Below the pieces are notes generated by a model. That model was not told where the DNA came from. It did no database searches and saw nothing but the letters and a program-made list of their open reading frames with translations. The position numbers were made by a program, and so were the translations under genes. Shown here in pieces: positions 1 to 64,000 of a stretch of 64,000 nucleotides of DNA. Each line of letters opens with the position of its first letter. The first letter of the stretch is position 1. Origin of the DNA: Hymenobacter tibetensis (lineage in GTDB: Bacteria > Bacteroidota > Bacteroidia > Cytophagales > Hymenobacteraceae); NCBI RefSeq assembly GCF_022827545.1, contig NZ_CP094669.1, positions 1,640,001 through 1,704,000 of the forward strand, in the 5' to 3' direction.

Positions 1-258
1 TTGAACGCCGTAGAGCAAGCCCCTTACCGCTGGACTTTCGACGGCATCACCGATACCGGCCCGTTGCTGCGCCTAGCCGGCAAAAGCCTCAACAAAGCGC
101 AACGCTATGCCGACCCCGACCAGCGCCCGATTCAGGCTTCTTCTCTTCTGCCGCAGGAAGTGGAGCAGCTGATTGTGTCGTTCTTTCAAGAAAAGTACGC
201 CACTATACAGGCCAAACGATACTGGACCTGGGCAGAAATCCGCGCGGCAGGGCAGTAG
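1..258 (+). CDS. C-terminal part of an unrecognised protein (5' end outside window)
   Basis: The reading frame is open from the first base and stops at 256-258, so this is probably the last ~85 residues of a longer gene that begins before the window. The first codon is TTG but no ribosome-binding site can be judged. The residues form a soluble, mixed-charge tail rich in Q, A and R with no membrane segment and a C-terminal helix-like stretch (FFQEKYATIQAKRYW). I do not recognise the family. It is convergent with sbcC, whose stop lies only 12 bases beyond. Confidence 0.55.
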   Translation: MNAVEQAPYRWTFDGITDTGPLLRLAGKSLNKAQRYADPDQRPIQASSLLPQEVEQLIVSFFQEKYATIQAKRYWTWAEIRAAGQ

Positions 259-270
259 CACCAACTCGCG

Positions 271-3200
271 CTACACATCATCGCCAAAGCCCACTATCTG
301 GAGTGAGCTAATGCCGCCAACTCCCTTGCGCACGTTAATTTGTGTGCTAACGCGCTCTTTTAGCGCCTCAACGTGGGAGATGATGCCCACAGTTTTGCCG
401 GTACCCTGCAACGTTTCGAGGGCCGACAGCGCCACATCCAACGCATCAGGATCAAGCGTGCCAAAGCCTTCATCGATGAAGAGCGTGTCGATTTGGGTGC
501 GGTGGCTAGCCAGTTCCGACAACCCCAATGCCAACGCCAAGCTCACCAAGAAACTCTCGCCGCCCGACAACGAGTTCATAGAGCGGCTGCTCCCCCCTTG
601 GTACTCGTCTACAATAAGGAGGTCGAGGTGCTGGTCGGGGTTGCGGAGGATGCGGTACCGGTCGGTAAGGCGGTGCAAGTGGCGGTTGGCAAGGTCAGTG
701 AGGCGAGCCAAGGTGAGGCCCTGCGCAAACTCGCTGAACTTCTTGCCATCGGCCGACCCAATGACCTCCGCTAAGTGTCGCCAGCGGCGCGCTTCCTGTT
801 GTTGCTTTTCCAGTTGCTCGGCCAATGCCGCGTGGCGCTCCTGGCCGTTGCGGTGGTCGAGTAGGCGCTGTTGGCGCTGGCCGAGCTGCTGGTTGAGCGT
901 AGCTAGCTGCTGGTTGCTGACGGTCAGCTGGTGTTCTACTGATTCCAGTGGTTCCTCGGTGAGGGCGCGGGCTTGCTCCTGCTGCAACTGCTGCGCTAGG
1001 TCGGTGAGAGTTTGCTGCGTAACGGCCAGCGCCTGCTCGTGGCGCTGGAGCTGATCGGCGAGGCGGCGCACTTCGGGGTCGGGGAGGAGGAGGGCCGCAA
1101 GGGCAGTGGGGTCGGGGGCGAGGCCGGCGGCCGTAAGGGCGGCCGTGAGGGCAGCGTGTTGCTGCTCCCGAAGCTGCTGCTGTTGCTGCGCATCCTGCTC
1201 CCGCTGCTGTAGCTGGGTGTCGGCAAGCACCAAGGCCGTTTCGTGTTGCTGCAAGGTTTGCTCGGCTTGCTGCCGGCGCGCTTCCGTCTGTTGCGCGGTC
1301 TGCTCTAGCTGCTGGCGTGCCTGGCCTACATCAGACCCGCTAAATAGCGCTTGGCGTTGGCGTTGCTGCTCCTGAATAGCAGTGTACTGATCGACTAGCT
1401 TCTGCTTGCGGGCCCGCAGCCAGATATCCACTTCGGCTTTCTGCCGCTCTGCTTCCGTAGCGGTTACGCTTATGCCACTTAGTTCGTTGGTGGCTTTGTC
1501 GCGCTCCTGCTGTTTGGTGGTGAATTCGAGAATGCGCAGGCGAGCTTGTTCCATCAGGGCACGGCCGTTTTCCTCGGTGAACACCATCCCGAAGTTTTCC
1601 AGCTGACTTTGAATCATTAACCGAGCCGCTGGGCCGCGTTCTTCGGCATCGGTCAACTCTTGCTCCAGGTTCGCTACCACATGCGCGTACTCCTGCTGCT
1701 GCCGGGTGGCGGCTTCTTGCTGGCTGGTGGCCTGGGTGAGCTGCTGGTTGATGGTGGCGTGCTGGTCGCGGAGTTCTTTCAATTCCTGCACCAACTCCTT
1801 CACTTCCTCTGCCACCGCTTTTTCCCCTGATTCGGGCAGGAACTGAATGGTATCCGACTGAGTTTCGACGGGCTCTGGCCCGGCTTGCTCTAGAATGGTG
1901 ACGTAGGTGTTGAGGCGGTTGAAGCGAGTGCCCAACGCCCGCACCCGCTGGCTCATTTCTTCTTCCCGCTGCCGGTCATGCTGAACGGTATCCTCACTCA
2001 CTCCTAGCACGCCGGCCAGGTAGGGGTGCTCAGTGGCGCCACACACCGGACATGGCTGGCCCGCTTCCAAAAGCTGCCGCGTGTCGGTGTGCGACAAAAT
2101 CAGCTGCTGTAGCTGTAGACTGCGCCGCAGATCGTCCCAGTGTTGCTGCTCTTTTTCCTGCTCCTTGACCAAGCCTGCTACGTGGTGCCGGAGGCGCAGC
2201 AGCCAGGCAACACGCGCGCTGTTGGCCACTTGCTGACGGGTGGCAAGGGCTTGCAGGCGGTGGCTGGCCTCTGTTGCAGCTTGCTGCTGCTCGGTTACTG
2301 CTGCGGTGGCTTTTTGCTGACGCACGCGGGCCTCCTGTAGCCGCTGCCGCACCTGTCCAAGTTCGGCTTTGAGGTATTCCCACTGTTGCAAGCTGGCTGA
2401 AAGGTCGGGTAGCGTTGCGTTCAGCTCGCTTACGTTGGCATTCACTTCCAGCCACTTACTTACGTCACGCACCTGTTCGCGCAGAACGCGAATGCGGGCG
2501 GAGGCTTGCTCGGCCGTGGCTTTCAGTGACTTGCACAGCTCGTTTTTCTGCTCGTATTCCTCTTTGGCTAGGTGAAGCTGCTTGTTGGCTTCCACTAGCA
2601 GGCCATCGAGCTGCTCGGCTTCCCGCAACTTAGGCTCCTGCTGCTGGCGAGTGGTGGTAGCGGTTTCGTAGGCTTGTTGGGCGGCATTGCGGGCTGCGGC
2701 GGCAGTGTTGCGGAGTTGTTCGAGCTGCGGCAGACGCTGCCGAAACTGCTCGGCCTCTTGGCGCAACCGGGCAATGTGTTGGTCGGACTGCCGCAGCAAG
2801 GCCCAGTCAGTAGCAAAAGGTGCCGCCTGGGTGTGCAGGGCCAAGCGTTGCTTTAGTGGAATGAGGGTGTCCGTCTGGGCCGTGAGCTGAAGCTGACGCG
2901 TCTGGTTTTCTTGGTGGCGGGCGCGCAGTTCTTGCAGCCGCCGCAGCCACATGTGGGCATCGTGTAGCTTCTGTCGGTTGGTGGTCGCCTCTTCCAGCTG
3001 CTGCTGCAACTGCTGCACTTCCAATTCCAGAGAGTCCACTTCCTCCGGCGAAAGCAGCACAACGCCCGCTAGGCCCGTGCGCAAGGTTTCCACTTGCTGC
3101 GCCTCTCCCTTGGCTTTCTCGAAAGCGGCACGCGAGATATCAGAGTATTTTTTGGTGTCGGTAATTCTTTCCAGTAGCTGCGCCCGCTCGCCGGCCGTAG

Positions 3201-3705
3201 CTTTCAGAAACTTCGTGAACTCGCCCTGGGCCAGCAGCACCGAGCGCAGAAACTGCCGGTACTCCAGGCCGCTTAGCTCGGCAACGCGTAGCGGCACCTT
3301 GGACTTATAGGTTTCCAGAAACGGCCAGGTCTCCTTGCCATCATCGGTTACTTTTCGCTCGCTAAGCTCCATGCGTGGGTCTTGGAGCTTGCCATCTGGG
3401 CGCTTGCGGGCGCGGTACTGGCCCCACTTCGAGCGATACTGCTGGCCGTTTATTTCGAACTCCACTTCGGCCCAGCTCTCGCCCGTGCCGTGGCTCATCA
3501 CCTGGTCGGGGTTGCTGGTTTCGTGGCGCGGCACTTGTCCGTAGAGTGCCAGCGTAATGGCATCCAGAATGGTGGTTTTGCCGGCTCCAGTAGCACCCGT
3601 AATAGCAAACAGCCCGGCTTCTGAAAGCGGTGTTTGATTGAAATTAACAGTGTGCTCCCCGCGTAGGGAGTTGATGTTGAAAAAGCTGACGCGGAGAATT
3701 TTCAT
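271..3705 (-). CDS. sbcC: SbcC, ATPase subunit of the SbcCD nuclease
   Basis: SMC/Rad50-type ATPase of 1144 residues. With SbcD it forms the SbcCD (Mre11-Rad50-like) complex that opens DNA hairpins and trims blocked double-strand ends. Walker A GATGAGKTT lies at residues 37-45. Two very long Q/E/R-rich coiled-coil arms flank a zinc hook CPVC near residue 551. The ABC signature LSGGE is near 1043 and the Walker B/D-loop LFIDEGFGTLD near 1075. Length is typical of the family. The ATG start gives an intact N-terminal beta-strand before Walker A. The usual partner gene sbcD is not adjacent but sits about 13 kb away at 16966-18195 on the same strand, so the two are not in one operon here. The coiled-coil coding DNA is repetitive (CAG/CTG-rich), which creates many spurious frames on the opposite strand. 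Confidence 0.97.
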   Translation of the reverse strand: MKILRVSFFNINSLRGEHTVNFNQTPLSEAGLFAITGATGAGKTTILDAITLALYGQVPRHETSNPDQVMSHGTGESWAEVEFEINGQQYRSKWGQYRARKRPDGKLQDPRMELSERKVTDDGKETWPFLETYKSKVPLRVAELSGLEYRQFLRSVLLAQGEFTKFLKATAGERAQLLERITDTKKYSDISRAAFEKAKGEAQQVETLRTGLAGVVLLSPEEVDSLELEVQQLQQQLEEATTNRQKLHDAHMWLRRLQELRARHQENQTRQLQLTAQTDTLIPLKQRLALHTQAAPFATDWALLRQSDQHIARLRQEAEQFRQRLPQLEQLRNTAAAARNAAQQAYETATTTRQQQEPKLREAEQLDGLLVEANKQLHLAKEEYEQKNELCKSLKATAEQASARIRVLREQVRDVSKWLEVNANVSELNATLPDLSASLQQWEYLKAELGQVRQRLQEARVRQQKATAAVTEQQQAATEASHRLQALATRQQVANSARVAWLLRLRHHVAGLVKEQEKEQQHWDDLRRSLQLQQLILSHTDTRQLLEAGQPCPVCGATEHPYLAGVLGVSEDTVQHDRQREEEMSQRVRALGTRFNRLNTYVTILEQAGPEPVETQSDTIQFLPESGEKAVAEEVKELVQELKELRDQHATINQQLTQATSQQEAATRQQQEYAHVVANLEQELTDAEERGPAARLMIQSQLENFGMVFTEENGRALMEQARLRILEFTTKQQERDKATNELSGISVTATEAERQKAEVDIWLRARKQKLVDQYTAIQEQQRQRQALFSGSDVGQARQQLEQTAQQTEARRQQAEQTLQQHETALVLADTQLQQREQDAQQQQQLREQQHAALTAALTAAGLAPDPTALAALLLPDPEVRRLADQLQRHEQALAVTQQTLTDLAQQLQQEQARALTEEPLESVEHQLTVSNQQLATLNQQLGQRQQRLLDHRNGQERHAALAEQLEKQQQEARRWRHLAEVIGSADGKKFSEFAQGLTLARLTDLANRHLHRLTDRYRILRNPDQHLDLLIVDEYQGGSSRSMNSLSGGESFLVSLALALGLSELASHRTQIDTLFIDEGFGTLDPDALDVALSALETLQGTGKTVGIISHVEALKERVSTQINVRKGVGGISSLQIVGFGDDV

Positions 3706-4317
3706 GCAAGTGGCCGGCTAGGGAAGAGCCGGAGGAAATAGGTAATAGGGCAAGCGCCACAAGGCCATATCGGGGCCCAGCTCGACAAGGCTCAACCAGG
3801 CGCTTTTGCGGCCTAAAGAAAGCCTGACTGAAGTGCCGCACCACGAAGTTACTGCGAAATAGCCGCAACGCCAGTACCCCAGGCCTGCCGAGTAAGGAGT
3901 ACTAGATGCAAGATTCTTCGTTCTTGGGTTCCACCACGCTTTCACCGACACACGTACCCAGCGGCGTACGTCTCATTCTTGCCCTTACCGCGCGTTTCTG
4001 TTTTGGCGTAAGTTCTGCGGGGCAGATGCCACCGGCAACACCATGCATTACAACCCCACACAACGGTTAAGTGCTTGCTGGTCACCTCTACTCCGATACC
4101 AGCTTCAGGAACACGTTTCGGGCGCTGTTTTCTTTCCTGAATCTGCTTTGCCCCGACACAAACGCCCAGTTGTAGGCGAGGCTTGTCAACACGTGTAAAG
4201 AGGGGAGGGGCTGCCGAAGTGAGCTGGCTCCGGCTAGCGCAACGTACTGGTCGGCAGCAATTCAGCATTGGTGGCACCGTGTTCCTTCTCGAAAGGCAAG
4301 AAGCGCAGACAAAGTTG
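3706..4317. other. Gene-poor interval between sbcC and the GH43 gene
   Basis: About 610 bases upstream of sbcC and downstream of the GH43 gene, both on the minus strand. Open frames here are unsupported: they overlap the GH43 gene or lack any recognisable protein character. The sbcC promoter should lie in the part next to 3705, but I see no convincing box. No long hairpin is visible. Confidence 0.5.
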
Positions 4318-5325
4318 TTACTGGGGCTCGCCGAAATGGGGGGAACCGTCGGGGTTCCATGCAAACGGCTTTGCTCGGATTTGGCGGGCCCATCCCGCTT
4401 GGCTGCTACGGGCTGCGTGGTAGATAATGTAGTCTTGCTGCTCGATTTCAACGAAACACGCGTGGCCCGGTCCAAAAATGGTGTCGGTTTTCGAGAAAAC
4501 GGGCTGGGGCTCCTTGTGCCAGGATGCGGGGTTCAGCATATCACCTCCCAAGTATGTAAGCTGGCCCAGGCAATAGTCGTCGGTCCAGCTGCCGCTGGCA
4601 GAGTAAATAATGAAAGTCCGTCCGTTTCGGGTTAGTACCTGCGGCCCTTCGTTCACGTGCGGAAACCCCTGTTTCTCCCAGCTGTGTTCGGGCCGTGAAA
4701 TGCACACCCGGTCCGAGGCAATAGTCCACGGATTGTGCATGCGGGCTATGTAGATATTCTGGCTGACGTTGGTGAAGCCTTCCCATCCCGACCAGATGAA
4801 GTACAGCTGTCCGCCGTCTGTGGTCAGTACAGTTCCGTCGATGGCCCAGCGGTCCGTCGGAATCTGCAATTGCCCCTTAAACTCGTACTCCCCCTGCGGA
4901 TGCCCGGAAGTGCCTTCCAAGGCAAACAGGCGTTCCGCCCCGTTTTGGGCGTTGTAGAGGGCAAAATAGATGTGCCATTTCCCCTCAATGAACTGTAGCT
5001 CCGGCGCCCAAATCTCGACGTATTCCGGCGTGGCGCCTTGTTGGCCGGGCCATACCTGAACAAGCTCAGCGGTTGCCATTTCAGCTAGAGTAGAGAAGGT
5101 GCTTACCAGAATCTTCTGCTTCAACCGGTCGACGGTGCAGTAATACAAGCTTCCGTCGTGCGAAATAACCCACGGATCTTCGCCATCCTCTACTAATACG
5201 TGCGTCTGGTCGCCACTCGGCGGCAGTGCTCTAGCTTTCTTGGTTCGCTCATTGATTTCCGCAACAGTCATCGGCGCCAAAAACGCCTCTTGGTATAGAT
5301 GGTCGTCCGGTGTATGCATACGCAC
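4318..5325 (-). CDS. Glycoside hydrolase family 43 protein (cytoplasmic arabinosidase/xylosidase type)
   Basis: Five-bladed beta-propeller glycosidase of 335 residues. The three GH43 acidic residues are visible: the base Asp50 in a DPW motif, the pKa-modulating Asp163 in IDGT, and the acid Glu226 in NEGP. Further family-like stretches are WAPELQFIEGKWHIYFA and FGPGHACF near the C-terminus. There is no signal peptide, so the enzyme probably acts in the cytoplasm on imported oligosaccharides such as arabinose- or xylose-containing fragments; the exact substrate cannot be read from sequence. The ATG at 5325 is followed by another Met two codons later. It stands alone, ahead of a long hairpin (5380-5450) that separates it from the next minus-strand gene. 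Confidence 0.9.
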   Translation of the reverse strand: MRMHTPDDHLYQEAFLAPMTVAEINERTKKARALPPSGDQTHVLVEDGEDPWVISHDGSLYYCTVDRLKQKILVSTFSTLAEMATAELVQVWPGQQGATPEYVEIWAPELQFIEGKWHIYFALYNAQNGAERLFALEGTSGHPQGEYEFKGQLQIPTDRWAIDGTVLTTDGGQLYFIWSGWEGFTNVSQNIYIARMHNPWTIASDRVCISRPEHSWEKQGFPHVNEGPQVLTRNGRTFIIYSASGSWTDDYCLGQLTYLGGDMLNPASWHKEPQPVFSKTDTIFGPGHACFVEIEQQDYIIYHAARSSQAGWARQIRAKPFAWNPDGSPHFGEPQ

Positions 5326-5379
5326 GCTAAATCAAGTGGATGATGTTAAACGCCAAGCACTACAGCTAAAGGCTGATTC

Positions 5380-5450
5380 TACTCCACCAGCGCGGGCGTC
5401 AAGCGGTAAGGCTAGAAACGATACCGCTTGACGCCCGCGCTGGTAGAGTA
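5380..5450. repeat. 29-bp inverted repeat (long hairpin) between two minus-strand genes
   Basis: Arms 5386-5408 and 5422-5444 are perfectly complementary over 23 bases around a 13-base loop. With one mismatch the stem extends to 5380-5408/5422-5450. In addition, GTAAGGCTAG occurs as a direct repeat at 5406-5415 and 5448-5457. It lies downstream of the PhyH gene and upstream of GH43. It may act as a terminator, but there is no U-tract and the length suits an interspersed palindromic repeat. Confidence 0.75.
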
Positions 5451-5488
5451 AGGCTAGGGTTGAGGGCTACTGTCTTTTTTCGTGAGGT

Positions 5489-6334
5489 TTATGCCTCACC
5501 CATCATGAGTCCTTCGATGGTATGCCCCTGCTCGATGGTTTCCAACTCGTCTACTAAGCGGCAGGTGAGGTGTTGCTTGAGGCTTTCCGGTAGAGTGGCA
5601 TAGAAAGTCCGGGTGATTTGCAAGTCGTGGCGCTCGGCATTGTTGGCGGTCGGAGCATCTACCCCGAGTACCAAGGCCGGGCGCGACTTATCGGAATAGT
5701 TGGCTGTGCCACGGTGGATGGTAAGGGCTGAGCGGGCTGAAATATCACCCATCTGCGGCATTTTACGCTGGGCACGCTGCTCGTAGCGCGGGCTGTTGGT
5801 TTTGGGTGGGAACATGCCGTGCTCGAAGTCGATAGGTAAATCCCACTGCGTACCGGGCGCCACTTCAAACGGGCCCATATCCTCGGTCACGTCGATGGTG
5901 GTGAGGTTGAAGGCCAGTGAGTTCAGTCGGCGGCCGATGATGGTATCGTCCGGGGCGGGGAAGTCGCGGTGCCAGGGCTGGTTGATAGCGCCAGGATTGG
6001 GCACGTCGAAGCCGATTTCCACGATTTTGTACGTTGGTCCGAGGACGGCCTCACATACCGCCGTCACCCACGGATGCATGGCCAGTTCCACAAAACCACG
6101 AATGTCTTCGGGGTGAATTTCGACGTAGTGCCGCTTGGGGCCACGGCCCAGGGCACCACCGGGGCGCTTAAGAGCCTCCTCGTAGAGCACGGCAATATCT
6201 TCGCCGAGTTGTTGCACCCATTCGCGGCTGAAGGCGCCTTTCAGGCCAATGATACCATCGCCGTAGAGCCCGCCCATAATTTGCGCGACGTCGTAGGTGG
6301 TTTGGATTGAGGTTGTTAGCTGCGCTGTTTCCAT
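5489..6334 (-). CDS. Phytanoyl-CoA dioxygenase (PhyH) family Fe(II)/2-oxoglutarate enzyme
   Basis: Cupin-type (double-stranded beta-helix) oxygenase of 281 residues. The iron-binding triad is visible: His122 and Asp124 in WHRD, and His207 in TIHRGT, followed by Arg218 (SRPALV), the usual 2-oxoglutarate anchor. Such enzymes hydroxylate a carbon next to an activated group on lipids or small metabolites. No signal peptide is present, so it should be cytoplasmic. Substrate is unknown. It sits alone, with intergenic DNA on both sides. ATG at 6334 gives a normal N-terminus. Confidence 0.88.
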   Translation of the reverse strand: METAQLTTSIQTTYDVAQIMGGLYGDGIIGLKGAFSREWVQQLGEDIAVLYEEALKRPGGALGRGPKRHYVEIHPEDIRGFVELAMHPWVTAVCEAVLGPTYKIVEIGFDVPNPGAINQPWHRDFPAPDDTIIGRRLNSLAFNLTTIDVTEDMGPFEVAPGTQWDLPIDFEHGMFPPKTNSPRYEQRAQRKMPQMGDISARSALTIHRGTANYSDKSRPALVLGVDAPTANNAERHDLQITRTFYATLPESLKQHLTCRLVDELETIEQGHTIEGLMMGEA

Positions 6335-6626
6335 ACTGCTCGGTTGTTAGGCTGTTCAAGGTTCAACCTAGCTTCGTCCCGCATCAACAGGGGCACTAGA
6401 AGCCGGTCAATGTCTACTTCCTAACGGATTTGAGGCTTTTTGGTGGCAGTGCTCTGATGTGTATTTTTAGGTCGTTTCTATGAAAGTTTAAATAACTGAA
6501 TGCAGTGCGTATTGCTAGTTCTATGTGTGCTGCTGTCAGTGACAGTCCAGCTTGATCAAAAAATCATAAGGACATGTTACGCTGTTGGCGACAGGTTCGA
6601 AAAATATCTAAGAAGTATGCTGGGCT

Positions 6627-7028
6627 ATGAAAAATCATAAAGCTGAATCTGTTCACACTATCACGAATTGGTACGATGGAGCAAGGGAAGGCGTAACTGA
6701 TTTTCAAGGCAAGCCCCATTACTATGCATGCCTACAGGACTATGATTATGAAGGCAAGCCTACTCCGTATCGGCTTACGCCGATAGACGAAGAAACATTT
6801 CGGCTGGAACTAGAAAACTGGGATATCTGGCTGCGCTATGAAGCAGCTTTTAAATCTGGAGAAGCAACTCGCGAAACGCACCTAGCACTTCCTGAAGACC
6901 AGGCAAGGCATGAGGAAATAAATCGTATTCTTCTTGGAAAAGAATACGAGCGGCGTGAGTCCACTCTTATAGCTACTGGTGAATTTGCGTATGGAGAAAA
7001 GACAACAGTTGTTTGGGATATTCAATAG
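6627..7028 (+). CDS. Small conserved-looking hypothetical protein (possible orphan immunity protein)
   Basis: A 133-residue soluble, acidic protein rich in aromatic residues, with stretches such as TNWYDGAREGV, GKPHYYAC, LENWDIWLRYEAAF and LPEDQARHEEIN. It resembles short bacterial proteins I have seen without assigned function, so no activity is claimed. The gene is more AT-rich than its neighbours, which hints at recent acquisition. It stands upstream of a decayed transporter fragment and an exported mannosidase, and is one of several small single genes in 6.6-11.3 kb that could be orphan immunity-type genes (inference). Confidence 0.6.
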   Translation: MKNHKAESVHTITNWYDGAREGVTDFQGKPHYYACLQDYDYEGKPTPYRLTPIDEETFRLELENWDIWLRYEAAFKSGEATRETHLALPEDQARHEEINRILLGKEYERRESTLIATGEFAYGEKTTVVWDIQ

Positions 7029-7536
7029 CTAGTGATATGCTAATAAATCTATTACAGATGATAAGGGTACCTATTATTATACTGCTTGTTGCTAACCTAT
7101 TCAGCATCGAGCCGATAAAACCAATGCAGGGCCGGCAGAAGAATTGTCAAGGTAGATGGCAACATTCTGCCAATCAGGATGCCATAAATGGCAAGGTCGT
7201 TTTTCACGAAAATACTGATGCTTTATGCGGGCTAGTGCCCACAGCCTCAGTCACTCACTTTAGTGAGAACAAGTAGAAATGATACAATACGAGTACTTGA
7301 GTTGTGTAACCTGAGTAAGAAATTTATTAATGGAGAGTTGGTAGTGATACATCCAGACGCAACTTCTGAATTAGCAACCGTTTCTGTGCCAGTTGATCCA
7401 TGGGCCTGCTCACTCAAACGGACATACATTAGAGTAATTGAATCTATTGCAAGACGATAAAGCAATTGACGAATGGGTAACAAGAGAAAGTAGTTGCTTC
7501 CTACCTTGCTAGCTTCAACGCCCCTTCCTGAAGCTA
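7029..7536. other. Gene-poor, AT-richer interval with decayed sequence
   Basis: About 500 bases without an intact gene. The only recognisable content is a minus-strand remnant of an RND efflux pump at 7097-7222 (listed separately). A 65-codon plus-strand frame at 7263-7460 has no family resemblance and looks accidental. The promoter of the GH92 gene must lie near 7500, but no clear box is seen. Confidence 0.5.
7097..7222 (-). pseudogene. Remnant of the C-terminus of a CzcA-type RND efflux transporter
   Basis: Read on the minus strand, 7222 to 7097 gives 41 codons and a stop. They include DLAIYGILIG, STLTILLPALHWF and YRLDAE. This matches the pattern of the last transmembrane helix and tail of heavy-metal RND pumps (PLA..VIGG..TSTLLTLLVLPALY.WFYR). 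An in-frame stop lies immediately upstream (7223-7225), so only the tail survives. The identification rests on pattern memory, not on an alignment. Confidence 0.45.
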
Positions 7537-9834
7537 ATGAAACTACTGCCGCTTGCCGCGCTGCTTTTCGCATCCTTTCCAGCCTTCGCCCAGAAAGCCA
7601 AGTCCACCGAAAACCTCGTGCAATACGCTAAACCTCTGGTGGGCACGGCCCGGATGGGGCATACCTATCCTGGGGCCACAGTGCCCTTCGGCATGGTGCA
7701 GCTTTCGCCCGATACCGACACGCTGAGCTACGAGCTGAACGGCAAGTACAACCCCCGCATGTATGAGTACTGCGCTGGCTATCAGTACGCCGATAAAACC
7801 ATCGTTGGTTTCTCCCATACCCACTTCAGCGGTACCGGCCACTCCGACTTGGGCGACTTTCTGGTGATGCCCACCACTGGCCCGCTCCAACTTAATCCCG
7901 GCACCGCCGACCAGCCTGAGGGCGGCTTCCGCTCCCGGTTTTCGCACCAGAACGAGGTGGCCGAGCCCGCCTACTACCGCGTCAAGCTCGACGACCACAA
8001 CATTCTGGCCGAGCTAACGGCCTCCAACCGGGTGGGCATGCACCAGTACACGTTCCCGCAGTCCGACCAAGCCCACATCATCCTCGACCTCACGGCCGGC
8101 ATCTATAATTACCCTGACAAGAACGTCTGGACCTTTGTGCGAGTGGAAAACGACACGCTCGTGACGGGCTACCGCCAAACCCACGGCTGGGCGCGCACCC
8201 GCACCGAGTACTTCGCCATGAGCTTCTCGAAGCCGTTTGCCAGCTACGGCAGCCGCAACCTGTCCAAGAAACAAGTGTACCGCGGCTTCTGGGGCCGTTT
8301 CGACCAGAGCAAGAACTTCCCCGAACTGGCCGGCGAGCAGCTGCGGTTATTCTTCGATTTCAAAACCACGGCCGGGGAAAAGGTGAAAGTGAAAATGGCC
8401 TTGTCGGGGGTGAGCACCGAGGGGGCACTGCGCAACATGCGGGCCGAGGTGCCGGGCTGGGACTTCGAGGCGGTAAAGCGGGCGGGGCAAGCGTTGTGGC
8501 AGCAGGAGCTAGGTAAAGTGGTAATTGAGTCGCCGAAGCGGGCCGACAAGGAGAACTTCTACACGGCCATGTACCACGCCGCCCTCAGCCCCACCACCTA
8601 CATGGACGTGGACGGCCAGTACCGCGGCCTCGACCAGAACATTCATAAGGCCGAGGGTTTCACCAACTACACGTCGTTTTCGCTCTGGGACACCTACCGC
8701 GCCCTGCACCCGCTCTACAACCTGCTGCAACCCAAGCGCAACGCCGACATGGTGCAATCCATGCTGGCGCACTTCGACCAGAGCACCATGCACATGCTGC
8801 CTATCTGGAGCCACTACGCCAACGAAAACTGGTGCATGATTGGCTACCACTCGGTGCCTGTGATTGTGGATGCCGTGCTGAAAGGCGTCGTGCCTGCCGA
8901 CCAGGCCCAGCGCGCCCTCGACGCCTGCGTGACCACCGCCCACCAGCAGCGCTACGACGGTATCAATTACTACGAACAGCTCGGCTACGTGCCCGAAGAC
9001 AAGAGTGGCTCGTCGGTATCCAAAACGCTGGAATACGCCTACGACGACTGGTGCATTGCCCAACTGGCCAAAAAGCTAGGCAAGACGGACATCGAAGCGG
9101 AGTTCAGCAAGCGCGCCCAGAACTGGCAGAACGTGTACGACCAGCGCATCAACTTCATGCGCCCCCGCCTCGCAGACGGTAGCTTCCGCCCGCGCTTCGA
9201 CGTGCTGAGCACCCACGACCAGGGCTTCATCGAAGGCAACGCCTGGAACTACAGCCTCTACGTGCCCCAGGACCCAAACGCGCTTATCGCCAAAATGGGC
9301 GGCGAGAAGAAGTTCCTGCCCCACCTCGATTCGCTGTTCACCATGCACCTGCCGGATAAGTTCTTCGCCGAAACCGAGGATATCACCCGCGACGGTATCA
9401 TCGGCAACTACGTGCATGGCAACGAACCCGCCCACCACGTGGCCTACCTCTACAACTGGACCCAGCAGCCCTACAAAACCCAGGCCCGCGTCCGCATGAT
9501 TCTGCCCAAGATGTACCGCCCCACCCCCGACGGCCTCGGTGGCAACGACGACTGCGGGCAGATGTCGGCCTGGTACATTTTTTCGTCCCTGGGCTTCTAT
9601 CCCGTGGCCCCCGGCTCACCGGAGTATGCCCTCGGCAGCCCCGCCGTGCACGGCGCCACCATCAACCTGGAAAACGGCAACACCTTCCGCATTACTGTCA
9701 AAAACCAGAGCGACAAAAACGTCTACGTGAAGGAAGTGCGCCTCAACGGCCAGAAACTCACCCGTCCATTCCTGCAATATGCCGATGTGGTGAAGGGCGG
9801 GGAGTTAGTGTTTACGATGGCAGGAAAGCCGTGA
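7537..9834 (+). CDS. Glycoside hydrolase family 92 alpha-1,2-mannosidase, exported
   Basis: 765-residue GH92 enzyme that removes alpha-linked mannose from N-glycan- or yeast-mannan-like polymers in a calcium-dependent, inverting reaction (family knowledge). Residues 1-18 form a signal peptide ending AFAQ. Family hallmarks follow in order: VGTARMGHTYPGATVPFGMVQ, the GFSHTHFSGTGHSDLGD loop near residue 90, SLWDTYRALHPLY, NEPAHHVAYLYN near 630, and the C-terminal GGNDDCGQMSAWYIFSSLGF. It should act in the periplasm or at the cell surface. Many Bacteroidota place GH92 genes in PULs with SusC/SusD; none is adjacent here. It reads GC-rich, in contrast to the AT-rich gene that follows nine bases after its stop. 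Confidence 0.95.
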   Translation: MKLLPLAALLFASFPAFAQKAKSTENLVQYAKPLVGTARMGHTYPGATVPFGMVQLSPDTDTLSYELNGKYNPRMYEYCAGYQYADKTIVGFSHTHFSGTGHSDLGDFLVMPTTGPLQLNPGTADQPEGGFRSRFSHQNEVAEPAYYRVKLDDHNILAELTASNRVGMHQYTFPQSDQAHIILDLTAGIYNYPDKNVWTFVRVENDTLVTGYRQTHGWARTRTEYFAMSFSKPFASYGSRNLSKKQVYRGFWGRFDQSKNFPELAGEQLRLFFDFKTTAGEKVKVKMALSGVSTEGALRNMRAEVPGWDFEAVKRAGQALWQQELGKVVIESPKRADKENFYTAMYHAALSPTTYMDVDGQYRGLDQNIHKAEGFTNYTSFSLWDTYRALHPLYNLLQPKRNADMVQSMLAHFDQSTMHMLPIWSHYANENWCMIGYHSVPVIVDAVLKGVVPADQAQRALDACVTTAHQQRYDGINYYEQLGYVPEDKSGSSVSKTLEYAYDDWCIAQLAKKLGKTDIEAEFSKRAQNWQNVYDQRINFMRPRLADGSFRPRFDVLSTHDQGFIEGNAWNYSLYVPQDPNALIAKMGGEKKFLPHLDSLFTMHLPDKFFAETEDITRDGIIGNYVHGNEPAHHVAYLYNWTQQPYKTQARVRMILPKMYRPTPDGLGGNDDCGQMSAWYIFSSLGFYPVAPGSPEYALGSPAVHGATINLENGNTFRITVKNQSDKNVYVKEVRLNGQKLTRPFLQYADVVKGGELVFTMAGKP

Positions 9835-9842
9835 GACTTTAG

Positions 9843-10370
9843 ATGATTTTGGTTATTATACAGAGCATGATAACTGATAAAAATAAAGTATTGAAGGTGC
9901 TAAAAGCTGCGCTTGTCGACGCCTATTACACGCGCTTTAGTTATTGTATCACTGCTTTTGAGTGTGAATTATTCAATGATAATTTAGGTATTAGTGCGTA
10001 TATAGTGTTTAGTGAGGTAGAACTTGAGAATAAGATTGAATGGAAGAAATGGATAGATTCATATCCCTTTAATATCGACAACTGTAACGGTCCAGAAGAA
10101 CCTGCTAGGGCGTTTCTAATGGGCTTGTTGACGCAAGTGAGTATTCAGGATGTGGAAGAGGAAAAGGATGGTACGTTAATAGTTATTTTTCAAAACGGTA
10201 TGCGGATAAGGCTAGTAGGGGAAACAGAAGTCGAAGACACATCATGGAACATTGAATTTAGAAACAGTGACGGTGAAAGAATAGGTAACTGCACATGCTC
10301 TTTCAATGAAATGTTTTTGACTGTAAGCGAAGAGTTATCCAAAATGCTGCGTTTGCCTCACTACTCATGA
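9843..10370 (+). CDS. AT-rich hypothetical protein
   Basis: 175 residues, or 167 if translation starts at the second ATG at 9867 (MITDKNK). The protein is soluble and acidic, alternating helices and beta-strands, with GTLIVIFQNGMRIRLVG and ELSKMLRLPHYS near the end. No family is recognised. Base composition is strikingly AT-rich against the GC-rich GH92 gene just 8 bases upstream, so the gene was probably acquired separately despite the tight spacing. It could be an immunity-type protein, given the SUKH gene 300 bases downstream, but that is inference only. Confidence 0.6.
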   Translation: MILVIIQSMITDKNKVLKVLKAALVDAYYTRFSYCITAFECELFNDNLGISAYIVFSEVELENKIEWKKWIDSYPFNIDNCNGPEEPARAFLMGLLTQVSIQDVEEEKDGTLIVIFQNGMRIRLVGETEVEDTSWNIEFRNSDGERIGNCTCSFNEMFLTVSEELSKMLRLPHYS

Positions 10371-10462
10371 CCTAAACTGTCATCCTCCAGTACTGCCAGT
10401 GGGCTAACCTTGGGCTACGCTCAATATTGGTTCTGCCTTATTTGGGCAACCGGTAAGGTATT

Positions 10463-10657
10463 GTGCCGGCCTACAACTCCGGCCACTTCATGATGAACTG
10501 GACGGTAGCACTCAACAATTTTCTGGCCCTGCTCCCGGCCGAGACTTCGAGCCGGAAGGCCAGCCACGGGTGCAGTATCATCATGCAAAACGGCCAGCTT
10601 ATTGCCGCGTATTTCAACGACTGGTGGATGAGCAGGTACGAAGGCCCCAACGAGTAG
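10463..10657 (+). CDS. Possible small gene or gene fragment (64 codons)
   Basis: An open frame from a GTG at 10463, preceded by an in-frame stop, ends 7 bases before the ATG of the SUKH-like gene. The product contains NNFLALLPAETS and NDWWMSRYEG. Close spacing to the next gene and a protein-like composition argue for coding. The GTG start, lack of a known family and short length argue for a leftover C-terminal fragment of a larger immunity-type protein. Confidence 0.3.
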   Translation: MPAYNSGHFMMNWTVALNNFLALLPAETSSRKASHGCSIIMQNGQLIAAYFNDWWMSRYEGPNE

Positions 10658-10664
10658 CCTGTAT

Positions 10665-11261
10665 ATGGAAGTCAATAAGATAGAGGACGTTATTATTCCG
10701 CAACGAGTCATTGGGATGGATACGGGCTGGGAGCAGGAAATAGCGCCCATCATTGCGGGCTACGCCGACCACATCATGGAAGAGCCGGCCGAACCGGCAT
10801 CGGCAGAGGGCATACGTGCCTGCGAACAGCGGCTGGCAACCACGCTGCCCGAAGATTTGAAGCTCTTCTATCTGCGCTTTGGGGCGGCTAAGCTAGGTGA
10901 AATACTATGCCCGCTAAAGGAGTTTGTAGGCTGGTCGGCGGAAAGTATGGAGGGCTATACTGCCGATGAACAGGACGTGCTCCAAAACATGGTCGTATTC
11001 GGCGAATACCTCGGCAATGGCAATCTGTGGTGTTTTCACAAGCAAACGAAAGCCATCTACTATTTCGACCATGACACCGAGCCCAACATCAACAGCATGT
11101 TCGCCAGCTTTTACGAGTATCTCCGTGCTTTGCTTGTCTTCACCCAAGGAGAAATGGGCAGCCATATCGAAGGGTTGGAAGAAGAATGTGAGGCTATTGT
11201 TGTGTCTATGATAGGGCAGGAGCGGGTACGCAAATGGAGATACTTCGGCGGCTGGGAGTAA
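10665..11261 (+). CDS. SMI1/KNR4 (SUKH) family protein, possible orphan immunity protein
   Basis: 198 residues with the pattern of the SUKH superfamily: an N-terminal helix ACEQRLATTLPEDLKLFYLRFG (around residues 53-74), a strand-rich middle with GEYLGNGNLWCF and YYFDHD, and a final helix NINSMFASFYEYLRALL. Bacterial SUKH proteins are typically immunity proteins that neutralise polymorphic or contact-dependent toxins (family knowledge). No toxin, Rhs or secretion gene is visible beside it, so it would be an orphan immunity gene. The start is the ATG seven bases after the preceding small frame. Confidence 0.75.
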   Translation: MEVNKIEDVIIPQRVIGMDTGWEQEIAPIIAGYADHIMEEPAEPASAEGIRACEQRLATTLPEDLKLFYLRFGAAKLGEILCPLKEFVGWSAESMEGYTADEQDVLQNMVVFGEYLGNGNLWCFHKQTKAIYYFDHDTEPNINSMFASFYEYLRALLVFTQGEMGSHIEGLEEECEAIVVSMIGQERVRKWRYFGGWE

Positions 11262-11364
11262 TAGCTTTCTTGTAGAACCCCAACCAGCGCGCGTTGCGCT
11301 GCGCAAACGTGCGCCAGGTGAAGCTGTGCTTTGTACACAACCATTATGCTTCTACAAGCTCCAT

Positions 11365-11904
11365 ATGAAATTGCCTCTGGAAACACTCCGCCTGCTCCTG
11401 CGGCCAATAGAGCTAGCTGATGCGCCCGGCATTCTGGCGCTGGATTCCGACCCTGATGTGTTGCGCTACGTGCCGAACGCGCCCCTCAGCACCCTAGCCG
11501 AGGCGACGACTATTATCGAGTACATCCGGGCGCAATATCAACGCAACGGCATCGGGCGGTGGGCAGTGGAACGTAAGGAAGACGGTACCTTTATCGGCTG
11601 GTGCGGCCTGAAGCTCGTCAACGACACCGAGTTCAACGGGCGCACCAACTATTACGACCTTGGCTACCGTCTACTGCCCCGGTATTGGGGCTGCGGCTAC
11701 GCTTCGGAAGCCGCTGAAGCTAGTGTGCGCTATGGGTTCGAGGTGCTGCACCTGCCCGTTATCAATGCCACGGTGATGCAAGGAAACAGAGCGTCGTGCC
11801 GCGTTGTCGAGAAGCTAGGCTTGGTGCGGGTGGCGGATTTCACTGAGGCCGACAGTGGCGCCTGGTATTGGTACGAAAAGCAAAACAGCGCCACAAAGAG
11901 CTAA
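11365..11904 (+). CDS. GNAT N-acetyltransferase, RimJ/RimL type
   Basis: 179-residue acetyl-CoA-dependent acetyltransferase. It opens with the RimL-like LETLRLLLRPIELADA, then IGRWAVERKEDGTFIGWCGL, YDLGYRLLPRYWGCGYASEAA (the acetyl-CoA loop region) and NRASCRVVEKLGLVRV, which is the classic order for enzymes modifying protein N-termini, ribosomal proteins or antibiotics. The substrate is not predictable. I place the start at ATG 11365 (MKLPLETLRL) because an upstream in-frame ATG would add 13 residues unlike the family. Confidence 0.9.
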   Translation: MKLPLETLRLLLRPIELADAPGILALDSDPDVLRYVPNAPLSTLAEATTIIEYIRAQYQRNGIGRWAVERKEDGTFIGWCGLKLVNDTEFNGRTNYYDLGYRLLPRYWGCGYASEAAEASVRYGFEVLHLPVINATVMQGNRASCRVVEKLGLVRVADFTEADSGAWYWYEKQNSATKS

Positions 11905-12076
11905 CAGCCAACATTTGGTGTTAAGCCTGGTTGTTGTGACAGTTGGAATGTGTGCTTGTTCGATTTAGGGCACGATGCACACACCAGCACGGTGCCCGTG
12001 CGGCGGGCCTATCAACAGGTTTCACTGATTTGATGGGGTGCTACGGGTAGTGCAGCTGTCGGATAAGCGTTATTGC

Positions 12077-12580
12077 ATGCAGGATATTGTTTACAGCACC
12101 GTGGGCTTCGTGCACTTGGTTGCGGCGCTGGCTTCGTTGTTGTTGGGTACTATGGTGCTGGCCTTGCAGAAAGGAGGCCGACGCCACAAACGCTTAGGGT
12201 ATGCCTACGTAAGCTGCCTGCTGGTAATGCTCGGTACCTCGTTTGGTATCTACCGCCAGTACCAGGGCTTCGGGATATTTCACGTGGCGGCGTTGCTGAG
12301 TGCCGTCACGCTAGGCGCCGGCATGGTGCCAGTGCTGCGCAAGAAGCCCGCCCGAACGTGGCGAACGTTGCACTACAGCTTTATGTACCTGTCGGTGCTG
12401 GAATTGTATGTGGCCTTGGTAGCTGAGGTGCTGGTGCGCATGCCAGGCTGGTCGTTTTGGGAAGTGGTCGGTGCCTCTGTAGCGGTGGTGGGGGTACCGG
12501 GGGCGGTGCTGTTCGGGCGTTTGCGTAGGCGGTGGCAGCGTTCCAGGCGCCCGCAGGTGGCAGCCGAGGTGTACGCCTAA
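12077..12580 (+). CDS. DUF2306-like multi-pass membrane protein
   Basis: 167 residues with about five hydrophobic helices. HLVAALASLLLGTMVL is followed by the short basic loop GGRRHKRLGYAYV, and a second pair contains HVAALLSAVTLGAGM and RTLHYSFMYLSV. The GxxRHkrlGy loop and histidines resemble DUF2306-type membrane proteins of unknown function, for which I claim no activity. The C-terminus is arginine-rich and cytoplasmic. ATG 12077 (MQDIVYS) is preferred over an upstream GTG at 12038. Confidence 0.7.
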   Translation: MQDIVYSTVGFVHLVAALASLLLGTMVLALQKGGRRHKRLGYAYVSCLLVMLGTSFGIYRQYQGFGIFHVAALLSAVTLGAGMVPVLRKKPARTWRTLHYSFMYLSVLELYVALVAEVLVRMPGWSFWEVVGASVAVVGVPGAVLFGRLRRRWQRSRRPQVAAEVYA

Positions 12581-12722
12581 GCAAGCAAGCAGCCTACGCA
12601 GTCTATGCTACGTGACTTGCAACTGTGGTGAGAAAGCTCAGAGGCTACAGAAATTGGATAACGGGCATATAGGAACTCGTGCTAGCTTTAGCACCAAATC
12701 CGTCCACTCATCCTACCCATCC

Positions 12723-13997
12723 ATGAAATCCTGCCTGACTTTTGCAATACTAGCCTGTGCTGGTATTGCGCATGCCCAAAACAACCCAGTGAAAGTGGAA
12801 GTGAAACAAACTGCTGGTCGCTACGAGCTGCTACGGGGAGGAAAACCCTATTTCATCAACGGTGCGGGCGGCGGGCAGTTTCCAGAGCGCATCAAGGCCT
12901 ACGGCGGCAACTCTATTCGTACCTGGGGAACGAACGGTGCTGATAAGGTGCTGGCCGAAGCCAACAAAAATGGCCTTACCGTGATGCTGGGGCTGGATGT
13001 AGCCCGCGAACGGCACGGGTTCGACTACAACAACCCCCAGGCCGTGGCAGAGCAAGTACAGAAACTGCGCGCCGAAGTGCTCAAGTACAAAGACAACCCG
13101 GCCGTGCTGTTTTGGGGCATCGGCAATGAGCTGAACCTGGAATACACCAACCCCAAGGTGTGGGATGCTGTGCAGCAGATAGCGCAGATGATTCATGAGG
13201 TAGACCCCAACCACCCAACCAGCACCGTGTTGGCGGGTTGCAACAAGAAGGAAGTGGACTACATCAAAGCCAAGTGTCCGGCAGTAGATATCCTTAGCAT
13301 TAACACCTACGCCGGTTTGGCAGCTATTCCGCAGCAGGTCCGCACCACGGGCTGGACGGGGCCTTACGTAGTAGCCGAGTGGGGGCCAACAGGCCATTGG
13401 GAAAGCCCCGTTACGCCCTGGAAAGCCTCGGTGGAGGAAACCAGCAGCCAGAAAGCCGCCGTGTACCAAAGCCGCTACGAAGCGTCGGTGGCCAAAGACA
13501 AGACCCAGTGCCTCGGTACCTACGTGTTCTTGTGGGGTCAAAAGCAGGAGCGCACGCCCACTTGGTACGGCATCTTCACCGAGGACGGCAAAGAATCGGA
13601 AGTGGTGGATGTGATGCAGTATTTGTGGAGCGGGAAGTGGCCCCAGAACCGCGCCCCGCACCTGGCCTCGTTCCAGCTCGATGGCAAGCAGGCCACCGAC
13701 AACGTGTACCTGCAACCCGGCAAAGCATACCCCGTGCACGCCACCGTATCTGACCCCGACAACGACCCCCTGACGTACCGCTACGAGTTGCTGCCCGAAA
13801 GCACCGACCTTAAATCGGGTGGCGACCGGGAAAGCCGCCCGGCCGCTATACCAAACTTGATTCCGGCGGGCGCCAAGGCTCAAACCACGTTCAAAGCGCC
13901 CACCAAAGCCGGCGCCTACCGCCTGTTCGTGTACACCTACGACGGTCACGATAACGTAGCTACGGCCAACATACCCTTTTATGTAAAGGAGAACTAA
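12723..13997 (+). CDS. Exported TIM-barrel glycoside hydrolase (GH2/GH5-like) with C-terminal Ig-like domain
   Basis: 424 residues. Residues 1-18 form a signal peptide (MKSCLTFAILACAGIAHA). The barrel carries YFINGAGGGQ, the acid/base glutamate in LFWGIGNELN and the probable nucleophile in VVAEWGPTGHW, a pattern of clan GH-A enzymes (GH2 TIM-barrel or GH5/GH39 relatives). The last ~110 residues (from NRAPHLASFQ) form a cadherin/Ig-like module with VSDPDNDPLTYRYE, likely carbohydrate- or surface-associated. The substrate is probably a beta-linked glycan but is not identifiable. The start at 12723 is chosen because the signal peptide begins there; the frame extends upstream without sense. Confidence 0.85.
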   Translation: MKSCLTFAILACAGIAHAQNNPVKVEVKQTAGRYELLRGGKPYFINGAGGGQFPERIKAYGGNSIRTWGTNGADKVLAEANKNGLTVMLGLDVARERHGFDYNNPQAVAEQVQKLRAEVLKYKDNPAVLFWGIGNELNLEYTNPKVWDAVQQIAQMIHEVDPNHPTSTVLAGCNKKEVDYIKAKCPAVDILSINTYAGLAAIPQQVRTTGWTGPYVVAEWGPTGHWESPVTPWKASVEETSSQKAAVYQSRYEASVAKDKTQCLGTYVFLWGQKQERTPTWYGIFTEDGKESEVVDVMQYLWSGKWPQNRAPHLASFQLDGKQATDNVYLQPGKAYPVHATVSDPDNDPLTYRYELLPESTDLKSGGDRESRPAAIPNLIPAGAKAQTTFKAPTKAGAYRLFVYTYDGHDNVATANIPFYVKEN

Positions 13998-14131
13998 GCT
14001 GTTCTACAATTCCGCTGTTGCGTGCAAGCCAGGGCGTTGGGGTAGTGCTAGATTCTCTGGTGGACTCCCTTTCAGCCGGCGACTTACGGCAGGCGCGAGT
14101 TGCAGAACCCCATAAACGAGCTTGGTAGCCA

Positions 14132-16696
14132 CTACTGCGCCCGTCGTCTTTCGTCCTCGGCGCCGGTGCGGCGGGTGGTGGAAGTGGCTTTGTCGTTGCC
14201 TAGCTTCCAGCTCAAGGATAGGGTCACGGCGCGGGAGTCGCGGCGGAGGAAGAGGTTTTCCTGGTAGTTGTTGTAGCGCGAGGTGGCCCGCAACGGGGTG
14301 GTGTACAAAATGTCGGTGGCGGCCAACTTGATGGTGCCTTTCTTGTCCCACACCGCTTTCTGCACGCCCACCCCCACTTGCCCAAACGGCTGGAAAATAA
14401 AGAAACCCACGCGCTGCCGCGAATTGTAATTGGCGTTTAGTTCGGCGCTCCAGCCGTTGCCCATCGTGAAGGTGCTGTTGCTGCTGATGTTGAAGGCGCT
14501 CTGGCCACGGTTCAGGGAGGTGCCAGCCAAGCTACCCTGGTAATGGATGTAGAAGAACACGGCGTTGTTGTAGATATTCCACCACTTGGTTGGGCTTAAG
14601 GGCGCCGTGAGGGTCAGGGCCACATACTGCTGCCGGTCCAGGTTCACGTACTGCGACACGGTGGTGCTGTCGGATTCGGGCTGGGCCACGTCGGTGATGG
14701 GGTCTTGCGTGACGCTGTAGCTGAGGCCAGTCGTGAATTTCTGCTTGAACGTGTGGCTTAGCTCCACATTGTAGCTGGTTTCCGGCCGCAGGGTAGGGTT
14801 GCCTTTGCCCGAAGTCGTGGGGTCGATGACGAAACGGAAGGGGTTGAGCTGTCGGTAGGAAGGCCGGTTGATGCGGCGGCTCAAGGACGTGGACAACTCG
14901 TGCTGCTCACTAAGCGTGTATTTCAGGCCGGCACTCGGAAACAACTGGTAGTAGTCGCGCCGGAAGTTGTCGTCGGCTACCTGCTGTTGGCCTTTCATAG
15001 ACGTTTGCTCGCCCCGCAGGCCGGCTTGCACGCTCAGCTTGTTGATGGTGTGCGTTAGGTTGGCATATGCCGCCGTGATAAGCTCGTCGTACTCAAATTG
15101 GTTGGTACGCCCCAGGTCCACGGTGGTAATGTCGTTGACGGTGTTCTCAAACAGAACGTCGTTGGTGGAATGGACCTTGCTGGCCTTGATGCCCGTTTCG
15201 AGGCGAGTTTGTGAGGTCAGCGGGTGCGTATAGTCCGCCTTTGCGGCCTGAATGGTTAGCTCGCCGGTCTGGTCGCCGGTGAGGGTAGCGCTTGGGCGGC
15301 CCGAAAGTTCGAAGAAGGTGGTTTGGCGCTGCAACCGATGCGTAACGTAGCTGGCGTAGTCCACATCGGCCGTTAACTCTGCGTTGCCGGCGGCAGCCGA
15401 ACCGAAGGTATGTTTGAAATTGAGACTTCCCCCAATGTTGGGGTTGTTGCCCTGGGTGGTACTCAAGGCTGTATAATAGTCTTGGACCTGCCCCGCGGCA
15501 TCGTAGAACGTGCTGGTGTTAATGCCTTTGCCATTGGGCAGCGGACGCGGCACGGCAAACCCGTTGAGGGTAGCGCCCAGCACCGTGTTTTTCGACAGGT
15601 TCCAATCGGCCCCGAGTTTGTAAATCAAGTAATGGTCGCTGGATTCAATGCGGTTGCGCTGGTCGCTGGTGCCGCGCAGCACGGAGGCTTCATTCAGGGA
15701 GTCGTAGAAGTAGCGGTAGGTGTTCCGGATGCCAAAACCTCGCCGGCGGGTGTAGTTTGCGGAGGCGAAGATGTTCAGGTTTTTGGTGCGGTGGTTGCCT
15801 GAAAAGCCGCTGGTAAACTTGTTGTACTCGGTGCGGCCGTAGCTGGCATTGACGGTGCCGTTGGTGCCCTGGCGCTGGTCTTTTTTGAGGTTGATGGCAA
15901 TAATGCCGGCGCCGCCCTGCGCATCATATTTCGCGGGTGGATTGGTAATCAGCTCGATGCTCTTGAGTTGGTCGGCGGGCAAAGAGCGCAGGTAGTCCGC
16001 CAGCTCGGAGCCAGTCATGGGCTGGCGCTTGCCGTCGATGAGCACTAACAAGCCTTGCCGGCCACGCAAAGCCAGATTGTCGTTGCCATCCACTGTCACG
16101 CCAGGGGCCCGGCTAAGTACGTCCAGGGTGGTGTTGCCGGCGGCTAAGGTGGAGCCTTCCACGTTTACCACCGTCCGGTCGGCGAGGCGCTCAAACAACG
16201 GTTTCTGGCCTATCACCTGCACTTCTTTCAGCGCTGTAGCACCGCTTGATTGTAGCACGATGCCCGGCAGCGCCACGCCCCCCGAGGCCAGAGCAAACGG
16301 CTCACTCCAGTGCCGCACAAACCCCATTTGCACCGCCGATACCCGGTAACGGCCCTCGGTTGGCCGCTCAAACCGAAAAGCGCCGCTCGCGTCGGTGAAT
16401 TCAGTTTTTACCACTGTTGAGTCGGTAGCGCGGTGTAACGTCACGGTGGCGTAGTCAATGGGCGCGCCCGCCGCCGTGCGGATAGTTCCGGTTATAGTAG
16501 TGGCACTTTGAGCTAGGGCAGGAGCTGTCAACCAGGCAAGTGCTACCACCCAAAGCCCAGTTAGCAAGGAAAGGAAGCGAGTAGAGATAGTACCGTTCAA
16601 AGCAGAGAAAGTAGGAGTGGGGAAGCGGAATAGCACAGCGGAATGCAAGTCCAAACGGCAGCAGATGCTGGGGCATGGCTTCGCCAAGCGTAGCAA
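14132..16696 (-). CDS. Outer-membrane beta-barrel (TonB-dependent receptor-like) protein with carboxypeptidase-type N-domain
   Basis: 854 residues from the ATG, or 822 from a TTG at 16600 that sits better before the signal sequence (LLTGLWVVALAWLTAPALAQ). After the signal comes a CarboxypepD-reg domain (ITGTIRTAAGAPIDYATVTL), a plug with DVLSRAPGVTVDGNDNLALRG, VLIDGKRQP and IELITNPPAKYDAQGGAGII, and then a long barrel of the type often annotated outer membrane beta-barrel family 3. It ends in WKLGND plus a basic tail. Such proteins take up or bind large nutrients; the ligand is unknown. No SusD or regulator gene is adjacent. It is convergent with the glycosidase upstream in the window. Confidence 0.88.
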   Translation of the reverse strand: MLRLAKPCPSICCRLDLHSAVLFRFPTPTFSALNGTISTRFLSLLTGLWVVALAWLTAPALAQSATTITGTIRTAAGAPIDYATVTLHRATDSTVVKTEFTDASGAFRFERPTEGRYRVSAVQMGFVRHWSEPFALASGGVALPGIVLQSSGATALKEVQVIGQKPLFERLADRTVVNVEGSTLAAGNTTLDVLSRAPGVTVDGNDNLALRGRQGLLVLIDGKRQPMTGSELADYLRSLPADQLKSIELITNPPAKYDAQGGAGIIAINLKKDQRQGTNGTVNASYGRTEYNKFTSGFSGNHRTKNLNIFASANYTRRRGFGIRNTYRYFYDSLNEASVLRGTSDQRNRIESSDHYLIYKLGADWNLSKNTVLGATLNGFAVPRPLPNGKGINTSTFYDAAGQVQDYYTALSTTQGNNPNIGGSLNFKHTFGSAAAGNAELTADVDYASYVTHRLQRQTTFFELSGRPSATLTGDQTGELTIQAAKADYTHPLTSQTRLETGIKASKVHSTNDVLFENTVNDITTVDLGRTNQFEYDELITAAYANLTHTINKLSVQAGLRGEQTSMKGQQQVADDNFRRDYYQLFPSAGLKYTLSEQHELSTSLSRRINRPSYRQLNPFRFVIDPTTSGKGNPTLRPETSYNVELSHTFKQKFTTGLSYSVTQDPITDVAQPESDSTTVSQYVNLDRQQYVALTLTAPLSPTKWWNIYNNAVFFYIHYQGSLAGTSLNRGQSAFNISSNSTFTMGNGWSAELNANYNSRQRVGFFIFQPFGQVGVGVQKAVWDKKGTIKLAATDILYTTPLRATSRYNNYQENLFLRRDSRAVTLSLSWKLGNDKATSTTRRTGAEDERRRAQ

Positions 16697-16908
16697 GCTG
16701 GGCCAGCCCGTAGGGGTTTCGAGTGTAGCCTCCGCTGACGGCCAATGGGCGACCAGGAAGAGCAGACAAACCAGTAAGTGCGTTGAATTCAGGTGTGGAT
16801 ACCGCGCGAACTTCCAGACGTTACAGCTAAACGGAATATTTTTTTCGCCTTTTCAGGTTTCCGCAGCGTCTCTTGCCGCGCCCGCTTGTTGATTTTGCTA
16901 CCAGTTGA

Positions 16909-16952
16909 AAGTTGAAAGCCCGCTCCAAACCAGTGAAGCGGGCTTTCAACTT
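16909..16952. terminator. Hairpin terminator downstream of sbcD
   Basis: Arms 16909-16924 and 16937-16952 are perfectly complementary over 16 bases with a 12-base loop, followed by TTTTG on the plus side. It lies just after the sbcD stop (minus strand) and before the receptor gene's start region, so it most likely ends sbcD transcription. Confidence 0.7.
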
Positions 16953-16965
16953 TTGTTGTGTGGGG

Positions 16966-18195
16966 TTATAGTCGCTCCAAGAGCTCGTCGAAGGCGCGGA
17001 GCAGTTCGGCGCGGCTGGCTTCTGGCTCTGCTTCCAGGCGCTGCTCGAACACCTCCCGCTCGGTGAAGTCATGGAGGCTGCGGGTGAGGGGCGCTTCCGA
17101 TTCCAATTCGCTGCCGAGGGCGCGGAGCTTCACCAGCCGAAAGTGGCGCCGGGCGAGTACCTCTAGCTTTTTGCGGTCTAGTTCCTGAATTACACGGAGC
17201 AGCATCTCGGCCACTTCCAGCTGCGTGAGTTCCGAATGAATCTGTACATCCACCCAGGCGGGCAGAGAATAGCCGGTGTTGTCGTACGAGGTAAGAAGCA
17301 GTATCACTTCATCGAGCGCGCCGTGGAAGCGTACCAGCCGGCGAGCGGCGGGCACCGGCAGTGCTTCCAGCTGCTGCAGTTTCCCGTCGCCAAATTCCAG
17401 CAGCAGCACTTCTTTCGGGTGGTCGACTTCCGAAAACGACAGCGCAATGGGGGAGCCGGAATACCGGATATGCTCCCGGCCACCTACGCGTTGGGGGCGG
17501 TGCAAATGCCCCAGCGCGACATAATCAAAGAGGGCCGGAAAATGGTCGGCCGTAATCTGGCCCAAGTTGCCGACGTGAATAGTCCGCTCCGACTCCGAGG
17601 GTGACGCACCAGCAGCGTACAGATGGCCAGTCGCCAACACCGGCAACCCCAGGTCTTTGAGTTGCCATACCTGCTCCACTTCGGCCATGCGCCCGTAATG
17701 ATCGGCAATGCCTTGCTTGATGCGGGCCTCCCGTTCCTCGGCAGTTTCGCCGGGCACCGAAAGGCGCACGTCTCGGTCGCGGAGGAAGGGAACGGCGCAC
17801 ACCACCAGGCCAGGTTTGCCGCTGGCATCATCCAGCACCAGCACTTGGTCTTCGAAGCAGTCGGGGACGCAGCCCACCACGTGTACGCGCAAGTGGCGCA
17901 GCAGCCGGGCCGGGGCGTTGAGCGTAGCCGGCGAGTCGTGGTTGCCGCCCACCACCACAATATCGCGGCAGCCGGTGCCGCGCATACTCAGCAGGAAAGA
18001 GTAGTACAGTTCCAGTGCTTGGTTGGAGGGCGAGCCGGTATCGAAAATGTCGCCGGCTACTACCAATACTTCCACGCGGTGCGTCCGCACAACTTCCACC
18101 AACCACTCCAGGAAGTGGCGGTGCTCGTCGGTTCGTTCGTGGCCGCTGATGAAGCGCTGGCCCAAGTGCCAATCGGCGGTGTGCAGGACTTTCAT
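16966..18195 (-). CDS. sbcD: SbcD, nuclease subunit of SbcCD
   Basis: 409-residue Mre11-type metallophosphoesterase. The metal-binding motifs are all present in order: DWHLG (residues 8-12), GDIFDTG near 48, GNHDS near 85, ATGHLY near 188 and GHLHRPQ near 229. With SbcC it forms an ATP-driven nuclease that processes hairpins and protein-blocked ends. The C-terminal cap region is somewhat variable and ends in a helix near RAFDELLERL. ATG at 18195 begins the canonical MKVLHTADWH. It is separated from sbcC by an unrelated block of about 13 kb. Confidence 0.96.
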   Translation of the reverse strand: MKVLHTADWHLGQRFISGHERTDEHRHFLEWLVEVVRTHRVEVLVVAGDIFDTGSPSNQALELYYSFLLSMRGTGCRDIVVVGGNHDSPATLNAPARLLRHLRVHVVGCVPDCFEDQVLVLDDASGKPGLVVCAVPFLRDRDVRLSVPGETAEEREARIKQGIADHYGRMAEVEQVWQLKDLGLPVLATGHLYAAGASPSESERTIHVGNLGQITADHFPALFDYVALGHLHRPQRVGGREHIRYSGSPIALSFSEVDHPKEVLLLEFGDGKLQQLEALPVPAARRLVRFHGALDEVILLLTSYDNTGYSLPAWVDVQIHSELTQLEVAEMLLRVIQELDRKKLEVLARRHFRLVKLRALGSELESEAPLTRSLHDFTEREVFEQRLEAEPEASRAELLRAFDELLERL

Positions 18196-18370
18196 ACCAA
18201 AAATCGTGACGGTGGAAACCCAAAATTAACTCTTGCCGCGTCGAGTTGCGCGGTAACTTGGCAGACTAGTCCCCCAACGTTGATGGGAAGTAGATAAGTT
18301 TGCTGGCAGGACCAGGTACCCGCTGTTCAGATTCCCTAAATTGGTGTAGTCAGTTCGTTCAAGTACAGCC

Positions 18371-19135
18371 ATGGAAAGCACAGAAAAGCCTGCAACTGCT
18401 TCTTCCGGTTCCGCACCCGGTATTTCGTTGCCGCTGGTTTCGCTGCGGGTGGGTGTTCCCCAAGCACTAGGCCACCCCGAGGCCACGGAAACGTTAAACC
18501 GGCCCTGGACCTCTGCTATCTTCAAGCAGGTAGTAACCACCCCCATCTGGCTGGATACGCTCAATCTGGCCGGCGATGAACAGGCCGACTTGCGCAACCA
18601 CGGCGGACCAGACCAAGCGCTGTGCGCTTACCCCGCCGCCCACTACGCATACTGGGTTGAGCGCCTGGGCTTGCCGCTGACGGCCGGGAGCTTCGGCGAA
18701 AACCTAACCATCGGCGGTGGTTTCACCGAAGAGGACCTGTGTATCGGCGACGTGTTTGCCTTTGGGGAAGCGGTGGTGCAAATCTCGCAACCCCGCTCGC
18801 CCTGCTGGAAGATTGCGCGTCGGTGGCAACTGCCGTTGTTTTCGCAGTGGCTACAGGAAACGGGCTTTACGGGTTGGTACCTGCGGGTAGTGCAGCCCGG
18901 TTTGGTTGATTCCACTAACCCGTTGCAGTTAGTGGAGCGCCCGCACCCCGAGTGGACTATCGCGCGGGCCAATTCAGCTAAATACGACCAGCGCCACGAC
19001 CGGGAACTGGTAGCTCAACTGGCCGCCTGCCCGGCCTTGGGGGAGCACTGGCGCAGCAAGATGCAAGGCCGCGCCAACGGCTCTCTGCCACTCAACGACG
19101 ACGCTAACCGTTTGGTAGGACCCAACGCCGAGTAA
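18371..19135 (+). CDS. MOSC domain protein, YiiM type
   Basis: 254 residues resembling YiiM, a molybdenum-cofactor-linked reductase component acting on N-hydroxylated compounds. Features are LRNHGGPDQALCAYP, GSFGENLTIGG, CIGDVFAFGEAVVQISQPRSPCWK (with the Cys expected to bind molybdenum) and a C-terminal three-helix domain (HDRELVAQLAACPALGEHWRSK). The first ~20 residues are an unusual Ser/Ala-rich extension. It stands alone and ends at a strong bidirectional terminator shared with the convergent gene. Confidence 0.88.
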   Translation: MESTEKPATASSGSAPGISLPLVSLRVGVPQALGHPEATETLNRPWTSAIFKQVVTTPIWLDTLNLAGDEQADLRNHGGPDQALCAYPAAHYAYWVERLGLPLTAGSFGENLTIGGGFTEEDLCIGDVFAFGEAVVQISQPRSPCWKIARRWQLPLFSQWLQETGFTGWYLRVVQPGLVDSTNPLQLVERPHPEWTIARANSAKYDQRHDRELVAQLAACPALGEHWRSKMQGRANGSLPLNDDANRLVGPNAE

Positions 19136-19170
19136 CAATAGCAAGCAGTAGCAGGCCTCAACAGCAAATC

Positions 19171-19212
19171 AGCAAAAAGCCCCACCCCGGAATAGGGGTG
19201 GGGCTTTTTGCT
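19171..19212. terminator. Bidirectional rho-independent terminator
   Basis: A perfect 18-bp stem (19171-19188 with 19195-19212) has a 6-base loop, with A- and T-runs in the stem flanks. It lies between the convergent MOSC and MBL-rhodanese genes and can serve both. Confidence 0.9.
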
Positions 19213-19225
19213 GGCGCGAAGACAG

Positions 19226-20605
19226 TTAATGCACCGGTTGCTTTTGAAATTCGGTGACAGCCTCGCCTAAATCGTGTACCTGCACATGGTCTGGCAGCGC
19301 GGCATCCAGAATGCTGGTACCCGCTGCGGAGCGGTAGCCGCCAGCACAGTGGACTAGTACGGGCTTGTCGGTAGGTACTTCGTGGGCCCGCTCCCGTAGC
19401 TCGTGCAGCGGAATATGCAGGGCGTTTTCGAAGACGGATTGCTTGGCTTCGGTGGCGTTGCGGATATCCACGATGGTAAATTCCTCGGGCCGCTCGCGCA
19501 CCTGCGTCACGTTGGTTTCGGGGCTGGTAACTGGGAGTTGCTGAGGCGTGATGAGGGCTCCTTTCACGTTGAGTTCGTAACCAATCTTGGCAGTTTTGCG
19601 CAACACCGTGTCCAGCGCAATCTGCGAATCGGCTAGCAGGTAGAATGATTCCTGGGGGCCTACCACTGAACCAAGCCAGGTTTCAAACTTGGGCCCGTCC
19701 ATCAGATTGATAGCGCCAGCCAAATGGCCGGTCCGGAACTGTTCGGCGGGCCGGGTGTCGATGATAAGGGCTTCAGGGTCTAGTGCAGCATCAGGTTGGA
19801 GGCGGGGTACGCGCCGGATGCTTTCCTCGAAAGGAAGCGCGCCTTGCTTGTTGAGCACCACATTGTGGCCGAAATACTTCGGGCGGAACGGCTGATCTTC
19901 CAGCAGAACCTTCACAAATTCCTGCTCCGACATGGGCTGCAAGGCGTAGTTGGTTTGGATTTCCTTGCCGATGGTGCTGTCGAGTTCAGGGCTGGTGGTT
20001 TTGCCGCACAAGCTGCCCGGGCCGTGGGCCGGGTACACTTTGGTGTTCGGGGGCAAGGTCATCAGCTTCTGGCGGGTGCTTTGGTAGAGTTGCGCCGCTA
20101 GCTCTTCGCGGCTGTGGCCCCCCACGCTTTCATCTTCGCGGAGGTCAGGCCGGCCTACATCGCCCACAAACAAGGTGTCACCGGTGAATACAGCGCGGGT
20201 ATGGGCAAACTCGTCCATGAGCAGCACGCAAATGCTATCGGGGGAGTGGCCGGGGGTGTTGATGGCGTGCAACTCCATAGTCCCCAGCGTAATCCGGTCG
20301 CCGTCGTCGAAGGTCTTGTGGGGGTAGCTGGCTTTTGCCAGGCGGCTACAGTAGATGGTGGCACTGGTTTCCTCGGCTATTTCGAGGTGGCTGCTCACAA
20401 AGTCGGCGTGCGGATGCGTTTCAATGACGGCAATGATGCGGGCCTCATGCTCGTCGGCAAAGTCGTAGTAGGGTTGTGGGTCGCGGGCTGGGTCGATGAG
20501 GGCTACTTGGCGGCCACTGCGGATGGCGTAGCTGGCATGGGCTAGGCCTTTATCGTAAAACTGCTGAATTTGTACCGACGCGGTACTACTGGGCAGAGGA
20601 CTCAT
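19226..20605 (-). CDS. MBL-fold metallohydrolase with two rhodanese domains (persulfide dioxygenase-like)
   Basis: 459 residues. The N-terminal beta-lactamase-fold domain carries ETHPHADFVSSHLEI, TPGHSPDS, FTGDTLFVGDVGRPDL and YPAHGPGSLCG, as in ETHE1/persulfide dioxygenase relatives. Note HPHADF where the classical motif reads HxHADH. Two rhodanese-like domains follow: the first is degenerate (LLADSQ at the active loop, no Cys), the second intact with HCAGGYRSA. It probably handles glutathione or protein persulfides in sulfur oxidation or detoxification. I set the start at ATG 20605 (MSPLPSSTAS); the frame continues to a TTG at 20644 with no support. Confidence 0.88.
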   Translation of the reverse strand: MSPLPSSTASVQIQQFYDKGLAHASYAIRSGRQVALIDPARDPQPYYDFADEHEARIIAVIETHPHADFVSSHLEIAEETSATIYCSRLAKASYPHKTFDDGDRITLGTMELHAINTPGHSPDSICVLLMDEFAHTRAVFTGDTLFVGDVGRPDLREDESVGGHSREELAAQLYQSTRQKLMTLPPNTKVYPAHGPGSLCGKTTSPELDSTIGKEIQTNYALQPMSEQEFVKVLLEDQPFRPKYFGHNVVLNKQGALPFEESIRRVPRLQPDAALDPEALIIDTRPAEQFRTGHLAGAINLMDGPKFETWLGSVVGPQESFYLLADSQIALDTVLRKTAKIGYELNVKGALITPQQLPVTSPETNVTQVRERPEEFTIVDIRNATEAKQSVFENALHIPLHELRERAHEVPTDKPVLVHCAGGYRSAAGTSILDAALPDHVQVHDLGEAVTEFQKQPVH

Positions 20606-20883
20606 GGGGTGAGGAATGTGGTGGATGCGCAACCGGTTGGCCAAGCCGAATCCGGGCGCCTATTCTCAAATATAAGCAAGTGGAATTCTACGTAAACCTA
20701 CAACCCAGGGAAAAGTATTCTCGAAATGATGCAAGAGGTTTCCGATAGGAGCTATAGCGTGTGACAGATAAAGAGAAAATCAAGATGAACTACTTGTTAA
20801 GTTAAGCACAACAGCTAGGCTATCTTTAAGTATTTTGTTTATTTGTTATTCCTTAAAATGTTTACACGAATAACCTTTCTACC

Positions 20884-22134
20884 ATGCGTTATACAGTTAC
20901 TACGATTCTCAGTGTATTCACTTCTTTTAGCGCGTGGGCCCAAGGGCCGTGGGTTGCTTCCAGCCTTTTAGAATCTGTAGGCAGATTCTCACCAGTAACA
21001 TCCTTAATGGTGTCCTCTCCGCAGCTGATTTGGGGCACCCGACAAGTCAGACAAGGTATGGGCTCGGTGCTGCGCACTGAAGAGTATGTTTTCTGTTCTA
21101 CGGATGCGGGGCAGACCTTTCAACAAAAGAGCTTAAATGGCAGCGTAGATGTGTGGGGCTTAGATGCACTAACTGCCTGGGCTATAGCTGGAGCAAGATT
21201 ATGGGCCACCACGTCGGGGCCAGCGGGCTTGGTTCAGGTGGCCACTGCCCCCACCGCCAACTTGCGCTTCGTTCGTTTTGCAAATGCCACCAATGGTCTG
21301 CTCGTGGGCCAGCCCGTGGCCGGGGCCACCAGTTGGCCCCTGTTCTACACCCGCGATGGGGGGGCTACCTGGACCTCCGCCCCCGCCCCCGCGCCGAGTG
21401 CCGGTGATCTTGCCAGGAGTTGCACGCAGGTTGGCAACAGTTATTGGGTCAGCACGGTGTTAGGCAATGTGTTGCGCTCCACCGATGGGGGCCAGAGCTG
21501 GACGAGTGCCGATACGGGGCTGGGGAGCAGTCTGCGCGAGGTGGCTTTTCGGGATGCGTTGCACGGGTTGGCCTTTGGCACCGCGGGCCAGTTGCGCCGG
21601 AGCACCGACGGGGGCCAAACTTGGACGGCCATAACGCCGCAGGGGCCGCTTCGCCGCACCACTGCTGTCGCCATCGAGGGCTCGGCCGGAACCTATCTGA
21701 GTGGAACCTCAGACGTTACTGATCTAGCATCAAATGGCACTTCCATCTCCAATGACGATGGCGCCACCTGGTATAGCTTAGAATCTTCCACTGTCTCACA
21801 GCGATTGGCGGCTAAGGGAGCAAACAGCGTGTATAGCGGCGGCATCAACCTTGTCTACCGCTATAGCGGCCCATTGGCCGCGAAGGCAAAGGCCCAAGCA
21901 GCGACGGCCCTTGGCTATCCCAACCCGGCCAACGATGTGCTGTACCTGCCGGCCTCACCCCCGGCTAGTACAGCGCAGCTCTACGATATGACAGGGCGCC
22001 TGCAACGCACATGGCAGCTTGGCACCGGGGAGAACAGCTTGCGCTTGCACGGGATAGGGGCTGGCGTTTATCAACTGCGCGTAGTGGCGCAAGACCAACC
22101 GGTGCGCGTGCAGCAGCTTGTTGTCCAGCATTAA
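20884..22134 (+). CDS. T9SS-exported beta-propeller (BNR/YCF48-like) protein, copy 1
   Basis: 416 residues: a signal peptide (to ~19, SAWAQ), repeated propeller blades with sialidase-type Asp-box signatures (RDGGATWTS, STDGGQSWTS, STDGGQTWTA), and a C-terminal type IX secretion sorting domain (YPNPANDVLYLP to VYQLRVVAQDQPVRVQQLVVQH). It should therefore be exported and anchored on or released from the cell surface. Function is unknown; the blades resemble YCF48/sortilin-type propellers. It is closely paralogous to the gene at 22539-23822, and remnants of a further copy lie between them. The middle of the gene is GC-rich while both ends are less so. Confidence 0.9.
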   Translation: MRYTVTTILSVFTSFSAWAQGPWVASSLLESVGRFSPVTSLMVSSPQLIWGTRQVRQGMGSVLRTEEYVFCSTDAGQTFQQKSLNGSVDVWGLDALTAWAIAGARLWATTSGPAGLVQVATAPTANLRFVRFANATNGLLVGQPVAGATSWPLFYTRDGGATWTSAPAPAPSAGDLARSCTQVGNSYWVSTVLGNVLRSTDGGQSWTSADTGLGSSLREVAFRDALHGLAFGTAGQLRRSTDGGQTWTAITPQGPLRRTTAVAIEGSAGTYLSGTSDVTDLASNGTSISNDDGATWYSLESSTVSQRLAAKGANSVYSGGINLVYRYSGPLAAKAKAQAATALGYPNPANDVLYLPASPPASTAQLYDMTGRLQRTWQLGTGENSLRLHGIGAGVYQLRVVAQDQPVRVQQLVVQH

Positions 22135-22152
22135 TACAACGCTCTCCCCACA

Positions 22153-22275
22153 AGTAAAACCAGGCTTAACACAAGCTTGTGCCAGGTTTGTTTCCGTGAT
22201 GCATCAGACAGGCTGGCGTTTGGCTTTGCTAAGCAACTGCGCCAGACCACCGACGGTGACCTAGGCAGCGACTGA
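22153..22275 (+). pseudogene. Degenerate fragment of a third beta-propeller paralogue
   Basis: In frame from 22153, the 40 codons before the TGA at 22273 include TRLNTSL, CFRDAS, RLAFGFAKQLR and TTDGD. The two intact paralogues have TGLGTSLREV, SFRSVLNGLAFGDAGQLR and TSDGG at the corresponding place, so blades are clearly recognisable. There is no start, signal peptide or sorting domain. It shows that the tandem array once held at least one more copy. Confidence 0.75.
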
Positions 22276-22354
22276 TCCATAGGCGCTATTTCGCAGCAGG
22301 AACACCGTAGCTGTTGGAAGAGCATCAAGAGCTTAGTTGAGCGGCGAAGCTGAT

Positions 22355-22415
22355 ATTCTTTACACACAAAAAGCTCTATACATCAAATGCATAAGGCTTT
22401 TTGTGTGTAAGGAAT
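22355..22415. terminator. Long hairpin terminator
   Basis: Arms 22355-22374 and 22396-22415 pair over 20 positions (one G-T). The stem includes an A5 run on one arm and a T5 run on the other. It follows the propeller remnant and could end transcription from copy 1. Confidence 0.7.
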
Positions 22416-22422
22416 ATAGTAA

Positions 22423-22476
22423 TTAGGCCTTCTTTCTTATACCACCTTTCATCTTGTCTTTGCGCTTGCACAGCGA
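22423..22476 (-). pseudogene. Remnant of the C-terminus of a Spy-like gene
   Basis: Read on the minus strand, this encodes KRKDKMKGGIRKKA and a stop. The intact Spy-like protein at 23986-24429 ends KRKDKMKGGMKAKAKV, and a 20-base stretch (cctttcatcttgtctttgcg) is identical in both. No more of the gene survives. Together with the propeller remnant it indicates duplication of a propeller-plus-Spy unit followed by deletion. Confidence 0.7.
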
Positions 22477-22501
22477 GTGGCCAGGCGTATAGTGCTATTA
22501 A

Positions 22502-22509
22502 TAATTTTG
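22502..22509 (+). promoter_or_regulatory. Bacteroidota-type -7 box before propeller copy 2
   Basis: TAATTTTG matches TAnnTTTG, the -7 element of Bacteroidota primary sigma promoters, 30 bases before the ATG at 22539. No good -33 TTTG element is seen at the expected distance. Confidence 0.4.
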
Positions 22510-22538
22510 CTTGAATCCTCAACCCTATTTATCTGCTT

Positions 22539-23822
22539 ATGCGCTTTTCAACCCTACTATTCACGGTAGCTGTAGTAGCTACACCTGCCACTGCTCAGGC
22601 CCAAGGGCCGTGGGTAGGGTCTGTCATCCCAGGAGCCGGAGCTCCTGGCGCTGCATCCTTCATGCTGGCGTCGGCGCAGGTGGTCTGGGGAAGCTACATA
22701 ACCCCTGGTCGATTGATTGACTGTACCGTTTTCTGTTCCGTAAATAGCGGACAAAGCTTCCTGCAACAACGGGTGATAACATCGTCTCCTGATAATCGCA
22801 TCGACGATATATGGGGGCTGGATGGGCTGAGAGCTTGGGCTATTCGGACAAGGGGAACAGCACCCAGCTTGCTGTTGGCTACTACTACCGGACCAGCAGG
22901 CTTTAGTGTAGTTGCCTCCGCGCCAAGCGCAAGGCTACAGTTTGTGCGTTTCTTGAATGCCACAACTGGAATATTAGTGGCGCGTCCAGAAGCCAATGCC
23001 ACAACATGGCCTTTGTTTCGAACAGATGATGGTGGCGCTACGTGGGTTACTTCCACAACGCCAACTCCAGTAGCCGGTGATTATCCTCTTACTTGTACAC
23101 AAGTAGGAAATACGTTCTGGGTAAGTACCTATCTAGGTTATGTGCTGCGCTCAACTGACGAAGGTCGGACTTGGACAAGTGCAGACACAGGACTAGGCAC
23201 AAGTTTGCGCGAAGTAAGCTTTAGAAGTGTATTGAACGGCTTGGCATTTGGTGATGCTGGCCAGTTACGACGTACTAGTGATGGAGGGCAAAATTGGATA
23301 ATGGTTACTCCGCAGGGCCCGCTTCGTCTCACCAAAGCTACTGCAGTTGAGGGTTCAGCTGGAACCTATCTTAGCGTTGCTGGCGAATGGAATAGCGCTC
23401 AAAATGGTACGTCGATTTCAACTGATGATGGCGCGACATGGGTGGAGGTGGAATCCTCAATCAACATGCAACGGCTAGTATCTAGAGAGGGAGTTGTATA
23501 CGGCACTGGTTTTCCTTTTGGCAACAATACCACTATGACCTTATATAAGTATGCCAGTCCTCTATCAACCCGCGCTAGGCAGCAGGAACGAGCCTCTTTT
23601 TGTTTCCCTAATCCAACGGCTGATGTTATTAATCTACCTGCAGCTAGTGAAACACGCACAGTCCGCCTTTACGATGCAGTGGGCCGCCTGCATCGCACCT
23701 GGGAACTTGATAGGGCAGAGAACGTACTGCACCTAGACGGAGTAGCACTTGGTGTTTACCAACTACATCTTTTTGAACAGAACAAAGCTATACGTGTGCA
23801 ACAAATCGTAGTACAGCGCTAA
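22539..23822 (+). CDS. T9SS-exported beta-propeller (BNR/YCF48-like) protein, copy 2
   Basis: 427 residues, same plan as the gene at 20884-22134: signal peptide ending TAQAQ, the shared mature start GPWVGS, Asp-box blades (RTDDGGATWVTS, STDEGRTWTSADTGLGTSL, TSDGGQNWI), and a T9SS sorting domain (FPNPTADVINLP to VYQLHLFEQNKAIRVQQIVVQR). Its third codon positions are visibly more AT-rich than in copy 1, so the two have diverged in composition or one has been replaced by a relative. Role at the cell surface unknown. Confidence 0.9.
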   Translation: MRFSTLLFTVAVVATPATAQAQGPWVGSVIPGAGAPGAASFMLASAQVVWGSYITPGRLIDCTVFCSVNSGQSFLQQRVITSSPDNRIDDIWGLDGLRAWAIRTRGTAPSLLLATTTGPAGFSVVASAPSARLQFVRFLNATTGILVARPEANATTWPLFRTDDGGATWVTSTTPTPVAGDYPLTCTQVGNTFWVSTYLGYVLRSTDEGRTWTSADTGLGTSLREVSFRSVLNGLAFGDAGQLRRTSDGGQNWIMVTPQGPLRLTKATAVEGSAGTYLSVAGEWNSAQNGTSISTDDGATWVEVESSINMQRLVSREGVVYGTGFPFGNNTTMTLYKYASPLSTRARQQERASFCFPNPTADVINLPAASETRTVRLYDAVGRLHRTWELDRAENVLHLDGVALGVYQLHLFEQNKAIRVQQIVVQR

Positions 23823-23840
23823 TGTTGATTTAGCCGCAAT

Positions 23841-23877
23841 AGAAAAGCCACTTTGCCTAATAGCAAGTGGCTTTTCT
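23841..23877 (+). terminator. Rho-independent terminator after propeller copy 2
   Basis: A 13-bp perfect stem (23841-23853 with 23865-23877) around an 11-base loop ends in TTTTCT, 18 bases after the stop codon. Confidence 0.85.
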
Positions 23878-23985
23878 GTACCTGAACCCCAGAAGAAGCT
23901 ATACTACGCAACTATTGTAAAAAGTAACGATGCCTAAGAATAACGGCACGTCTTGTTGTAGTGCACTTCATGTTGGTCTGTTACG

Positions 23986-24429
23986 TTAGACCTTGGCTTT
24001 TGCTTTCATGCCGCCTTTCATCTTGTCTTTGCGTTTGTTTAGCTGGTCTTCGCGCAGTTGGTTGTACTTGGTGGCTTGCTCGGGCGTGAGCAGGGCCTTG
24101 AGCTGGGTGTCGTACTCTTCTCGGATGGCTCTCATTTCCTGGCCTGCTCCCTGACGAGAATCGGCAGCCGCGTTTTTGCTGCGCAGGGCCTGCAACTCTT
24201 GGTTTTCAGCTAAGGCAATGGCGCGAACCTGAGAAGTTTGGTCGGCAGAAAGGCTCAATTGTTTGCTTAGGCGCTGGGTTTGCATGTCGGCGCGCTGCTC
24301 GGGTGTCAGGTTGCCACGGCCCTGGCCCATGCCGTTGGCACGGCCGGCAGTGGCTAAGTCAGCGGTTTGAGCGGAGGCGGCACCAGCGGTGCAAAAGAAA
24401 GCGGCGAGTACTACAAGCGTCTTTTTCAT
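23986..24429 (-). CDS. Spy/CpxP-like small exported protein
   Basis: 147 residues with a signal peptide (MKKTLVVLAAFFCTAGAASA) and a helical, Gln/Arg-rich body containing two LTPEQ motifs (NLTPEQRADMQ near 41 and LLTPEQATKYNQ near 113), the LTxxQ signature of Spy/CpxP-type periplasmic chaperones. It ends with a lysine-rich tail (KRKDKMKGGMKAKAKV). A periplasmic envelope-stress or folding role is likely but unproven. It is convergent with the propeller gene, and a piece of a second copy of its 3' end lies at 22423-22476. Confidence 0.85.
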   Translation of the reverse strand: MKKTLVVLAAFFCTAGAASAQTADLATAGRANGMGQGRGNLTPEQRADMQTQRLSKQLSLSADQTSQVRAIALAENQELQALRSKNAAADSRQGAGQEMRAIREEYDTQLKALLTPEQATKYNQLREDQLNKRKDKMKGGMKAKAKV

Positions 24430-24634
24430 GGAAGTGTGGTCTTTGGGTACGTACTACCGCTTAGAGGGGCTTCCGTTGATTAGGTTTAATTCGAGTAGTT
24501 AAGAGTAGGACAATCACCTACCTGAAGCGGACGAATCCAATAAACGCCTATATTCGGGGCCGGACAGCTGACCGGAAGCGGTATTTTCTCACTCGACTAC
24601 CAACTCACTTTCTTTCCTCTCTTCTCAACTTTAT

Positions 24635-26203
24635 ATGGCAAGTATTTTCGCCAAAAAACCTCTGGCTCAGCTCTTGGGTGAAGCCAACTCCTCCGGCCAC
24701 GGCACGCTTCAGCGGACGTTGGGGGCCGGCAACCTGGTAGCACTCGGTGTAGGCGCTATCATTGGAGCCGGTCTGTTTGTTCGTACTGCCGCTGCGGCTG
24801 CGCAGGCCTCCGGGCCCGGAGTTACGCTGGCCTTCATTGTGGCGGCTATCGGCTGTGCCTTTGCGGGCCTTTGCTACGCCGAGTTTGCCGCCATGATTCC
24901 AATTGCGGGCTCGGCCTACACCTACGCCTATACCACCATGGGCGAGTTCATTGCCTGGGTTATTGGGTGGGCACTCATCATGGAATACGCGTTGGGTGCA
25001 GCCACCGTATCCATTGCCTGGAGTGAATACCTGAATAAGCTCTTAGAGGTCTTTGGGATGCAGATACCCTATAATCTGTGCCACTCGCCTTTCGAGCAGG
25101 CTGTTGTGAACGGTGTGACCGTGCACGGCCTTATCAACCTGCCCGCTTTGCTTATCATCATCATGCTCAGCTTGCTGCTCATCAAGGGCACGCAAGAGTC
25201 TGCTACCTTCAACGCAATTATCGTGGTAGTGAAAGTGGCCATCGTGTTGATATTCATTGCAGTAGGCTGGCAGTTCATTGAGCCTGCTAACCACACGCCC
25301 TATCTGATTCCAGAAAATGCAGAGCCAGTTCGGAACGCTGCTGGCACCGTGGTGCGCGAATACTCGGCCTGGAACAAGCACGGCTGGGGCGGTATCCTGG
25401 GTGGCGCAGCCATTGTGTTCTTCGCTTTCATTGGGTTTGATGCCGTAAGTACGGCAGCGCAGGAAGCCAAAAACCCCAAGCGCGACATGCCCATCGGTAT
25501 CCTTGGTTCGTTGGCCGTGTGCACCGTCCTCTACATCCTGTTCGGACACGTGCTGACGGGTGTGGCCAACTGGCGCGAGTTTGCCGACCCAGCCAAGGGC
25601 GGCGAAGCTTCCGTGACGTATGCTATTAAAGAGCACATGCCCGGTTATGAGTGGCTGTCAACAGCCGTAACGGTGGCTATTCTGGCTGGTTTCTCGTCGG
25701 TAATTCTGGTGATGCTTATGGGCCAGAGCCGCGTGTTCTTCTCGATGGCCAACGACGGGTTGATGCCGAAGGCTTTTTCGGAGCTGCATCCTAAGTTCAA
25801 CACGCCCTACAAGTCGAACCTGGCGCTGCTGGTGTTTGTAGGCGCTTTTGCCGGATTCGTGCCAGGCTCCCTGGCTGGTGACCTCACTTCCTTCGGTACC
25901 CTGTTGGCGTTCGTGCTGGTTTCTATCGGGGTGTGGCTGATGCGCCGCTCCGATCCGGATACAGTGCGTCCGTTCCGTTCGCCGCTCTCCACGGCTTCCT
26001 TCCCATTGGTACCGTTCCTGGGCGCAGGTATCTGCATGCTGATGATTCTAGCTCTGGACGCAGATACCCTGAAGCTGGCCCTATTCTGGATGTTGCTCGG
26101 CTTTGTGGTGTACTTCCTCTATGGCCGTAAAAACTCCAAGCTGCAGCAAGGCATTGTGGTAGTGCCGAGAGAAATGGAAGAGCAAGCGTTCATCAAAGAA
26201 TAA
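24635..26203 (+). CDS. APC-family amino acid permease (cationic amino acid transporter type)
   Basis: 522 residues with about twelve transmembrane helices. The N-terminal segment LGAGNLVALGVGAIIGAGLFV is the substrate-binding first helix of APC transporters, followed by GPGVTLAFIVAAIGCAFAGLCYAEF and SAYTYAYTTMGEFIAW. The loop FIGFDAVSTAAQEAKNPKRDMP is typical of the CAT/YfnA branch. It imports amino acids across the inner membrane using ion gradients; specificity is unclear. It stands alone and ends at an unusually long terminator hairpin. Confidence 0.93.
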   Translation: MASIFAKKPLAQLLGEANSSGHGTLQRTLGAGNLVALGVGAIIGAGLFVRTAAAAAQASGPGVTLAFIVAAIGCAFAGLCYAEFAAMIPIAGSAYTYAYTTMGEFIAWVIGWALIMEYALGAATVSIAWSEYLNKLLEVFGMQIPYNLCHSPFEQAVVNGVTVHGLINLPALLIIIMLSLLLIKGTQESATFNAIIVVVKVAIVLIFIAVGWQFIEPANHTPYLIPENAEPVRNAAGTVVREYSAWNKHGWGGILGGAAIVFFAFIGFDAVSTAAQEAKNPKRDMPIGILGSLAVCTVLYILFGHVLTGVANWREFADPAKGGEASVTYAIKEHMPGYEWLSTAVTVAILAGFSSVILVMLMGQSRVFFSMANDGLMPKAFSELHPKFNTPYKSNLALLVFVGAFAGFVPGSLAGDLTSFGTLLAFVLVSIGVWLMRRSDPDTVRPFRSPLSTASFPLVPFLGAGICMLMILALDADTLKLALFWMLLGFVVYFLYGRKNSKLQQGIVVVPREMEEQAFIKE

Positions 26204-26213
26204 CGCACCGCGC

Positions 26214-26281
26214 TTCAAAGACCTACCAAACAAAGACCCCGCCGGCTAACCGGCGGGGTCTTTGTTTGGTAGGTCTTTGAA
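26214..26281. terminator. Exceptionally long bidirectional hairpin (32 bp)
   Basis: 26215-26245 and 26250-26280 are perfect reverse complements over 31 bases with a 4-base loop (CTAA); one further A-T pair extends the stem. It sits between the convergent permease and DUF2945 genes. The inner half (AAAGACCCCGCCGG) is a terminator-like GC stem with T-run; the outer half repeats the gene-side sequence. Confidence 0.9.
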
Positions 26282-26285
26282 AAGG

Positions 26286-26501
26286 CTACTTTTTGGTTGA
26301 GGCCGTGACCTCACTTTGCAGCTTAATCACCCGGTCGCCGTTGTCTTGCACAATTACAAAAGCTGGGTTTTCGGGGGTGCCGTTGCGCGTGATGTCTGAA
26401 CCCTTAAGCTTGCGCGTGACAGATTCTTTGTGTGTTTCTTCGATCTTGCCGGTTGCCGTACCGGTGCCGTATTTCCAAGTGACAGTGGTGCCTTTACGCA
26501 T
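26286..26501 (-). CDS. DUF2945 (HVA1-like TUDOR-fold) small protein
   Basis: 71 residues: KGTTVTWKYGTGTATGKI, then a basic linker, NPAFVIVQDNGDRVIKLQSEV, matching the small family called DUF2945 or hypervirulence-associated HVA1 TUDOR domain. Molecular role is not established. It is convergent with the permease gene and read from an ATG at 26501. Confidence 0.85.
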   Translation of the reverse strand: MRKGTTVTWKYGTGTATGKIEETHKESVTRKLKGSDITRNGTPENPAFVIVQDNGDRVIKLQSEVTASTKK

Positions 26502-26917
26502 AAGTGGGGAAGGTGGAGCAGTGAATGAAAGAGTAAGCTAGTCAGGCGGCCAGCAACCTTTTTACTGTTTTACAACGGCTTAGGTTCTCCCGTTACGGGC
26601 ACCACATGTTTCACTAAGCTTACTCCGTACTGTCGGGGCAAGGAAACGGATGCCCTGCAAAAAGTGTAGTACATATGCAGTGCTATCCCTTTAAAAAACC
26701 GCGAAAACAGGTCTGTAAGTATATAGTATAAACTATTCTATTTTTTTCATGAAAAAATGTACATCGCCATCGTTCTATCAAATAGAAATATCGTTACATT
26801 TGGAACATGAACTGTGCGCTCAAGGCAAACATGTCTTAGGTCCATCTCAAACAGACTTGAAATAGTATTGCTAGAAGCGTGCCCAAGGCCTGATTCACAC
26901 CAAAACGAAAACAAACG
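26502..26917. other. AT-rich interval without recognisable genes
   Basis: About 415 bases, including a clearly AT-rich stretch near 26700-26800 with runs of A and T. It must contain the promoter of the DUF2945 gene (minus) and perhaps of the small frame at 26918. I see no repeat or RNA. Confidence 0.4.
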
Positions 26918-27109
26918 ATGCCTTCGAAAATCCTCTCTTTCATTGTACATGTGCCAGGCACAACTCCTGGTTCTTATCCTTCTGTACCCATGGCTACTAC
27001 CAAGTCAGAGCGCAAACAAGAAGTGAAAGTGCAAAGCAGCGGCCACTTCACCGCCATCTACGAAAACGACCGTTTCGTGCGTTTCAAGTACATTCACAAC
27101 CCTCAGTAG
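26918..27109 (+). CDS. Possible small protein of unknown function
   Basis: 63 residues from the ATG at 26918, or 39 from the internal ATG (MATTKSERKQ). The C-terminal part (EVKVQSSGHFTAIYENDRFVRFKYIHNP) looks like a real beta-rich small domain, and the frame is followed by a terminator-like hairpin at 27138-27172, which supports a transcribed gene. The first 24 residues are less convincing. No family recognised. Confidence 0.45.
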   Translation: MPSKILSFIVHVPGTTPGSYPSVPMATTKSERKQEVKVQSSGHFTAIYENDRFVRFKYIHNPQ

Positions 27110-27137
27110 AGGAGCTTCCTTACCACAATAGTTTGCT

Positions 27138-27172
27138 AAGCGCCGCGTCGCTCTAGGAGAGGCGCGGCGCTT
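27138..27172 (+). terminator. GC-rich hairpin after the small gene
   Basis: Arms 27138-27147 and 27163-27172 (AAGCGCCGCG and its complement) form a 10-bp stem with a 15-base loop, 29 bases after the stop at 27109. The T-tract is weak. Confidence 0.5.
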
Positions 27173-27185
27173 GGTGTGCACAGAG

Positions 27186-27223
27186 CGCAAGGTTTTGGGC
27201 TAACTTGCTGCCCAAACCTTGCG
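27186..27223 (+). repeat. Hairpin immediately upstream of the OmpA-family gene
   Basis: 27186-27200 and 27210-27223 pair over 14 bases with one bulged T and a 9-base loop, ending 11 bases before the ATG at 27235. It would occlude the ribosome-binding region if it forms in the mRNA; alternatively it is a second part of the upstream terminator. Confidence 0.55.
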
Positions 27224-27234
27224 TTTAGTTGCCC

Positions 27235-29313
27235 ATGCTGTATTTCCGTTCCCGTTATTTACCACTGTTACTTTGTTGGTTGGGGGTAGTGTTGAGTGCT
27301 GGTCCGTTGTGGGCGCAGCCAACCGCCCCGGTTCCTGATGAAAACAGTTGGTACGGTATTGTGGCGCGCAGCAGCGGCCGATCCTTGGAGGTACAAGGAG
27401 CTTCTCAGGAAGCCGGCTCGGCAGTAGTACAATGGGAGTTCACCCACCCGGCTTCCCAGCAATGGCGTTTCGTGCCCGTAGTCCCTGGGGGCGAGTACTA
27501 CCGCATTGAAGCCCGGCACAGCGGCAAGTGCCTAACCGTAGATAAACCCGACGACAACGCCCCCTTGGTACAGCGCCCCTGGACGGGAAGCTTTTATCAG
27601 CAGTGGAAGCTAGTGCCGGCCGGGCCAATTGGAAGCGTGCAATTGGTAGTTCGGGGCAACGACAAGTGTGCGGCCATTGCCAACTCCGACAAGTTCAATG
27701 GTACGCCCGCCGTGCTGCAAGTGCCGCAGAGCCGCGCAACGCAACAGTGGCGCCTGTTTGAACTGCGCCTAAATGTTGACCCCAGCCTGCCGGGGTTTGG
27801 GGTGCCACAGGCATTGCCCAGCCTCAACACCACTGCTGGCAACGAACTGCACCCGGTGTTAGCGCCCGATGGTGGCTCGTTGTTTTTCGCCCGCACCCGG
27901 TATTCCGCCAACATGGGCGGCAATACCGAGTCGGGGGATATATGGGTGAGCAATTCCACGGACCGGGGCCGCACATGGGGCATGCCTACGCGGTTTGACG
28001 CCCTCAACACAACCCAGAATAATGCGGTTATGGCAACCGTGGGGCCGCAGGGCAACACGTTAGTCGTGCGCGGGACCTACGAGCGAGACGGCAGCTTCCG
28101 CGACGAAGGCCTATCCACTATTCCGCGGACGGCGGGCAAAAACACCCGCCCTGTCCCTCTTGCTATTCAGAATTACTATTCCACCGGGCCGTCTACCACG
28201 TTCTTCATGACGCCCGATGAAAAGGTGCTGTTGCTGTCGTTGGAGCGCGCCGACACGCAGGGCGGCAATGACCTTTACCTTAGTACGCCAACCGGAAGCG
28301 GTACGTGGACCGAGCCGCGAAGCCTAGGCAACGTGGTGAACTCACCGGGCTTTGAATTTGCTCCTTGGCTGAGCCCCGACGGCAAAACCTTGTACTTCAG
28401 TTCCTATGGCCATGCCGGCTACGGCAGTTCCGACATCTTCGTTAGTACCCGGCTCGATGAGTCCTGGACGCAATGGAGCGTGCCGCGCAACCTTGGAGCC
28501 CCACTCAACGGGCCAGGATTTGATGCCTACCTTACCTTGACGCCGGATGGCGAACAGGCATATTATGCCTCGTCGCGCACGCCGGATGGCCCTGCTGATC
28601 TGTATCGGACGGCTACCAAAGTCATGCGGACGGTGGAGCCCGCCGATTCCACTACCCCAGTAGCCACCATCCCAAATCCGGTGGTAGTGCCGGCTCCGGT
28701 GGTAGTGCCCCGGGCCCTGCTCACAGGCCGGGTGCTAAATGCTAAGACGCGCCAACCACTATCGGCCGAGGTAAAAGTGGTTCGACTGGATAATAATCTG
28801 GTTTTCAACGCTACCGCCCGGAGCCTACCGGGTACGGGTTCCTACCAGTTTACGCTGCCTCCCGGCCGCTACCGGGTTCTGGGCAGCAGTGCTACCTTCC
28901 TTAATGCTACCGATACCGTTAGCATGAGCGGGTCACGTACGCTCGACCTGCTGCTGGTGCCCGCCGCTGTGGGGTCGAGTCTGGAACTGCCCACGCTGAT
29001 TTTTGCGCAGGGGAAGTACACGCTGCTCCAAGGATCGTACGCCGAACTGAACCGTTTGGCCCGCACCCTTGCCGACAACCCTACCGTGAACATCCGGCTG
29101 GAAGGCCACACCGACAACCAAGGGAATGCAGGGCTAAACCAAAAGCTTTCTGAAGAGCGAGTGCAGGAAGTTCGCCGTTACTTGGTGATGCGAGGCGTCC
29201 CCGAAAACAGGCTCAGTATTGTAGGGTACGGAGGAACGAAGCCCCGCGCCAGCAATGAAAGAGAAGAAACTCGCCGCCTCAACCGACGCGTAGAATTCAC
29301 CATTGTGAAGTAA
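27235..29313 (+). CDS. OmpA-family protein with RICIN lectin and PD40 propeller domains
   Basis: 692 residues. Signal peptide to ~27 (PLWAQ). Residues ~35-180 form a ricin-type beta-trefoil with three QxW signatures (SQQWRF, YQQWKL, TQQWRLF). Next comes a WD40-like/PD40 propeller (~200-450) with LAPDGGSLFFA, LSPDGKTLYFSSYG and LTPDGEQAYYASSR. A carboxypeptidase-type repeat (GRVLNAKTRQPLSAEV) follows, and finally an OmpA peptidoglycan-binding domain with IRLEGHTDNQGNAGLNQKLSEERV and NRRVEF. The protein likely tethers the outer membrane or surface to peptidoglycan while displaying a sugar-binding module. The frame also opens at a TTG six bases upstream; ATG 27235 fits the signal peptide. Confidence 0.9.
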   Translation: MLYFRSRYLPLLLCWLGVVLSAGPLWAQPTAPVPDENSWYGIVARSSGRSLEVQGASQEAGSAVVQWEFTHPASQQWRFVPVVPGGEYYRIEARHSGKCLTVDKPDDNAPLVQRPWTGSFYQQWKLVPAGPIGSVQLVVRGNDKCAAIANSDKFNGTPAVLQVPQSRATQQWRLFELRLNVDPSLPGFGVPQALPSLNTTAGNELHPVLAPDGGSLFFARTRYSANMGGNTESGDIWVSNSTDRGRTWGMPTRFDALNTTQNNAVMATVGPQGNTLVVRGTYERDGSFRDEGLSTIPRTAGKNTRPVPLAIQNYYSTGPSTTFFMTPDEKVLLLSLERADTQGGNDLYLSTPTGSGTWTEPRSLGNVVNSPGFEFAPWLSPDGKTLYFSSYGHAGYGSSDIFVSTRLDESWTQWSVPRNLGAPLNGPGFDAYLTLTPDGEQAYYASSRTPDGPADLYRTATKVMRTVEPADSTTPVATIPNPVVVPAPVVVPRALLTGRVLNAKTRQPLSAEVKVVRLDNNLVFNATARSLPGTGSYQFTLPPGRYRVLGSSATFLNATDTVSMSGSRTLDLLLVPAAVGSSLELPTLIFAQGKYTLLQGSYAELNRLARTLADNPTVNIRLEGHTDNQGNAGLNQKLSEERVQEVRRYLVMRGVPENRLSIVGYGGTKPRASNEREETRRLNRRVEFTIVK

Positions 29314-29321
29314 GCAGTTTG

Positions 29322-29450
29322 GTTGTTGATGGCTGATTGTTAGTTGTTGACGGTTGTGCTTAACCTCAAACGGCTACACGAGAGGTCTTAAGTTGTAGTC
29401 TATGAATAGCGAGCAATCAGCCATCAGCAACCCGTAATCAACCATCAGCC
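29322..29450. repeat. TTG/CAA-rich diverged repeats with inverted arms
   Basis: GTTGATGGCTGATTG near 29325-29339 is matched in inverse orientation by CAATCAGCCATCAGCAAC at 29414-29431 and again partly at 29437-29450 just before the next ATG. The motif is low-complexity and resembles scattered 'gattgttgatgg' repeats of this group. It fills the gap between the OmpA-like and DUF6929-like genes. Confidence 0.55.
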
Positions 29451-30362
29451 ATGCGTGCCACTATTCTGCGTCAGCTTGATTTACCTAATCTGCCATCGGC
29501 TTCCGGGGTAGAAATTGTGGGGGAGACGGTGTACATCATTGGCGACGACTCGCCGTACCTGTATCGGTTTACGGCCACCGACTTGGTGCCCGGCAAGCCG
29601 CTGACCCTGTTTGAAACCGCGCATTTCAGTTCCGGCCGCATAGACAAAGCCATCAAAGCCGACTTGGAATGCCTGACGGCCCTCACAACGAGCACCGGTG
29701 AAATGGGGCTGTTGGCCTTTGGATCCGGGGCTACGGCAGCGCGGGAGAATGGCTTTTGGGTGCCGCTTTCCCCCGCGCAAGGAGAGGCGGCCACTGTGCA
29801 CCCCGTATCGTTAAGCGGCCTATATGCGCAGCTAAGGACCCTGCTGCCGGCTGGTGCGACTCTCAACTTGGAGGCGGCTGCTACTACCGATACCGAATTG
29901 CTGTTGTTCCAGCGCACGGTTGGTTCAACGGCTGGCAACTTGGTATTCCGAATGCCCTTGGCCCCCACGCTCGACTTTCTGCATCACCGCGCCACGCAAT
30001 TGCCAACGGTGCGGCCACAGCTTTTTCAACTGCCCAACATCAAGGGCAAACCAGCCGGCTTCTCGGGTGCTTGCACCTACGAGGACAAACTGTTTGTAAC
30101 GGCTTCCGTGGAAGACACCGCTGATGCCATTCTGGACGGTGAGGTATTAGGAAGCTTTGTTGGCTTGCTCGACCTCGACCAATCCGCCAACAAGCCGGTG
30201 ACCTTTGCACAGCTGCAACTCGCCGGCGGCAAACCCTACACCGGAAAAGTGGAAAGCGTAGCTATTCGGCGGCGTTTGGCAGCGAGCCGCTACGAGCTGC
30301 TGCTCGTCACTGACGACGACCAGGGTGGCTCTACGGCAGTGCTGGTGGACGTGACGGTATGA
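29451..30362 (+). CDS. DUF6929-like beta-propeller protein, cytoplasmic
   Basis: 303 residues without signal peptide. Opening LRQLDLPNLPSASGVEIVG, then YIIGDDSPYLYRF, KADLECLTAL and FSGACTYEDKLFVTASVEDT, ending LLVTDDDQGGSTAVLVDV. The repeated strand-turn pattern suggests a propeller; the closest label I can offer from memory is DUF6929, function unknown. No catalytic motif stands out, and no neighbour explains it. Confidence 0.7.
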   Translation: MRATILRQLDLPNLPSASGVEIVGETVYIIGDDSPYLYRFTATDLVPGKPLTLFETAHFSSGRIDKAIKADLECLTALTTSTGEMGLLAFGSGATAARENGFWVPLSPAQGEAATVHPVSLSGLYAQLRTLLPAGATLNLEAAATTDTELLLFQRTVGSTAGNLVFRMPLAPTLDFLHHRATQLPTVRPQLFQLPNIKGKPAGFSGACTYEDKLFVTASVEDTADAILDGEVLGSFVGLLDLDQSANKPVTFAQLQLAGGKPYTGKVESVAIRRRLAASRYELLLVTDDDQGGSTAVLVDVTV

Positions 30363-30395
30363 GTTGCTATTGCTTAGCAACCAGCCGCTAGCGCT

Positions 30396-31460
30396 TTATT
30401 TTGCTTTGGCGCGGCGCCAAATAAAGCCGTCTAATACGTAGTGTGTCATTTGGGGGAGGGCTAGTAGGGGTACCAGCAAGGTTAGCAGCAACGGTGCGCT
30501 GGCTACGGAGGGGAGATTTTGAAACCAGTGGAACACCGTGCCATGCTCGCGCCATACGAGGCCGTCCCAAAAGCCTTCTTCGGCGTAGGCCAACCCGAAC
30601 AAAACACCTAAGAACAACAACCAGCCGTAGCGCCCCGACCACCAGTACCCTGCGCGGGCGGCAGGATGCGCTGTGGAGCTAGGCTGACTGGTAGTCCATA
30701 CCAAAGCCAAGTAGGGAATACCGTGCGCTACTACATTAAGCAAGGTAAACGCTAGGTCACCGTTGAACTGCACAATGCCGAAGTACCACGACACCAGTGT
30801 GCCAGCCATCAACAAATTCCGCGGCAGATTGAAGGTGCGGGTGCGCTGCCAGAGTTGGGTTTCCTTGAGCAGATAGGCCCCAATCAAGCCGACATACGCT
30901 ACCGTGGCTACCAGTCGGCCAAGAGGGAAATCGTGTTGTACAAAGTCGCCATCGATAAACCAGTTGAAATTGCGCGGTGGCGAAAGATGCCAGTATAGCA
31001 ACGGGTAGAGCGTGGCGTAATAAATCAGCAGCGTATCGAGGGTACGGGCGCCGGGGGTAGGGGCTTCGTGGCGGGAGTACAGGCGCTGGAATCCGTATTG
31101 CTGCCGGATGAAATGAAAAACCGCCAGATACGCCAGCACCCGCCAAAACAGCAAGCTTCCGGCATAGTGCAGCGCCACGCCCGCCGCGTAGCAGGCCAGC
31201 GGCACCAGCCACAGCAACAACCGAAACTGACGGCGCCGCACCGGGTCGAAATACGTGCGGAACAGGGTACTGTACACGTGCGCCACATCAATCAGCACAA
31301 CCAGAATCACCCATCCCCAAAGCGGCATGTGGGACGTGGTACGGAATTGCGCCGGCAGTGCCAGCACCACCAGCAGCGCCAGAAACGGCGGCAACAAGAT
31401 AAACGCCCCATCGAAGCGGGCAGAGCGAATCCAAGGCTGAGTGGAATGGGAGAGGAGCAC
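30396..31460 (-). CDS. Polytopic membrane protein with conserved intramembrane histidines (end of SpeD/SpeE-like cluster)
   Basis: 354 residues with roughly eight or nine hydrophobic helices. Histidine-bearing segments recur inside or at the edge of helices: LIDVAHVYSTLFRTYFD, AVFHFIRQQYGFQRLYSR, NVVAHGIPYLALVW and QMTHYVLDGFIWRR. The pattern recalls histidine-ligated membrane enzymes, but I cannot name the family; a Brp/Blh-type oxygenase is a weak alternative. It is the last minus-strand gene after the FAD oxidoreductase, separated by 188 bases that contain an interspersed repeat, so cotranscription is plausible but not certain. A role as the membrane partner in the polyamine-like pathway upstream is inference. 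Confidence 0.75.
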   Translation of the reverse strand: MLLSHSTQPWIRSARFDGAFILLPPFLALLVVLALPAQFRTTSHMPLWGWVILVVLIDVAHVYSTLFRTYFDPVRRRQFRLLLWLVPLACYAAGVALHYAGSLLFWRVLAYLAVFHFIRQQYGFQRLYSRHEAPTPGARTLDTLLIYYATLYPLLYWHLSPPRNFNWFIDGDFVQHDFPLGRLVATVAYVGLIGAYLLKETQLWQRTRTFNLPRNLLMAGTLVSWYFGIVQFNGDLAFTLLNVVAHGIPYLALVWTTSQPSSTAHPAARAGYWWSGRYGWLLFLGVLFGLAYAEEGFWDGLVWREHGTVFHWFQNLPSVASAPLLLTLLVPLLALPQMTHYVLDGFIWRRAKAK

Positions 31461-31560
31461 GAAAAGTAGTTGCTAAATGAATTAACGTCTAAAACTGATA
31501 TAAAGTAACCGAGCTTTGGCCCGCCAGAAGGCACAGGCAATATCTAGCTAGAAACTGTTG

Positions 31561-31627
31561 TTCCGACGCAGGAGGAATCTGGGTGAAGCCGTTGAACAAT
31601 TCAACTTAGATTCCTCCTGCGTCGGAA
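31561..31627. repeat. Interspersed palindromic repeat (20-bp perfect arms)
   Basis: Arms 31561-31580 (ttccgacgcaggaggaatct) and 31608-31627 are exact reverse complements. The 27-base loop itself contains a small palindrome (GTTGAA/TTCAAC). Sequences of this kind (gtcattccgacgcaggaggaatct) recur throughout Hymenobacter-like genomes as I recall, so this is probably a repeat-family member rather than a dedicated terminator. Confidence 0.75.
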
Positions 31628-31648
31628 TGACAAGGGCATTCTTGCCAG

Positions 31649-33349
31649 CTAGGCTACTGTCAGCATTTCGTGGGCTGCCCGTATGCCTTGGTGGAATCCT
31701 TCCTCGAAGATAGAAATACCGCTGAGGTCGGTGTGGGCGAAAAACAGCTTGTTGCGCCAGGGCTGTGCCGCCGCCGCTCGGCCAGGGCCCCATAGGTAGC
31801 CGGGCGTGGGTGCTACCATGCCGTGGCCCCACACCCATACATCGGCCCGCTGAACGTGGGGCGTGACGCCGGGGTGCATAATTTCCAGCTCCGCGAGCAG
31901 GCGTTTCAGCCATTCGTCGTAGCTGGTTTGGTAGGCGCGGCGCCGGGCAGCTTCGGGTGGCTCGTCGCACAGCGGCCAGTACATGGTTATGACCTTGGAC
32001 GCGTCGGAGCGTAGGCTTAGGTTTTGATGGTTGGCATTTACGTAGCCCACCGACGTGCTGCCGTAGCGCACATTGTCCCAACACAGGGGCTGGCCGGGGC
32101 CCTGCGGTAGGCCATCGACGGTGAGATTTGCTACCACCCACGGGGCATAGTAAGGTGACAGGCTGGCGCTAGGAGCATCGGTTAGGCCGGCCAGCAGCCG
32201 TTGGGTAACGAACTGCGGCGTAGCCAGCAGCACCTGTCGGGCCTCTACGCGCACGGTTTGTTGGGTGGCTACATCATACGCTAGCACATCTAGTCCCGTG
32301 GCAGTTTCGCGCAGCTGATAGGCCACCATGCCCGTGCTGATGGGGGCGGAAGCCTGTTGGCGCAATTGCTCGATCAGAAAGTTGTTGCCTTCGGGCCAGG
32401 TTAGAACGTCCGAAGCGCTGGCATTGTGAGCGCGGCCTTTGCGAGCGGCAAAGTAGTGCAGCCCCGCCCACGCCGACACCGCAGCGGCTGGCGCGCCGTA
32501 GTCGTCGCGGCAGCCGTAGTCGAGGTACCAGCGCAGATAGGTGGAAGCGTAGCCCTGCTGCGTGAGATAGTCGGCGAAGGAAATGGTGTCGAGCTGGCGG
32601 TAGGTGGGGTCAGCGGAAGAATACTCGAGAGGAATGGCAAACACCTCTTTGCCATCCTGGCCGCGGGCTTGCTTCAGATCCTCGATTAGCTTGAAAAACC
32701 GGGCTATTTCGGCGCGGTCGGCGGCTGGTACGCCAGCATCTGGCACCAGACCCTGCTGCCAATGCCCGTGGATGTTAAGGCGCTCCTCGGGGTCGTGGCA
32801 GAGGTAGTACTCGTTGTAAATAGGCAAGCCGGTATCCGGCGTAAAATCAGTTATCACCCCCGATTCCCGTAGGAAAGCGAGCAGCTTACTGTTGCCAGAA
32901 TCCGGGATGGGGAGGTAGTGGGCGCCCCACGGATAGGCGGAAACCTGGTTTTGACCGGCGGAGGCATTGCCGCCCACACGCTCGTCCAGCTCTAGCAGCA
33001 GCGTATCGGGTTGGCCTTGTTGATGCAGCTCCCGCCGTGCGGCAAGACCGGCCACGCCTCCGCCGATGATGAGCACCTCGGTGCGCACGGTGCGGGTGGG
33101 AGTCGGCAGCTTTCCGGGTTGTCGTAGCAAATGGCCAGTAGCATGGTTGGCGCCGTGCAGCGCCCCCTGGACGTGGGCCTGCGCCGTGCCCGGCGTGCAC
33201 GATTCCAGCAGGCTGGTTGGGGCTAGCAGTACCCCGGCCAAGCCCAAGCCGGCCCGTTGCAGAAACGTGCGCCGCGGGACCTCACCCCCTAGCCCTCTCT
33301 CATCAGGAGAAGGGGGACTAGCGGCTAGTTTTTTAGCTCTAAAAGCCAT
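31649..33349 (-). CDS. Exported FAD-dependent amine oxidase-like protein with twin-arginine signal
   Basis: 566 residues. RR at 26-27 followed by TFLQRAGLGLAGVLLAP is a Tat-type signal, and a cysteine at residue 51 (LLESC) could make it a lipoprotein, though Glu at -2 is unusual. The dinucleotide-binding fold is clear: VLIIGGGVAGLAARREL at 92-108 and LLLELDERVGGNAS at 117-130. The C-terminus has FAHTDLSGISIFEEGFHQGI, the usual FAD-closing motif of amine oxidase/phytoene desaturase relatives. It lies 70 bases after the membrane spermidine-synthase-like gene, so an oxidase for a polyamine-like product outside the inner membrane is the natural hypothesis (inference). The first 25 residues include an in-frame repeat (33279-33319). 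Confidence 0.85.
   Translation of the reverse strand: MAFRAKKLAASPPSPDERGLGGEVPRRTFLQRAGLGLAGVLLAPTSLLESCTPGTAQAHVQGALHGANHATGHLLRQPGKLPTPTRTVRTEVLIIGGGVAGLAARRELHQQGQPDTLLLELDERVGGNASAGQNQVSAYPWGAHYLPIPDSGNSKLLAFLRESGVITDFTPDTGLPIYNEYYLCHDPEERLNIHGHWQQGLVPDAGVPAADRAEIARFFKLIEDLKQARGQDGKEVFAIPLEYSSADPTYRQLDTISFADYLTQQGYASTYLRWYLDYGCRDDYGAPAAAVSAWAGLHYFAARKGRAHNASASDVLTWPEGNNFLIEQLRQQASAPISTGMVAYQLRETATGLDVLAYDVATQQTVRVEARQVLLATPQFVTQRLLAGLTDAPSASLSPYYAPWVVANLTVDGLPQGPGQPLCWDNVRYGSTSVGYVNANHQNLSLRSDASKVITMYWPLCDEPPEAARRRAYQTSYDEWLKRLLAELEIMHPGVTPHVQRADVWVWGHGMVAPTPGYLWGPGRAAAAQPWRNKLFFAHTDLSGISIFEEGFHQGIRAAHEMLTVA
33279..33319. repeat. Interspersed repeat captured in the N-terminal codons of the FAD oxidoreductase
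   Basis: The segment acctcaccccctagccctct and what follows reads, in the gene's frame, SPPSPDERGLGGEV. This is the translation of a common dispersed Bacteroidota repeat (CTCACCCCC...CTCTCC...GGAGAAGGGG) with an internal imperfect palindrome. It sits directly before the twin-arginine motif. Confidence 0.6.
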
Positions 33350-33419
33350 GCTGTATCGGTATAGAACACTGTGCCCTCTGCGGGTGCTCTTAAAGTGTGG
33401 ACAGTATTATCGTTGTAAA

Positions 33420-35015
33420 TCAATGCGAATACGGTCCCCAGTCTTCCTCGAAATAGCGCACCAGCGCTTGGTTGTTTAGCTGATTAATTTCGGTTGGTAC
33501 TTCGGCCATGTCGGGTGGGAAGTAAAGCATTTGGCGCAGGGTGGCGGGCGTCAGGAAGCGGAGGCCGGTAGGTAAAGGGCTGGCATCGGGGCGCCAGTGG
33601 GCGTTGCGGCCCGCCAGCACATAGCCCCACTCCCCAAAAGAGGGCACGTAGCAATGGTACGGAATGATTTGAAAGCCAGCGGCCGCCAGCGTGTGCGCCA
33701 CGCACCAAAACGACTGCCGCGCCACGTAAGGCGACGTGCTTTGCACCACTACGCGGCCGCCAGGCGCTAGTCGCTGTTCCAACGCCCGGTAGAAAGCAGT
33801 GCTGTAGAGCTTGCCAATCGAGTAGTTGCCGGGGTCCGGAAAGTCCACCACAATGCCGTCGTAATGGGTTGTGTCTTGCCGAATCCACTGGTAAGCGTCG
33901 CCGTTGACAACCTCCACTTTGGGGTCGAGCAAGGCGCGCTGGTTGAGTTGCACCAGAATTTCGTTGTGCTGGAAGAGCTGGGTCATGCCCGGGTCGAGGT
34001 CGACGAGGCGAATCTGCTGGAGGCGCGGATACTTTAGCAGTTCCCGCACAGCTAGGCCGTCGCCGCCGCCGAGCACAAGAATACGGCGGGCGTTGGGTAG
34101 GCCTTGCAGCAGCGGGTGCACCAGCGCCTCGTGGTAGCGATACTCGTCCTGCGAGCTGAATTGCAGGTTGCCGTTGAGGAAGAGGCGCAGCTCGCGGTTA
34201 TTTTTGGTGAGCACCAGCCGCTGGTATACGGTGCTCTTGCTGTAAATTACCTGGTCCTGAAACGCCAGCGTTTCGGTGTAGCTCTGGATACGCTCGGAAT
34301 ATGCGAAGGTGGCTCCCAAAGCCAGCAGCGCCACCAGTAACCCGCCCGCAAAACTGCGTCGGTAGGGTTGTGTTTCGCGGAAGCGAAACAGGGCCACGCC
34401 CGCCACCACCACGTTCAGCGCGCCAAACAGCAGCGAAGTCCGCATCAACCCCAATTGCGGTACCAGCACCAGCGGAAAAATCAGCGACGCCAGCAGCGCC
34501 CCGATGTAGTCGAAAGTGAAAACCCGCGACACCAGGTCCTTGAACTCGTAGCGGTTCTCCAAAATCCGCATCAGTAGCGGAATTTCCAGGCCTACCAAAA
34601 TTCCCGTAAAGCCTACCAGCGCGTACAGAATCAGGCGGAACGACGTGACGTACTCGAACAGCACAAACAGCAGCGGCGCTGAAAAGCCGCCTACCAGCCC
34701 CACCAATATCTCCAGCCGAATAAACCACTTCAGCAACGAGCCGCCCAAGTAGCGCGACAGCCACGACCCGATGCCCATCGAAAACAGATAGGCCCCGATA
34801 ATGGTAGAAAACTGCGTGACCGAGTCGCCGAGTAAGTACGAGGCCAGGGTGCCGGCAATTAGCTCGTAAATCAGGCCGCAGGTGGCAATAACGAACACCG
34901 AACCCAATAACAGCGCCGCCTGGCTTTCCACAGCGACAGCGGCCAGTCGGGCCGGCGTGCCTGAAGCTGCGGCAGCGGTGTTGCGCCCGGTGCGGCGTAC
35001 TGGCTCCTTAACCAT
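33420..35015 (-). CDS. Membrane-fused spermidine-synthase-like aminopropyltransferase
   Basis: 531 residues. The first ~240 contain about seven transmembrane helices (GSVFVIATCGLIYELIAG, FSTIIGAYLFSMGIGSW and others); the rest is a SpeE-type Rossmann enzyme. Family motifs: LNGNLQFSSQDEYRYHEAL (substrate loop), VLVLGGGDG near 313, LVDLDP, VVNGDAYQWI and VVDFPDP near 390, where a soluble SpeE usually has D(S/T)xDP. It should use decarboxylated SAM to transfer an aminopropyl group to an amine at the membrane. It overlaps the DUF350 gene by 8 bases, so the two are translationally linked. The acceptor is unknown. Confidence 0.9.
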   Translation of the reverse strand: MVKEPVRRTGRNTAAAASGTPARLAAVAVESQAALLLGSVFVIATCGLIYELIAGTLASYLLGDSVTQFSTIIGAYLFSMGIGSWLSRYLGGSLLKWFIRLEILVGLVGGFSAPLLFVLFEYVTSFRLILYALVGFTGILVGLEIPLLMRILENRYEFKDLVSRVFTFDYIGALLASLIFPLVLVPQLGLMRTSLLFGALNVVVAGVALFRFRETQPYRRSFAGGLLVALLALGATFAYSERIQSYTETLAFQDQVIYSKSTVYQRLVLTKNNRELRLFLNGNLQFSSQDEYRYHEALVHPLLQGLPNARRILVLGGGDGLAVRELLKYPRLQQIRLVDLDPGMTQLFQHNEILVQLNQRALLDPKVEVVNGDAYQWIRQDTTHYDGIVVDFPDPGNYSIGKLYSTAFYRALEQRLAPGGRVVVQSTSPYVARQSFWCVAHTLAAAGFQIIPYHCYVPSFGEWGYVLAGRNAHWRPDASPLPTGLRFLTPATLRQMLYFPPDMAEVPTEINQLNNQALVRYFEEDWGPYSH

Positions 35016-35223
35016 GAATTGCCGCGCTGATTATTAGGGCCACGGCAATCATAAAAGCTGCGCTTACCAACGCAAAAGCGTTGTTATGCTCCTCCATAAT
35101 TTCCTTGCGTAGCGTACCCGGCGTAAACTTCTCGAAGAGATAAAAGCTGATAACTAGAATAACAATGCCCAACACCGAGTAGATAACGGAAGCGGCAATA
35201 AGCTTGAAGTTAAGGTATTCCAT
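35008..35223 (-). CDS. DUF350 (YjfL-like) small membrane protein
   Basis: 71 residues with two transmembrane helices: KLIAASVIYSVLGIVILVISFYLFEKFTPG and AFALVSAAFMIAVALIISAAIHG. The FEKFTPGTLRKEIMEEHNNA loop is typical of single-repeat DUF350. The family is of unknown biochemical role but recurs beside DUF4178, SpeD- and SpeE-like genes, as here. Its stop overlaps the start of the SpeE-like gene. Confidence 0.9.
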   Translation of the reverse strand: MEYLNFKLIAASVIYSVLGIVILVISFYLFEKFTPGTLRKEIMEEHNNAFALVSAAFMIAVALIISAAIHG

Positions 35224-35347
35224 GTGGTGAAATGATGAGGTAGTGAAGTCGTGATTCAGCAGCTTAGTAGCTTCTTGAACTGGCTATTCAAGTTGTGCCG
35301 ATAATAGGAGCTGGATAGCTGACTCAGTAAGTCGTAAGGTCACTATC

Positions 35348-35542
35348 TTACTTATGATAGAAGCGGGCATGGCCACCAGAGCCGCCGTGGCTACTATTGC
35401 CATTCAGGTTTTCGGTGTTTTCGTTGTCGTCACCGAGTAGGCGGGTGCCCCGCAAGCCAGCCCACACGAAGGTGCCGTAAGCCAGGGCTGCTGCTAACGC
35501 GTAGTAGCGTATGCTTTTCAAATCGCGCAGGAGTTTCATCAC
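35348..35542 (-). CDS. Small single-pass membrane protein with Asn/Gly/Ser/His-rich tail
   Basis: 64 residues: a basic N-terminus (MMKLLRDLKSIRYY), one transmembrane helix (ALAAALAYGTFVWAGL) and a polar tail rich in N, G, S and H (NENTENLNGNSSHGGSGGH). It begins 15 bases after the DUF4178 gene and lies 124 bases before DUF350, so it belongs to the operon. No family recognised. Confidence 0.7.
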   Translation of the reverse strand: MMKLLRDLKSIRYYALAAALAYGTFVWAGLRGTRLLGDDNENTENLNGNSSHGGSGGHARFYHK

Positions 35543-35557
35543 CAGTATGAGTAAGGG

Positions 35558-36889
35558 TTATTCTGCTTCTTGTGGGCCATAGTCGCTATTAAGCCAGCGG
35601 GTTTTTTCGTGGTTGTAGCGGCGGAAGAACTGGATGCCCGGGTAAATGGCTAGCATCAGCAGAAATAGTATGGCATTGGAATGCAGCGGCGTATTCTGCG
35701 TTACCACTAGATTAATAGGCAAATCCAGACCCGCCTCCGTGGTAGGGTAGATGTTGAGGTGATACCGGCCCGATGGGATGCCAGCTAGGGTAGCGTTATC
35801 ATTCTCGCTGCCTTCGCTCCAGCTTTCGCCGTCCTCGATACCAAAGTAATGCTCTAGGCTCTTCGTGAATTCGTAGCTTTGACCGGTTTTCTCGTTTACC
35901 AGCGAAACTGGAATTTCCAGCCACTGATTGCTGAGTGAAGAGCGTAAATCGAACTCCAGAGCAGCCGGCCCCTTCACCTCAAAGGAAGATGTTACGATAA
36001 CGTTGTTGCTGCCTGCGGCGGAGGCCGTGACGGTGTTGTCTAGGGTAGTAGGTTGACTTCTAAACTGCTGATTGAGCAACTCTTGTTGCGGTTTTACAAA
36101 TAAAAACAGCGCCTGTGTTACGACGATGATCAGGGCCATAAGCCATGAGAACCACATCAGGACTGGCCAACTGGCTTCGCCCGGTGCTGGCTGAATGGCG
36201 CCCACGCCTTGGCGCCACGGCATTCGTTGCGGTTCCAAGTTGAAGGCCGCCTGCACAGCAGCTGGCTCCACGTAAGTGGCTTTGTACCATTCTGATTTTT
36301 TGGTTCGGGGATTGCGCTCCTGCACCAGCATGTAGGGCGGGGCAATGAACTCGGAAATATTCAGCTTTTCGTCGTCGAAGATATTCCAGTCGAACTCGCC
36401 CATAGCGTACAGCACTTGTTGTTGGTAGCGGTTGTAGAGGGCATAATTGGTGTCGTTGGTGAACACGTAGGCGTTGCGCGATGTGGGCCGGCCTACTTTG
36501 TAGCCACCCTGCACTGGTTCTACGAACATCCAATGACCCTCAAATACGGCCAGTTGCACATAAGTCCCGGTGGCTTGGTCCAGCAACATGTATTCCATCC
36601 ATTGGGCAGGATACCTCACTTCGCGCTTCAGTATAAAGCCGACGACACAGTAGGTGTTCCCAAACAGTGCACCGACCGCACCAAGCAATAAAGTCGGTTG
36701 TTCAACAAGTGCCTTTTTAAAGCCCCCCATAACTCGGGGTTGCCGTTCGTTTTCGTATTCGAAGAAGGTACGGCAGTTGGGGCAGACGTAGAACGAGCTG
36801 TTCTTAGCGTCAAAATACGTGATGGAGGCGTTGCATTTCGGGCAGTCAAGTTGTGCCGGGGCCACGGTAGATGGTAGATTTTCACTCAT
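35558..36889 (-). CDS. Zinc-ribbon DUF4178 membrane protein
   Basis: 443 residues. The N-terminus is a zinc ribbon (DCPKC near 15 and VCPNC near 35), followed by DUF4178-type strands (GAVGALFGNTYCVVGFILKREVRYPAQWMEYML is a characteristic opening). Then come a transmembrane helix (LMALIIVVTQALFLFV), an extracytoplasmic beta-sandwich-like region with FEVKGPAALEFDLRSSLSNQW, and a last helix (ILFLLMLAIYPGIQFF). Its start codon overlaps the speD stop in an ATGA, so the two are coupled. Its role in the polyamine-like pathway is unknown; it could be the membrane scaffold. Confidence 0.88.
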   Translation of the reverse strand: MSENLPSTVAPAQLDCPKCNASITYFDAKNSSFYVCPNCRTFFEYENERQPRVMGGFKKALVEQPTLLLGAVGALFGNTYCVVGFILKREVRYPAQWMEYMLLDQATGTYVQLAVFEGHWMFVEPVQGGYKVGRPTSRNAYVFTNDTNYALYNRYQQQVLYAMGEFDWNIFDDEKLNISEFIAPPYMLVQERNPRTKKSEWYKATYVEPAAVQAAFNLEPQRMPWRQGVGAIQPAPGEASWPVLMWFSWLMALIIVVTQALFLFVKPQQELLNQQFRSQPTTLDNTVTASAAGSNNVIVTSSFEVKGPAALEFDLRSSLSNQWLEIPVSLVNEKTGQSYEFTKSLEHYFGIEDGESWSEGSENDNATLAGIPSGRYHLNIYPTTEAGLDLPINLVVTQNTPLHSNAILFLLMLAIYPGIQFFRRYNHEKTRWLNSDYGPQEAE

Positions 36890-37239
36890 CGGCGCACCTC
36901 GGTTTTGGTTTGCTCGGTGCCCTCGAAAAAGCGTAGCGTCTCCGCGTACAACTGCCGCACCGTGGCCGAATTATCGCGCTGAAAGTTCGACAAGAACACA
37001 TCAAAGGTTGCTAGGCCGTATTCCGGCCAGGTGTGCACGCTCAAGTGCGACTCCGTAAGGCCGACTACCGCCGTGAAGCTGCCATTGGGAAACGTGTGGT
37101 ACACTTCGCCCACCTTGGTGAGCTGCAACGCCCGGATCTGCTCGTTGAAAAACGACTGGCAGGCGTCCGCGTTAGTCAAGTGTTGTACCGGCGCCGTGAA
37201 CGTAGCCAGTACGTGTAAACCAGGAGTATAAGAAGACAT
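36886..37239 (-). CDS. speD: SpeD-like S-adenosylmethionine decarboxylase proenzyme with altered active site
   Basis: 117 residues, the size of bacterial class 1b AdoMet decarboxylase. The self-cleavage site is Glu63-Ser64 in LTESHLSVHTWPEYG, which would yield the pyruvoyl cofactor from Ser64; His69 is the conserved processing histidine. However the position of the catalytic Cys (family DVFTCG) is Ser84 here (DVFLSN), confirmed by reading the codon TCG. It may still make decarboxylated SAM for the SpeE-like enzyme, or act on another amino acid, since SpeD relatives with other substrates are known. It is the first gene of the run and overlaps the DUF4178 gene by 4 bases. Confidence 0.85.
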   Translation of the reverse strand: MSSYTPGLHVLATFTAPVQHLTNADACQSFFNEQIRALQLTKVGEVYHTFPNGSFTAVVGLTESHLSVHTWPEYGLATFDVFLSNFQRDNSATVRQLYAETLRFFEGTEQTKTEVRR

Positions 37240-37739
37240 AGAATAGACAACAGCGCGTCCATAAGCTGGACGGATAACAGGAAAGCAATAGTACGCAGCG
37301 CGCCGCTAACGCCAAAACCAACAACGCTATAGCTTGCAGGACTTGCCTTTAGCGGCGTCTGTTCGCTGTTCAAGCCTTTGAAGACCGTTAACCACCTTGT
37401 TTCAATAGCGCAAGGAATTGAGTTGTGCGGTTAGTCAATGAAAAAGTAGTTCTAAATTCAAAAAAGACCGTCATTCGGAGCGCAGGCGCAGCCGAAGCAT
37501 CTCGCATGCAGATGTCTAAGTGCTATTCCTGCGTCAACACGCAAGATGCTTCGGCAAGCTCAGCACGAAGGCTACGTTGGCAACATCAGGAACAGCCGAT
37601 TAGTCACTCTTAACCCTTGGAGTAAACAAGCTTGTTTGCTTCTGGCAGTCCAGTTTATCTAGCCATAGAGTGGTGTTTCCACTTAACCAGATGCCAGCCG
37701 TTGCGTACGGCAAAGGCTAAAGCACCTTATTTTGCCTGC
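37240..37739. other. Divergent promoter region with an interspersed repeat
   Basis: About 500 bases between speD (minus) and the M28 peptidase (plus). The part near 37240 should carry the promoter of the whole SpeD-led run, but no clear -7/-33 pair is seen. The middle holds a degenerate inverted repeat (37491-37555, listed separately). The rest is featureless. Confidence 0.45.
37491..37555. repeat. Degenerate interspersed inverted repeat
   Basis: 37491-37502 (gccgaagcatct) and 37544-37555 are exact reverse complements, extended with one mismatch to 15 bases. Flanking words (gtcattcggagcgcaggcgc and aagctcagcacgaaggct) resemble the dispersed 'gtcattccgagcgcag...' repeat family of this group. 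Confidence 0.6.
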
Positions 37740-39233
37740 ATGACCAGAAATTTCCTTTCCCATTTAGCCACCGCTGGCTGCTTGAGTACCCTTTTATTGG
37801 TGGGCAGCGCAGCTTCCGCGCAGCGCAACCCCTTTAGCGGCGACAAGCGCGCTAGCATCAAAGAAGCCGACCTCAAGCGCGACTTGTTCGCTATCGGCGG
37901 CAACCATTTCCGCGGCCGCGAAGGCGGAACGCTCGATGAACTTCGAGCTTCCATGTGGATAGCCGAGCAACTGCGCGCCAGCGGCCTTCAACCTGCTGGC
38001 GACGATGGCACTTACTTCCAGTTCTTTCACATTCAACGCACGCGCCTCACCAAAAACAGCACGCTGCGCATTGGCACCTACCAACTAACCCACGGCCAGG
38101 ACGCCATGATTCTAGCGCCCGGCATTGCTTCGGTGAATGCGCCATTGGTATATGTAGGCACGGGTACCGCCGCCGAAATGGCGAACGTTGATGTGAAAGG
38201 GAAGGCAATAGCTGTTCTTTTCTCGGGTACCGGGCCGGCTGACTTAAGCTACCGGCGCTTCCTGACCGGTACCATGCGCGACCGGTCGGCGGAATTGGTA
38301 AAGGCCGGCGCCGTAGCGGTGGTATTTGTGTCGGACGCACGAGCCCAAGACTATTACGAGCGGTGGACTACTGGTTACGAGCGGGGCCGGTATGACTTGC
38401 CTGGTGGCCCCAACGTGCAAGTAGTAGCACAGGCGCCCACCATTTGGTTGCCCGCCGACGCGTTGTCGTGGGTGCGCCAGCCCGGCCAGCAACTCACCGC
38501 TACGCTCAACGTGGAAAGCTTCAGCTACCCATCCGTCAATATCGTAGCCAAAGTGCCCGGCACCGATGCCAAGTTGAAAGCCGAAAACGTGCTGTTCAGT
38601 ACGCACCAAGACCACGACGGTGTGCGCAAAATCGTAGCTGGCGACTCCATCTGGAACGGCGCCGACGACAACGCCACTGGTTGCGCCGCCTTGCTAGCCA
38701 TCGGGCGAGCTTTCGTGCAGAAGCCCGGGCGTCGTTCGGCGCTGTTCGTGTATCATGGGGCCGAGGAGCGAGGCTTGTTAGGGTCGCGCTACTACGCCGC
38801 CAACCCCACGGTACCTAAAGAATCGATAGTGGCCGTGCTGAACGCCGAAATGATAGGCCGCAATGCCCCAGATAGTGCTGCTCTGCTCGGTTCGCAGCCG
38901 CCGCACCGCAACTCAAAAGATCTGGTAGCCACCGCCCTGGCGGCCAACCTAGCCAGCCCGAAGTTCAAGCTCGATACGCTCTGGGACAAGCCAACTCACC
39001 CCGAGGGGTGGTATTTCCGCTCCGACCACTTGTCGTACGCCCGCCTAAACATTCCCTCTATTTGCTACACCACCCTGTTGCACAAGGATTATCACACGCC
39101 CAAAGACGAACCGGAAGCCATTAATATCACCAAGCTTGCCGGCGTCACCCGCTGGATTTACCTAACCGGCTGGGCCGTGGCCAATCAAAACAACCGGCCA
39201 TCAGTAGACCCGGGCTTCAAGTTGGAGCGGTAA
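37740..39233 (+). CDS. M28-family aminopeptidase, exported
   Basis: 497 residues. Signal peptide 1-28 (LLLVGSAASAQ). A protease-associated (PA) insert lies around 130-250. Zinc ligands of the M28 fold are visible: HQDHDG, then GADDNATG (bridging Asp), the catalytic Glu in YHGAEERGLLGSRYY, LNAEMIGRN (Glu in place of the usual Asp) and a late His in DYHTP. It should remove N-terminal residues from peptides in the periplasm or outside. ATG 37740 is chosen because it begins the signal peptide; the frame runs 108 bases further upstream without coding character. Confidence 0.9.
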   Translation: MTRNFLSHLATAGCLSTLLLVGSAASAQRNPFSGDKRASIKEADLKRDLFAIGGNHFRGREGGTLDELRASMWIAEQLRASGLQPAGDDGTYFQFFHIQRTRLTKNSTLRIGTYQLTHGQDAMILAPGIASVNAPLVYVGTGTAAEMANVDVKGKAIAVLFSGTGPADLSYRRFLTGTMRDRSAELVKAGAVAVVFVSDARAQDYYERWTTGYERGRYDLPGGPNVQVVAQAPTIWLPADALSWVRQPGQQLTATLNVESFSYPSVNIVAKVPGTDAKLKAENVLFSTHQDHDGVRKIVAGDSIWNGADDNATGCAALLAIGRAFVQKPGRRSALFVYHGAEERGLLGSRYYAANPTVPKESIVAVLNAEMIGRNAPDSAALLGSQPPHRNSKDLVATALAANLASPKFKLDTLWDKPTHPEGWYFRSDHLSYARLNIPSICYTTLLHKDYHTPKDEPEAINITKLAGVTRWIYLTGWAVANQNNRPSVDPGFKLER

Positions 39234-39275
39234 AAGAATAGAGCGTTACAAGCTAACTAGATTGCCAACAGGTAG

Positions 39276-39326
39276 AGAAGAACAAGCAAACAGGCTTCCG
39301 TTTTCAGCTTTTTTGCTTGTTCTTCT
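39276..39326 (+). terminator. Hairpin terminator after the M28 peptidase
   Basis: Perfect 15-bp stem (39276-39290 with 39312-39326) and a 21-base loop that contains T runs, 42 bases after the peptidase stop. It is followed at once by a second, larger palindrome. Confidence 0.6.
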
Positions 39327-39338
39327 TGCGTATGGCTG

Positions 39339-39400
39339 TAAAGCAGCAGCGCGAGGATGAGACGCACATTATGCCGTTCCATCCTCGCGCTGCTGCTTTA
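39339..39400. repeat. Perfect 21-bp inverted repeat
   Basis: 39339-39359 (taaagcagcagcgcgaggat plus G) and 39380-39400 are exact reverse complements around a 20-base loop. It lies just before the stop of the S24-type regulator (minus strand) and may terminate that gene, or be an inserted palindromic repeat. Confidence 0.75.
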
Positions 39401-39422
39401 TAAGCGTATTTGAAAGTCTACA

Positions 39423-40280
39423 CTACTTTTTTGCAACAGCTTGCGTCTCACGGATCATGCGCAGCATTTCCATAGTCATCATCTGCAGGTGCTCGGTGTT
39501 ATTGGTCATAAAGCCAACCATTTCAATGAGACGGTCCTGCACCTCGCGGTTGTTGGCCGGTATTTGCGAGGTCAGAATGCCGCGCACCAACCATATTTCC
39601 TTGATATCCTCGGCCCTAACTCGGTGTACATGGTAGTGGGAGTTGTCGGAGTGCAGCTCTACTACGTCGTTGGCGTGCAGAATAGGTGCATTGATGCGTT
39701 TGACCATAATCATGTTCTCCATCACCACCACGTAAGGATAACCGGGGGCTAGGTTAGTCCACTTATCCACGTAGCTGCACAACACCATGTCTTTGTGCCG
39801 GATGATGGGCATCATACTGTCACTTTCCACCTCAAACGCCCGTCCGCCTTGGATGGGGAAACCTGGAATCGTGAATTTCACCAAGTCCTCTACAAAAGAG
39901 GGGTCACTGAACTGCCGGCTGTAGCCTGCCTGCGCCGGAATAGGCACCAACGACATGTTTTCCTTGCCTTGCGTGTCGGTGGTTACCACCAAAGTCCGTC
40001 CATTGTCGGTGCGCAACGGTAAGTTGGTAGTCACCTCTATTTCAACATCTGTTGTAGCGGCGCTAATATACATAGAGCCTTGGCCTCTGATCAGCCATTC
40101 CGCGCTTAGCTCGGGGTAGCGCGTGAGAATATCCAGCAGCGTTTCGTAGCTCGGTTTGTTGCGCTGGCGAAGAATAGAGTATAACTTTTCCGGCCGGTCG
40201 TACTGTAGTTCCTTGGCCAGTTGATTCACGGTGATACCCTTATCGGCAATAAAAGCAGCGAATCGTTCGTGCAGCTCCAT
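39423..40280 (-). CDS. HTH/S24-type (CI/LexA-like) repressor with intact self-cleavage residues
   Basis: 285 residues. An N-terminal helix-turn-helix (residues ~1-60, GITVNQLAKELQYDRPEKLYSIL) is followed by a linker and an S24 domain. The features needed for autoproteolysis are present: an Ala-Gly site at 118-119 (PAQAGYS), Ser155 in ESDSMMP and Lys194 in MVKRI. Such repressors control prophages or SOS-linked genes and cleave when RecA is activated (family knowledge). It heads, on the same strand, a group of small phage-like genes upstream (40504-41580). The C-terminal ~50 residues (NNREVQDRLIEMVGFMTNNTEHL) are an extra helical tail. Confidence 0.88.
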   Translation of the reverse strand: MELHERFAAFIADKGITVNQLAKELQYDRPEKLYSILRQRNKPSYETLLDILTRYPELSAEWLIRGQGSMYISAATTDVEIEVTTNLPLRTDNGRTLVVTTDTQGKENMSLVPIPAQAGYSRQFSDPSFVEDLVKFTIPGFPIQGGRAFEVESDSMMPIIRHKDMVLCSYVDKWTNLAPGYPYVVVMENMIMVKRINAPILHANDVVELHSDNSHYHVHRVRAEDIKEIWLVRGILTSQIPANNREVQDRLIEMVGFMTNNTEHLQMMTMEMLRMIRETQAVAKK

Positions 40281-40503
40281 TTCTTTTAAAGTTATGTTGT
40301 AAAAGGTGTTGTGTCAGTACTTAGAACAGTCGATCTAACTGGTATTTTTCAACATTAGACGGTAAGGATAACGCTATAGCTAGTAGTATGCAATAATTGT
40401 GGTAACAATAGTGTGTAACATCAGTTGCTCTCGGCTATTCTTGAAATCTGCTTGGGTAGTAGTAGCGGAATGTGAAGAAAGTATGTGATGCTAAGAAGAT
40501 GCT

Positions 40504-40800
40504 TCACTGTATAGGGGAATGCGTGTGCTGAGGTGCTGCATTGTCTGTAGTAGAAGGCTGCTGATGAACAGGACCAGCTTCCGGCTCCACTGCCACAGAC
40601 GAAATAGCGGCCACTACTGAGCCAGCTAAAATTAGGTAGCTTCCTATCACTACAACAATAGTTGGCAACGGTACTTGCGTGGTGGTGAGCACCATGCCTA
40701 AAGCTCCCAGCGTGGCTCCTATAGCCCGCAGCCTGCGAAAAAATCGGGGGGTAGGTAGCCTCAGCCGGTCCCACAGGGTTAGTTTCTGGCTTTGTTCCAT
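40504..40800 (-). CDS. Holin-like small membrane protein
   Basis: 98 residues. A basic amphipathic segment (LRLPTPRFFRRLRAIG) precedes two hydrophobic helices (ATLGALGMVLTTTQV and TIVVVIGSYLILAGSVVAAISSVAV), then a polar tail rich in Q, P, T and H. The xPTPxFFxxLRxIGxxL pattern is familiar from small proteins of Bacteroidota prophage lysis regions, which act as holins. ATG 40800 (MEQSQKL) is chosen; the frame extends 29 residues upstream. It lies 100 bases after the coiled-coil gene on the same strand. Confidence 0.6.
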   Translation of the reverse strand: MEQSQKLTLWDRLRLPTPRFFRRLRAIGATLGALGMVLTTTQVPLPTIVVVIGSYLILAGSVVAAISSVAVEPEAGPVHQQPSTTDNAAPQHTHSPIQ

Positions 40801-40900
40801 GGTAGTGTAAGCGAAATAGTGAATCTGCACGACAGGAGTAAGGGCACAGTGGCCCGCGCAGCATCTTGCCGCTTCAGCGTGTATCAAGTTTTGTTGGAGC

Positions 40901-41350
40901 TTATTCCTCGTTCAGCCTGGAGTTGGTGCGCCACAGCATCTTTTCCACCCGCTCGTTGCGGACTTCTTGCCGCCTAGTCGAATCTAGCAATTGGTTTTGC
41001 CGCTCCACCGCAACAGAAAGCAATTTGTCCAGTGCCTCTACTCGCTCATTCAGGCGCAGTATCGCATTAGCTGACTCCCGCCGGCCTGCTGCCGCTTCAC
41101 GTGCTGTATCGGTTCGGGCTTCCTGTAGTTTCGCTTCAAAGGCCTGCTTGTGTTTCACCTCCCGCGCTAGCGCGGCTATGTGGTAGTTATCAACCTTCTC
41201 CAGCAAGGCAGTAATCTGCGTTTGTTGTGCTCGACGATGTTCTTTCAACGCTTCTACGTCGCGCCAGCTTTTGATGAAATACAGAACCGCCGCTGAAGTA
41301 GCGGTCAGCATAGAAGCCAACACGCCCCAATAGCTCATAAAGTCGCTCAT
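40901..41350 (-). CDS. Membrane-anchored coiled-coil protein (phage-like)
   Basis: 149 residues: one N-terminal transmembrane helix (YWGVLASMLTATSAAVLYFI) and a long charged coiled coil (LKEHRRAQQTQITALLEKVD to VERQNQLLDSTRRQEVRNER). The layout resembles spanin- or holin-accessory proteins of phage lysis modules. The start ATG overlaps the stop of the preceding small gene in an ATGA, which fixes both this start and the reality of that gene. No enzymatic domain. Confidence 0.7.
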   Translation of the reverse strand: MSDFMSYWGVLASMLTATSAAVLYFIKSWRDVEALKEHRRAQQTQITALLEKVDNYHIAALAREVKHKQAFEAKLQEARTDTAREAAAGRRESANAILRLNERVEALDKLLSVAVERQNQLLDSTRRQEVRNERVEKMLWRTNSRLNEE

Positions 41351-41580
41351 AGCTTCTCGCGGTAGCGTACAAATCGTGCAGCTTTTACAACAAGATTTGC
41401 ACATAAAATACTATGCCGTAATTTATTGTAAGCGTTGTCTAGTACAGTAGCATCTTGCAGTGCCAGTGTGGCAAACATGGTTGGCCTACACCATGTGAAG
41501 CGCCATGGTCCGTAATGCAACTTTGTTTGTTTCTCAGCAGTGTCAGGTATAGCTGTGAAAAATGCGCTTAGTTTGCTCAT
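41347..41580 (-). CDS. Small protein translationally coupled to the coiled-coil gene
   Basis: 77 residues: MSKLSAFFTAIPDT, then YGPWRFTWCRPT, LALQDATVLDNAYNKLRHSIL and a basic end RFVRYREKL. The TGA stop overlaps the next gene's ATG, strong evidence that both are translated. No family is recognised; the aromatic core and neighbours suggest a phage-derived protein. The upstream 240 bases are AT-rich and should carry the promoter of this three-gene set. Confidence 0.6.
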   Translation of the reverse strand: MSKLSAFFTAIPDTAEKQTKLHYGPWRFTWCRPTMFATLALQDATVLDNAYNKLRHSILCANLVVKAARFVRYREKL

Positions 41581-41820
41581 AGTGGATAAGAGTATGTGTG
41601 CAAGTATTAACGATGTAAATATCTGTTAATGTTGCACAAATTACAAAATAATAAGTAAATATATTTCTTAGGGCTACTGCATTATATGTAAGATGTTTTT
41701 GTGTATGCTGCTTTAATACTTGGTAGTCAGCATAATAAAGGCACATAGAACCTATATAACTGCAGCGTTTGTGTGTACAATAAAAACCGCAGATTCGATA
41801 AACAACGCAGTGTAAGCTAA

Positions 41821-42543
41821 TCAGCAGGCGTCTGAATGAATTGGAGAGTCGGTAACGGCTTTCTTCAACTCCTCTCGGTGCATCTGCCAGCCCGGCATAA
41901 ACTGGTCCATAAGCCGCCAGAACCGGGCATTATGCAGCCGTTCGTGCAGATGCACCAACTCGTGCGCTACCACATACTCCAGCGAGGTAGTTGGGCGCTT
42001 GATTAGCTCTAAATTCAGCCAGATGCGCTTTGCTCGGATGTTGCACGTACCCCATCGGGTTTTCATTTGCTTCACGCCCCACTCGTTCACCTGCACGCCA
42101 ACCACTTGTTGCCACTTCGCCACCATAGCTGGCAACTGCGCCTTCAGTTGCTTGCGGTACCATGCCGCTAGTACCTTTTCGCGTTGTTCTGGCGTGCTAT
42201 CTTCTCGCACAAACAAGTCCAAGACCTGGCTTTCCCGATAAATTACCTGGGGAACCCCGGTTGTTTCGTGTACCTGCAGTAGGCAGCCTTTCCCCTGGTA
42301 GTAGTGCGTTTCGCCCGAAACAAAAGCCAAGGCAGCCGGATGTACCCGCGCTTGAAACTTCTCTTGGTGCTTCCGAATCCAGGCGCGGCGGGCCACTACA
42401 AACTCTTGAACGGCCTCGTGGGGAGTGCGCGTGGGCACTGCTACCCGAATCCGACCGTCGGGGGCGTACACCGTGAGGCGCAGGCTTTGGATGTTCTTGC
42501 GCACGACTTCCACCTGTAAGTCGCCTATCTGTACGTGGGGCAT
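41821..42543 (-). CDS. YgjP/WLM-type metallopeptidase (DUF45)
   Basis: 240 residues of the DUF45 family. The zinc site is HELVHLHERLHN near the C-terminus (HExxH plus a third His), preceded by the family box TRWGTCNIRAKRIWLNLELI. The N-terminal strand-rich part opens VVRKNIQSLRLTVYAPDGRIRVAVP. Related YgjP proteins are stand-alone metallopeptidase-like proteins of poorly defined role, possibly nucleotide- or protein-processing. ATG 42543 (MPHVQIG) is preferred to the extended frame. Confidence 0.9.
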   Translation of the reverse strand: MPHVQIGDLQVEVVRKNIQSLRLTVYAPDGRIRVAVPTRTPHEAVQEFVVARRAWIRKHQEKFQARVHPAALAFVSGETHYYQGKGCLLQVHETTGVPQVIYRESQVLDLFVREDSTPEQREKVLAAWYRKQLKAQLPAMVAKWQQVVGVQVNEWGVKQMKTRWGTCNIRAKRIWLNLELIKRPTTSLEYVVAHELVHLHERLHNARFWRLMDQFMPGWQMHREELKKAVTDSPIHSDAC

Positions 42544-42645
42544 AAGAATCGACGGCGTAAGGCCGTCTGGTTGGTGCTTTCTTGGCTGGTAAGCAAAGTC
42601 AGCACCTGCACGGTTACAAGCCAACTCCCTTGCCTGAAAAAGAAC

Positions 42646-42700
42646 AAGGAGAGCTGAAAACAGTATTTGCGAACAAATACAGAAGTTTTCAACTCTCCTT
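42646..42700 (-). terminator. Compound hairpin terminator after tRNA-Leu
   Basis: Outer arms 42646-42661 and 42685-42700 pair over 16 bases with one mismatch. An inner 7-bp stem (42663-42669/42674-42680) has a CGAA tetraloop. On the minus strand the stem is followed by CTTTTT, so it likely ends the hscB-tRNA transcript. Confidence 0.75.
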
Positions 42701-42713
42701 GATCAAATTAAAG

Positions 42714-42795
42714 TACCCAGAGCCGGAGTCGAACCGGCACACCTTGCGGTATTGGTGTTTGAGACCAACGCGTCTACCGGTTCCGCCATCTGGGC
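42714..42795 (-). tRNA. tRNA-Leu (anticodon CAA)
   Basis: On the minus strand the 82 bases fold as a leucine tRNA. The acceptor is GCCCAGA/TCTGGGT (first pair G-U). The D arm contains GGTAGACGC. The anticodon stem-loop is TTGGT-CTCAAAC-ACCAA, giving anticodon CAA for UUG codons. A variable arm (ACCGCAAGGT region) follows, then the T arm with GGTTCGACTCC and discriminator A. CCA is not encoded. It lies 18 bases downstream of hscB and before a terminator. Confidence 0.95.
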
Positions 42796-42813
42796 TTCAC
42801 TCGTTCGTGCTAT

Positions 42814-43350
42814 TCATGAACGGGCTGCAAACTTAGTTAGACTTTCGCGAATGCGCAACAGGTAGCGCTTTTTCAAATAATATGTCTGGATTTGCTGGAG
42901 GGCCTGTGAGCGGCTATCAGGGGGGAGGCCGGGGTATCCTACCAGCACGGGCTCGATGCCTGCATCTAAGGTCTGTGTCAGGGCGTTAACCTCGTCTTCG
43001 ACCCGCTTGGTAGCCTCCGGATCAGGCTCGAATTCTAGCTCCATTATCTGCTCATTTAAGTCCATTACTTCCATCAAAAAATTTGATGGTAGCTCCTGTT
43101 TTCCTTCTTCCAGCAGCCCATGTTCGCTTAAAATGTAGGCCATGCGCAGGTCAGGATTAGACAGTGTGCGGTAAGCATTGGTGTTGAGCGTAGACAAGCG
43201 CAGAACTTCTTGTTGCCGCTCGGCACTCTCTGTCGCATGAAAATCGGGGTGGTATTCCCGGCTTAGCGCGTAGTAGCGCCGCTTCAACGCTGCTTCATCG
43301 GGCAGGAAGCTCTCGGGCAGGTCGTAAAAGTTGAAATAGTTGGTGTCCAT
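42814..43350 (-). CDS. hscB: HscB, J-domain co-chaperone for Fe-S cluster assembly
   Basis: 178 residues. The J domain holds the HPD motif at 34-36 (REYHPDFHAT) preceded by FYDLPESFLPDEAALKRRYY; the C-terminal helical domain binds the IscU scaffold (family). It delivers IscU to HscA during iron-sulfur cluster transfer. No other isc/suf gene is adjacent. ATG 43350 (MDTNYFNFYDL) is chosen; a TTG three codons upstream is less likely. Confidence 0.92.
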   Translation of the reverse strand: MDTNYFNFYDLPESFLPDEAALKRRYYALSREYHPDFHATESAERQQEVLRLSTLNTNAYRTLSNPDLRMAYILSEHGLLEEGKQELPSNFLMEVMDLNEQIMELEFEPDPEATKRVEDEVNALTQTLDAGIEPVLVGYPGLPPDSRSQALQQIQTYYLKKRYLLRIRESLTKFAARS

Positions 43351-43512
43351 AGCTAGCAATACAGCCTTTGCCGATTAAGGTTGGGGATTTCAACGAGTGA
43401 GAGCATACAACAGCAAGCCAGTTACGCACCGCACCAGCTCGACCCGGTGAGTGGAACAAACTAAACCCCGGCCTCTAATCCTGCACACGCAGGCACGTAG
43501 GTGCCTCTATCG

Positions 43513-43806
43513 TCATGCGGATGCTACTTGCTGCACCGAGAAGGCTTGGGCCGGGGCGGCAAACAACGCTTTTGTAGCCGGCCATACCTGCCCGAACAGC
43601 TCTGAGCGACGGTAGGCATTCAAAGCATCCTTGGACTCCCAGTGACTATGGGTGCAATAGACGTCAGGTTGATCGGCGTCTTGCCAGAGCTCTAGAAATA
43701 AGCAGCCAGGCATCTGCCGAATCTGGCTTTCAGAACTGCGAAAAATATTCAGAAAAGCGGGGACATGCTCTGACTTGAAAGTCATGCGCACGATTCGAAT
43801 TAGCAT
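43513..43806 (-). CDS. Antibiotic biosynthesis monooxygenase (ABM) family protein
   Basis: 97 residues of the ferredoxin-like ABM/YgiN fold: LIRIVRMTFKSEHVPAFLNIF, MPGCLFLELWQDADQPDVYCTHSHWESKDALNAY, FGQVW. Members are cofactor-free oxygenases or small-molecule-modifying enzymes; this one may act on quinones or be a stress protein. It is isolated, with intergenic DNA on each side. Confidence 0.85.
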   Translation of the reverse strand: MLIRIVRMTFKSEHVPAFLNIFRSSESQIRQMPGCLFLELWQDADQPDVYCTHSHWESKDALNAYRRSELFGQVWPATKALFAAPAQAFSVQQVASA

Positions 43807-43933
43807 AAGAGTTGAGCTAAAAAACTACCTTATCGGGGTGGACAAGCGCAGGAAACAAGGCGTTAACCTGCCTCTCATTTCTACTTAACATAATAATAAA
43901 ACAAGACTGAAAACCTAGTTTAGGCGCTCTAAA

Positions 43934-44773
43934 TCAGGTTTTGTCTGGTCTATTACTATAATTTTCCGCAGCCTTAGGAGGAAGAGGAGTCTGCTGCTGC
44001 TCATCGGTTGGGAAGCGTAAATCCACTTGTGAGTCGAAGTGCAAACCCAGGAGTTCTGACGCGTTGCCTTGATTGATGCCGATGCACAGCTGATCCTGAC
44101 TATTGAAAATACAGACGGCTTCCCCTGGGTCGGCAGCTTGGAAGTGAGCCGCAATTTCGCGGACCGTTTCGCGGGCGAAGTGGATGGTGTACGGCCGGTT
44201 GCGTCCTATCACTTCCACGGCTTGCCGGGTGATATCGGTGATAAGATTGCCGTAATGATCGACGTGCACCACGTGCCCCGTGATACGGTTGTCTTGGAGG
44301 CGGACCTGGCGGTTGAGCAACTGGTAGAGTTGCGTGGTCGTGGGGCCAAGGTCGGTGAGACGGCCCCCTTGGGCTAGGTGCACGGCAGCAGGAGCCAGCA
44401 GGTCGCGGGTAGGAGAGGGGGTGAGGCCCGCAGCCGTGCCCAGGCTTACTAGTTCTTCGGGCTGCCCATCGCAAAGCAAAGCCAGCAAGCCATTATCGGC
44501 TGCTACAAAATAATGCTGCTGATAGAGCGCCGCATGCCAGGCGGCGCGCGGACCACCTAAATCATTCACACCAATCAGGTGGACGGTGCCCGGCGGAAAG
44601 TCACGAAACACCGCATTTAGAACGTGAACGGCGTGCGCGATGTTAAAGGGTTCAATAGCATGCGAGATGTCAAGGACGGGCACTGTTGCATGCAATTGCA
44701 GAATCCGCGCTTTCACGGCCGCCACGTAATGGTCGCGGTAGCCGAAGTCAGACAGAAACGTAATCAACCCCAT
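43934..44773 (-). CDS. SAM hydroxide adenosyltransferase (DUF62 family)
   Basis: 279 residues. The N-terminal motif LITFLSDFGYRDHYV is the nucleotide-binding loop of the fluorinase/DUF62 family. Also present are DISHAIEPFNIAHAVHVL, VNDLGG, FVAADNGLLALL and, in the C-terminal beta domain, VVHVDHYGNLITDI. These enzymes hydrolyse SAM to adenosine and methionine using a water-derived hydroxide. It has a proline/gln-rich short tail. Divergent from phoH. Confidence 0.9.
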   Translation of the reverse strand: MGLITFLSDFGYRDHYVAAVKARILQLHATVPVLDISHAIEPFNIAHAVHVLNAVFRDFPPGTVHLIGVNDLGGPRAAWHAALYQQHYFVAADNGLLALLCDGQPEELVSLGTAAGLTPSPTRDLLAPAAVHLAQGGRLTDLGPTTTQLYQLLNRQVRLQDNRITGHVVHVDHYGNLITDITRQAVEVIGRNRPYTIHFARETVREIAAHFQAADPGEAVCIFNSQDQLCIGINQGNASELLGLHFDSQVDLRFPTDEQQQTPLPPKAAENYSNRPDKT

Positions 44774-44907
44774 TGCCGGAAATCCTGAGTTCTTCGTACT
44801 ATTGTTTTGATGCCTTCCAAGGGCGGCAAAAGTAGGCTATTTGCCGGAACCGATGCTGCTCAAGTACTTTCATTTCACTCAACTTCCTAGTCCCCACCAC
44901 CCCTAAT

Positions 44908-46029
44908 TTGGTAGAGAAAGTCATCACGCTCGAAAACGTGTCCCTGATTGATTTCCTGGGACCCGATAACCAGAACATCCGCCAGCTAGCGGCGGCTTTT
45001 CCAGGTAGTAAAATTATTTCCCGCGGCAACGAGATTAAAATACAGGGCCAAACGCCCGTCATCGGCCGTATCAATGATATCCTGTCGGCCCTGCTGGAGC
45101 ACTACCACCAGTATGGGGTAATCACCGACAAAACCGTGTACCAGTATCTCTCATCCGCCGACGAAGATCAGCAGGACCGTCTGCTGGCAGCCTCGCCCGA
45201 CGTGATTCTGTTTGGAGCCAAAGGCGGCGTTATCAAAGCCAAGACGGCCAACCAGCAGCGACTCGTCGATGCCGTAATGCGTCATGACCTGGTGTTTGCA
45301 TTGGGGCCAGCCGGTACGGGCAAAACCTACATTTCGGTGGCCTTGGCGGTGCGTGCCCTCAAAAACAAAGAGGTGAAGAAGATCATCATTTCGCGTCCCG
45401 TTGTGGAAGCTGGCGAAAGCCTAGGTTTCTTGCCCGGCGACTTGAAAGACAAGATAGATCCATACTTGCGGCCCATTTATGATGCGCTGGAGGACATGCT
45501 GCCGCCCGAGAAGTTCAAGTTCTACATGGAGAACAAAACCATTGAAATAGCGCCGCTGGCCTACATGCGTGGCCGGACGCTCAACAATGCTTTCGTACTG
45601 CTGGATGAAGCGCAGAACACCACACCGTCGCAGCTGAAGATGTTCCTAACCCGGATGGGCCCCACGGCCAAGGTGATGGTCAACGGCGACCGAAGCCAGA
45701 TTGACTTGCCCACCAAGCAGAAATCCGGCCTCATCCAGGCACTGGATATTCTGAAAGACGTGAACGGCATCGGGTTCGTGGAAATGAGTTCCGAAGACGT
45801 GGTGCGTCACCGGTTGGTGAAGTCCATTGTCATGGCTTACGACAAGTTCGACGTGGCTGCGCAGCAAGAGCAGGCCAACCAAGGTAACCGCCCCATTCGG
45901 GAGTATCAGCCCTACCGCCGCCCCAACGGACCCGGTTCCGCTGCCCCCGACGCTAGCCGGCACCCAGATGCGCGGCCCGAAGACGACGGCACGCAGGAGT
46001 TGCCCGTAAACCAGGAACAGCAACTGTAA
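44908..46029 (+). CDS. phoH: PhoH-family ATPase
   Basis: 373 residues from a TTG start (MVEKVITLENVS), the only start that keeps the N-terminal EKVITLENVSLIDFLG strand. Walker A is GPAGTGKTY near 131; Walker B is VLLDEAQNTT near 231; sensor region NGDRSQIDLP. PhoH proteins are cytoplasmic ATPases related to superfamily 1 helicases, linked to RNA metabolism and phosphate or stress responses. The last ~50 residues are a proline-, asparagine- and glutamine-rich disordered tail. It is followed by a terminator. Confidence 0.92.
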   Translation: MVEKVITLENVSLIDFLGPDNQNIRQLAAAFPGSKIISRGNEIKIQGQTPVIGRINDILSALLEHYHQYGVITDKTVYQYLSSADEDQQDRLLAASPDVILFGAKGGVIKAKTANQQRLVDAVMRHDLVFALGPAGTGKTYISVALAVRALKNKEVKKIIISRPVVEAGESLGFLPGDLKDKIDPYLRPIYDALEDMLPPEKFKFYMENKTIEIAPLAYMRGRTLNNAFVLLDEAQNTTPSQLKMFLTRMGPTAKVMVNGDRSQIDLPTKQKSGLIQALDILKDVNGIGFVEMSSEDVVRHRLVKSIVMAYDKFDVAAQQEQANQGNRPIREYQPYRRPNGPGSAAPDASRHPDARPEDDGTQELPVNQEQQL

Positions 46030-46072
46030 AGCAATTGGGCGCTGGATACGGCGGCCATTCTCGTTTGCTAGT

Positions 46073-46106
46073 GAAAAAGCGGCTTCCGATAGGAGGCCGC
46101 TTTTTT
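46073..46106 (+). terminator. Rho-independent terminator after phoH
   Basis: A GC-rich stem formed by AAAAGCGGC/GCCGCTTTT with an inner CC/GG extension and short loop, followed by TTTTTTATTT, 44 bases after the phoH stop. Confidence 0.85.
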
Positions 46107-46152
46107 ATTTCGTTGCTATTTTCGCCACTTCATCAGTTTAACCCAGTGCACT

Positions 46153-46581
46153 ATGCAAGCCCAACGCATTTCCAAGCCACAAGACCTTGATGCTGCTTTT
46201 GCTATCCGTCGGGAAGTGTTTGTAGTAGGGCAAAACGTGCCTGCCGAAGAAGAGTATGACGCGCATGACGTAAACGGCGCCACCCATTATCTGGCCCGGG
46301 CCGCCGACGGTACCCCCTGCGGAGCCGCCCGCTGGCGCAAAACCGAAGCTGGCGTGAAGCTGGAGCGGTTTGCCGTATTGGCTGATTACCGCAGTCAGCA
46401 GGCCGGGGCTGCGCTGCTCGAACAAGTGCTTCAGGATGTAGATGCAACGCACCCGGGCGCGTTGGTCTATCTGCACGCGCAGCTGCCAGCCGTACGGTTC
46501 TATGAGCGCCACGGCTTCGAGAAATCAGGGGAGATGTTCGAGGAGTGCGACATCCAACACTACAAGATGATCCGGCGGTAA
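46153..46581 (+). CDS. GNAT acetyltransferase
   Basis: 142 residues with the GNAT pattern of the YjcF/ElaA-like group: AFAIRREVFVVGQNVPAEEEYDAHD at the N-terminus, CGAARWRK, VKLERFAVLADYRSQQAGAALLEQVL (acetyl-CoA loop) and AVRFYERHGFEKSGEMFEE. Substrate unknown. It stands between two terminators, as its own transcription unit. Confidence 0.9.
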   Translation: MQAQRISKPQDLDAAFAIRREVFVVGQNVPAEEEYDAHDVNGATHYLARAADGTPCGAARWRKTEAGVKLERFAVLADYRSQQAGAALLEQVLQDVDATHPGALVYLHAQLPAVRFYERHGFEKSGEMFEECDIQHYKMIRR

Positions 46582-46616
46582 CAGAGAGGGAGCTACGTAG
46601 CTTCGTTTAGTCATTC

Positions 46617-46651
46617 AAAAGCCCTTCTGCTAGATGCCCAGAAGGGCTTTT
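46617..46651 (+). terminator. Rho-independent terminator after the GNAT gene
   Basis: Perfect 13-bp stem (46617-46629 with 46639-46651), 9-base loop, followed by further T residues. Confidence 0.9.
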
Positions 46652-46760
46652 TTGCGTTGTGCCTGACAAGCTACGAGCCTACTTGCCTAGACTTTTACCT
46701 ATATTACTCGATATTAGAATAAGCTGTTATCAATCTGGCTATCGTGTTTTATCTGGTGAT

Positions 46761-49019
46761 ATGAGTTCCTCAATTCAATGGGCGTCGTATGCCTTCGTGC
46801 GCCTAACCCTGGCCTTGGTGGCGGGCATTCTGACGTACCTCTACATCGGCGAGACACTGCTGTCGTGGACCGGCTTGGTGGCGGCGGTGGTGCTGCTCTT
46901 TGGGGTGGCACAGTTGTGGGCGAGTAAGCAGCGCGGAAATACTGCCACGGATGTGGCCGGGCTGTTGGCGGTGGTGGCCGTGTACGCAGCCGGCGCTGCC
47001 TTGACGCAGCAAGCCACGGAATCTCGCCTGGAAAATCACGTGTATCGGTTTGGCAGCAGAATCGAGTTTTACCGCGGCGTGGTGGACGACTATACGGTGG
47101 TGCGGCCCGCTACGTATGCCACTACCGTGCGCGTTTCGGCGGTGCGGGTAGCTGGGAAGTGGCAGTCGGCTACCGGCGGCATCCGGGTTTCCATCCCCCG
47201 CGACTCGGGCGTGGTGGCACCGCTGTATGGGGATGTATGGCTGGTGCGCGGAGCACCGGCACCAAGCAAAGCACCGCTCAACCCGGGCGAGTTCGACTAT
47301 CGGCGCTACTTGCAATACCACCAAGTCTACCATCAGCAGTTCCTCCACCCCGACCAATACCGTAAGCTCGCCGTAGCACCCCCCAACCTCCTGCGAGCAG
47401 TAGCCATGCGGGCAGCGCGGGCACTTGACGGGGTATTTCGGGACTATGTGAAGGCAAAGCGAGAATATGCGCTGGCGTCGGCGTTGGTGTTGGGCATCAA
47501 AGACGACGTCGACCAGCAAACCAAGCAGGCGTACGCCAACACGGGTACTACGCACATCATGGCGGTGTCGGGCTTGCAGGTGGGGCTGCTGTTTGGGGTT
47601 GTTACTTTGGGTGTAAGCCTGCTTCCGGGCCGCCGGGGGGCTATGTTCCGGTTGGTGTCGGCGCTGCTGGGCGTAAGCGTTATCTGGAGCTACGCGTTCC
47701 TGACGGGTTTGTCGGCGTCGGTGCTGCGCGCGGCCGTCATGTTTACCTTCGTGATTGTGGCGCAGGCCAGCGGCCGACAAACCAATATGTTCAATACACT
47801 GGCTGTTGCCGCCTTTTGTCTGCTGTGCTACGACCCCTATCTGCTTTGCGACGTGGGATTTCAGCTTTCTTTCCTGGCCGTTATCAGCATTGTGTATCTC
47901 CAACCGCGTATTGTGGCGTGCTGGGATGCAAAAGGCTATTTTCTTGCTAAGCAGCAGGCGTGGCAGGCCAAGCACGTGCAGGGGCTGTGGAAGGCAACCA
48001 GCTGGATAGCAGACAAAATCTGGCAGGCTACAGCGCTATCGTTGGCGGCACAAGTGGCTACGTTTCCGTTGGGCCTCTACTATTTCCATCAGTTTCCGCT
48101 CAGCTTTCTGCTTTCCAACCTAATAGCGGTGCCTATTTCTTCGGTGGCCGTGTATGTAGGCTTGGGGCTGCTGCTGCTCAAGGGACTGGTGGCGCTGGTT
48201 GGGCTTGCTTCGCCTGCGTTAGCGAGTGTGCTCGACTTGGGGCCGAGAATGGTGGGTATGCTGTTTGAAGCATTGATTCGCTGGTTCAACAACTACATTT
48301 TCTGGATTGGCCACGCTATGCCAGGCGCCCTGATTTCTGGGGTGCACGTTACGGCGCCACAGGCCTGGCTGATTTTTGCTGTTATTTTAGTGCTGCTGGC
48401 GTTTCTAGCGCGTCGGCATTTAACCTGGCTGGCCCTGGCCTGTGGGCTGATGACGGTATTTGTTGGCAGCCGCGTGTGGGCCGCTCGGCGCCTCGCCCCC
48501 GATGAGCGCCTGGTGTTCTATAGTATTCCCCGCCGGTCGGTGGTAGGGTTCTGGCAGGGTGCCGCCGCGCATATCGTTACCGTCGATTCATTGCCGCTCA
48601 ACGAAACCGAGCGCACCTACCGCATCGTGCCTGGCACTATCGAGCGAGATGCGCAACAGGTGCGTTACTATACCGGCTGGCGTGGTAGTCCGGTGCCGGC
48701 AATTCAGCCCGATAGCAGTAGCGTGGTGCTGGCGGTGTGGCGCGGCGTACAGATGGCCTTCGTATCGGGGCGGCTGGATGGCGCCCGCAAGCCTATTCCG
48801 GTGGAAGTAGTGGTGCTGCGCCGCAATGCCTGGGTCAAACCCGAGGCCTTAGCCGCCGTTTTCGGGTCGCGACCAACGATAATTTTCGATTCTTCTTGCA
48901 AATCTTGGTATGTTGAAAAGCTTCGTCCGGAGCTGCAAATAGCTGGCTGGCAAGTACATGACCTGACCACCCAAGGGGCGTATGTGCGGCAGGTAGTAAG
49001 GCCAGCCTCCGGAAACTAG
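46761..49019 (+). CDS. comEC: ComEC/Rec2 family DNA-uptake channel protein
   Basis: 752 residues with many membrane helices. The soluble N-terminal OB-like domain (residues ~75-215) includes VVRPATYATTVRVSAVRV and PGEFDYRRYLQYHQVYHQ. The channel core has ALVLGIKDDVDQQTKQAYANTGTTHIMAVSGLQVGLL and LSASVLRAAVMF, the competence-domain signature. The C-terminal MBL-like part (from ~560, LVFYSIPRRSVVGF) lacks any HxHxDH metal motif, so it is a degenerate form. It should carry incoming single-stranded DNA across the inner membrane. ATG 46761 is chosen as the first codon of the conserved part. Confidence 0.9.
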   Translation: MSSSIQWASYAFVRLTLALVAGILTYLYIGETLLSWTGLVAAVVLLFGVAQLWASKQRGNTATDVAGLLAVVAVYAAGAALTQQATESRLENHVYRFGSRIEFYRGVVDDYTVVRPATYATTVRVSAVRVAGKWQSATGGIRVSIPRDSGVVAPLYGDVWLVRGAPAPSKAPLNPGEFDYRRYLQYHQVYHQQFLHPDQYRKLAVAPPNLLRAVAMRAARALDGVFRDYVKAKREYALASALVLGIKDDVDQQTKQAYANTGTTHIMAVSGLQVGLLFGVVTLGVSLLPGRRGAMFRLVSALLGVSVIWSYAFLTGLSASVLRAAVMFTFVIVAQASGRQTNMFNTLAVAAFCLLCYDPYLLCDVGFQLSFLAVISIVYLQPRIVACWDAKGYFLAKQQAWQAKHVQGLWKATSWIADKIWQATALSLAAQVATFPLGLYYFHQFPLSFLLSNLIAVPISSVAVYVGLGLLLLKGLVALVGLASPALASVLDLGPRMVGMLFEALIRWFNNYIFWIGHAMPGALISGVHVTAPQAWLIFAVILVLLAFLARRHLTWLALACGLMTVFVGSRVWAARRLAPDERLVFYSIPRRSVVGFWQGAAAHIVTVDSLPLNETERTYRIVPGTIERDAQQVRYYTGWRGSPVPAIQPDSSSVVLAVWRGVQMAFVSGRLDGARKPIPVEVVVLRRNAWVKPEALAAVFGSRPTIIFDSSCKSWYVEKLRPELQIAGWQVHDLTTQGAYVRQVVRPASGN

Positions 49020-49183
49020 GAGCACGGCGAAACCGCTTTGCCTGCTGGCGCGCTATATAGTTTTAAGAGCGCTTCCTTTTTGTTAGGTTTGGTAGGTATC
49101 GACCTAGCTGCGGCTGTGCGGTTGCGGGGGCGCTGCCCGGCTGACCCCACGCCGTTTTCACTGTTGACTTACTCAGGAATCCT

Positions 49184-49996
49184 ATGGATAATATGCCCAC
49201 CCAAGAGCTGGAGGCCCTGCGCTTCATTCGCTACGAGGCGCAAGACGCCATCGGCTATATAACCCTCAACCGCCCCGACAAGCGAAACGCTCTAAGCGCC
49301 GACATGGTATCGGAACTGAAGCTGGCCTTCGACTTTGCCGAGGACGACGAAGCCTGCAAGGTAGTAGTGCTACGCGCCGAAGGAGAAGCCTTTTGCGCCG
49401 GTGCCGACCTGGCCTACATCCAAGAATTGCAAGGCTTCGGGTACACCGATAACTTGCTGGATTCCACGCACCTGATGCAGTTGTTTCATCAGATATACAC
49501 GCTCAAAAAGGTGGTGGTGGCGCAAGTTCAGGGCCATGCACTGGCCGGCGGTTGCGGCCTAGCCAGCATCTGCGACTTCGCTTTTGCCGTGCCCGAAGCC
49601 AAGTTTGGCTACACCGAAGTGAAAATCGGCTTCTTGCCTGCTATTGTGAGTGTGTTTCTAGTGCGCAAAATAGGGGAGGCTCGGACCAAGCAGCTTTTGC
49701 TTACGGGCGAGGTGGTTTCAGCTCAGAAGGCGGCGGAACTTGCCTTAATCAACGAAGTAGTAACCGCTGACTCGTTGGCTAACCACGTTTATACTTTTGC
49801 TCGGAGGCTTTGCGTGGAAAACTCCGCTCAGAGCATGGCGTTGACCAAGGAAATGCTGGCCCGTATCCCAGAAATGCCTCTGGAAGATAGCTTACGCTAT
49901 GCGGCGCAAATGAACGCTGAGGCTCGCGGCTCCCTCGACTGTCGCCGCGGCATTGCCGCGTTTTTAGCGAAAGAGAAGATGAATTGGGAAAACTAG
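49184..49996 (+). CDS. Enoyl-CoA hydratase/isomerase family protein
   Basis: 270-residue crotonase-fold enzyme. ITLNRPDKRNALSADMV is the N-terminal signature; the oxyanion hole is formed at AFCAGADLAYIQ and GHALAGGCGLA, and the conserved glutamate lies in PEAKFGYTEVKIGFLPAI. It is close to methylglutaconyl- or polyketide-type enoyl-CoA hydratases acting in fatty acid or leucine breakdown; the precise substrate is open. A second ATG lies three codons downstream. Confidence 0.9.
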   Translation: MDNMPTQELEALRFIRYEAQDAIGYITLNRPDKRNALSADMVSELKLAFDFAEDDEACKVVVLRAEGEAFCAGADLAYIQELQGFGYTDNLLDSTHLMQLFHQIYTLKKVVVAQVQGHALAGGCGLASICDFAFAVPEAKFGYTEVKIGFLPAIVSVFLVRKIGEARTKQLLLTGEVVSAQKAAELALINEVVTADSLANHVYTFARRLCVENSAQSMALTKEMLARIPEMPLEDSLRYAAQMNAEARGSLDCRRGIAAFLAKEKMNWEN

Positions 49997-50168
49997 GTTG
50001 GTTGTTGCGTTTTTGCGCGCATCACCCGCCGCGGCTTGCCACCCTACTATTCGCTCCACTAACAGGTTGCCTGCGAATAGCAGGTTGACGAGCTGCTGCG
50101 GATGGTTTTTAAGAGGTGCAACCTATACTTTTCAAACATCTGACCTGTACAGTGGTTAGCTTCACCAT

Positions 50169-50690
50169 ATGACAACAATGGCAGCCGTAGCCACTACCAC
50201 GGCTACTTTTCTGGGAATGGAATTCATTGCGTGGTTCATGCACAAATTTGTGCTGCATGGGCCACTGTGGTTTTTGCACCGCTCGCATCATGTGCGTCAT
50301 CCGCACCGTTTCGAGCGCAACGACTTCTTCTTCCTGTTTTATGGTGGCCTCTCGGCCTTGCTCATCGTGTATGGTTCTCCTACCAAAGACTTTCGTTTTT
50401 GGATAGGGGTGGGCATTGCCGCCTATGGCACGCTGTACTTTTTCGTGCACGACGTGCTGATTCATGGGCGGATGCGCTTTTGGCGCAAATCACGCAATAC
50501 GTACTTGCGGGCGTTGAATATGGCCCACAAGATGCACCACAAGGCTACCGGGCGCGACAACTCCGAGGAATTTGGGTTGCTATGGGTATCACCGCGCTAC
50601 TTTACGCTGGCTATGCGCAAGCCAGCTCCCACGCGTAAGCTGCGGCAGCCAGCCATGAGCGGCAAGCAGTTAGAAGGAGAGGAGAAATAG
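50169..50690 (+). CDS. crtZ: CrtZ-type beta-carotene hydroxylase
   Basis: 173-residue membrane di-iron hydroxylase of the fatty acid hydroxylase superfamily. The four histidine clusters of CrtZ are visible: HKFVLH, HRSHHVRHPHRF, HDVLIH and HKMHHK. It hydroxylates the beta-ionone ring at C3 (beta-carotene to zeaxanthin, or canthaxanthin to astaxanthin). Its stop lies 2 bases before the GTG of the B12-binding regulator, so the two are probably one transcript. The last 30 residues are a polar tail. Confidence 0.92.
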   Translation: MTTMAAVATTTATFLGMEFIAWFMHKFVLHGPLWFLHRSHHVRHPHRFERNDFFFLFYGGLSALLIVYGSPTKDFRFWIGVGIAAYGTLYFFVHDVLIHGRMRFWRKSRNTYLRALNMAHKMHHKATGRDNSEEFGLLWVSPRYFTLAMRKPAPTRKLRQPAMSGKQLEGEEK

Positions 50691-50692
50691 AC

Positions 50693-51598
50693 GTGGGACA
50701 ATTTTCAATTAGTGACTTAGAGCAGCTTAGTGGCATCAAAGCCCACACTATTCGGATGTGGGAGCTGCGCTATGGCATTCTTCGGCCCGTGCGTACCGCC
50801 ACCAACATCCGGACCTATTGCGACGATGATCTGCGCCGGCTTTTGAACGTGGCTACTCTGTGCAGCCAAGGGCACCGCATATCCAAAGTGGCGCAGCTGA
50901 GCGAGCAAGAGTTGAGCCAAGCGGTTATTGCCTGTAATGATGCGGCCCACGGGTATTGTCAGCAAGTGAACAGCTTGCTAGCGGCCATGCTGGAGATGAA
51001 TGAGCCGCAGCTCAACTTCGTCTTAAACCAGACAATCCATCAGCAAGGCTTCGAAAATGCTGTCATGCACGTCGTGTATCCGTTTTTGCAGCGTATCGGC
51101 GTGATGTGGCAAGCTGGCAGCGTGAATCCGGCGCAGGAGCACTTGGTAACCAACTTGGTGCGCCAAAAGATGATGGCTGCCATTGACCTGCTGGCGCCGG
51201 TAAAGCCCAGTGCTGCGCATCGGTGGGTGTTGTTTCTGCCGGAAGGCGAAATGCACGAGTTGGCCCTGCTGTTCATGAACTACGTGTTACGGTTTCGGGG
51301 CCATCATGTGCTGTATCTAGGCCAGAACTTGCCCGTTACGGAGCTAAAAGCGGTGTGCGCTGCTTACGAACCGCATGTGGTGTGCACCGTCATGACCGCC
51401 GTGCCGGAGCGCGACCGTGTGCAGGAGTTCGTTGACAAAATTGTGCAACTGTGCCCCAACAAGAAGATATGCTTATATGGCCCGTTGGCTATGATAGAAG
51501 GGCTGGAATTGCCGGTCGGCGCAGTTCGTTTTCGGTTGATTACCGAGTTTATTTCCCTGGCAAATGAGCTTCGCAAGAGCGAAAAAGCCTTGGCTTAA
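50693..51598 (+). CDS. CarH-like MerR/B12-binding light-sensing regulator
   Basis: 301 residues: MerR helix-turn-helix (1-70, ISDLEQLSGIKAHTIRMWELRYGI), a helical domain and a cobalamin-binding domain. Diagnostic residues match those known for AdoCbl photoreceptors: Trp139 with Glu149-His150 (GVMWQAGSVNPAQEH) and the lower-ligand His188 in PEGEMHELAL, where Ala191 replaces the usual Gly. In known CarH proteins the dark AdoCbl tetramer represses carotenoid genes and light releases it. The start is GTG, supported by an AGGAGAGGAG stretch just upstream, overlapping the crtZ tail. Confidence 0.9.
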   Translation: MGQFSISDLEQLSGIKAHTIRMWELRYGILRPVRTATNIRTYCDDDLRRLLNVATLCSQGHRISKVAQLSEQELSQAVIACNDAAHGYCQQVNSLLAAMLEMNEPQLNFVLNQTIHQQGFENAVMHVVYPFLQRIGVMWQAGSVNPAQEHLVTNLVRQKMMAAIDLLAPVKPSAAHRWVLFLPEGEMHELALLFMNYVLRFRGHHVLYLGQNLPVTELKAVCAAYEPHVVCTVMTAVPERDRVQEFVDKIVQLCPNKKICLYGPLAMIEGLELPVGAVRFRLITEFISLANELRKSEKALA

Positions 51599-51736
51599 CA
51601 AAAAAATAACCCGGAAAATAAGCATTTCTGTTTTAGGCTTTGTCTTCCAAAAACGGTTGTTTGTCTAGGATAATCGAAGGTTTAACGGGCATTTTAAAGG
51701 GTTCATCTTACGAGCAAAAATTAGAGCTCAATCGAT

Positions 51737-51768
51737 TTTTTCAGCGGTTTTTCAGCCTGATTATCAGT
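51737..51768 (+). promoter_or_regulatory. Direct repeats with 11-base period, candidate CarH operator
   Basis: TTTTTCAGC occurs at 51737-51745 and again at 51748-51756, exactly 11 bases apart, followed by a weaker ATTATCAGT at 51760-51768. Characterised CarH tetramers bind three 11-bp direct repeats. Position between the CarH-like gene and the sigma gene fits an operator, but two copies of a T-rich word is modest evidence. Confidence 0.3.
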
Positions 51769-51859
51769 GGCTTCGTACTTTGCTTGACGCTATACAAGCA
51801 GTTGAGAGAAGGGTAGAAAAATAGTTGACCGAGCGTCACCCGACTTCAAATTTGGCTCG

Positions 51860-51867
51860 TATATTTG
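51860..51867 (+). promoter_or_regulatory. -7 promoter box before the ECF sigma gene
   Basis: TATATTTG is a perfect TAnnTTTG match 32 bases before the ATG at 51899. No -33 TTTG at standard spacing is visible. Confidence 0.45.
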
Positions 51868-51898
51868 TTTAACCTTTTGCCACGAAAAGCTAAACAGT

Positions 51899-52414
51899 AT
51901 GACCTCTTTGGAATTCACCAGTCAAGTACAGAAGATTTCCTACTCTCTAAAGCCCGTGGCGATGAACCTGACCCGCGACGCTGATGATGCGAAGGATCTG
52001 GTGCAAGAGACTTTGTTGAAAGCGTTATTAAATAAAGACAAGTTTAAAGCTGGTACCAACCTTAAGGCCTGGTTGTATACCATCATGCGCAATACGTTTA
52101 TCAACAATTACAATAAGATAACGAAGCGCAACAGTAACATCGACAGCACGGAGTACTTCCAGTACTTCAACACCGACGAAAACTACATTACACACAACGG
52201 CGCTAGTTCCGACTTCGTAGTAACTGATATCAACCAAGCTATTGCTGGGTTGTCGGCCGACTATCGGACGCCGTTTATGATGTACTACATAGGCTACAAG
52301 TACCTGGAAATTGCGGAGAAGCTGCAAATTCCGATTGGCACCGTCAAGAACCGCATCCACATTGCTCGCAAGGAGCTGAAAGATGCGTTAAAGACATACG
52401 CCCCCGGCGAGTAG
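51899..52414 (+). CDS. ECF-type RNA polymerase sigma factor
   Basis: 171 residues. Region 2 contains RDADDAKDLVQETLLKALLNKDKF and NLKAWLYTIMRNTFINNY; region 4 contains DYRTPFMMYYIGYKYLEIAEKLQIPIGTVKNRIHIARKEL, a standard DNA-binding helix-turn-helix. No anti-sigma gene is adjacent. Its place between the light-sensing regulator and crtI strongly suggests that it drives carotenoid gene expression, as similar sigma/LitR-CarH pairs do elsewhere (inference). Followed by a terminator. Confidence 0.92.
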   Translation: MTSLEFTSQVQKISYSLKPVAMNLTRDADDAKDLVQETLLKALLNKDKFKAGTNLKAWLYTIMRNTFINNYNKITKRNSNIDSTEYFQYFNTDENYITHNGASSDFVVTDINQAIAGLSADYRTPFMMYYIGYKYLEIAEKLQIPIGTVKNRIHIARKELKDALKTYAPGE

Positions 52415-52452
52415 GGAATAGGGAGAGAGTATACCCCGCCCCGGGCGTATCA

Positions 52453-52493
52453 CGGGCCGCGAACGACGCTGATTTGGCGCTGTTCGCGGCCCG
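52453..52493 (+). terminator. GC-rich terminator after the ECF sigma gene
   Basis: 12-bp perfect stem (52453-52464 with 52482-52493), loop of 17 bases that can pair further, then GTTTGTT. Confidence 0.75.
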
Positions 52494-52692
52494 GTTTGTT
52501 GTAGGCTATTCCAGAGGCGTTTCCAGCAAGTGCACAGGCTTAGATGCCAGCTTATTTAAAACCTCTGTCGGGCTTGGCGGTATGCATATAGGAGGCCAAC
52601 AAAGCGCGTGCTGCACGATGCGTTGTAAACTTTCATCTTTGCATTCGCTCACTTCAGCGAAATCTGCTTTCAATCTGCGTAATCTGTGCTTT

Positions 52693-54201
52693 GTGAGTAA
52701 ACATGTGATTGTTATCGGCTCCGGTTTTGCGGGCCTTGCGGCGGCTACTTCGCTGGCGCAGCGAGGCTACCGCGTGACGGTGCTTGAAAAGAACGAGGGT
52801 CCCGGCGGCCGGGCACGAGTATTCAAGGCCGAGGGCTTCACGTTCGATATGGGCCCGAGCTGGTACTGGATGCCCGATATATTCGAGCAGTACTTTGCCC
52901 GGTTCGGTAAGAAAGTGGCCGATTATTACAACTTGGTGCGGCTGGATCCTTCCTATCAAGTGGTGTTCAAAGGACTAGAGGCGGTTGACATACCGGCTGC
53001 TATGGACGAGCTGCGGGCGTTGTTTGAGCGGTACGAGCCCGGTAGCGCCGCGCGCCTCGATGAGTTTTTGCGGCAGGCAGCCTATAAATATGAGGTCGGC
53101 ATCGGCAAATTCGTACACATGCCGGGCCGCTCTTTACTGGAATTCGCTGATCCGCGGCTGCTAGTTGATGCCGTGCGCCTCGACTTGCTGCAAAGCATGC
53201 ACAAGCATGTGCGTAAGTTTTTCAAAGACTCGCGGCTGCTAGAACTAGTGGAATTCCCCATTCTGTTTCTTGGTGCTACCTCGGAAAACACCCCGGCCCT
53301 GTACTCGCTAATGAACTACGCCGACCTGGCGCTGGGCACGTGGTACCCGATGGGCGGTATGCACAAGATTGTGGAGGGAATGGTGCGGTTGGCGCAGGAG
53401 CAAGGCGTGACGCTGAAATATAACCAAGAAGTGCAGCAGATAGTGGTGGAAAAAGGCCACGCCACCGGCGTGCAAACCACCACCGGCTTTTATGCGGCCG
53501 ATATAGTAGTGGCCGGTGCCGACTACCACCACGCCGAGCAGCAGTTGCTGGCCCCTGAATGGCGCAACTACACGGAAAGCTACTGGGACAAGCGTACCAT
53601 GGCGCCCTCGTCGTTGCTGTTTTATCTGGGTGTCAACAAGCGGCTCGATAAGCTACGCCACCACAATCTGTTCTTTGATGAGGACTTTGCGTTGCATGCC
53701 GAGGAAATCTATGAGCAGCCGAAATGGCCGAGCCGCCCGCTGTTCTACGCTTCCACGCCAAGCGTAACGGACTCCAGCGTGGCACCTCCCGGCTGCGAAA
53801 ACCTGTTTCTGCTGATTCCGGTGGCGCCCAACCTGCCCGACCCGGAGCAAACCCGGGAGCATTATTACCACTTGATCATGGACCGGCTAGAGCGGCATTG
53901 TGGCCACAGCATCCGCGACGCGGTGGTGTTTAAGCGCAGCTATGCCCACCAAGATTTCATGCAGGATTACCACAGCTACAAAGGCAACGCCTACGGCCTA
54001 GCCAACACGCTCCGCCAGACCGCCATCTTGAAACCCTCGCTGAAAAGCAAAAAGGTACACAACCTGTATTTCACGGGGCAACTCACCGTACCTGGGCCAG
54101 GCGTGCCGCCTTCGCTCATATCTGGGCAGGTAGTGGCAGGGGAGGTGGAGAAAGAATTTCCGGTGCTGAAAACGCCTGTTGTTCCGGAGCTAGCTCGCTG
54201 A
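52693..54201 (+). CDS. crtI: CrtI phytoene desaturase
   Basis: 502 residues. The N-terminal dinucleotide fold is HVIVIGSGFAGLAAATSLAQRGYRVTVLEKNEGPGGRA; then DMGPSWYWMPDIFEQYF, and the C-terminal FYFTG..TVPGPGVPPSLISGQV motif of bacterial CrtI. It introduces double bonds into phytoene to give lycopene. I take the GTG at 52693 as start, immediately before SKHVIVIG; the frame is open upstream to 52474 but that part lacks any protein character. Ends 83 bases before crtB. Confidence 0.93.
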   Translation: MSKHVIVIGSGFAGLAAATSLAQRGYRVTVLEKNEGPGGRARVFKAEGFTFDMGPSWYWMPDIFEQYFARFGKKVADYYNLVRLDPSYQVVFKGLEAVDIPAAMDELRALFERYEPGSAARLDEFLRQAAYKYEVGIGKFVHMPGRSLLEFADPRLLVDAVRLDLLQSMHKHVRKFFKDSRLLELVEFPILFLGATSENTPALYSLMNYADLALGTWYPMGGMHKIVEGMVRLAQEQGVTLKYNQEVQQIVVEKGHATGVQTTTGFYAADIVVAGADYHHAEQQLLAPEWRNYTESYWDKRTMAPSSLLFYLGVNKRLDKLRHHNLFFDEDFALHAEEIYEQPKWPSRPLFYASTPSVTDSSVAPPGCENLFLLIPVAPNLPDPEQTREHYYHLIMDRLERHCGHSIRDAVVFKRSYAHQDFMQDYHSYKGNAYGLANTLRQTAILKPSLKSKKVHNLYFTGQLTVPGPGVPPSLISGQVVAGEVEKEFPVLKTPVVPELAR

Positions 54202-54284
54202 GGAAGTGGTTTTTACTGCTTCCACCCTTACGCAATCAGACTTCTATTTATCTTCACCCGGCCACCCCGTTACCCATTCGCTCC

Positions 54285-55127
54285 TTGGACCACGTTGCCC
54301 TATTCACTGAAACCAGCCGCGCGTGCAGCAAGCTTATCACGCAACGCTACAGCACGTCCTTTACACTAGGCATCCGTACACTCGATGTGCGGTTTCACTT
54401 GCCAGTGTATGCCGTGTATGGCTTCGTGCGGTGGGCCGATGAGATTGTGGACACCTTCCACGACCACGACAAGGCTGCGCTGTTCACTGATTTCAAGCGC
54501 CAAACCGACGAAGCCCTAGCCCGCCGAATCAGCTTGAACCCGGTGCTACATGCGTTTCAGGATGTGGTGCACGCGTACCATATCGACCGGGAATTTATCG
54601 ATGCCTTTCTGTACAGCATGGAAATGGACCTCGATGACCGCAGCTACAACCAGTCGTTGTACGAGAAGTACATCTACGGCTCGGCCGAAGTGGTGGGGCT
54701 GATGTGTTTGCGAATTTTTTGCGAAGGCGACGAAGCCATGTTTCAGCGGCTGCGGGAGCCCGCGCGGCGGCTCGGCTCGGCGTTTCAGAAGGTGAACTTT
54801 CTGCGCGATATCCGCTCCGACTACGATGAACGGGGCCGCGTATACTTCCCAGGCGTAACGTACGAGCGGTTCGACGACAAGGTGAAGCGCGAAATAGAAG
54901 CCGATATCCGAGCCGATTTCGACGCGGCCTACGTGGGCATTATGCAGTTGCCACGTTCAGCCAAGCTCGGCGTGTACTTGGCATACGTGTACTATCTCAA
55001 GCTATTCCATAAGATTAAACAGCTGCCAGCGGCACGAATTTTGGGAGAGCGGGTGCGCGTCCCAGATAACACCAAGCTGCTTTTGTTGATGGGTTCGTAT
55101 TTTCGCTATCGCCTACGGGCTATTTGA
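54285..55127 (+). CDS. crtB: CrtB phytoene synthase
   Basis: 280 residues of the squalene/phytoene synthase fold. The two aspartate-rich motifs bind magnesium-diphosphate: DEIVD near 52 in VYGFVRWADEIVDTF, and NFLRDIRSDYDERGRVYFP near 170. It condenses two geranylgeranyl diphosphates to phytoene, the substrate of the preceding CrtI. Start is a TTG at 54285 (MDHVALFTETS). Confidence 0.93.
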   Translation: MDHVALFTETSRACSKLITQRYSTSFTLGIRTLDVRFHLPVYAVYGFVRWADEIVDTFHDHDKAALFTDFKRQTDEALARRISLNPVLHAFQDVVHAYHIDREFIDAFLYSMEMDLDDRSYNQSLYEKYIYGSAEVVGLMCLRIFCEGDEAMFQRLREPARRLGSAFQKVNFLRDIRSDYDERGRVYFPGVTYERFDDKVKREIEADIRADFDAAYVGIMQLPRSAKLGVYLAYVYYLKLFHKIKQLPAARILGERVRVPDNTKLLLLMGSYFRYRLRAI

Positions 55128-55318
55128 ACCGTTGTCTTGCCTTATACAGTATAAGGGAACGACAGCCTATTCAACCACGAATCCTTTGCCGAGTGAAGCT
55201 TTCCTTCCGTCGTTGCCTTTGCGCTTTCGCTTGTCTTGTCCCTTTGTCTGAATTAAAAATCACGCCGGCGCCGGCGCACCAACTACAGATTTTTAATTCT
55301 CAACTCTTATTAGATCGA

Positions 55319-55777
55319 ATGCCTTATTCCGTTTCCAACCTGCGCCGTCAGTATCAAGAGGCTGCCACCAGCAAAGAAGCTGGCGAGAAGTTCTATCAGC
55401 TCATGGCGGCTTACCATGAGCAGGATGCCGTGGTGTTGGCCTATAAAGCAGCAGCCGAAGCTATTCGGGCCCGCGACGCTTCTATGTTCAACAAGCTGAC
55501 CTACGTGCAGAACGCCGCCAAGCAGTTTGATGAAGCAGTGAAGCTGAACAGCCACAACGCCGAAATCCGGTTCCTGCGTTTGAGTGTGGAAAGCAACCTG
55601 CCTTCCTTCTTGGGCCTTAGCCAGCACGTAGAAGAAGACCGGCAGTTCTTACTGACTACTTTACTACAGCACCCTAAATCTGGCCTCGATGCCGAATCTT
55701 TCGGCTTGGTGCGAAACTTTATGGTCGACCGTGGCCACGTATCGGAGTCCGATGCGCAGAAACTCACGCAACTGTAG
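55319..55777 (+). CDS. Unknown helical protein conserved in carotenoid loci
   Basis: 152 residues, all-helical: NLRRQYQEAATSKEAGEKFYQLM, DAVVLAYKAAAEAIRARDA, KQFDEAVKLNSHNAEIRFLRLSVESNLPSFLGLSQHVEEDRQFLL. The repeated helix pairs suggest a TPR-like scaffold. No catalytic motif or signal. I choose ATG 55319; the open frame reaches back to overlap the crtB stop but that part looks noncoding. It lies 191 bases after crtB and is followed by a terminator, so it probably closes the crtI-crtB unit. Confidence 0.75.
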   Translation: MPYSVSNLRRQYQEAATSKEAGEKFYQLMAAYHEQDAVVLAYKAAAEAIRARDASMFNKLTYVQNAAKQFDEAVKLNSHNAEIRFLRLSVESNLPSFLGLSQHVEEDRQFLLTTLLQHPKSGLDAESFGLVRNFMVDRGHVSESDAQKLTQL

Positions 55778-55801
55778 GATTAACCTCCCCGGCTATGCAA
55801 C

Positions 55802-55831
55802 AAAAGAAGCTCCCAATCGGGAGCTTCTTTT
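55802..55831 (+). terminator. Rho-independent terminator closing the crtI-crtB unit
   Basis: 13-bp perfect stem (55802-55814 with 55819-55831), AATC loop, T-rich end, 24 bases after the stop at 55777. Confidence 0.95.
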
Positions 55832-55943
55832 GTTTGGTACGAGAAGACGTTTCGCTGTTCATACAACCTAATGGAGTCTGCTGTGCCCTATTGGGTGGGA
55901 GTGGCTTCTACAAGCTTTCTAGTGCTTTTTCGTTTCTGATTTT

Positions 55944-57143
55944 ATGAAAGCCTTACTGGTATTCGGGGGCCTGTTCCTGACAGGGAGCGGGGTGGTAGCG
56001 CAAGGTATTACCGTCACGGGGCAGGTGCTGGACGGCTTGCAGCGTCCAGTGCCCTATGCCAGCGTGGGCGTGAAAGGCAGCCAGCAAGGCACTGCCACCA
56101 ACGAGGTAGGAGAATTTAGTTTGCGGGTGGCCACGTTGCCGCAACGAATAGAAGTGCTTAGCATTGGGTATGCGCCCAAGTTGGTGTCGGTTGGTGCCGC
56201 CGACGTGCCTCTAGTGGTGGTGCTACAGGCCAGTGCCGTAGCGCTGCCCGAAGTGCGGGTCCGTAACCCTGAGTTGGAAGTGCGGGAGCTTATTCAGCGG
56301 GCTTCCGCCAAACTGCTACGGCACGAAAAGCAGACGTACTACGGGAAAGCCTTTTACCGCCAGAAAACCAAGCAAAACGGCACGTACTGCGAATTCTTCG
56401 ATGCGTTTTACGACGTGAAGTTCAATGACCGGCACATTACCGGGTGGGACTTAGGCGAAAGTCGTTCTGCTGTGCGGCCAGGCGGTTTCACGTTCACCAA
56501 TCTCTCGGCTATCATTCGAGTGACATTGCCAACGTTCATCAAGAATTCAAGGCGAGCTAAGCTGTTGACGCCCCTTGGGCCGCAAGCCTTGACGCAATTC
56601 GATTTTACACTCAAGGAAATTCAAACCAGCCAAGGGCGCGAGTTGGCCGTGATTCACTTTCAGCCCAAGCCTACTATAACCAAACCGGCACCCAGCGGCT
56701 TGCTCTACATCGATAGGCAAACGGCCGCGCTGCATCGGCGTGAAATGACGTTTTCGGCCAGTAGCTTATTGAGCTTGAACGGCGTAGCGGACACCAAAAT
56801 TTTATCTGACGCGTTTCAGGTGGTATCAGACTACACGCCAGTGGCTGACTCTCTTACGCGCCTCGCTGGCACCCGGGCGCAGTGCCGCCTTGTGCTGCAG
56901 CAGGGCAATGGCAAGGTGGATAGCACGCACGTAGCAGGAAATTTCTTTTTTTACCAATATACCCCGCGCTTGGCCGGGCATGCTTATGCTGATGTGCCAC
57001 GCAAAAGCAAAGATTTACAGCAGATTATGGCTCGTCCTTACAATCCGGCTTTCTGGCTGGATAACGCCGTACTCAAGAATAGCCCGCTCGATGAGAAGCT
57101 AATTCAAGACTTGGAAGGCCAGCGCGTATTTCGGCGGATGTAG
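55944..57143 (+). CDS. Exported protein with carboxypeptidase-regulatory-like domain
   Basis: 399 residues. Signal peptide to ~19 (GSGVVAQG), then a CarboxypepD-reg-like beta-sandwich (TVTGQVLDGLQRPVPYASVGVKGSQQGTATNEVGEFSLRV). A longer domain follows with VRNPELEVRELIQRASAKL and a strand-rich barrel-like part containing GFTFTNLSAII and LLYIDRQTAALHRREMTF. It resembles Bacteroidota surface or periplasmic proteins annotated only by the N-terminal domain; function unknown. Separated from neighbours by terminator and promoter spacing, so not clearly part of the carotenoid set. Confidence 0.85.
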   Translation: MKALLVFGGLFLTGSGVVAQGITVTGQVLDGLQRPVPYASVGVKGSQQGTATNEVGEFSLRVATLPQRIEVLSIGYAPKLVSVGAADVPLVVVLQASAVALPEVRVRNPELEVRELIQRASAKLLRHEKQTYYGKAFYRQKTKQNGTYCEFFDAFYDVKFNDRHITGWDLGESRSAVRPGGFTFTNLSAIIRVTLPTFIKNSRRAKLLTPLGPQALTQFDFTLKEIQTSQGRELAVIHFQPKPTITKPAPSGLLYIDRQTAALHRREMTFSASSLLSLNGVADTKILSDAFQVVSDYTPVADSLTRLAGTRAQCRLVLQQGNGKVDSTHVAGNFFFYQYTPRLAGHAYADVPRKSKDLQQIMARPYNPAFWLDNAVLKNSPLDEKLIQDLEGQRVFRRM

Positions 57144-57251
57144 CTGAACTATTAGCTTAACATCCGGTTTCAAGACAGATTCCGTATTTTTTATAGCCAG
57201 CTGAACGGCACCTCGTAACCTTCCGACCCTTTCCGCGGTTATTCCTGCGTT

Positions 57252-58100
57252 ATGCCGCAACACCTAAGCGTCCGTATTGACCCCAATTCCGGCTTTTGCT
57301 TCGGCGTTATCTATGCCATTCAAATGGCTGAAGACATCCTCGACGAGCAAGGCTACCTATACTGCCTAGGCGACATCGTGCACAACGATGAAGAAGTGCA
57401 GCGACTGGAAAAGCGCGGTCTACGCATCATCGACTACGAGCAGTTCGAGCAGCTCCGCAACGAGGCCGTCCTTATTCGGGCCCACGGCGAGCCACCGAGT
57501 ACCTACCAAATGGCGTTGGAAAACAACCTGACGCTTATTGACGCCTCGTGCCCCGTGGTGCTCAAACTCCAAAACCGCATCAAAACCAGCTACGACAAGC
57601 AGGAAAAGATATTTATCTATGGCAAGCACGGCCACGCCGAGGTTCGGGGACTTCTGGGCCAGACCAGCGGCAACGCCGTCGTGTTCGAGAACCTAGACGA
57701 GTTGTTGCTCCACGAACTGCCGTCCAACATCACGCTCTACAGCCAGACCACCAAAAGCACCGACTCCTTTTACCGCATCAAAGGAGAGCTAGAGCAGCGC
57801 GGTTACCACATCAACGCAAACGATACCATTTGCCGGCAGGTAAGTAACCGCGACAAAGACCTGCGCAAATTCTCCGAGCAGTACGACCAGATTGTATTCG
57901 TATCCGGTACAAAAAGCTCTAATGGCAAGGTGCTCTACCAGGTCTGCAAGGAAACTAATCCGGCCACCCACTTCATTTCGAAAGTGGAAGAAATATGCCC
58001 AACTTGGTTTCAGCCGGGGCAGTCGGTAGGCATTTGTGGCGCCACCAGCACGCCTATGTGGCTGATGGAGCAAGTGCGTGATGCGTTGCTAGCCCTCTAG
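57252..58100 (+). CDS. ispH: IspH, 4-hydroxy-3-methylbut-2-enyl diphosphate reductase
   Basis: 282 residues. The three cysteines that hold the [4Fe-4S] cluster are in SGFCFGV (residue 16), DASCPVV near 99 and ICGATSTP near 262; the substrate-site histidines are in VHNDEEV and AHGEPP. It catalyses the last step of the MEP pathway, giving IPP and DMAPP, the precursors of carotenoids. Its place just before crtW supports precursor supply for pigment. ATG 57252 begins MPQHLSVRID. Confidence 0.95.
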   Translation: MPQHLSVRIDPNSGFCFGVIYAIQMAEDILDEQGYLYCLGDIVHNDEEVQRLEKRGLRIIDYEQFEQLRNEAVLIRAHGEPPSTYQMALENNLTLIDASCPVVLKLQNRIKTSYDKQEKIFIYGKHGHAEVRGLLGQTSGNAVVFENLDELLLHELPSNITLYSQTTKSTDSFYRIKGELEQRGYHINANDTICRQVSNRDKDLRKFSEQYDQIVFVSGTKSSNGKVLYQVCKETNPATHFISKVEEICPTWFQPGQSVGICGATSTPMWLMEQVRDALLAL

Positions 58101-58227
58101 CAAGAACATAGGCTTCAGCTACTTGCTCCCGTATTTTTGTGCGTTGCCTCTGAACGTATGTTGCGGCTGCGGCGTAGTGAAGCGGCTACAAGAAGACGAT
58201 TTCGCTAGTTCACTTGGCTTATACCTT

Positions 58228-58968
58228 ATGGTTCCTGCTACTCAGTTACTTCATCACTCAGCTACTACCCAACGGGTAAAGCCCGCGCCTCTTGGCTACA
58301 AGGGTGTGGTAGTAGCGCTGTTGATTATGGGAGCATGGGCAGGCTTGCTAACCTATTTGTTGGCCGCTTACCAGCCCAACTGGACAACTCCCTGGCCTTA
58401 CTTGTTGCTCTTGCTGCAAACGCACCTCTACACGGGGCTCTTCATCACGGCACACGATGCGATGCACGGTGTAGTAAGCTCCAATAAGCGCCTAAACAAC
58501 GTGCTGGGCACCATAGCCGCCGGCTTGTTTGCCTTCAACTGGTTTCCCCGGATGCTTCCCAAGCACCACCAGCATCATCGCCACGTAGGCACCGACGACG
58601 ACCCCGACTTCCACGACGGCCACCACCCCGGCTTCCTGCCATGGTTTGTGCGCTTCGCTTGGAACTACGTGACGGTGTGGCAAGTGCTATTGATGGCGGC
58701 TACCTACAATATCTTGAAGCTATATTTTCCGCAAGCCAACGTCATTGCTTTCTGGATGATACCGGCCGTGTTGGCTACGCTGCAACTATTCTTTTTTGGT
58801 ACGTACCTGCCCCATCGGGGTGAACACGAACCCGACAACCTGCATAAGTCGCGCAGTCAGTTTCGGCACCACCTATGGGCCTTTGTGAGTTGCTACTTTT
58901 TCGGTTATCACTATGAGCACCACGACCAGCCGTATCTGCCCTGGTGGCGCCTGTGGGAAACCAAGTAG
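58228..58968 (+). CDS. crtW: CrtW-type beta-carotene ketolase
   Basis: 246-residue membrane di-iron oxygenase. The histidine motifs of CrtW are clear: HDAMHG, HHQHHRHVGTDDDPDFHDGH, and TYLPHRGEHEPDNLHKSRS followed by GYHYEHHDQPYLPWWRLWE. It adds a C4 keto group to beta-ionone rings, giving echinenone/canthaxanthin, and with CrtZ astaxanthin-like products. ATG 58228 (MVPATQLLHH) is preferred; the open frame extends 35 codons further upstream with cysteine-rich nonsense. Lies 127 bases after ispH. Confidence 0.9.
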   Translation: MVPATQLLHHSATTQRVKPAPLGYKGVVVALLIMGAWAGLLTYLLAAYQPNWTTPWPYLLLLLQTHLYTGLFITAHDAMHGVVSSNKRLNNVLGTIAAGLFAFNWFPRMLPKHHQHHRHVGTDDDPDFHDGHHPGFLPWFVRFAWNYVTVWQVLLMAATYNILKLYFPQANVIAFWMIPAVLATLQLFFFGTYLPHRGEHEPDNLHKSRSQFRHHLWAFVSCYFFGYHYEHHDQPYLPWWRLWETK

Positions 58969-58985
58969 GCAACGTATTTATGACA

Positions 58986-59026
58986 CAACAAAAAGCCCTT
59001 CCTACTACAGGAGGGGCTTTTTGTTG
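58986..59026. terminator. Strong bidirectional terminator
   Basis: An 18-bp stem (58986-59003 with 59009-59026, one G-T pair) and 5-base loop, with A5 and T5 runs. It lies between crtW and the convergent HMA gene. Confidence 0.92.
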
Positions 59027-59080
59027 CAAATGCCAATACACAGTTCAGGTGTTCCAATGGCATTCAAGCCAATGGTACGC

Positions 59081-59473
59081 CTATCTGCTACCTTCCTTGG
59101 TGTGGACGGCGTTGGTTTTCTTGCAGCAGTCGGGTAGTTTGTTATAGGCACGCTCGTCGGCAGGTTGGGCGTCGGCGTCGTAGCCGGTCTTCTGCACGGC
59201 GGTGCGCAACGCTTCGGGCGTAGTCTTCTCGGGGCGGTACGTGACAGTTAGTACCTGCGTGGGCACATCAAGAACGGCGGCTTGCACGCCTTTTTCATAA
59301 GCCATGGCTTTTTCGAGGCGGGTTTTGCACATGTCGCACACCGCAGATGTCTTGAGTTGTACCTGCTCGGTACCGGCCGCTTGGCTTTTCGCTTTGGAGG
59401 CCGTTTGCGCTTGGGCCACTTGGGCAGTCAGGAGTGTGAGCAGAGCTAGCAGGAAGATTTTGACGGATTTCAT
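59081..59473 (-). CDS. Exported heavy-metal-associated (HMA) domain protein
   Basis: 130 residues. Signal peptide 1-22 (LLALLTLLTAQVAQAQ), then an HMA fold with a CxxC-type metal site (TSAVCDMCKTRLEKAM) and VLDVPTQVLTVTYRPEKTTPEALRTAVQKTGYDA. A second Cys pair (LPDCCKK) occurs near the C-terminus. It should bind copper or a similar soft metal in the periplasm. It is the last of a three-gene minus-strand set with the TonB receptor and the HYC_CC_PP protein. ATG 59473 is the signal-peptide start. Confidence 0.88.
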   Translation of the reverse strand: MKSVKIFLLALLTLLTAQVAQAQTASKAKSQAAGTEQVQLKTSAVCDMCKTRLEKAMAYEKGVQAAVLDVPTQVLTVTYRPEKTTPEALRTAVQKTGYDADAQPADERAYNKLPDCCKKTNAVHTKEGSR

Positions 59474-59575
59474 ATGAAGAGAGTCTGGCGCCAATGCGCG
59501 TAAAAGCAAAAGAAATGCACTGAAAAGTAAGACGAAAATTGTGCCGTTTCAGGGCTGCAACTGATTCACTGCCCC

Positions 59576-61906
59576 TTACTCTATCCGGAAGCGTAAGCCA
59601 GCATACGTCAGGCGTCCATAAGTGGGGCCGTACACCATGGCTGCATCGAAGTTTTGGTCGAAGGGCATAGACGCGCTTTGAATCGGGTTTGCTTGGCGGT
59701 AGTTGGTCAGGTTTTCCACGCCGGCATATACTTCGAAGCGCTTAAAGGATCTGGTAAGCTGCGTGTTAAGCAACGCAAAGCGCGGCGAGTAAGGCAGCAT
59801 TGTTTCGGCGGCGCCGTGCTGATGGCCCTCCTCGCCAGGGTGGGGCGCCAACGGCCGCTGCCCGAAGGCTTGCACAGTCAGATCGGCCCGCCACTTGTCG
59901 TAGGCGGTGGCGTATCCCACGTTGAAGAATACTCGGTGGGGCACCGTCATCGGTCGGCGGAGCAGCTGCCCGCTGTAGCTGGTTTTCACGTCCAGGTATT
60001 TGTAGGCGGCTTTTGCCGTGAGGCCTTTCACGGGCTCCACCTGTACTTCGGCCTGAAAGCTACGCGAGAAAGAACGGCCGCCAGGCTCCAGGTTGCTCAC
60101 CAGTAGCAAGCTCGGGGCGGTATACATGTCGGCAATTACCTGGTTCTGAAACTCAGTGTGGTAGTAGTCCACTACGAAGGTGGCATTGCGGCCAGCCAGC
60201 GTGAAATACTGTGTGACACTGCCGCCCGCGTTCCAGGCCTTTTCGGGGCGCAGGTTGGGTGCAATTACAAATTCACGGGCACTCAACAAGGAGCCAATGT
60301 TGTCGGCAATGGGGTTGGCTATCCGGAAGCCTGTGCCAGCTGCCAATCGTAGCACCGAGTTTTTGGCGGCATCATATTTCAAATTGAAGCGCGGCGTGAG
60401 CTGCCAGCCGTAGAGGTTGTGCCGGTCGAGGCGCAGGCCGCCCACCAGCGTGAGATTCCGCAAGTTTTGGTAGGTGTATTCCGCAAAACCACCCGGCACG
60501 TTCTCCAGACGGGTGCGGTGCTCCCGCGCGTAGCGCACCTCGGGTGTCTCGTTGAGGTAGCTGATGCCGTTGCGAAACAGCTCCTGATAGTCGTCGTGCA
60601 AATAGCTCAGGCCTACGCGGTAGGTATGGGCGGTAGTGCCCAGCACGCTTTGGAACAACAAGGTAGCAAGGCCCGTGCGCTGCGTGCCATCATACTGCCG
60701 TGGTTCATACGGGGCCTGCTTATAGGAATAGGTGGAGTTGAAGTCGTGGTGAGTTCCACTGAGCAGCAAGCCCAAGCTTTGGTACGGGCGGCCCGGCCAG
60801 GTGTAAGATGTCTTGGCGAAACCCGTGTAGCGGTTGGTGGAGCTAGTGAAGCCGTAGTTCTGCTGGTACGCATCGGCGGCTCCGGTCCGGAAACCAAGCT
60901 GGCCGCCTTCCCGGGTTTCGCGTAGCGCGCCCAGCCCTATTTCACTTACTATCCCATTGCCCGACTGGTATTTCCACTTGTTGAACACGTTGTATTGCGT
61001 GGCCAGTGGCAGGTCCATAAACCCATCCTTGTTCCGGTCAACGCGGCGGCCCAGATGGTCGGAGTGCAGCAACAGGGCCGTGGATACCTTCTTGCTTAAG
61101 GGCGTGGCTAGGTTCAGGTTAAGATCGAATTTGCCGAGGTCGTTGCCGTAAGCGTTGAAAAGCAACCGCTCCGCCTTTTCGGGCTCCTTGAGGCGCACGT
61201 TCACCTGGCCCGAAATACTTTCGTAGCCATTCACCACCGAGCCCATGCCCTTGATGATGTCGATGCTCTCAATCCAGGTGCCGGAGAGGTAGTTGAGGCG
61301 GTAGGGAGTCGATAGGCCGCGCAGGGCCGGCAGGTTGTCCACGGTCAGCAAAGAATAAGCACCATCGAGCCCGAGCAGTTGAATCTGCTTGGCGCCGGAC
61401 ACCGCATCGGTGGTGGAAACTTCTACGGCCGCATTGGTTTCAAAGCTTTCCGCTAGGTTGCAGCAGGCTGACTTGGTTAGGTCGCGGCTGGTAATCACCT
61501 GCGTGTTGGCAGGCGTAAGAGACGAGTAGGAGGGGGCGCGGTCTTCCACGCGTACCTCTCCCAGTTCGGCGCCCGGCCGCAGCGCCACCCGCACATACGG
61601 GCTGCCGGTGGTGGCTACGGCAATAGTATCGGGGCGGTAGCCAAGGGCGTTGATGATGAGGCGGCTGGCTTCGGCACGAGCAGGCCGCGGCAGCGCAAAA
61701 CCACCAGCATTGTCGGTGGTAGCCACATCGGTAGTGCCGAGCCAGCGCACCACGGCGCCTGGTAGTGGCTTGGCTGCCGTAGCGTCCGTTACCTGCCCCC
61801 GAACTGGAGCCAGAATATCGGCCGAGGATTGGGCCAGCGCAGCAGGTGAGCTACTCAGCACGAGGCCAAGCGCGGCCGCAAAGCGGGGCCCGAAAGGAAA
61901 TTCCAT
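59576..61906 (-). CDS. TonB-dependent receptor, probable copper/metal-linked
   Basis: 776 residues: signal peptide (to ~25), CarboxypepD-reg-like domain (VRGQVTDATAAKPLPGAVVRW), TonB plug (VITSRDLTKSACCNLAESFETNAAVEV with an unusual Cys-Cys pair; LLGLDGAYSLLTVDNLPALRG; IIKGMGSVVNGYESISGQVNV) and a 22-strand barrel ending YGRLTYAGLRFRIE. It imports a ligand across the outer membrane with TonB energy. Gene neighbours, a HYC_CC_PP protein before and an HMA protein after, make a copper-related ligand likely. The plug Cys pair fits that idea. Confidence 0.93.
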   Translation of the reverse strand: MEFPFGPRFAAALGLVLSSSPAALAQSSADILAPVRGQVTDATAAKPLPGAVVRWLGTTDVATTDNAGGFALPRPARAEASRLIINALGYRPDTIAVATTGSPYVRVALRPGAELGEVRVEDRAPSYSSLTPANTQVITSRDLTKSACCNLAESFETNAAVEVSTTDAVSGAKQIQLLGLDGAYSLLTVDNLPALRGLSTPYRLNYLSGTWIESIDIIKGMGSVVNGYESISGQVNVRLKEPEKAERLLFNAYGNDLGKFDLNLNLATPLSKKVSTALLLHSDHLGRRVDRNKDGFMDLPLATQYNVFNKWKYQSGNGIVSEIGLGALRETREGGQLGFRTGAADAYQQNYGFTSSTNRYTGFAKTSYTWPGRPYQSLGLLLSGTHHDFNSTYSYKQAPYEPRQYDGTQRTGLATLLFQSVLGTTAHTYRVGLSYLHDDYQELFRNGISYLNETPEVRYAREHRTRLENVPGGFAEYTYQNLRNLTLVGGLRLDRHNLYGWQLTPRFNLKYDAAKNSVLRLAAGTGFRIANPIADNIGSLLSAREFVIAPNLRPEKAWNAGGSVTQYFTLAGRNATFVVDYYHTEFQNQVIADMYTAPSLLLVSNLEPGGRSFSRSFQAEVQVEPVKGLTAKAAYKYLDVKTSYSGQLLRRPMTVPHRVFFNVGYATAYDKWRADLTVQAFGQRPLAPHPGEEGHQHGAAETMLPYSPRFALLNTQLTRSFKRFEVYAGVENLTNYRQANPIQSASMPFDQNFDAAMVYGPTYGRLTYAGLRFRIE

Positions 61907-62004
61907 AGTGTCAGCAAGTTAGTATTCATTCCGAAGAGAAATAGCCGGACCCTATAGTTCGCGGCGTTTCCAACGCCAGCCGTTCAGACTGGCACGGAAC
62001 CATA

Positions 62005-62454
62005 CTACACCACCAAGACACCAATAAACGAAAGCAACAGCCGCCCCGCTCGTAAGGGTGGCGAACTGTCGGCGGCGTGCCAAGCTTCGGCCTGCGCAAC
62101 CAGCAGGGTAGGGGACACCAACGGCCAAGTGGAAGCGGGCCACCACGTAGTCAACAAAGGCGTCGGTAGCAGCTTCGCCCAAGTTATTTCCGGCGTTGGA
62201 ATATCCAGCTTGTGTAAGTGCGCACTGAACTCGCAACACGCGGCTTTAAGCTGAGCTTGGCTGGAATAAGCTTGCTGTTCGGAGCGAGGCTCCTGAGCTG
62301 GACAGCGGTGCTGGGGAGTTGTGAAGACGACCGATGTTGTACGACTCCCGCTTTGGTGGCACGTATGCCGCAGCACGGTCATTCCCACCGAAGCAGTAAG
62401 AACCAGCAATGCCAGCAATGCGCTGAAAAACCGATGGGAGATAGGACGCTTCAT
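62005..62454 (-). CDS. HYC_CC_PP family protein
   Basis: 149 residues. An N-terminal hydrophobic signal or anchor (FFSALLALLVLTASVGMTVL) runs into HTCHQSG, followed by a Cys-Cys pair (KAACCEF) and a C-terminal part with PPLR. The name HYC_CC_PP describes such conserved H-x-C, CC and PP patterns in small Bacteroidota proteins found upstream of metal-linked TonB receptors. The Cys/His content suggests metal binding. It is 98 bases upstream of the receptor gene on the same strand. Confidence 0.85.
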   Translation of the reverse strand: MKRPISHRFFSALLALLVLTASVGMTVLRHTCHQSGSRTTSVVFTTPQHRCPAQEPRSEQQAYSSQAQLKAACCEFSAHLHKLDIPTPEITWAKLLPTPLLTTWWPASTWPLVSPTLLVAQAEAWHAADSSPPLRAGRLLLSFIGVLVV

Positions 62455-62909
62455 ATGCTACAAAGGTATAAACCCCAGCGCTAGGCAAAAGGTGCAAGAG
62501 CCGGCAGGGTACAGCAAACGTTCAGACAAAGACACTACAGTCGTGAATCCAACACTGGATAATTATCTAGTTTGGTTGGCTTTTTAGGTGCTTTGGAAGC
62601 AAGCTGCCGCCCTCTCAACCACAGGCATCACTAATACAGCTGCTAGCCTAGTTGGAGAAAGAAAGCACTGGGTAACACAGCTTTTGAGCTGATGCATAGC
62701 AGCGGATTTGTTGTACTGACATTCTGTCAAAGCACCTCTTTGAGCTATCAGAATGCTTGGCTAAAATCTTTAGTTATGTGGAAAAAACGGCGTTTGGGAG
62801 CTGGAAACCCAGTTTTCTTTAAGTGGTAGAAAATGGTAAATCGTGGTTGCCTTTTCTAAGGCATTGTGTACTTTTGCTAGCATCCCTACCCACTGCCCTG
62901 CCTCAACCC
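62455..62909. other. Divergent intergenic region upstream of mraZ
   Basis: About 455 bases between the HYC_CC_PP gene (minus) and mraZ (plus). Apart from the MraZ operator repeats at 62824-62846 I see nothing distinctive; AT-rich parts at 62520-62580 and 62755-62825 may hold promoters of the two units. Confidence 0.5.
62824..62846 (+). promoter_or_regulatory. MraZ operator: TGG repeats with 10-base period
   Basis: TGGT occurs at 62824, 62834 and 62844, exactly 10 bases apart, 64 bases before the mraZ ATG. MraZ (a SpoVT/AbrB-type ring) binds such 10-bp-spaced TGG repeats upstream of its own operon in other bacteria, repressing the dcw cluster. This also argues that the open frame starting at 62823 is not the gene start. 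Confidence 0.65.
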
Positions 62910-63383
62910 ATGAACCTGCTCTCCGGCGAATACGAATGCAAGCTGGACCCGAAAGGGCGGCTGGTGCTGCCGGCCAAGGTGAAAGGCAACTTGCCGGAAG
63001 CCTCGGGCAACCAACTCGTGTTGGTGCGTGGGTTCGAGCCCTGCTTGGTGTTGTACCCCCGCGAGTCGTGGCGCATCATCCACGACAAGGTGATGGCGCT
63101 CGACGAGTTCAACGAAGAGTATCGCCAGTTTCAGCGCAACTTCTTCCGGGGCATGACGGAAGTGGAGCTGGACACCATCGGGCGGTTTATGCTGCCCCGG
63201 ACCATGGTGCGCTACTCGGGCATCGAGAAGGAGGCCATTATTGTGGGACTTGGCAACCGATGTGAAATCTGGGACCCTACCCGCTATGATGAGTACCTGA
63301 TTAAAGACCAGCAAAGCTTCTCGAAGCTGGCGCAAAAGTTTCTTACCACCGAAAACGGCCCTGGCGGCCCCCTGGCCGCATGA
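62910..63383 (+). CDS. mraZ: MraZ, transcriptional regulator of the dcw cluster
   Basis: 157 residues with two SpoVT-AbrB halves: LLSGEYECKLDPKGRLVLPAK at the start and VELDTIGRFMLPRTMVRYSGIEKEAIIVGLGNRCEIWDPTRY in the second. It forms a ring that represses the division/cell-wall (dcw) operon by binding TGG repeats. ATG 62910 (MNLLSGEY) is chosen; the frame is open 87 bases upstream through the operator. Its stop overlaps the rsmH start in ATGA. Confidence 0.95.
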   Translation: MNLLSGEYECKLDPKGRLVLPAKVKGNLPEASGNQLVLVRGFEPCLVLYPRESWRIIHDKVMALDEFNEEYRQFQRNFFRGMTEVELDTIGRFMLPRTMVRYSGIEKEAIIVGLGNRCEIWDPTRYDEYLIKDQQSFSKLAQKFLTTENGPGGPLAA

Positions 63384-64000
63384 GCACAAGCAACAACGAG
63401 TACGGCAACGATGCCGCCTACCACCGCCCGGTGATGTTGCGCGAGTGCCTGGAAGCACTCCACCTGCAACCCGACGGCCGCTACGTGGACGTAACCTTCG
63501 GTGGCGGTGGCCACTCGGCCCGCATCCTGGAGCATCTCACCACGGGCCACCTCTACAGCTTCGACCAGGACGCCGATGCCGAGCAGGAAGCCGCGAAGCT
63601 GGCTTGCCCGCAGTTCACCTTCATCCGGGCCAACTTCCGAGACTTGCACACCGAGCTAAAAGCGCGGGGCGTGTTGCCGGTAGATGGGGTGCTGGCTGAT
63701 TTGGGGGTGTCGTCGCACCAGTTCGATACGCCGGAGCGCGGCTTCAGCACCCGCTTCGATGGGCCATTGGATATGCGCATGAATGCCGAAGACGGCCCCA
63801 CTGCCGCCGACATCATCAACGAGTATCCGGAAGCAGACTTGCACCGCATTTTCGGGATGTACGGGGAAGTTACCAATGCCCGTACGCTAGCTCAAACGGT
63901 GGCCTCAGCCCGGCGCGGGCAAACCATCAGCACCATCGCCGAGCTGAAAAAAGCTATTGCCAGCTGCACCCCGCGCGGCAAAGAAAACAAGTATCTGGCG
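63380..64000 (+). CDS. rsmH: RsmH, 16S rRNA m4C1402 methyltransferase (truncated at window end)
   Basis: The first 207 residues run off the right edge. ATG at 63380 overlaps the mraZ stop (ATGA). The product begins MSTSNNEYGNDAAYHRPVML and has the SAM site DVTFGGGGHSARIL, then FDQDADA, DGVLADLGVSSHQFD and FDGPLDMRMN, all typical of RsmH (MraW). It methylates N4 of C1402 in the ribosomal decoding centre. The ~100 remaining residues lie outside the window. Confidence 0.93.
   Translation, partial: MSTSNNEYGNDAAYHRPVMLRECLEALHLQPDGRYVDVTFGGGGHSARILEHLTTGHLYSFDQDADAEQEAAKLACPQFTFIRANFRDLHTELKARGVLPVDGVLADLGVSSHQFDTPERGFSTRFDGPLDMRMNAEDGPTAADIINEYPEADLHRIFGMYGEVTNARTLAQTVASARRGQTISTIAELKKAIASCTPRGKENKYLA

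Follow-up and report, generated by a model that had tools for sequence, protein, structure and literature searches.

In 2019, work by Li (Biochem J) reportedly described AdoMet decarboxylase gene clusters with a polyamine-independent role and left the acceptor open. The E. coli YjfIJKLMC and YgiBC loci are said, following Pederick (2023), to be peptide-spermidine ligase systems. In RefSeq, YjfC and YgiC of E. coli are annotated as peptide--spermidine ligases, and both adjoin DUF1190 proteins ending in GG. Operons that combine a SpeE fusion with DUF350 and DUF4178 form the second group of a PspA neighborhood study, and the link of DUF350 and DUF4178 to SpeE drawn in the initial annotation of our locus is in print there. 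On the substrates of these fusions, the passages of that study drawn on here speak only of the aminopropylation of other substrates (PMC11237479).

Here, we analyzed a window, the whole 64,000-nucleotide stretch from Hymenobacter tibetensis, in which seven open reading frames are present at positions 30396..37239, all on the minus strand (Table 1). The spacings between successive genes, from speD to the polytopic gene, are -4, 15, 124, -8, 70, and 188 bases. The spacings of -4 and -8 mean that the couplings named by the initial annotation (a shared ATGA and an 8-base overlap) hold; the gaps before DUF350 (124) and before the polytopic gene (188) are not tight. In the 80 named relatives retained by a SpeE scan, SpeD, DUF4178, the small transmembrane (TM) protein, SpeE, and the FAD protein are each present in all 80, DUF350 in 78, and the polytopic gene in 71. 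Recurrence of the gene set on a single strand in 80 loci is not chance. The proposed search for co-occurrence across genomes found the families beyond close relatives. Among 395 genomes of the phylum, every strong FAD match (15/15) adjoined SpeE, and every strong polytopic match (11/11) adjoined the FAD gene; one FAD match (G265) has an internal stop. The SpeE match was absent from two same-genus genomes of this draw, which implies that the system is dispensable. In a scan of viral contigs, SpeE turned up at a single locus (L154), which lacks the cluster, and Rhodovulum (L156) holds a SpeE fragment standing alone. A sigma-70 promoter scan, which does not cover Bacteroidota promoters, gave 0 sites versus 3.6 in shuffled sequence, and the number of terminator-like sites (14 versus 8.9 in shuffles) decides nothing. 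Taken together, these data confirm that the seven genes are a real, collinear, and conserved set.

Table 1. Features of the seven-gene cluster, in order of transcription direction (positions in the window)
Feature	Position	Strand	Basis
SpeD, pyruvoyl AdoMet decarboxylase homologue, 117 aa	36886..37239	-	AdoMet_dc 71 bits
Codon of SpeD Ser84, aligned with T. maritima catalytic Cys83	36988..36990	-	alignment to 1tlu
Zn ribbon + DUF4178 + TM + acidic domain + TM, 443 aa	35558..36889	-	Pfam 42 bits
Small single-TM tail protein, 64 aa, ends ARFYHK	35348..35542	-	no family; 80/80 loci
Codons for His-Lys at the C terminus of the tail protein	35351..35356	-	H63, K64 conserved
DUF350 (YjfL family), short form, 71 aa	35008..35223	-	Pfam 55 bits
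Seven-TM domain + SpeE aminopropyltransferase domain, 531 aa	33420..35015	-	PRK03612 681 bits, cut-off 472
FAD amine-oxidase-fold protein, Tat-type export, 566 aa	31649..33349	-	Amino_oxidase full length
Polytopic membrane protein, conserved His/Asp/Glu, 354 aa	30396..31460	-	no family over cut-off

The SpeE fusion is the sole SpeE match in the genome. Its catalytic motifs (GxGxG, DxPDP, and YHE) are intact and invariant in 56 diverse members, and the hydropathy of TM7 is at least 1.6 in 55 of these, in agreement with the earlier description of an aminopropyltransferase fused to seven helices. Transfer at the inner face, also part of that description, is revised here, as the positive-inside rule puts the SpeE domain outside the cytoplasm. 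The DUF4178 protein carries its Zn ribbon at the N terminus, and the rest of its layout in Table 1 is a predicted topology; C16, C19, C36, C39, E325, E333, E346, E355, E359, and H377 are conserved at 95%. The DUF350 protein is a short form that covers positions 6 to 66 of the 133-position model and probably has two TM segments.

We found that His-Lys forms the last two residues of the small TM protein in 80/80 relatives. Conservation of at least 95% across 81 sequences is confined to four residues (G32, G57, H63, and K64), two of them this terminal pair, and the linkers vary among relatives. At 28 further SpeE loci, fetched from an even sample of the phylum, the neighboring tail ends in Lys in 26; in the remaining two it ends in Gly-Gly, with a GSP_synth ligase homologue adjoining. 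At L103 and L115, DUF4178 itself carries the tail as a fusion, TM segment included, and the Lys end is kept. Nine of 10 fetched plasmid records (Novosphingobium, Gemmatirosa, Burkholderia, Tritonibacter, Ensifer, and Alteromonas) carry a Lys-ending tail, the tenth being an isolated SpeE fragment with no tail. The terminal lysine was noticed before these counts were made, and four tails were assigned non-blind: L106, L155, and L157 via a listing of Lys-ending open reading frames and L085 by eye. The initial annotation had overlooked the invariant His-Lys C terminus. A scan of 108 loci by a fixed rule (TM, flexible tail, [HG]K end) gave 95 matches in 94 loci on the same strand within 4 kb of SpeE (1026 kb) and 2 matches elsewhere in 2660 kb of strand.

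Loci with ATP-grasp ligases (n = 31; 10 plasmid, 2 E. coli, and 19 from the Bacteroidota phylum) have tails of another kind. Counting as a tail the G/S/R-rich gene adjoining the ligase, we found one in 25 of the 31, with Gly as the last residue in 16, Ser in 6, Ala in 3, and Lys in none. Two of these loci, L136 and L141, encode a further lipoprotein upstream, and that one ends in Lys. Judged as ATP-grasp-system tails are (small, mostly Gly, last residue), the tail protein of the window falls outside the class, ending in His-Lys. The genome of the window holds both kinds, SpeE with the His-Lys tail and GSP_synth with a lipoprotein ending RGFGG. The absence of an ATP-grasp ligase noted in the initial annotation stands for the seven-gene cluster but not for the genome, which encodes one GSP_synth homologue at another site, paired there with a tail protein that ends in Gly-Gly.

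The FAD protein matches PF01593 with 39.6 bits against a gathering score of 19.8 and carries RRTFLQ, which is of the twin-arginine type. An R[RK]x[FLMW] motif precedes the nucleotide-binding site in 79/80 relatives, which bears out the claim that the protein is exported. Classical flavin amine oxidases have an active-site lysine near the flavin; in this family, no Lys is found among the 130 positions conserved at 95% in an alignment based on sequence rather than structure. The presence of the FAD gene tracks the His-Lys form of the tail imperfectly, with His-Lys tails lacking an FAD partner at L104 and L105 and an FAD gene accompanying an HGK tail in Gemmatirosa. For the polytopic family, Pfam gave only weak matches, none of which extended to more than 3 of 40 members, and the polytopic protein had no PDB match by single sequence or profile. 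The automatic names carotene monooxygenase and lycopene cyclase were not accepted for it.

We propose that the locus encodes a protein-tail aminopropylation system, in which SpeE acts on the lysine that ends the small TM protein; we give this reading roughly an even chance. SpeD would make decarboxylated AdoMet in the cytoplasm, and the membrane-fused SpeE would aminopropylate the tail protein at the epsilon-amine of its last residue, a lysine whose side chain, -(CH2)4-NH2, would act as a putrescine mimic. The product, N6-(3-aminopropyl)lysine, would be a membrane-tethered group resembling spermidine. A near-invariant terminal lysine beside spermidine-making enzymes suggests that a polyamine is built on the tail, as opposed to free spermidine. 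Topology rules predict an extracytoplasmic position for the tail as well as for the SpeE domain, so delivery of the donor would fall to the seven-TM domain, perhaps with DUF350. The exported FAD protein may then oxidize or remove the aminopropyl group, and the polytopic protein would be its partner in the membrane. What the data show is the gene set, its conservation, the terminal lysine, and the match between type of tail and type of enzyme; from these we infer all of the chemistry, the donor export, and the role of the FAD protein. More tentatively, and with somewhat less than even confidence, we suggest that N6-(3-aminopropyl)lysine is a new modification made by an extracytoplasmic SpeE homologue, with ATP-grasp ligases as a second route and the FAD protein as eraser or finisher. 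The passages of PMC11237479 that we drew on do not mention a terminal lysine. Literature searches on aminopropyl-lysine, protein aminopropylation, and C-terminal-lysine aminopropyltransferases returned nothing beyond that paper, although an earlier mention of the tail lysine is possible.

Intact SpeE motifs and a membrane-bound enzyme would also fit the synthesis of an unusual free polyamine or the aminopropylation of a membrane lipid or small amine, the acceptors favored by the initial annotation, with the Lys tail as a structural or binding partner. However, this leaves unexplained why tails end in Lys with SpeE and in Gly, Ser, or Ala with ATP-grasp ligases. We consider it unlikely and the terminal lysine of the tail protein the likelier acceptor; the initial interpretation as a whole is partly supported. 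The lysine could instead serve sorting, binding, or channel plugging while unmodified. In such a scheme, a basic tip would plug or gate the channel-like DUF350 or an ion channel, and SpeD and SpeE would make a soluble regulator. An Ion_trans_2/TrkA_N channel follows the SpeE clusters L113 and L116, and annotated ion channels occur at the ATP-grasp plasmid loci L121, L124, and L125, but no channel family exceeds the cut-off in the cluster of the window. A plug should also sometimes accept Arg for Lys, yet Arg never replaces the terminal Lys in the 80 loci, and we regard this scheme as improbable.

SpeD is likewise the only match to its family in the genome. Ser occupies the Cys83 position in 80/80 loci and in all 120 relatives listed of the 566 found. 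The SpeD of the window ends in Arg, as do the same 120 listed. The initial annotation gave this Cys-to-Ser change no weight. With SpeD and SpeE as the only family members found and carboxyspermidine decarboxylase below the cut-off in the genome (41.5 versus 409 bits), the pair might simply make spermidine. Against this, SpeE is membrane fused and predicted to be extracytoplasmic, SpeD lacks Cys83, and the partner proteins are membrane and exported proteins. In the 2019 work of Li, moreover, such fusions reportedly fail to substitute for the SpeE of E. coli, and we find ordinary spermidine synthesis very doubtful. According to PMC10407285, AdoMet decarboxylase cannot process itself without Cys83, which also takes part in catalysis; the activity of SpeD in the clade of the window is therefore uncertain. 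Ornithine or arginine decarboxylase activity was rejected as a reading of the Ser, which is no pointer to it, since the same authors expect Cys83 to persist in those members too (PMC10407285). Least probable of all is a Ser83 SpeD that is no longer a decarboxylase, in a system using another donor; the loss of an essential Cys in 80/80 loci speaks for it, but at seven loci (L096-L102) the Cys persists although all seven genes are present, and SpeD here retains the pyruvoyl Ser, the His, and the Trp-Pro-Glu stretch.

If aminopropylation of the tail is right, it adds a lysine modification, accounts for a SpeD/SpeE pair with no need to produce spermidine, and gives two families of tail-protein operons a common principle. 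The SpeE and ATP-grasp routes would then yield one kind of object, a polyamine-tipped membrane protein. A single conserved residue encoded in the operon is a concrete acceptor candidate for a membrane-fused SpeE. Like the window, the E. coli Yjf and YgiBC systems have a membrane-anchored protein with a flexible G/S/R-rich tail and, in yjf, DUF350; they pair an ATP-grasp ligase with a Gly-Gly tail, whereas the window pairs SpeE with a Lys tail. The clusters of Li reportedly also place SpeD next to DUF350 and a SpeE fusion of the MFS type, and the window differs in a SpeD with Ser at position 83. Hypusine resembles the proposed mark in that a lysine bears, on its epsilon-amine, a chain derived from a polyamine, but it is an aminobutyl group from spermidine, added by a different enzyme to an internal lysine in the cytosol. 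It is named, on eIF5A, in the portion of PMC12270671 consulted. Compared with the operons of PMC11237479, as far as its passages used here describe them, the window shares the 7TM-SpeE fusion, DUF350, DUF4178, and an extra membrane-anchored protein. A Pfam scan of the seven genes and three flanking genes found no PspA-CesT/Tir dyad. The cluster adds SpeD, the exported FAD protein, and the polytopic protein, the last two being a little-described extension of the published operons. It also has the 64-aa mini-TM protein in place of the Ctha_1186 lipoprotein, a type to which we assign, by reading rather than by model, the lipoproteins of 240 aa found at L110-L114, L116, and L117. Both kinds of protein, the small TM protein and the 240-aa lipoprotein, end in Lys.

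The initial annotation had described seven genes in series. We recovered them as seven open reading frames, all on the minus strand at 30396-37239, in the order speD, DUF4178, small TM protein, DUF350, SpeE fusion, FAD protein, and polytopic membrane protein, with intergenic spacings from speD to the polytopic gene of -4, 15, 124, -8, 70, and 188 bases. The family identities were upheld with Pfam and NCBIfam. The cluster holds the one SpeD and one SpeE found in the whole 6.3-Mb genome, in which no carboxyspermidine decarboxylase scored over its cutoff and an arginine decarboxylase-like gene, at 84 bits, fell under its own. It is a variant form of operons already in print, those combining the SpeE fusion, DUF350, and DUF4178. 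As for the neighbors, the gene convergent with the operon (29451-30362) passes DUF6929 (308 bits) and DUF6910 (185 bits) together, and 39423-40280 encodes an S24 peptidase domain with a weak helix-turn-helix match below its cutoff (LexA/cI-like).

With the SpeE protein as query, a search of named genomes found 175 relatives, and we analyzed the best 80, all Bacteroidota by their titles. Judged from its relatives, the host belongs to Hymenobacter or lies near that genus. In these best 80 of 175, SpeD, DUF4178, the small TM gene, SpeE, and FAD were each present in every locus, DUF350 in 78 (missing from loci L051 and L054), and the polytopic gene in 71, and the cluster genes lay on a single strand in all 80. 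The scored gene order deviated in seven loci. Six of these reflected a mechanically called start too far upstream, and tblastn placements restored the usual order; the seventh, L065, carries a doubled DUF4178-small TM-DUF350 triad, in tandem upstream of SpeE, as does L056. The FAD or polytopic gene lies kilobases farther along in some loci (e.g., L004, L037, and L039), and flanking genes seldom recur (DUF6929 in 25/80, M28 in 3/80).

A second, even draw of 395 genomes across the phylum was queried with the SpeE, FAD, and polytopic proteins. SpeE matched 36 genomes; the match spanned the whole fusion in 29 and was confined to the SpeE domain in 7, and two genomes from the same genus as the window had none. 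With FAD there were 16 matches (15 strong, adjoining SpeE, and 1 weak) and with the polytopic protein 14 (11 strong, adjoining FAD, 2 weak, and a 72-residue piece). That piece (G363:C12:371167-371379) sits in a genome that SpeE did not match and is possibly the relic of a lost cluster. Among the SpeE loci fetched from other genera, FAD was present in Novosphingobium, Gemmatirosa, and Burkholderia and absent from Tritonibacter, Ensifer, and Alteromonas, and none of these loci showed the polytopic protein.

The finding most deserving of further work is the terminal lysine of the small TM protein, which ended in His-Lys in 80/80 of the best-matching loci. Its linker is variable, with Gly, Ser, Asn, and Arg abundant, and the sole positions passing 95% conservation are G32, G57, H63, and K64. 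As a control, a C-terminal Lys in the same 80 loci occurred in no SpeD, DUF350, or SpeE protein, in 2 DUF4178 proteins, in 6 FAD proteins, and in 9 polytopic proteins. We then took the full-length SpeE loci of the phylum draw, 28 of 29, the 29th being the window itself. Of these, 26/28 had a neighbor protein that ends in Lys and either contains a TM segment or begins like a lipoprotein (see table); in the remaining two, L107 and L109, the tail ends in Gly-Gly and a GSP_synth ligase is present (273 and 256 bits). Elsewhere in this set, C-terminal Lys was seen in DUF4178 (L092, L103 as a fusion, and L104), the polytopic protein (L092 and L099), and SpeE (L109), and in 34/283 open reading frames of at least 250 amino acids. 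The fetched plasmid records had a Lys-ending protein in 9/10 cases. Two clusters with GK tails carry potassium-channel-like genes (Ion_trans_2 plus TrkA_N) directly after SpeE (L113:9598-10653 and L116:9642-10691).

Because the lysine had been noticed before the counts, and the tails of L106, L155, and L157 had come from listing Lys-ending frames, we ran one fixed rule on all 108 Bacteroidota loci. It gave 95 matches in 94 loci at up to 4 kb from SpeE and on its strand, against 2 matches in the rest of the sequence, a 2.6-fold greater length of strand. Fourteen loci had no match: L107 and L109 are the Gly-Gly cases, and the other 12 end in HK, 11 of them falling outside the rule's limit on hydropathy and L061 outside its limit on composition.

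Tail proteins and tail fusions in the compared loci (L, locus; G000, the window's own genome; C, contig)
Feature	Location	Remarks
Mini-TM tail ending HK	L090-L102, L104, L105	Phylum draw
Mini-TM tail ending GK	L106, L108	Phylum draw
Proteins of ~240 aa ending GK	L110-L114, L116, L117	Phylum draw
DUF4178 proteins with own TM and Lys tail	L103, L115	Phylum draw
Natural DUF4178-tail fusion	L103:9795-11189	Ends SGSHK
Natural DUF4178-tail fusion	L115:6460-7164	Ends SRGFGK
Second tail system, window's own genome	L132:6202-8182 (G000:C1:3866000-3880000)	GSP_synth ligase and 231-aa lipoprotein ending SRGFGG

GxGxG, DxPDP, and YHE are retained in the SpeE domain of 56/56 diverse members, and putrescine and the lysine side chain share -(CH2)4-NH2. 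On the simplest reading, SpeE would attach an aminopropyl group to the terminal lysine of the tail protein, a proposal that we regard as evenly balanced between right and wrong. Such aminopropylation would explain why these SpeE fusions, reportedly in Li 2019, do not replace spermidine synthase.

Lys plus Arg in the 56 SpeE fusions came to 2.7 at the N terminus and 2.4, 3.3, and 3.1 in loops 2, 4, and 6, versus 0.2, 0.6, and 0.2 in loops 1, 3, and 5. With TM7 hydrophobic in 55/56 members, this pattern places the SpeE domain, by prediction, outside the cytoplasm. An N-in, C-out orientation is predicted for the small TM protein in 78/82 entries (the window's own counted twice), and R[RK]x[FLMW] precedes the FAD nucleotide-binding site in 79/80 loci and 14/14 of the phylum draw; plasmid FAD proteins have it in 2/4, the other two having RRxVL. 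Taken together, these features would put the tail, SpeE domain, and FAD on one side of the membrane. With SpeE outside, the donor would have to cross, and the invariant acidic residues of the TM part (E51, E144, and D169; 56 members) are candidates for its passage.

The best PDB sequence matches of the FAD protein were LSD1 and Fms1. Since these are limited to the nucleotide-binding stretch, a role as eraser of the lysine tail would be an attractive guess with weak support. No lysine reached 95% conservation in the FAD family alignment. The polytopic protein has H61, H116, H246, and H340 invariant or nearly so, in or near hydrophobic stretches, and E294, E295, and D344 invariant; it may possibly hold a putative metal or heme site serving FAD.

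In an alignment with the Thermotoga maritima enzyme, SpeD position 84 falls on Cys83, a residue that passages of PMC10407285 describe as essential to self-processing and as having a part in catalysis. Position 84 was Ser in 80/80 loci and in 120/120 listed relatives (of 566 found, overlapping the 80-locus set). SpeD was found in 23/28 phylum-draw loci, with Ser in four (L090, L091, L092, and L095), a clear Cys in 18, and Cys judged by eye in L115; the plasmid SpeDs found had Cys in 8/8. The Cys-to-Ser change is thus limited to one part of the phylum, and L096-L102 have the same seven-gene set with Cys. The clade of this SpeD (36886-37239) also has a C-terminal Arg in 120/120 listed relatives of the 566 found.

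Finally, we compared these tails with those of ATP-grasp ligase loci, counting as a tail the G/S/R-rich gene adjoining the ligase. Of 31 such loci examined, 25 had a tail (none in L126, L137, L138, L139, L146, or L153), and its last residue was Gly in 16, Ser in 6, Ala in 3, and Lys in none. In L136 and L141, another lipoprotein, farther upstream, ends in Lys. Escherichia coli yjfIJKLMC pairs DUF350 with YjfM, which ends in GHWGG, and in ygiBC the YgiB protein ends in RSMGG. RefSeq names YjfC and YgiC peptide--spermidine ligases, names that reportedly follow Pederick 2023. From the tail residues at SpeE versus ATP-grasp loci, and from both pairs in the window's genome, tail type follows enzyme type, even within one genome.
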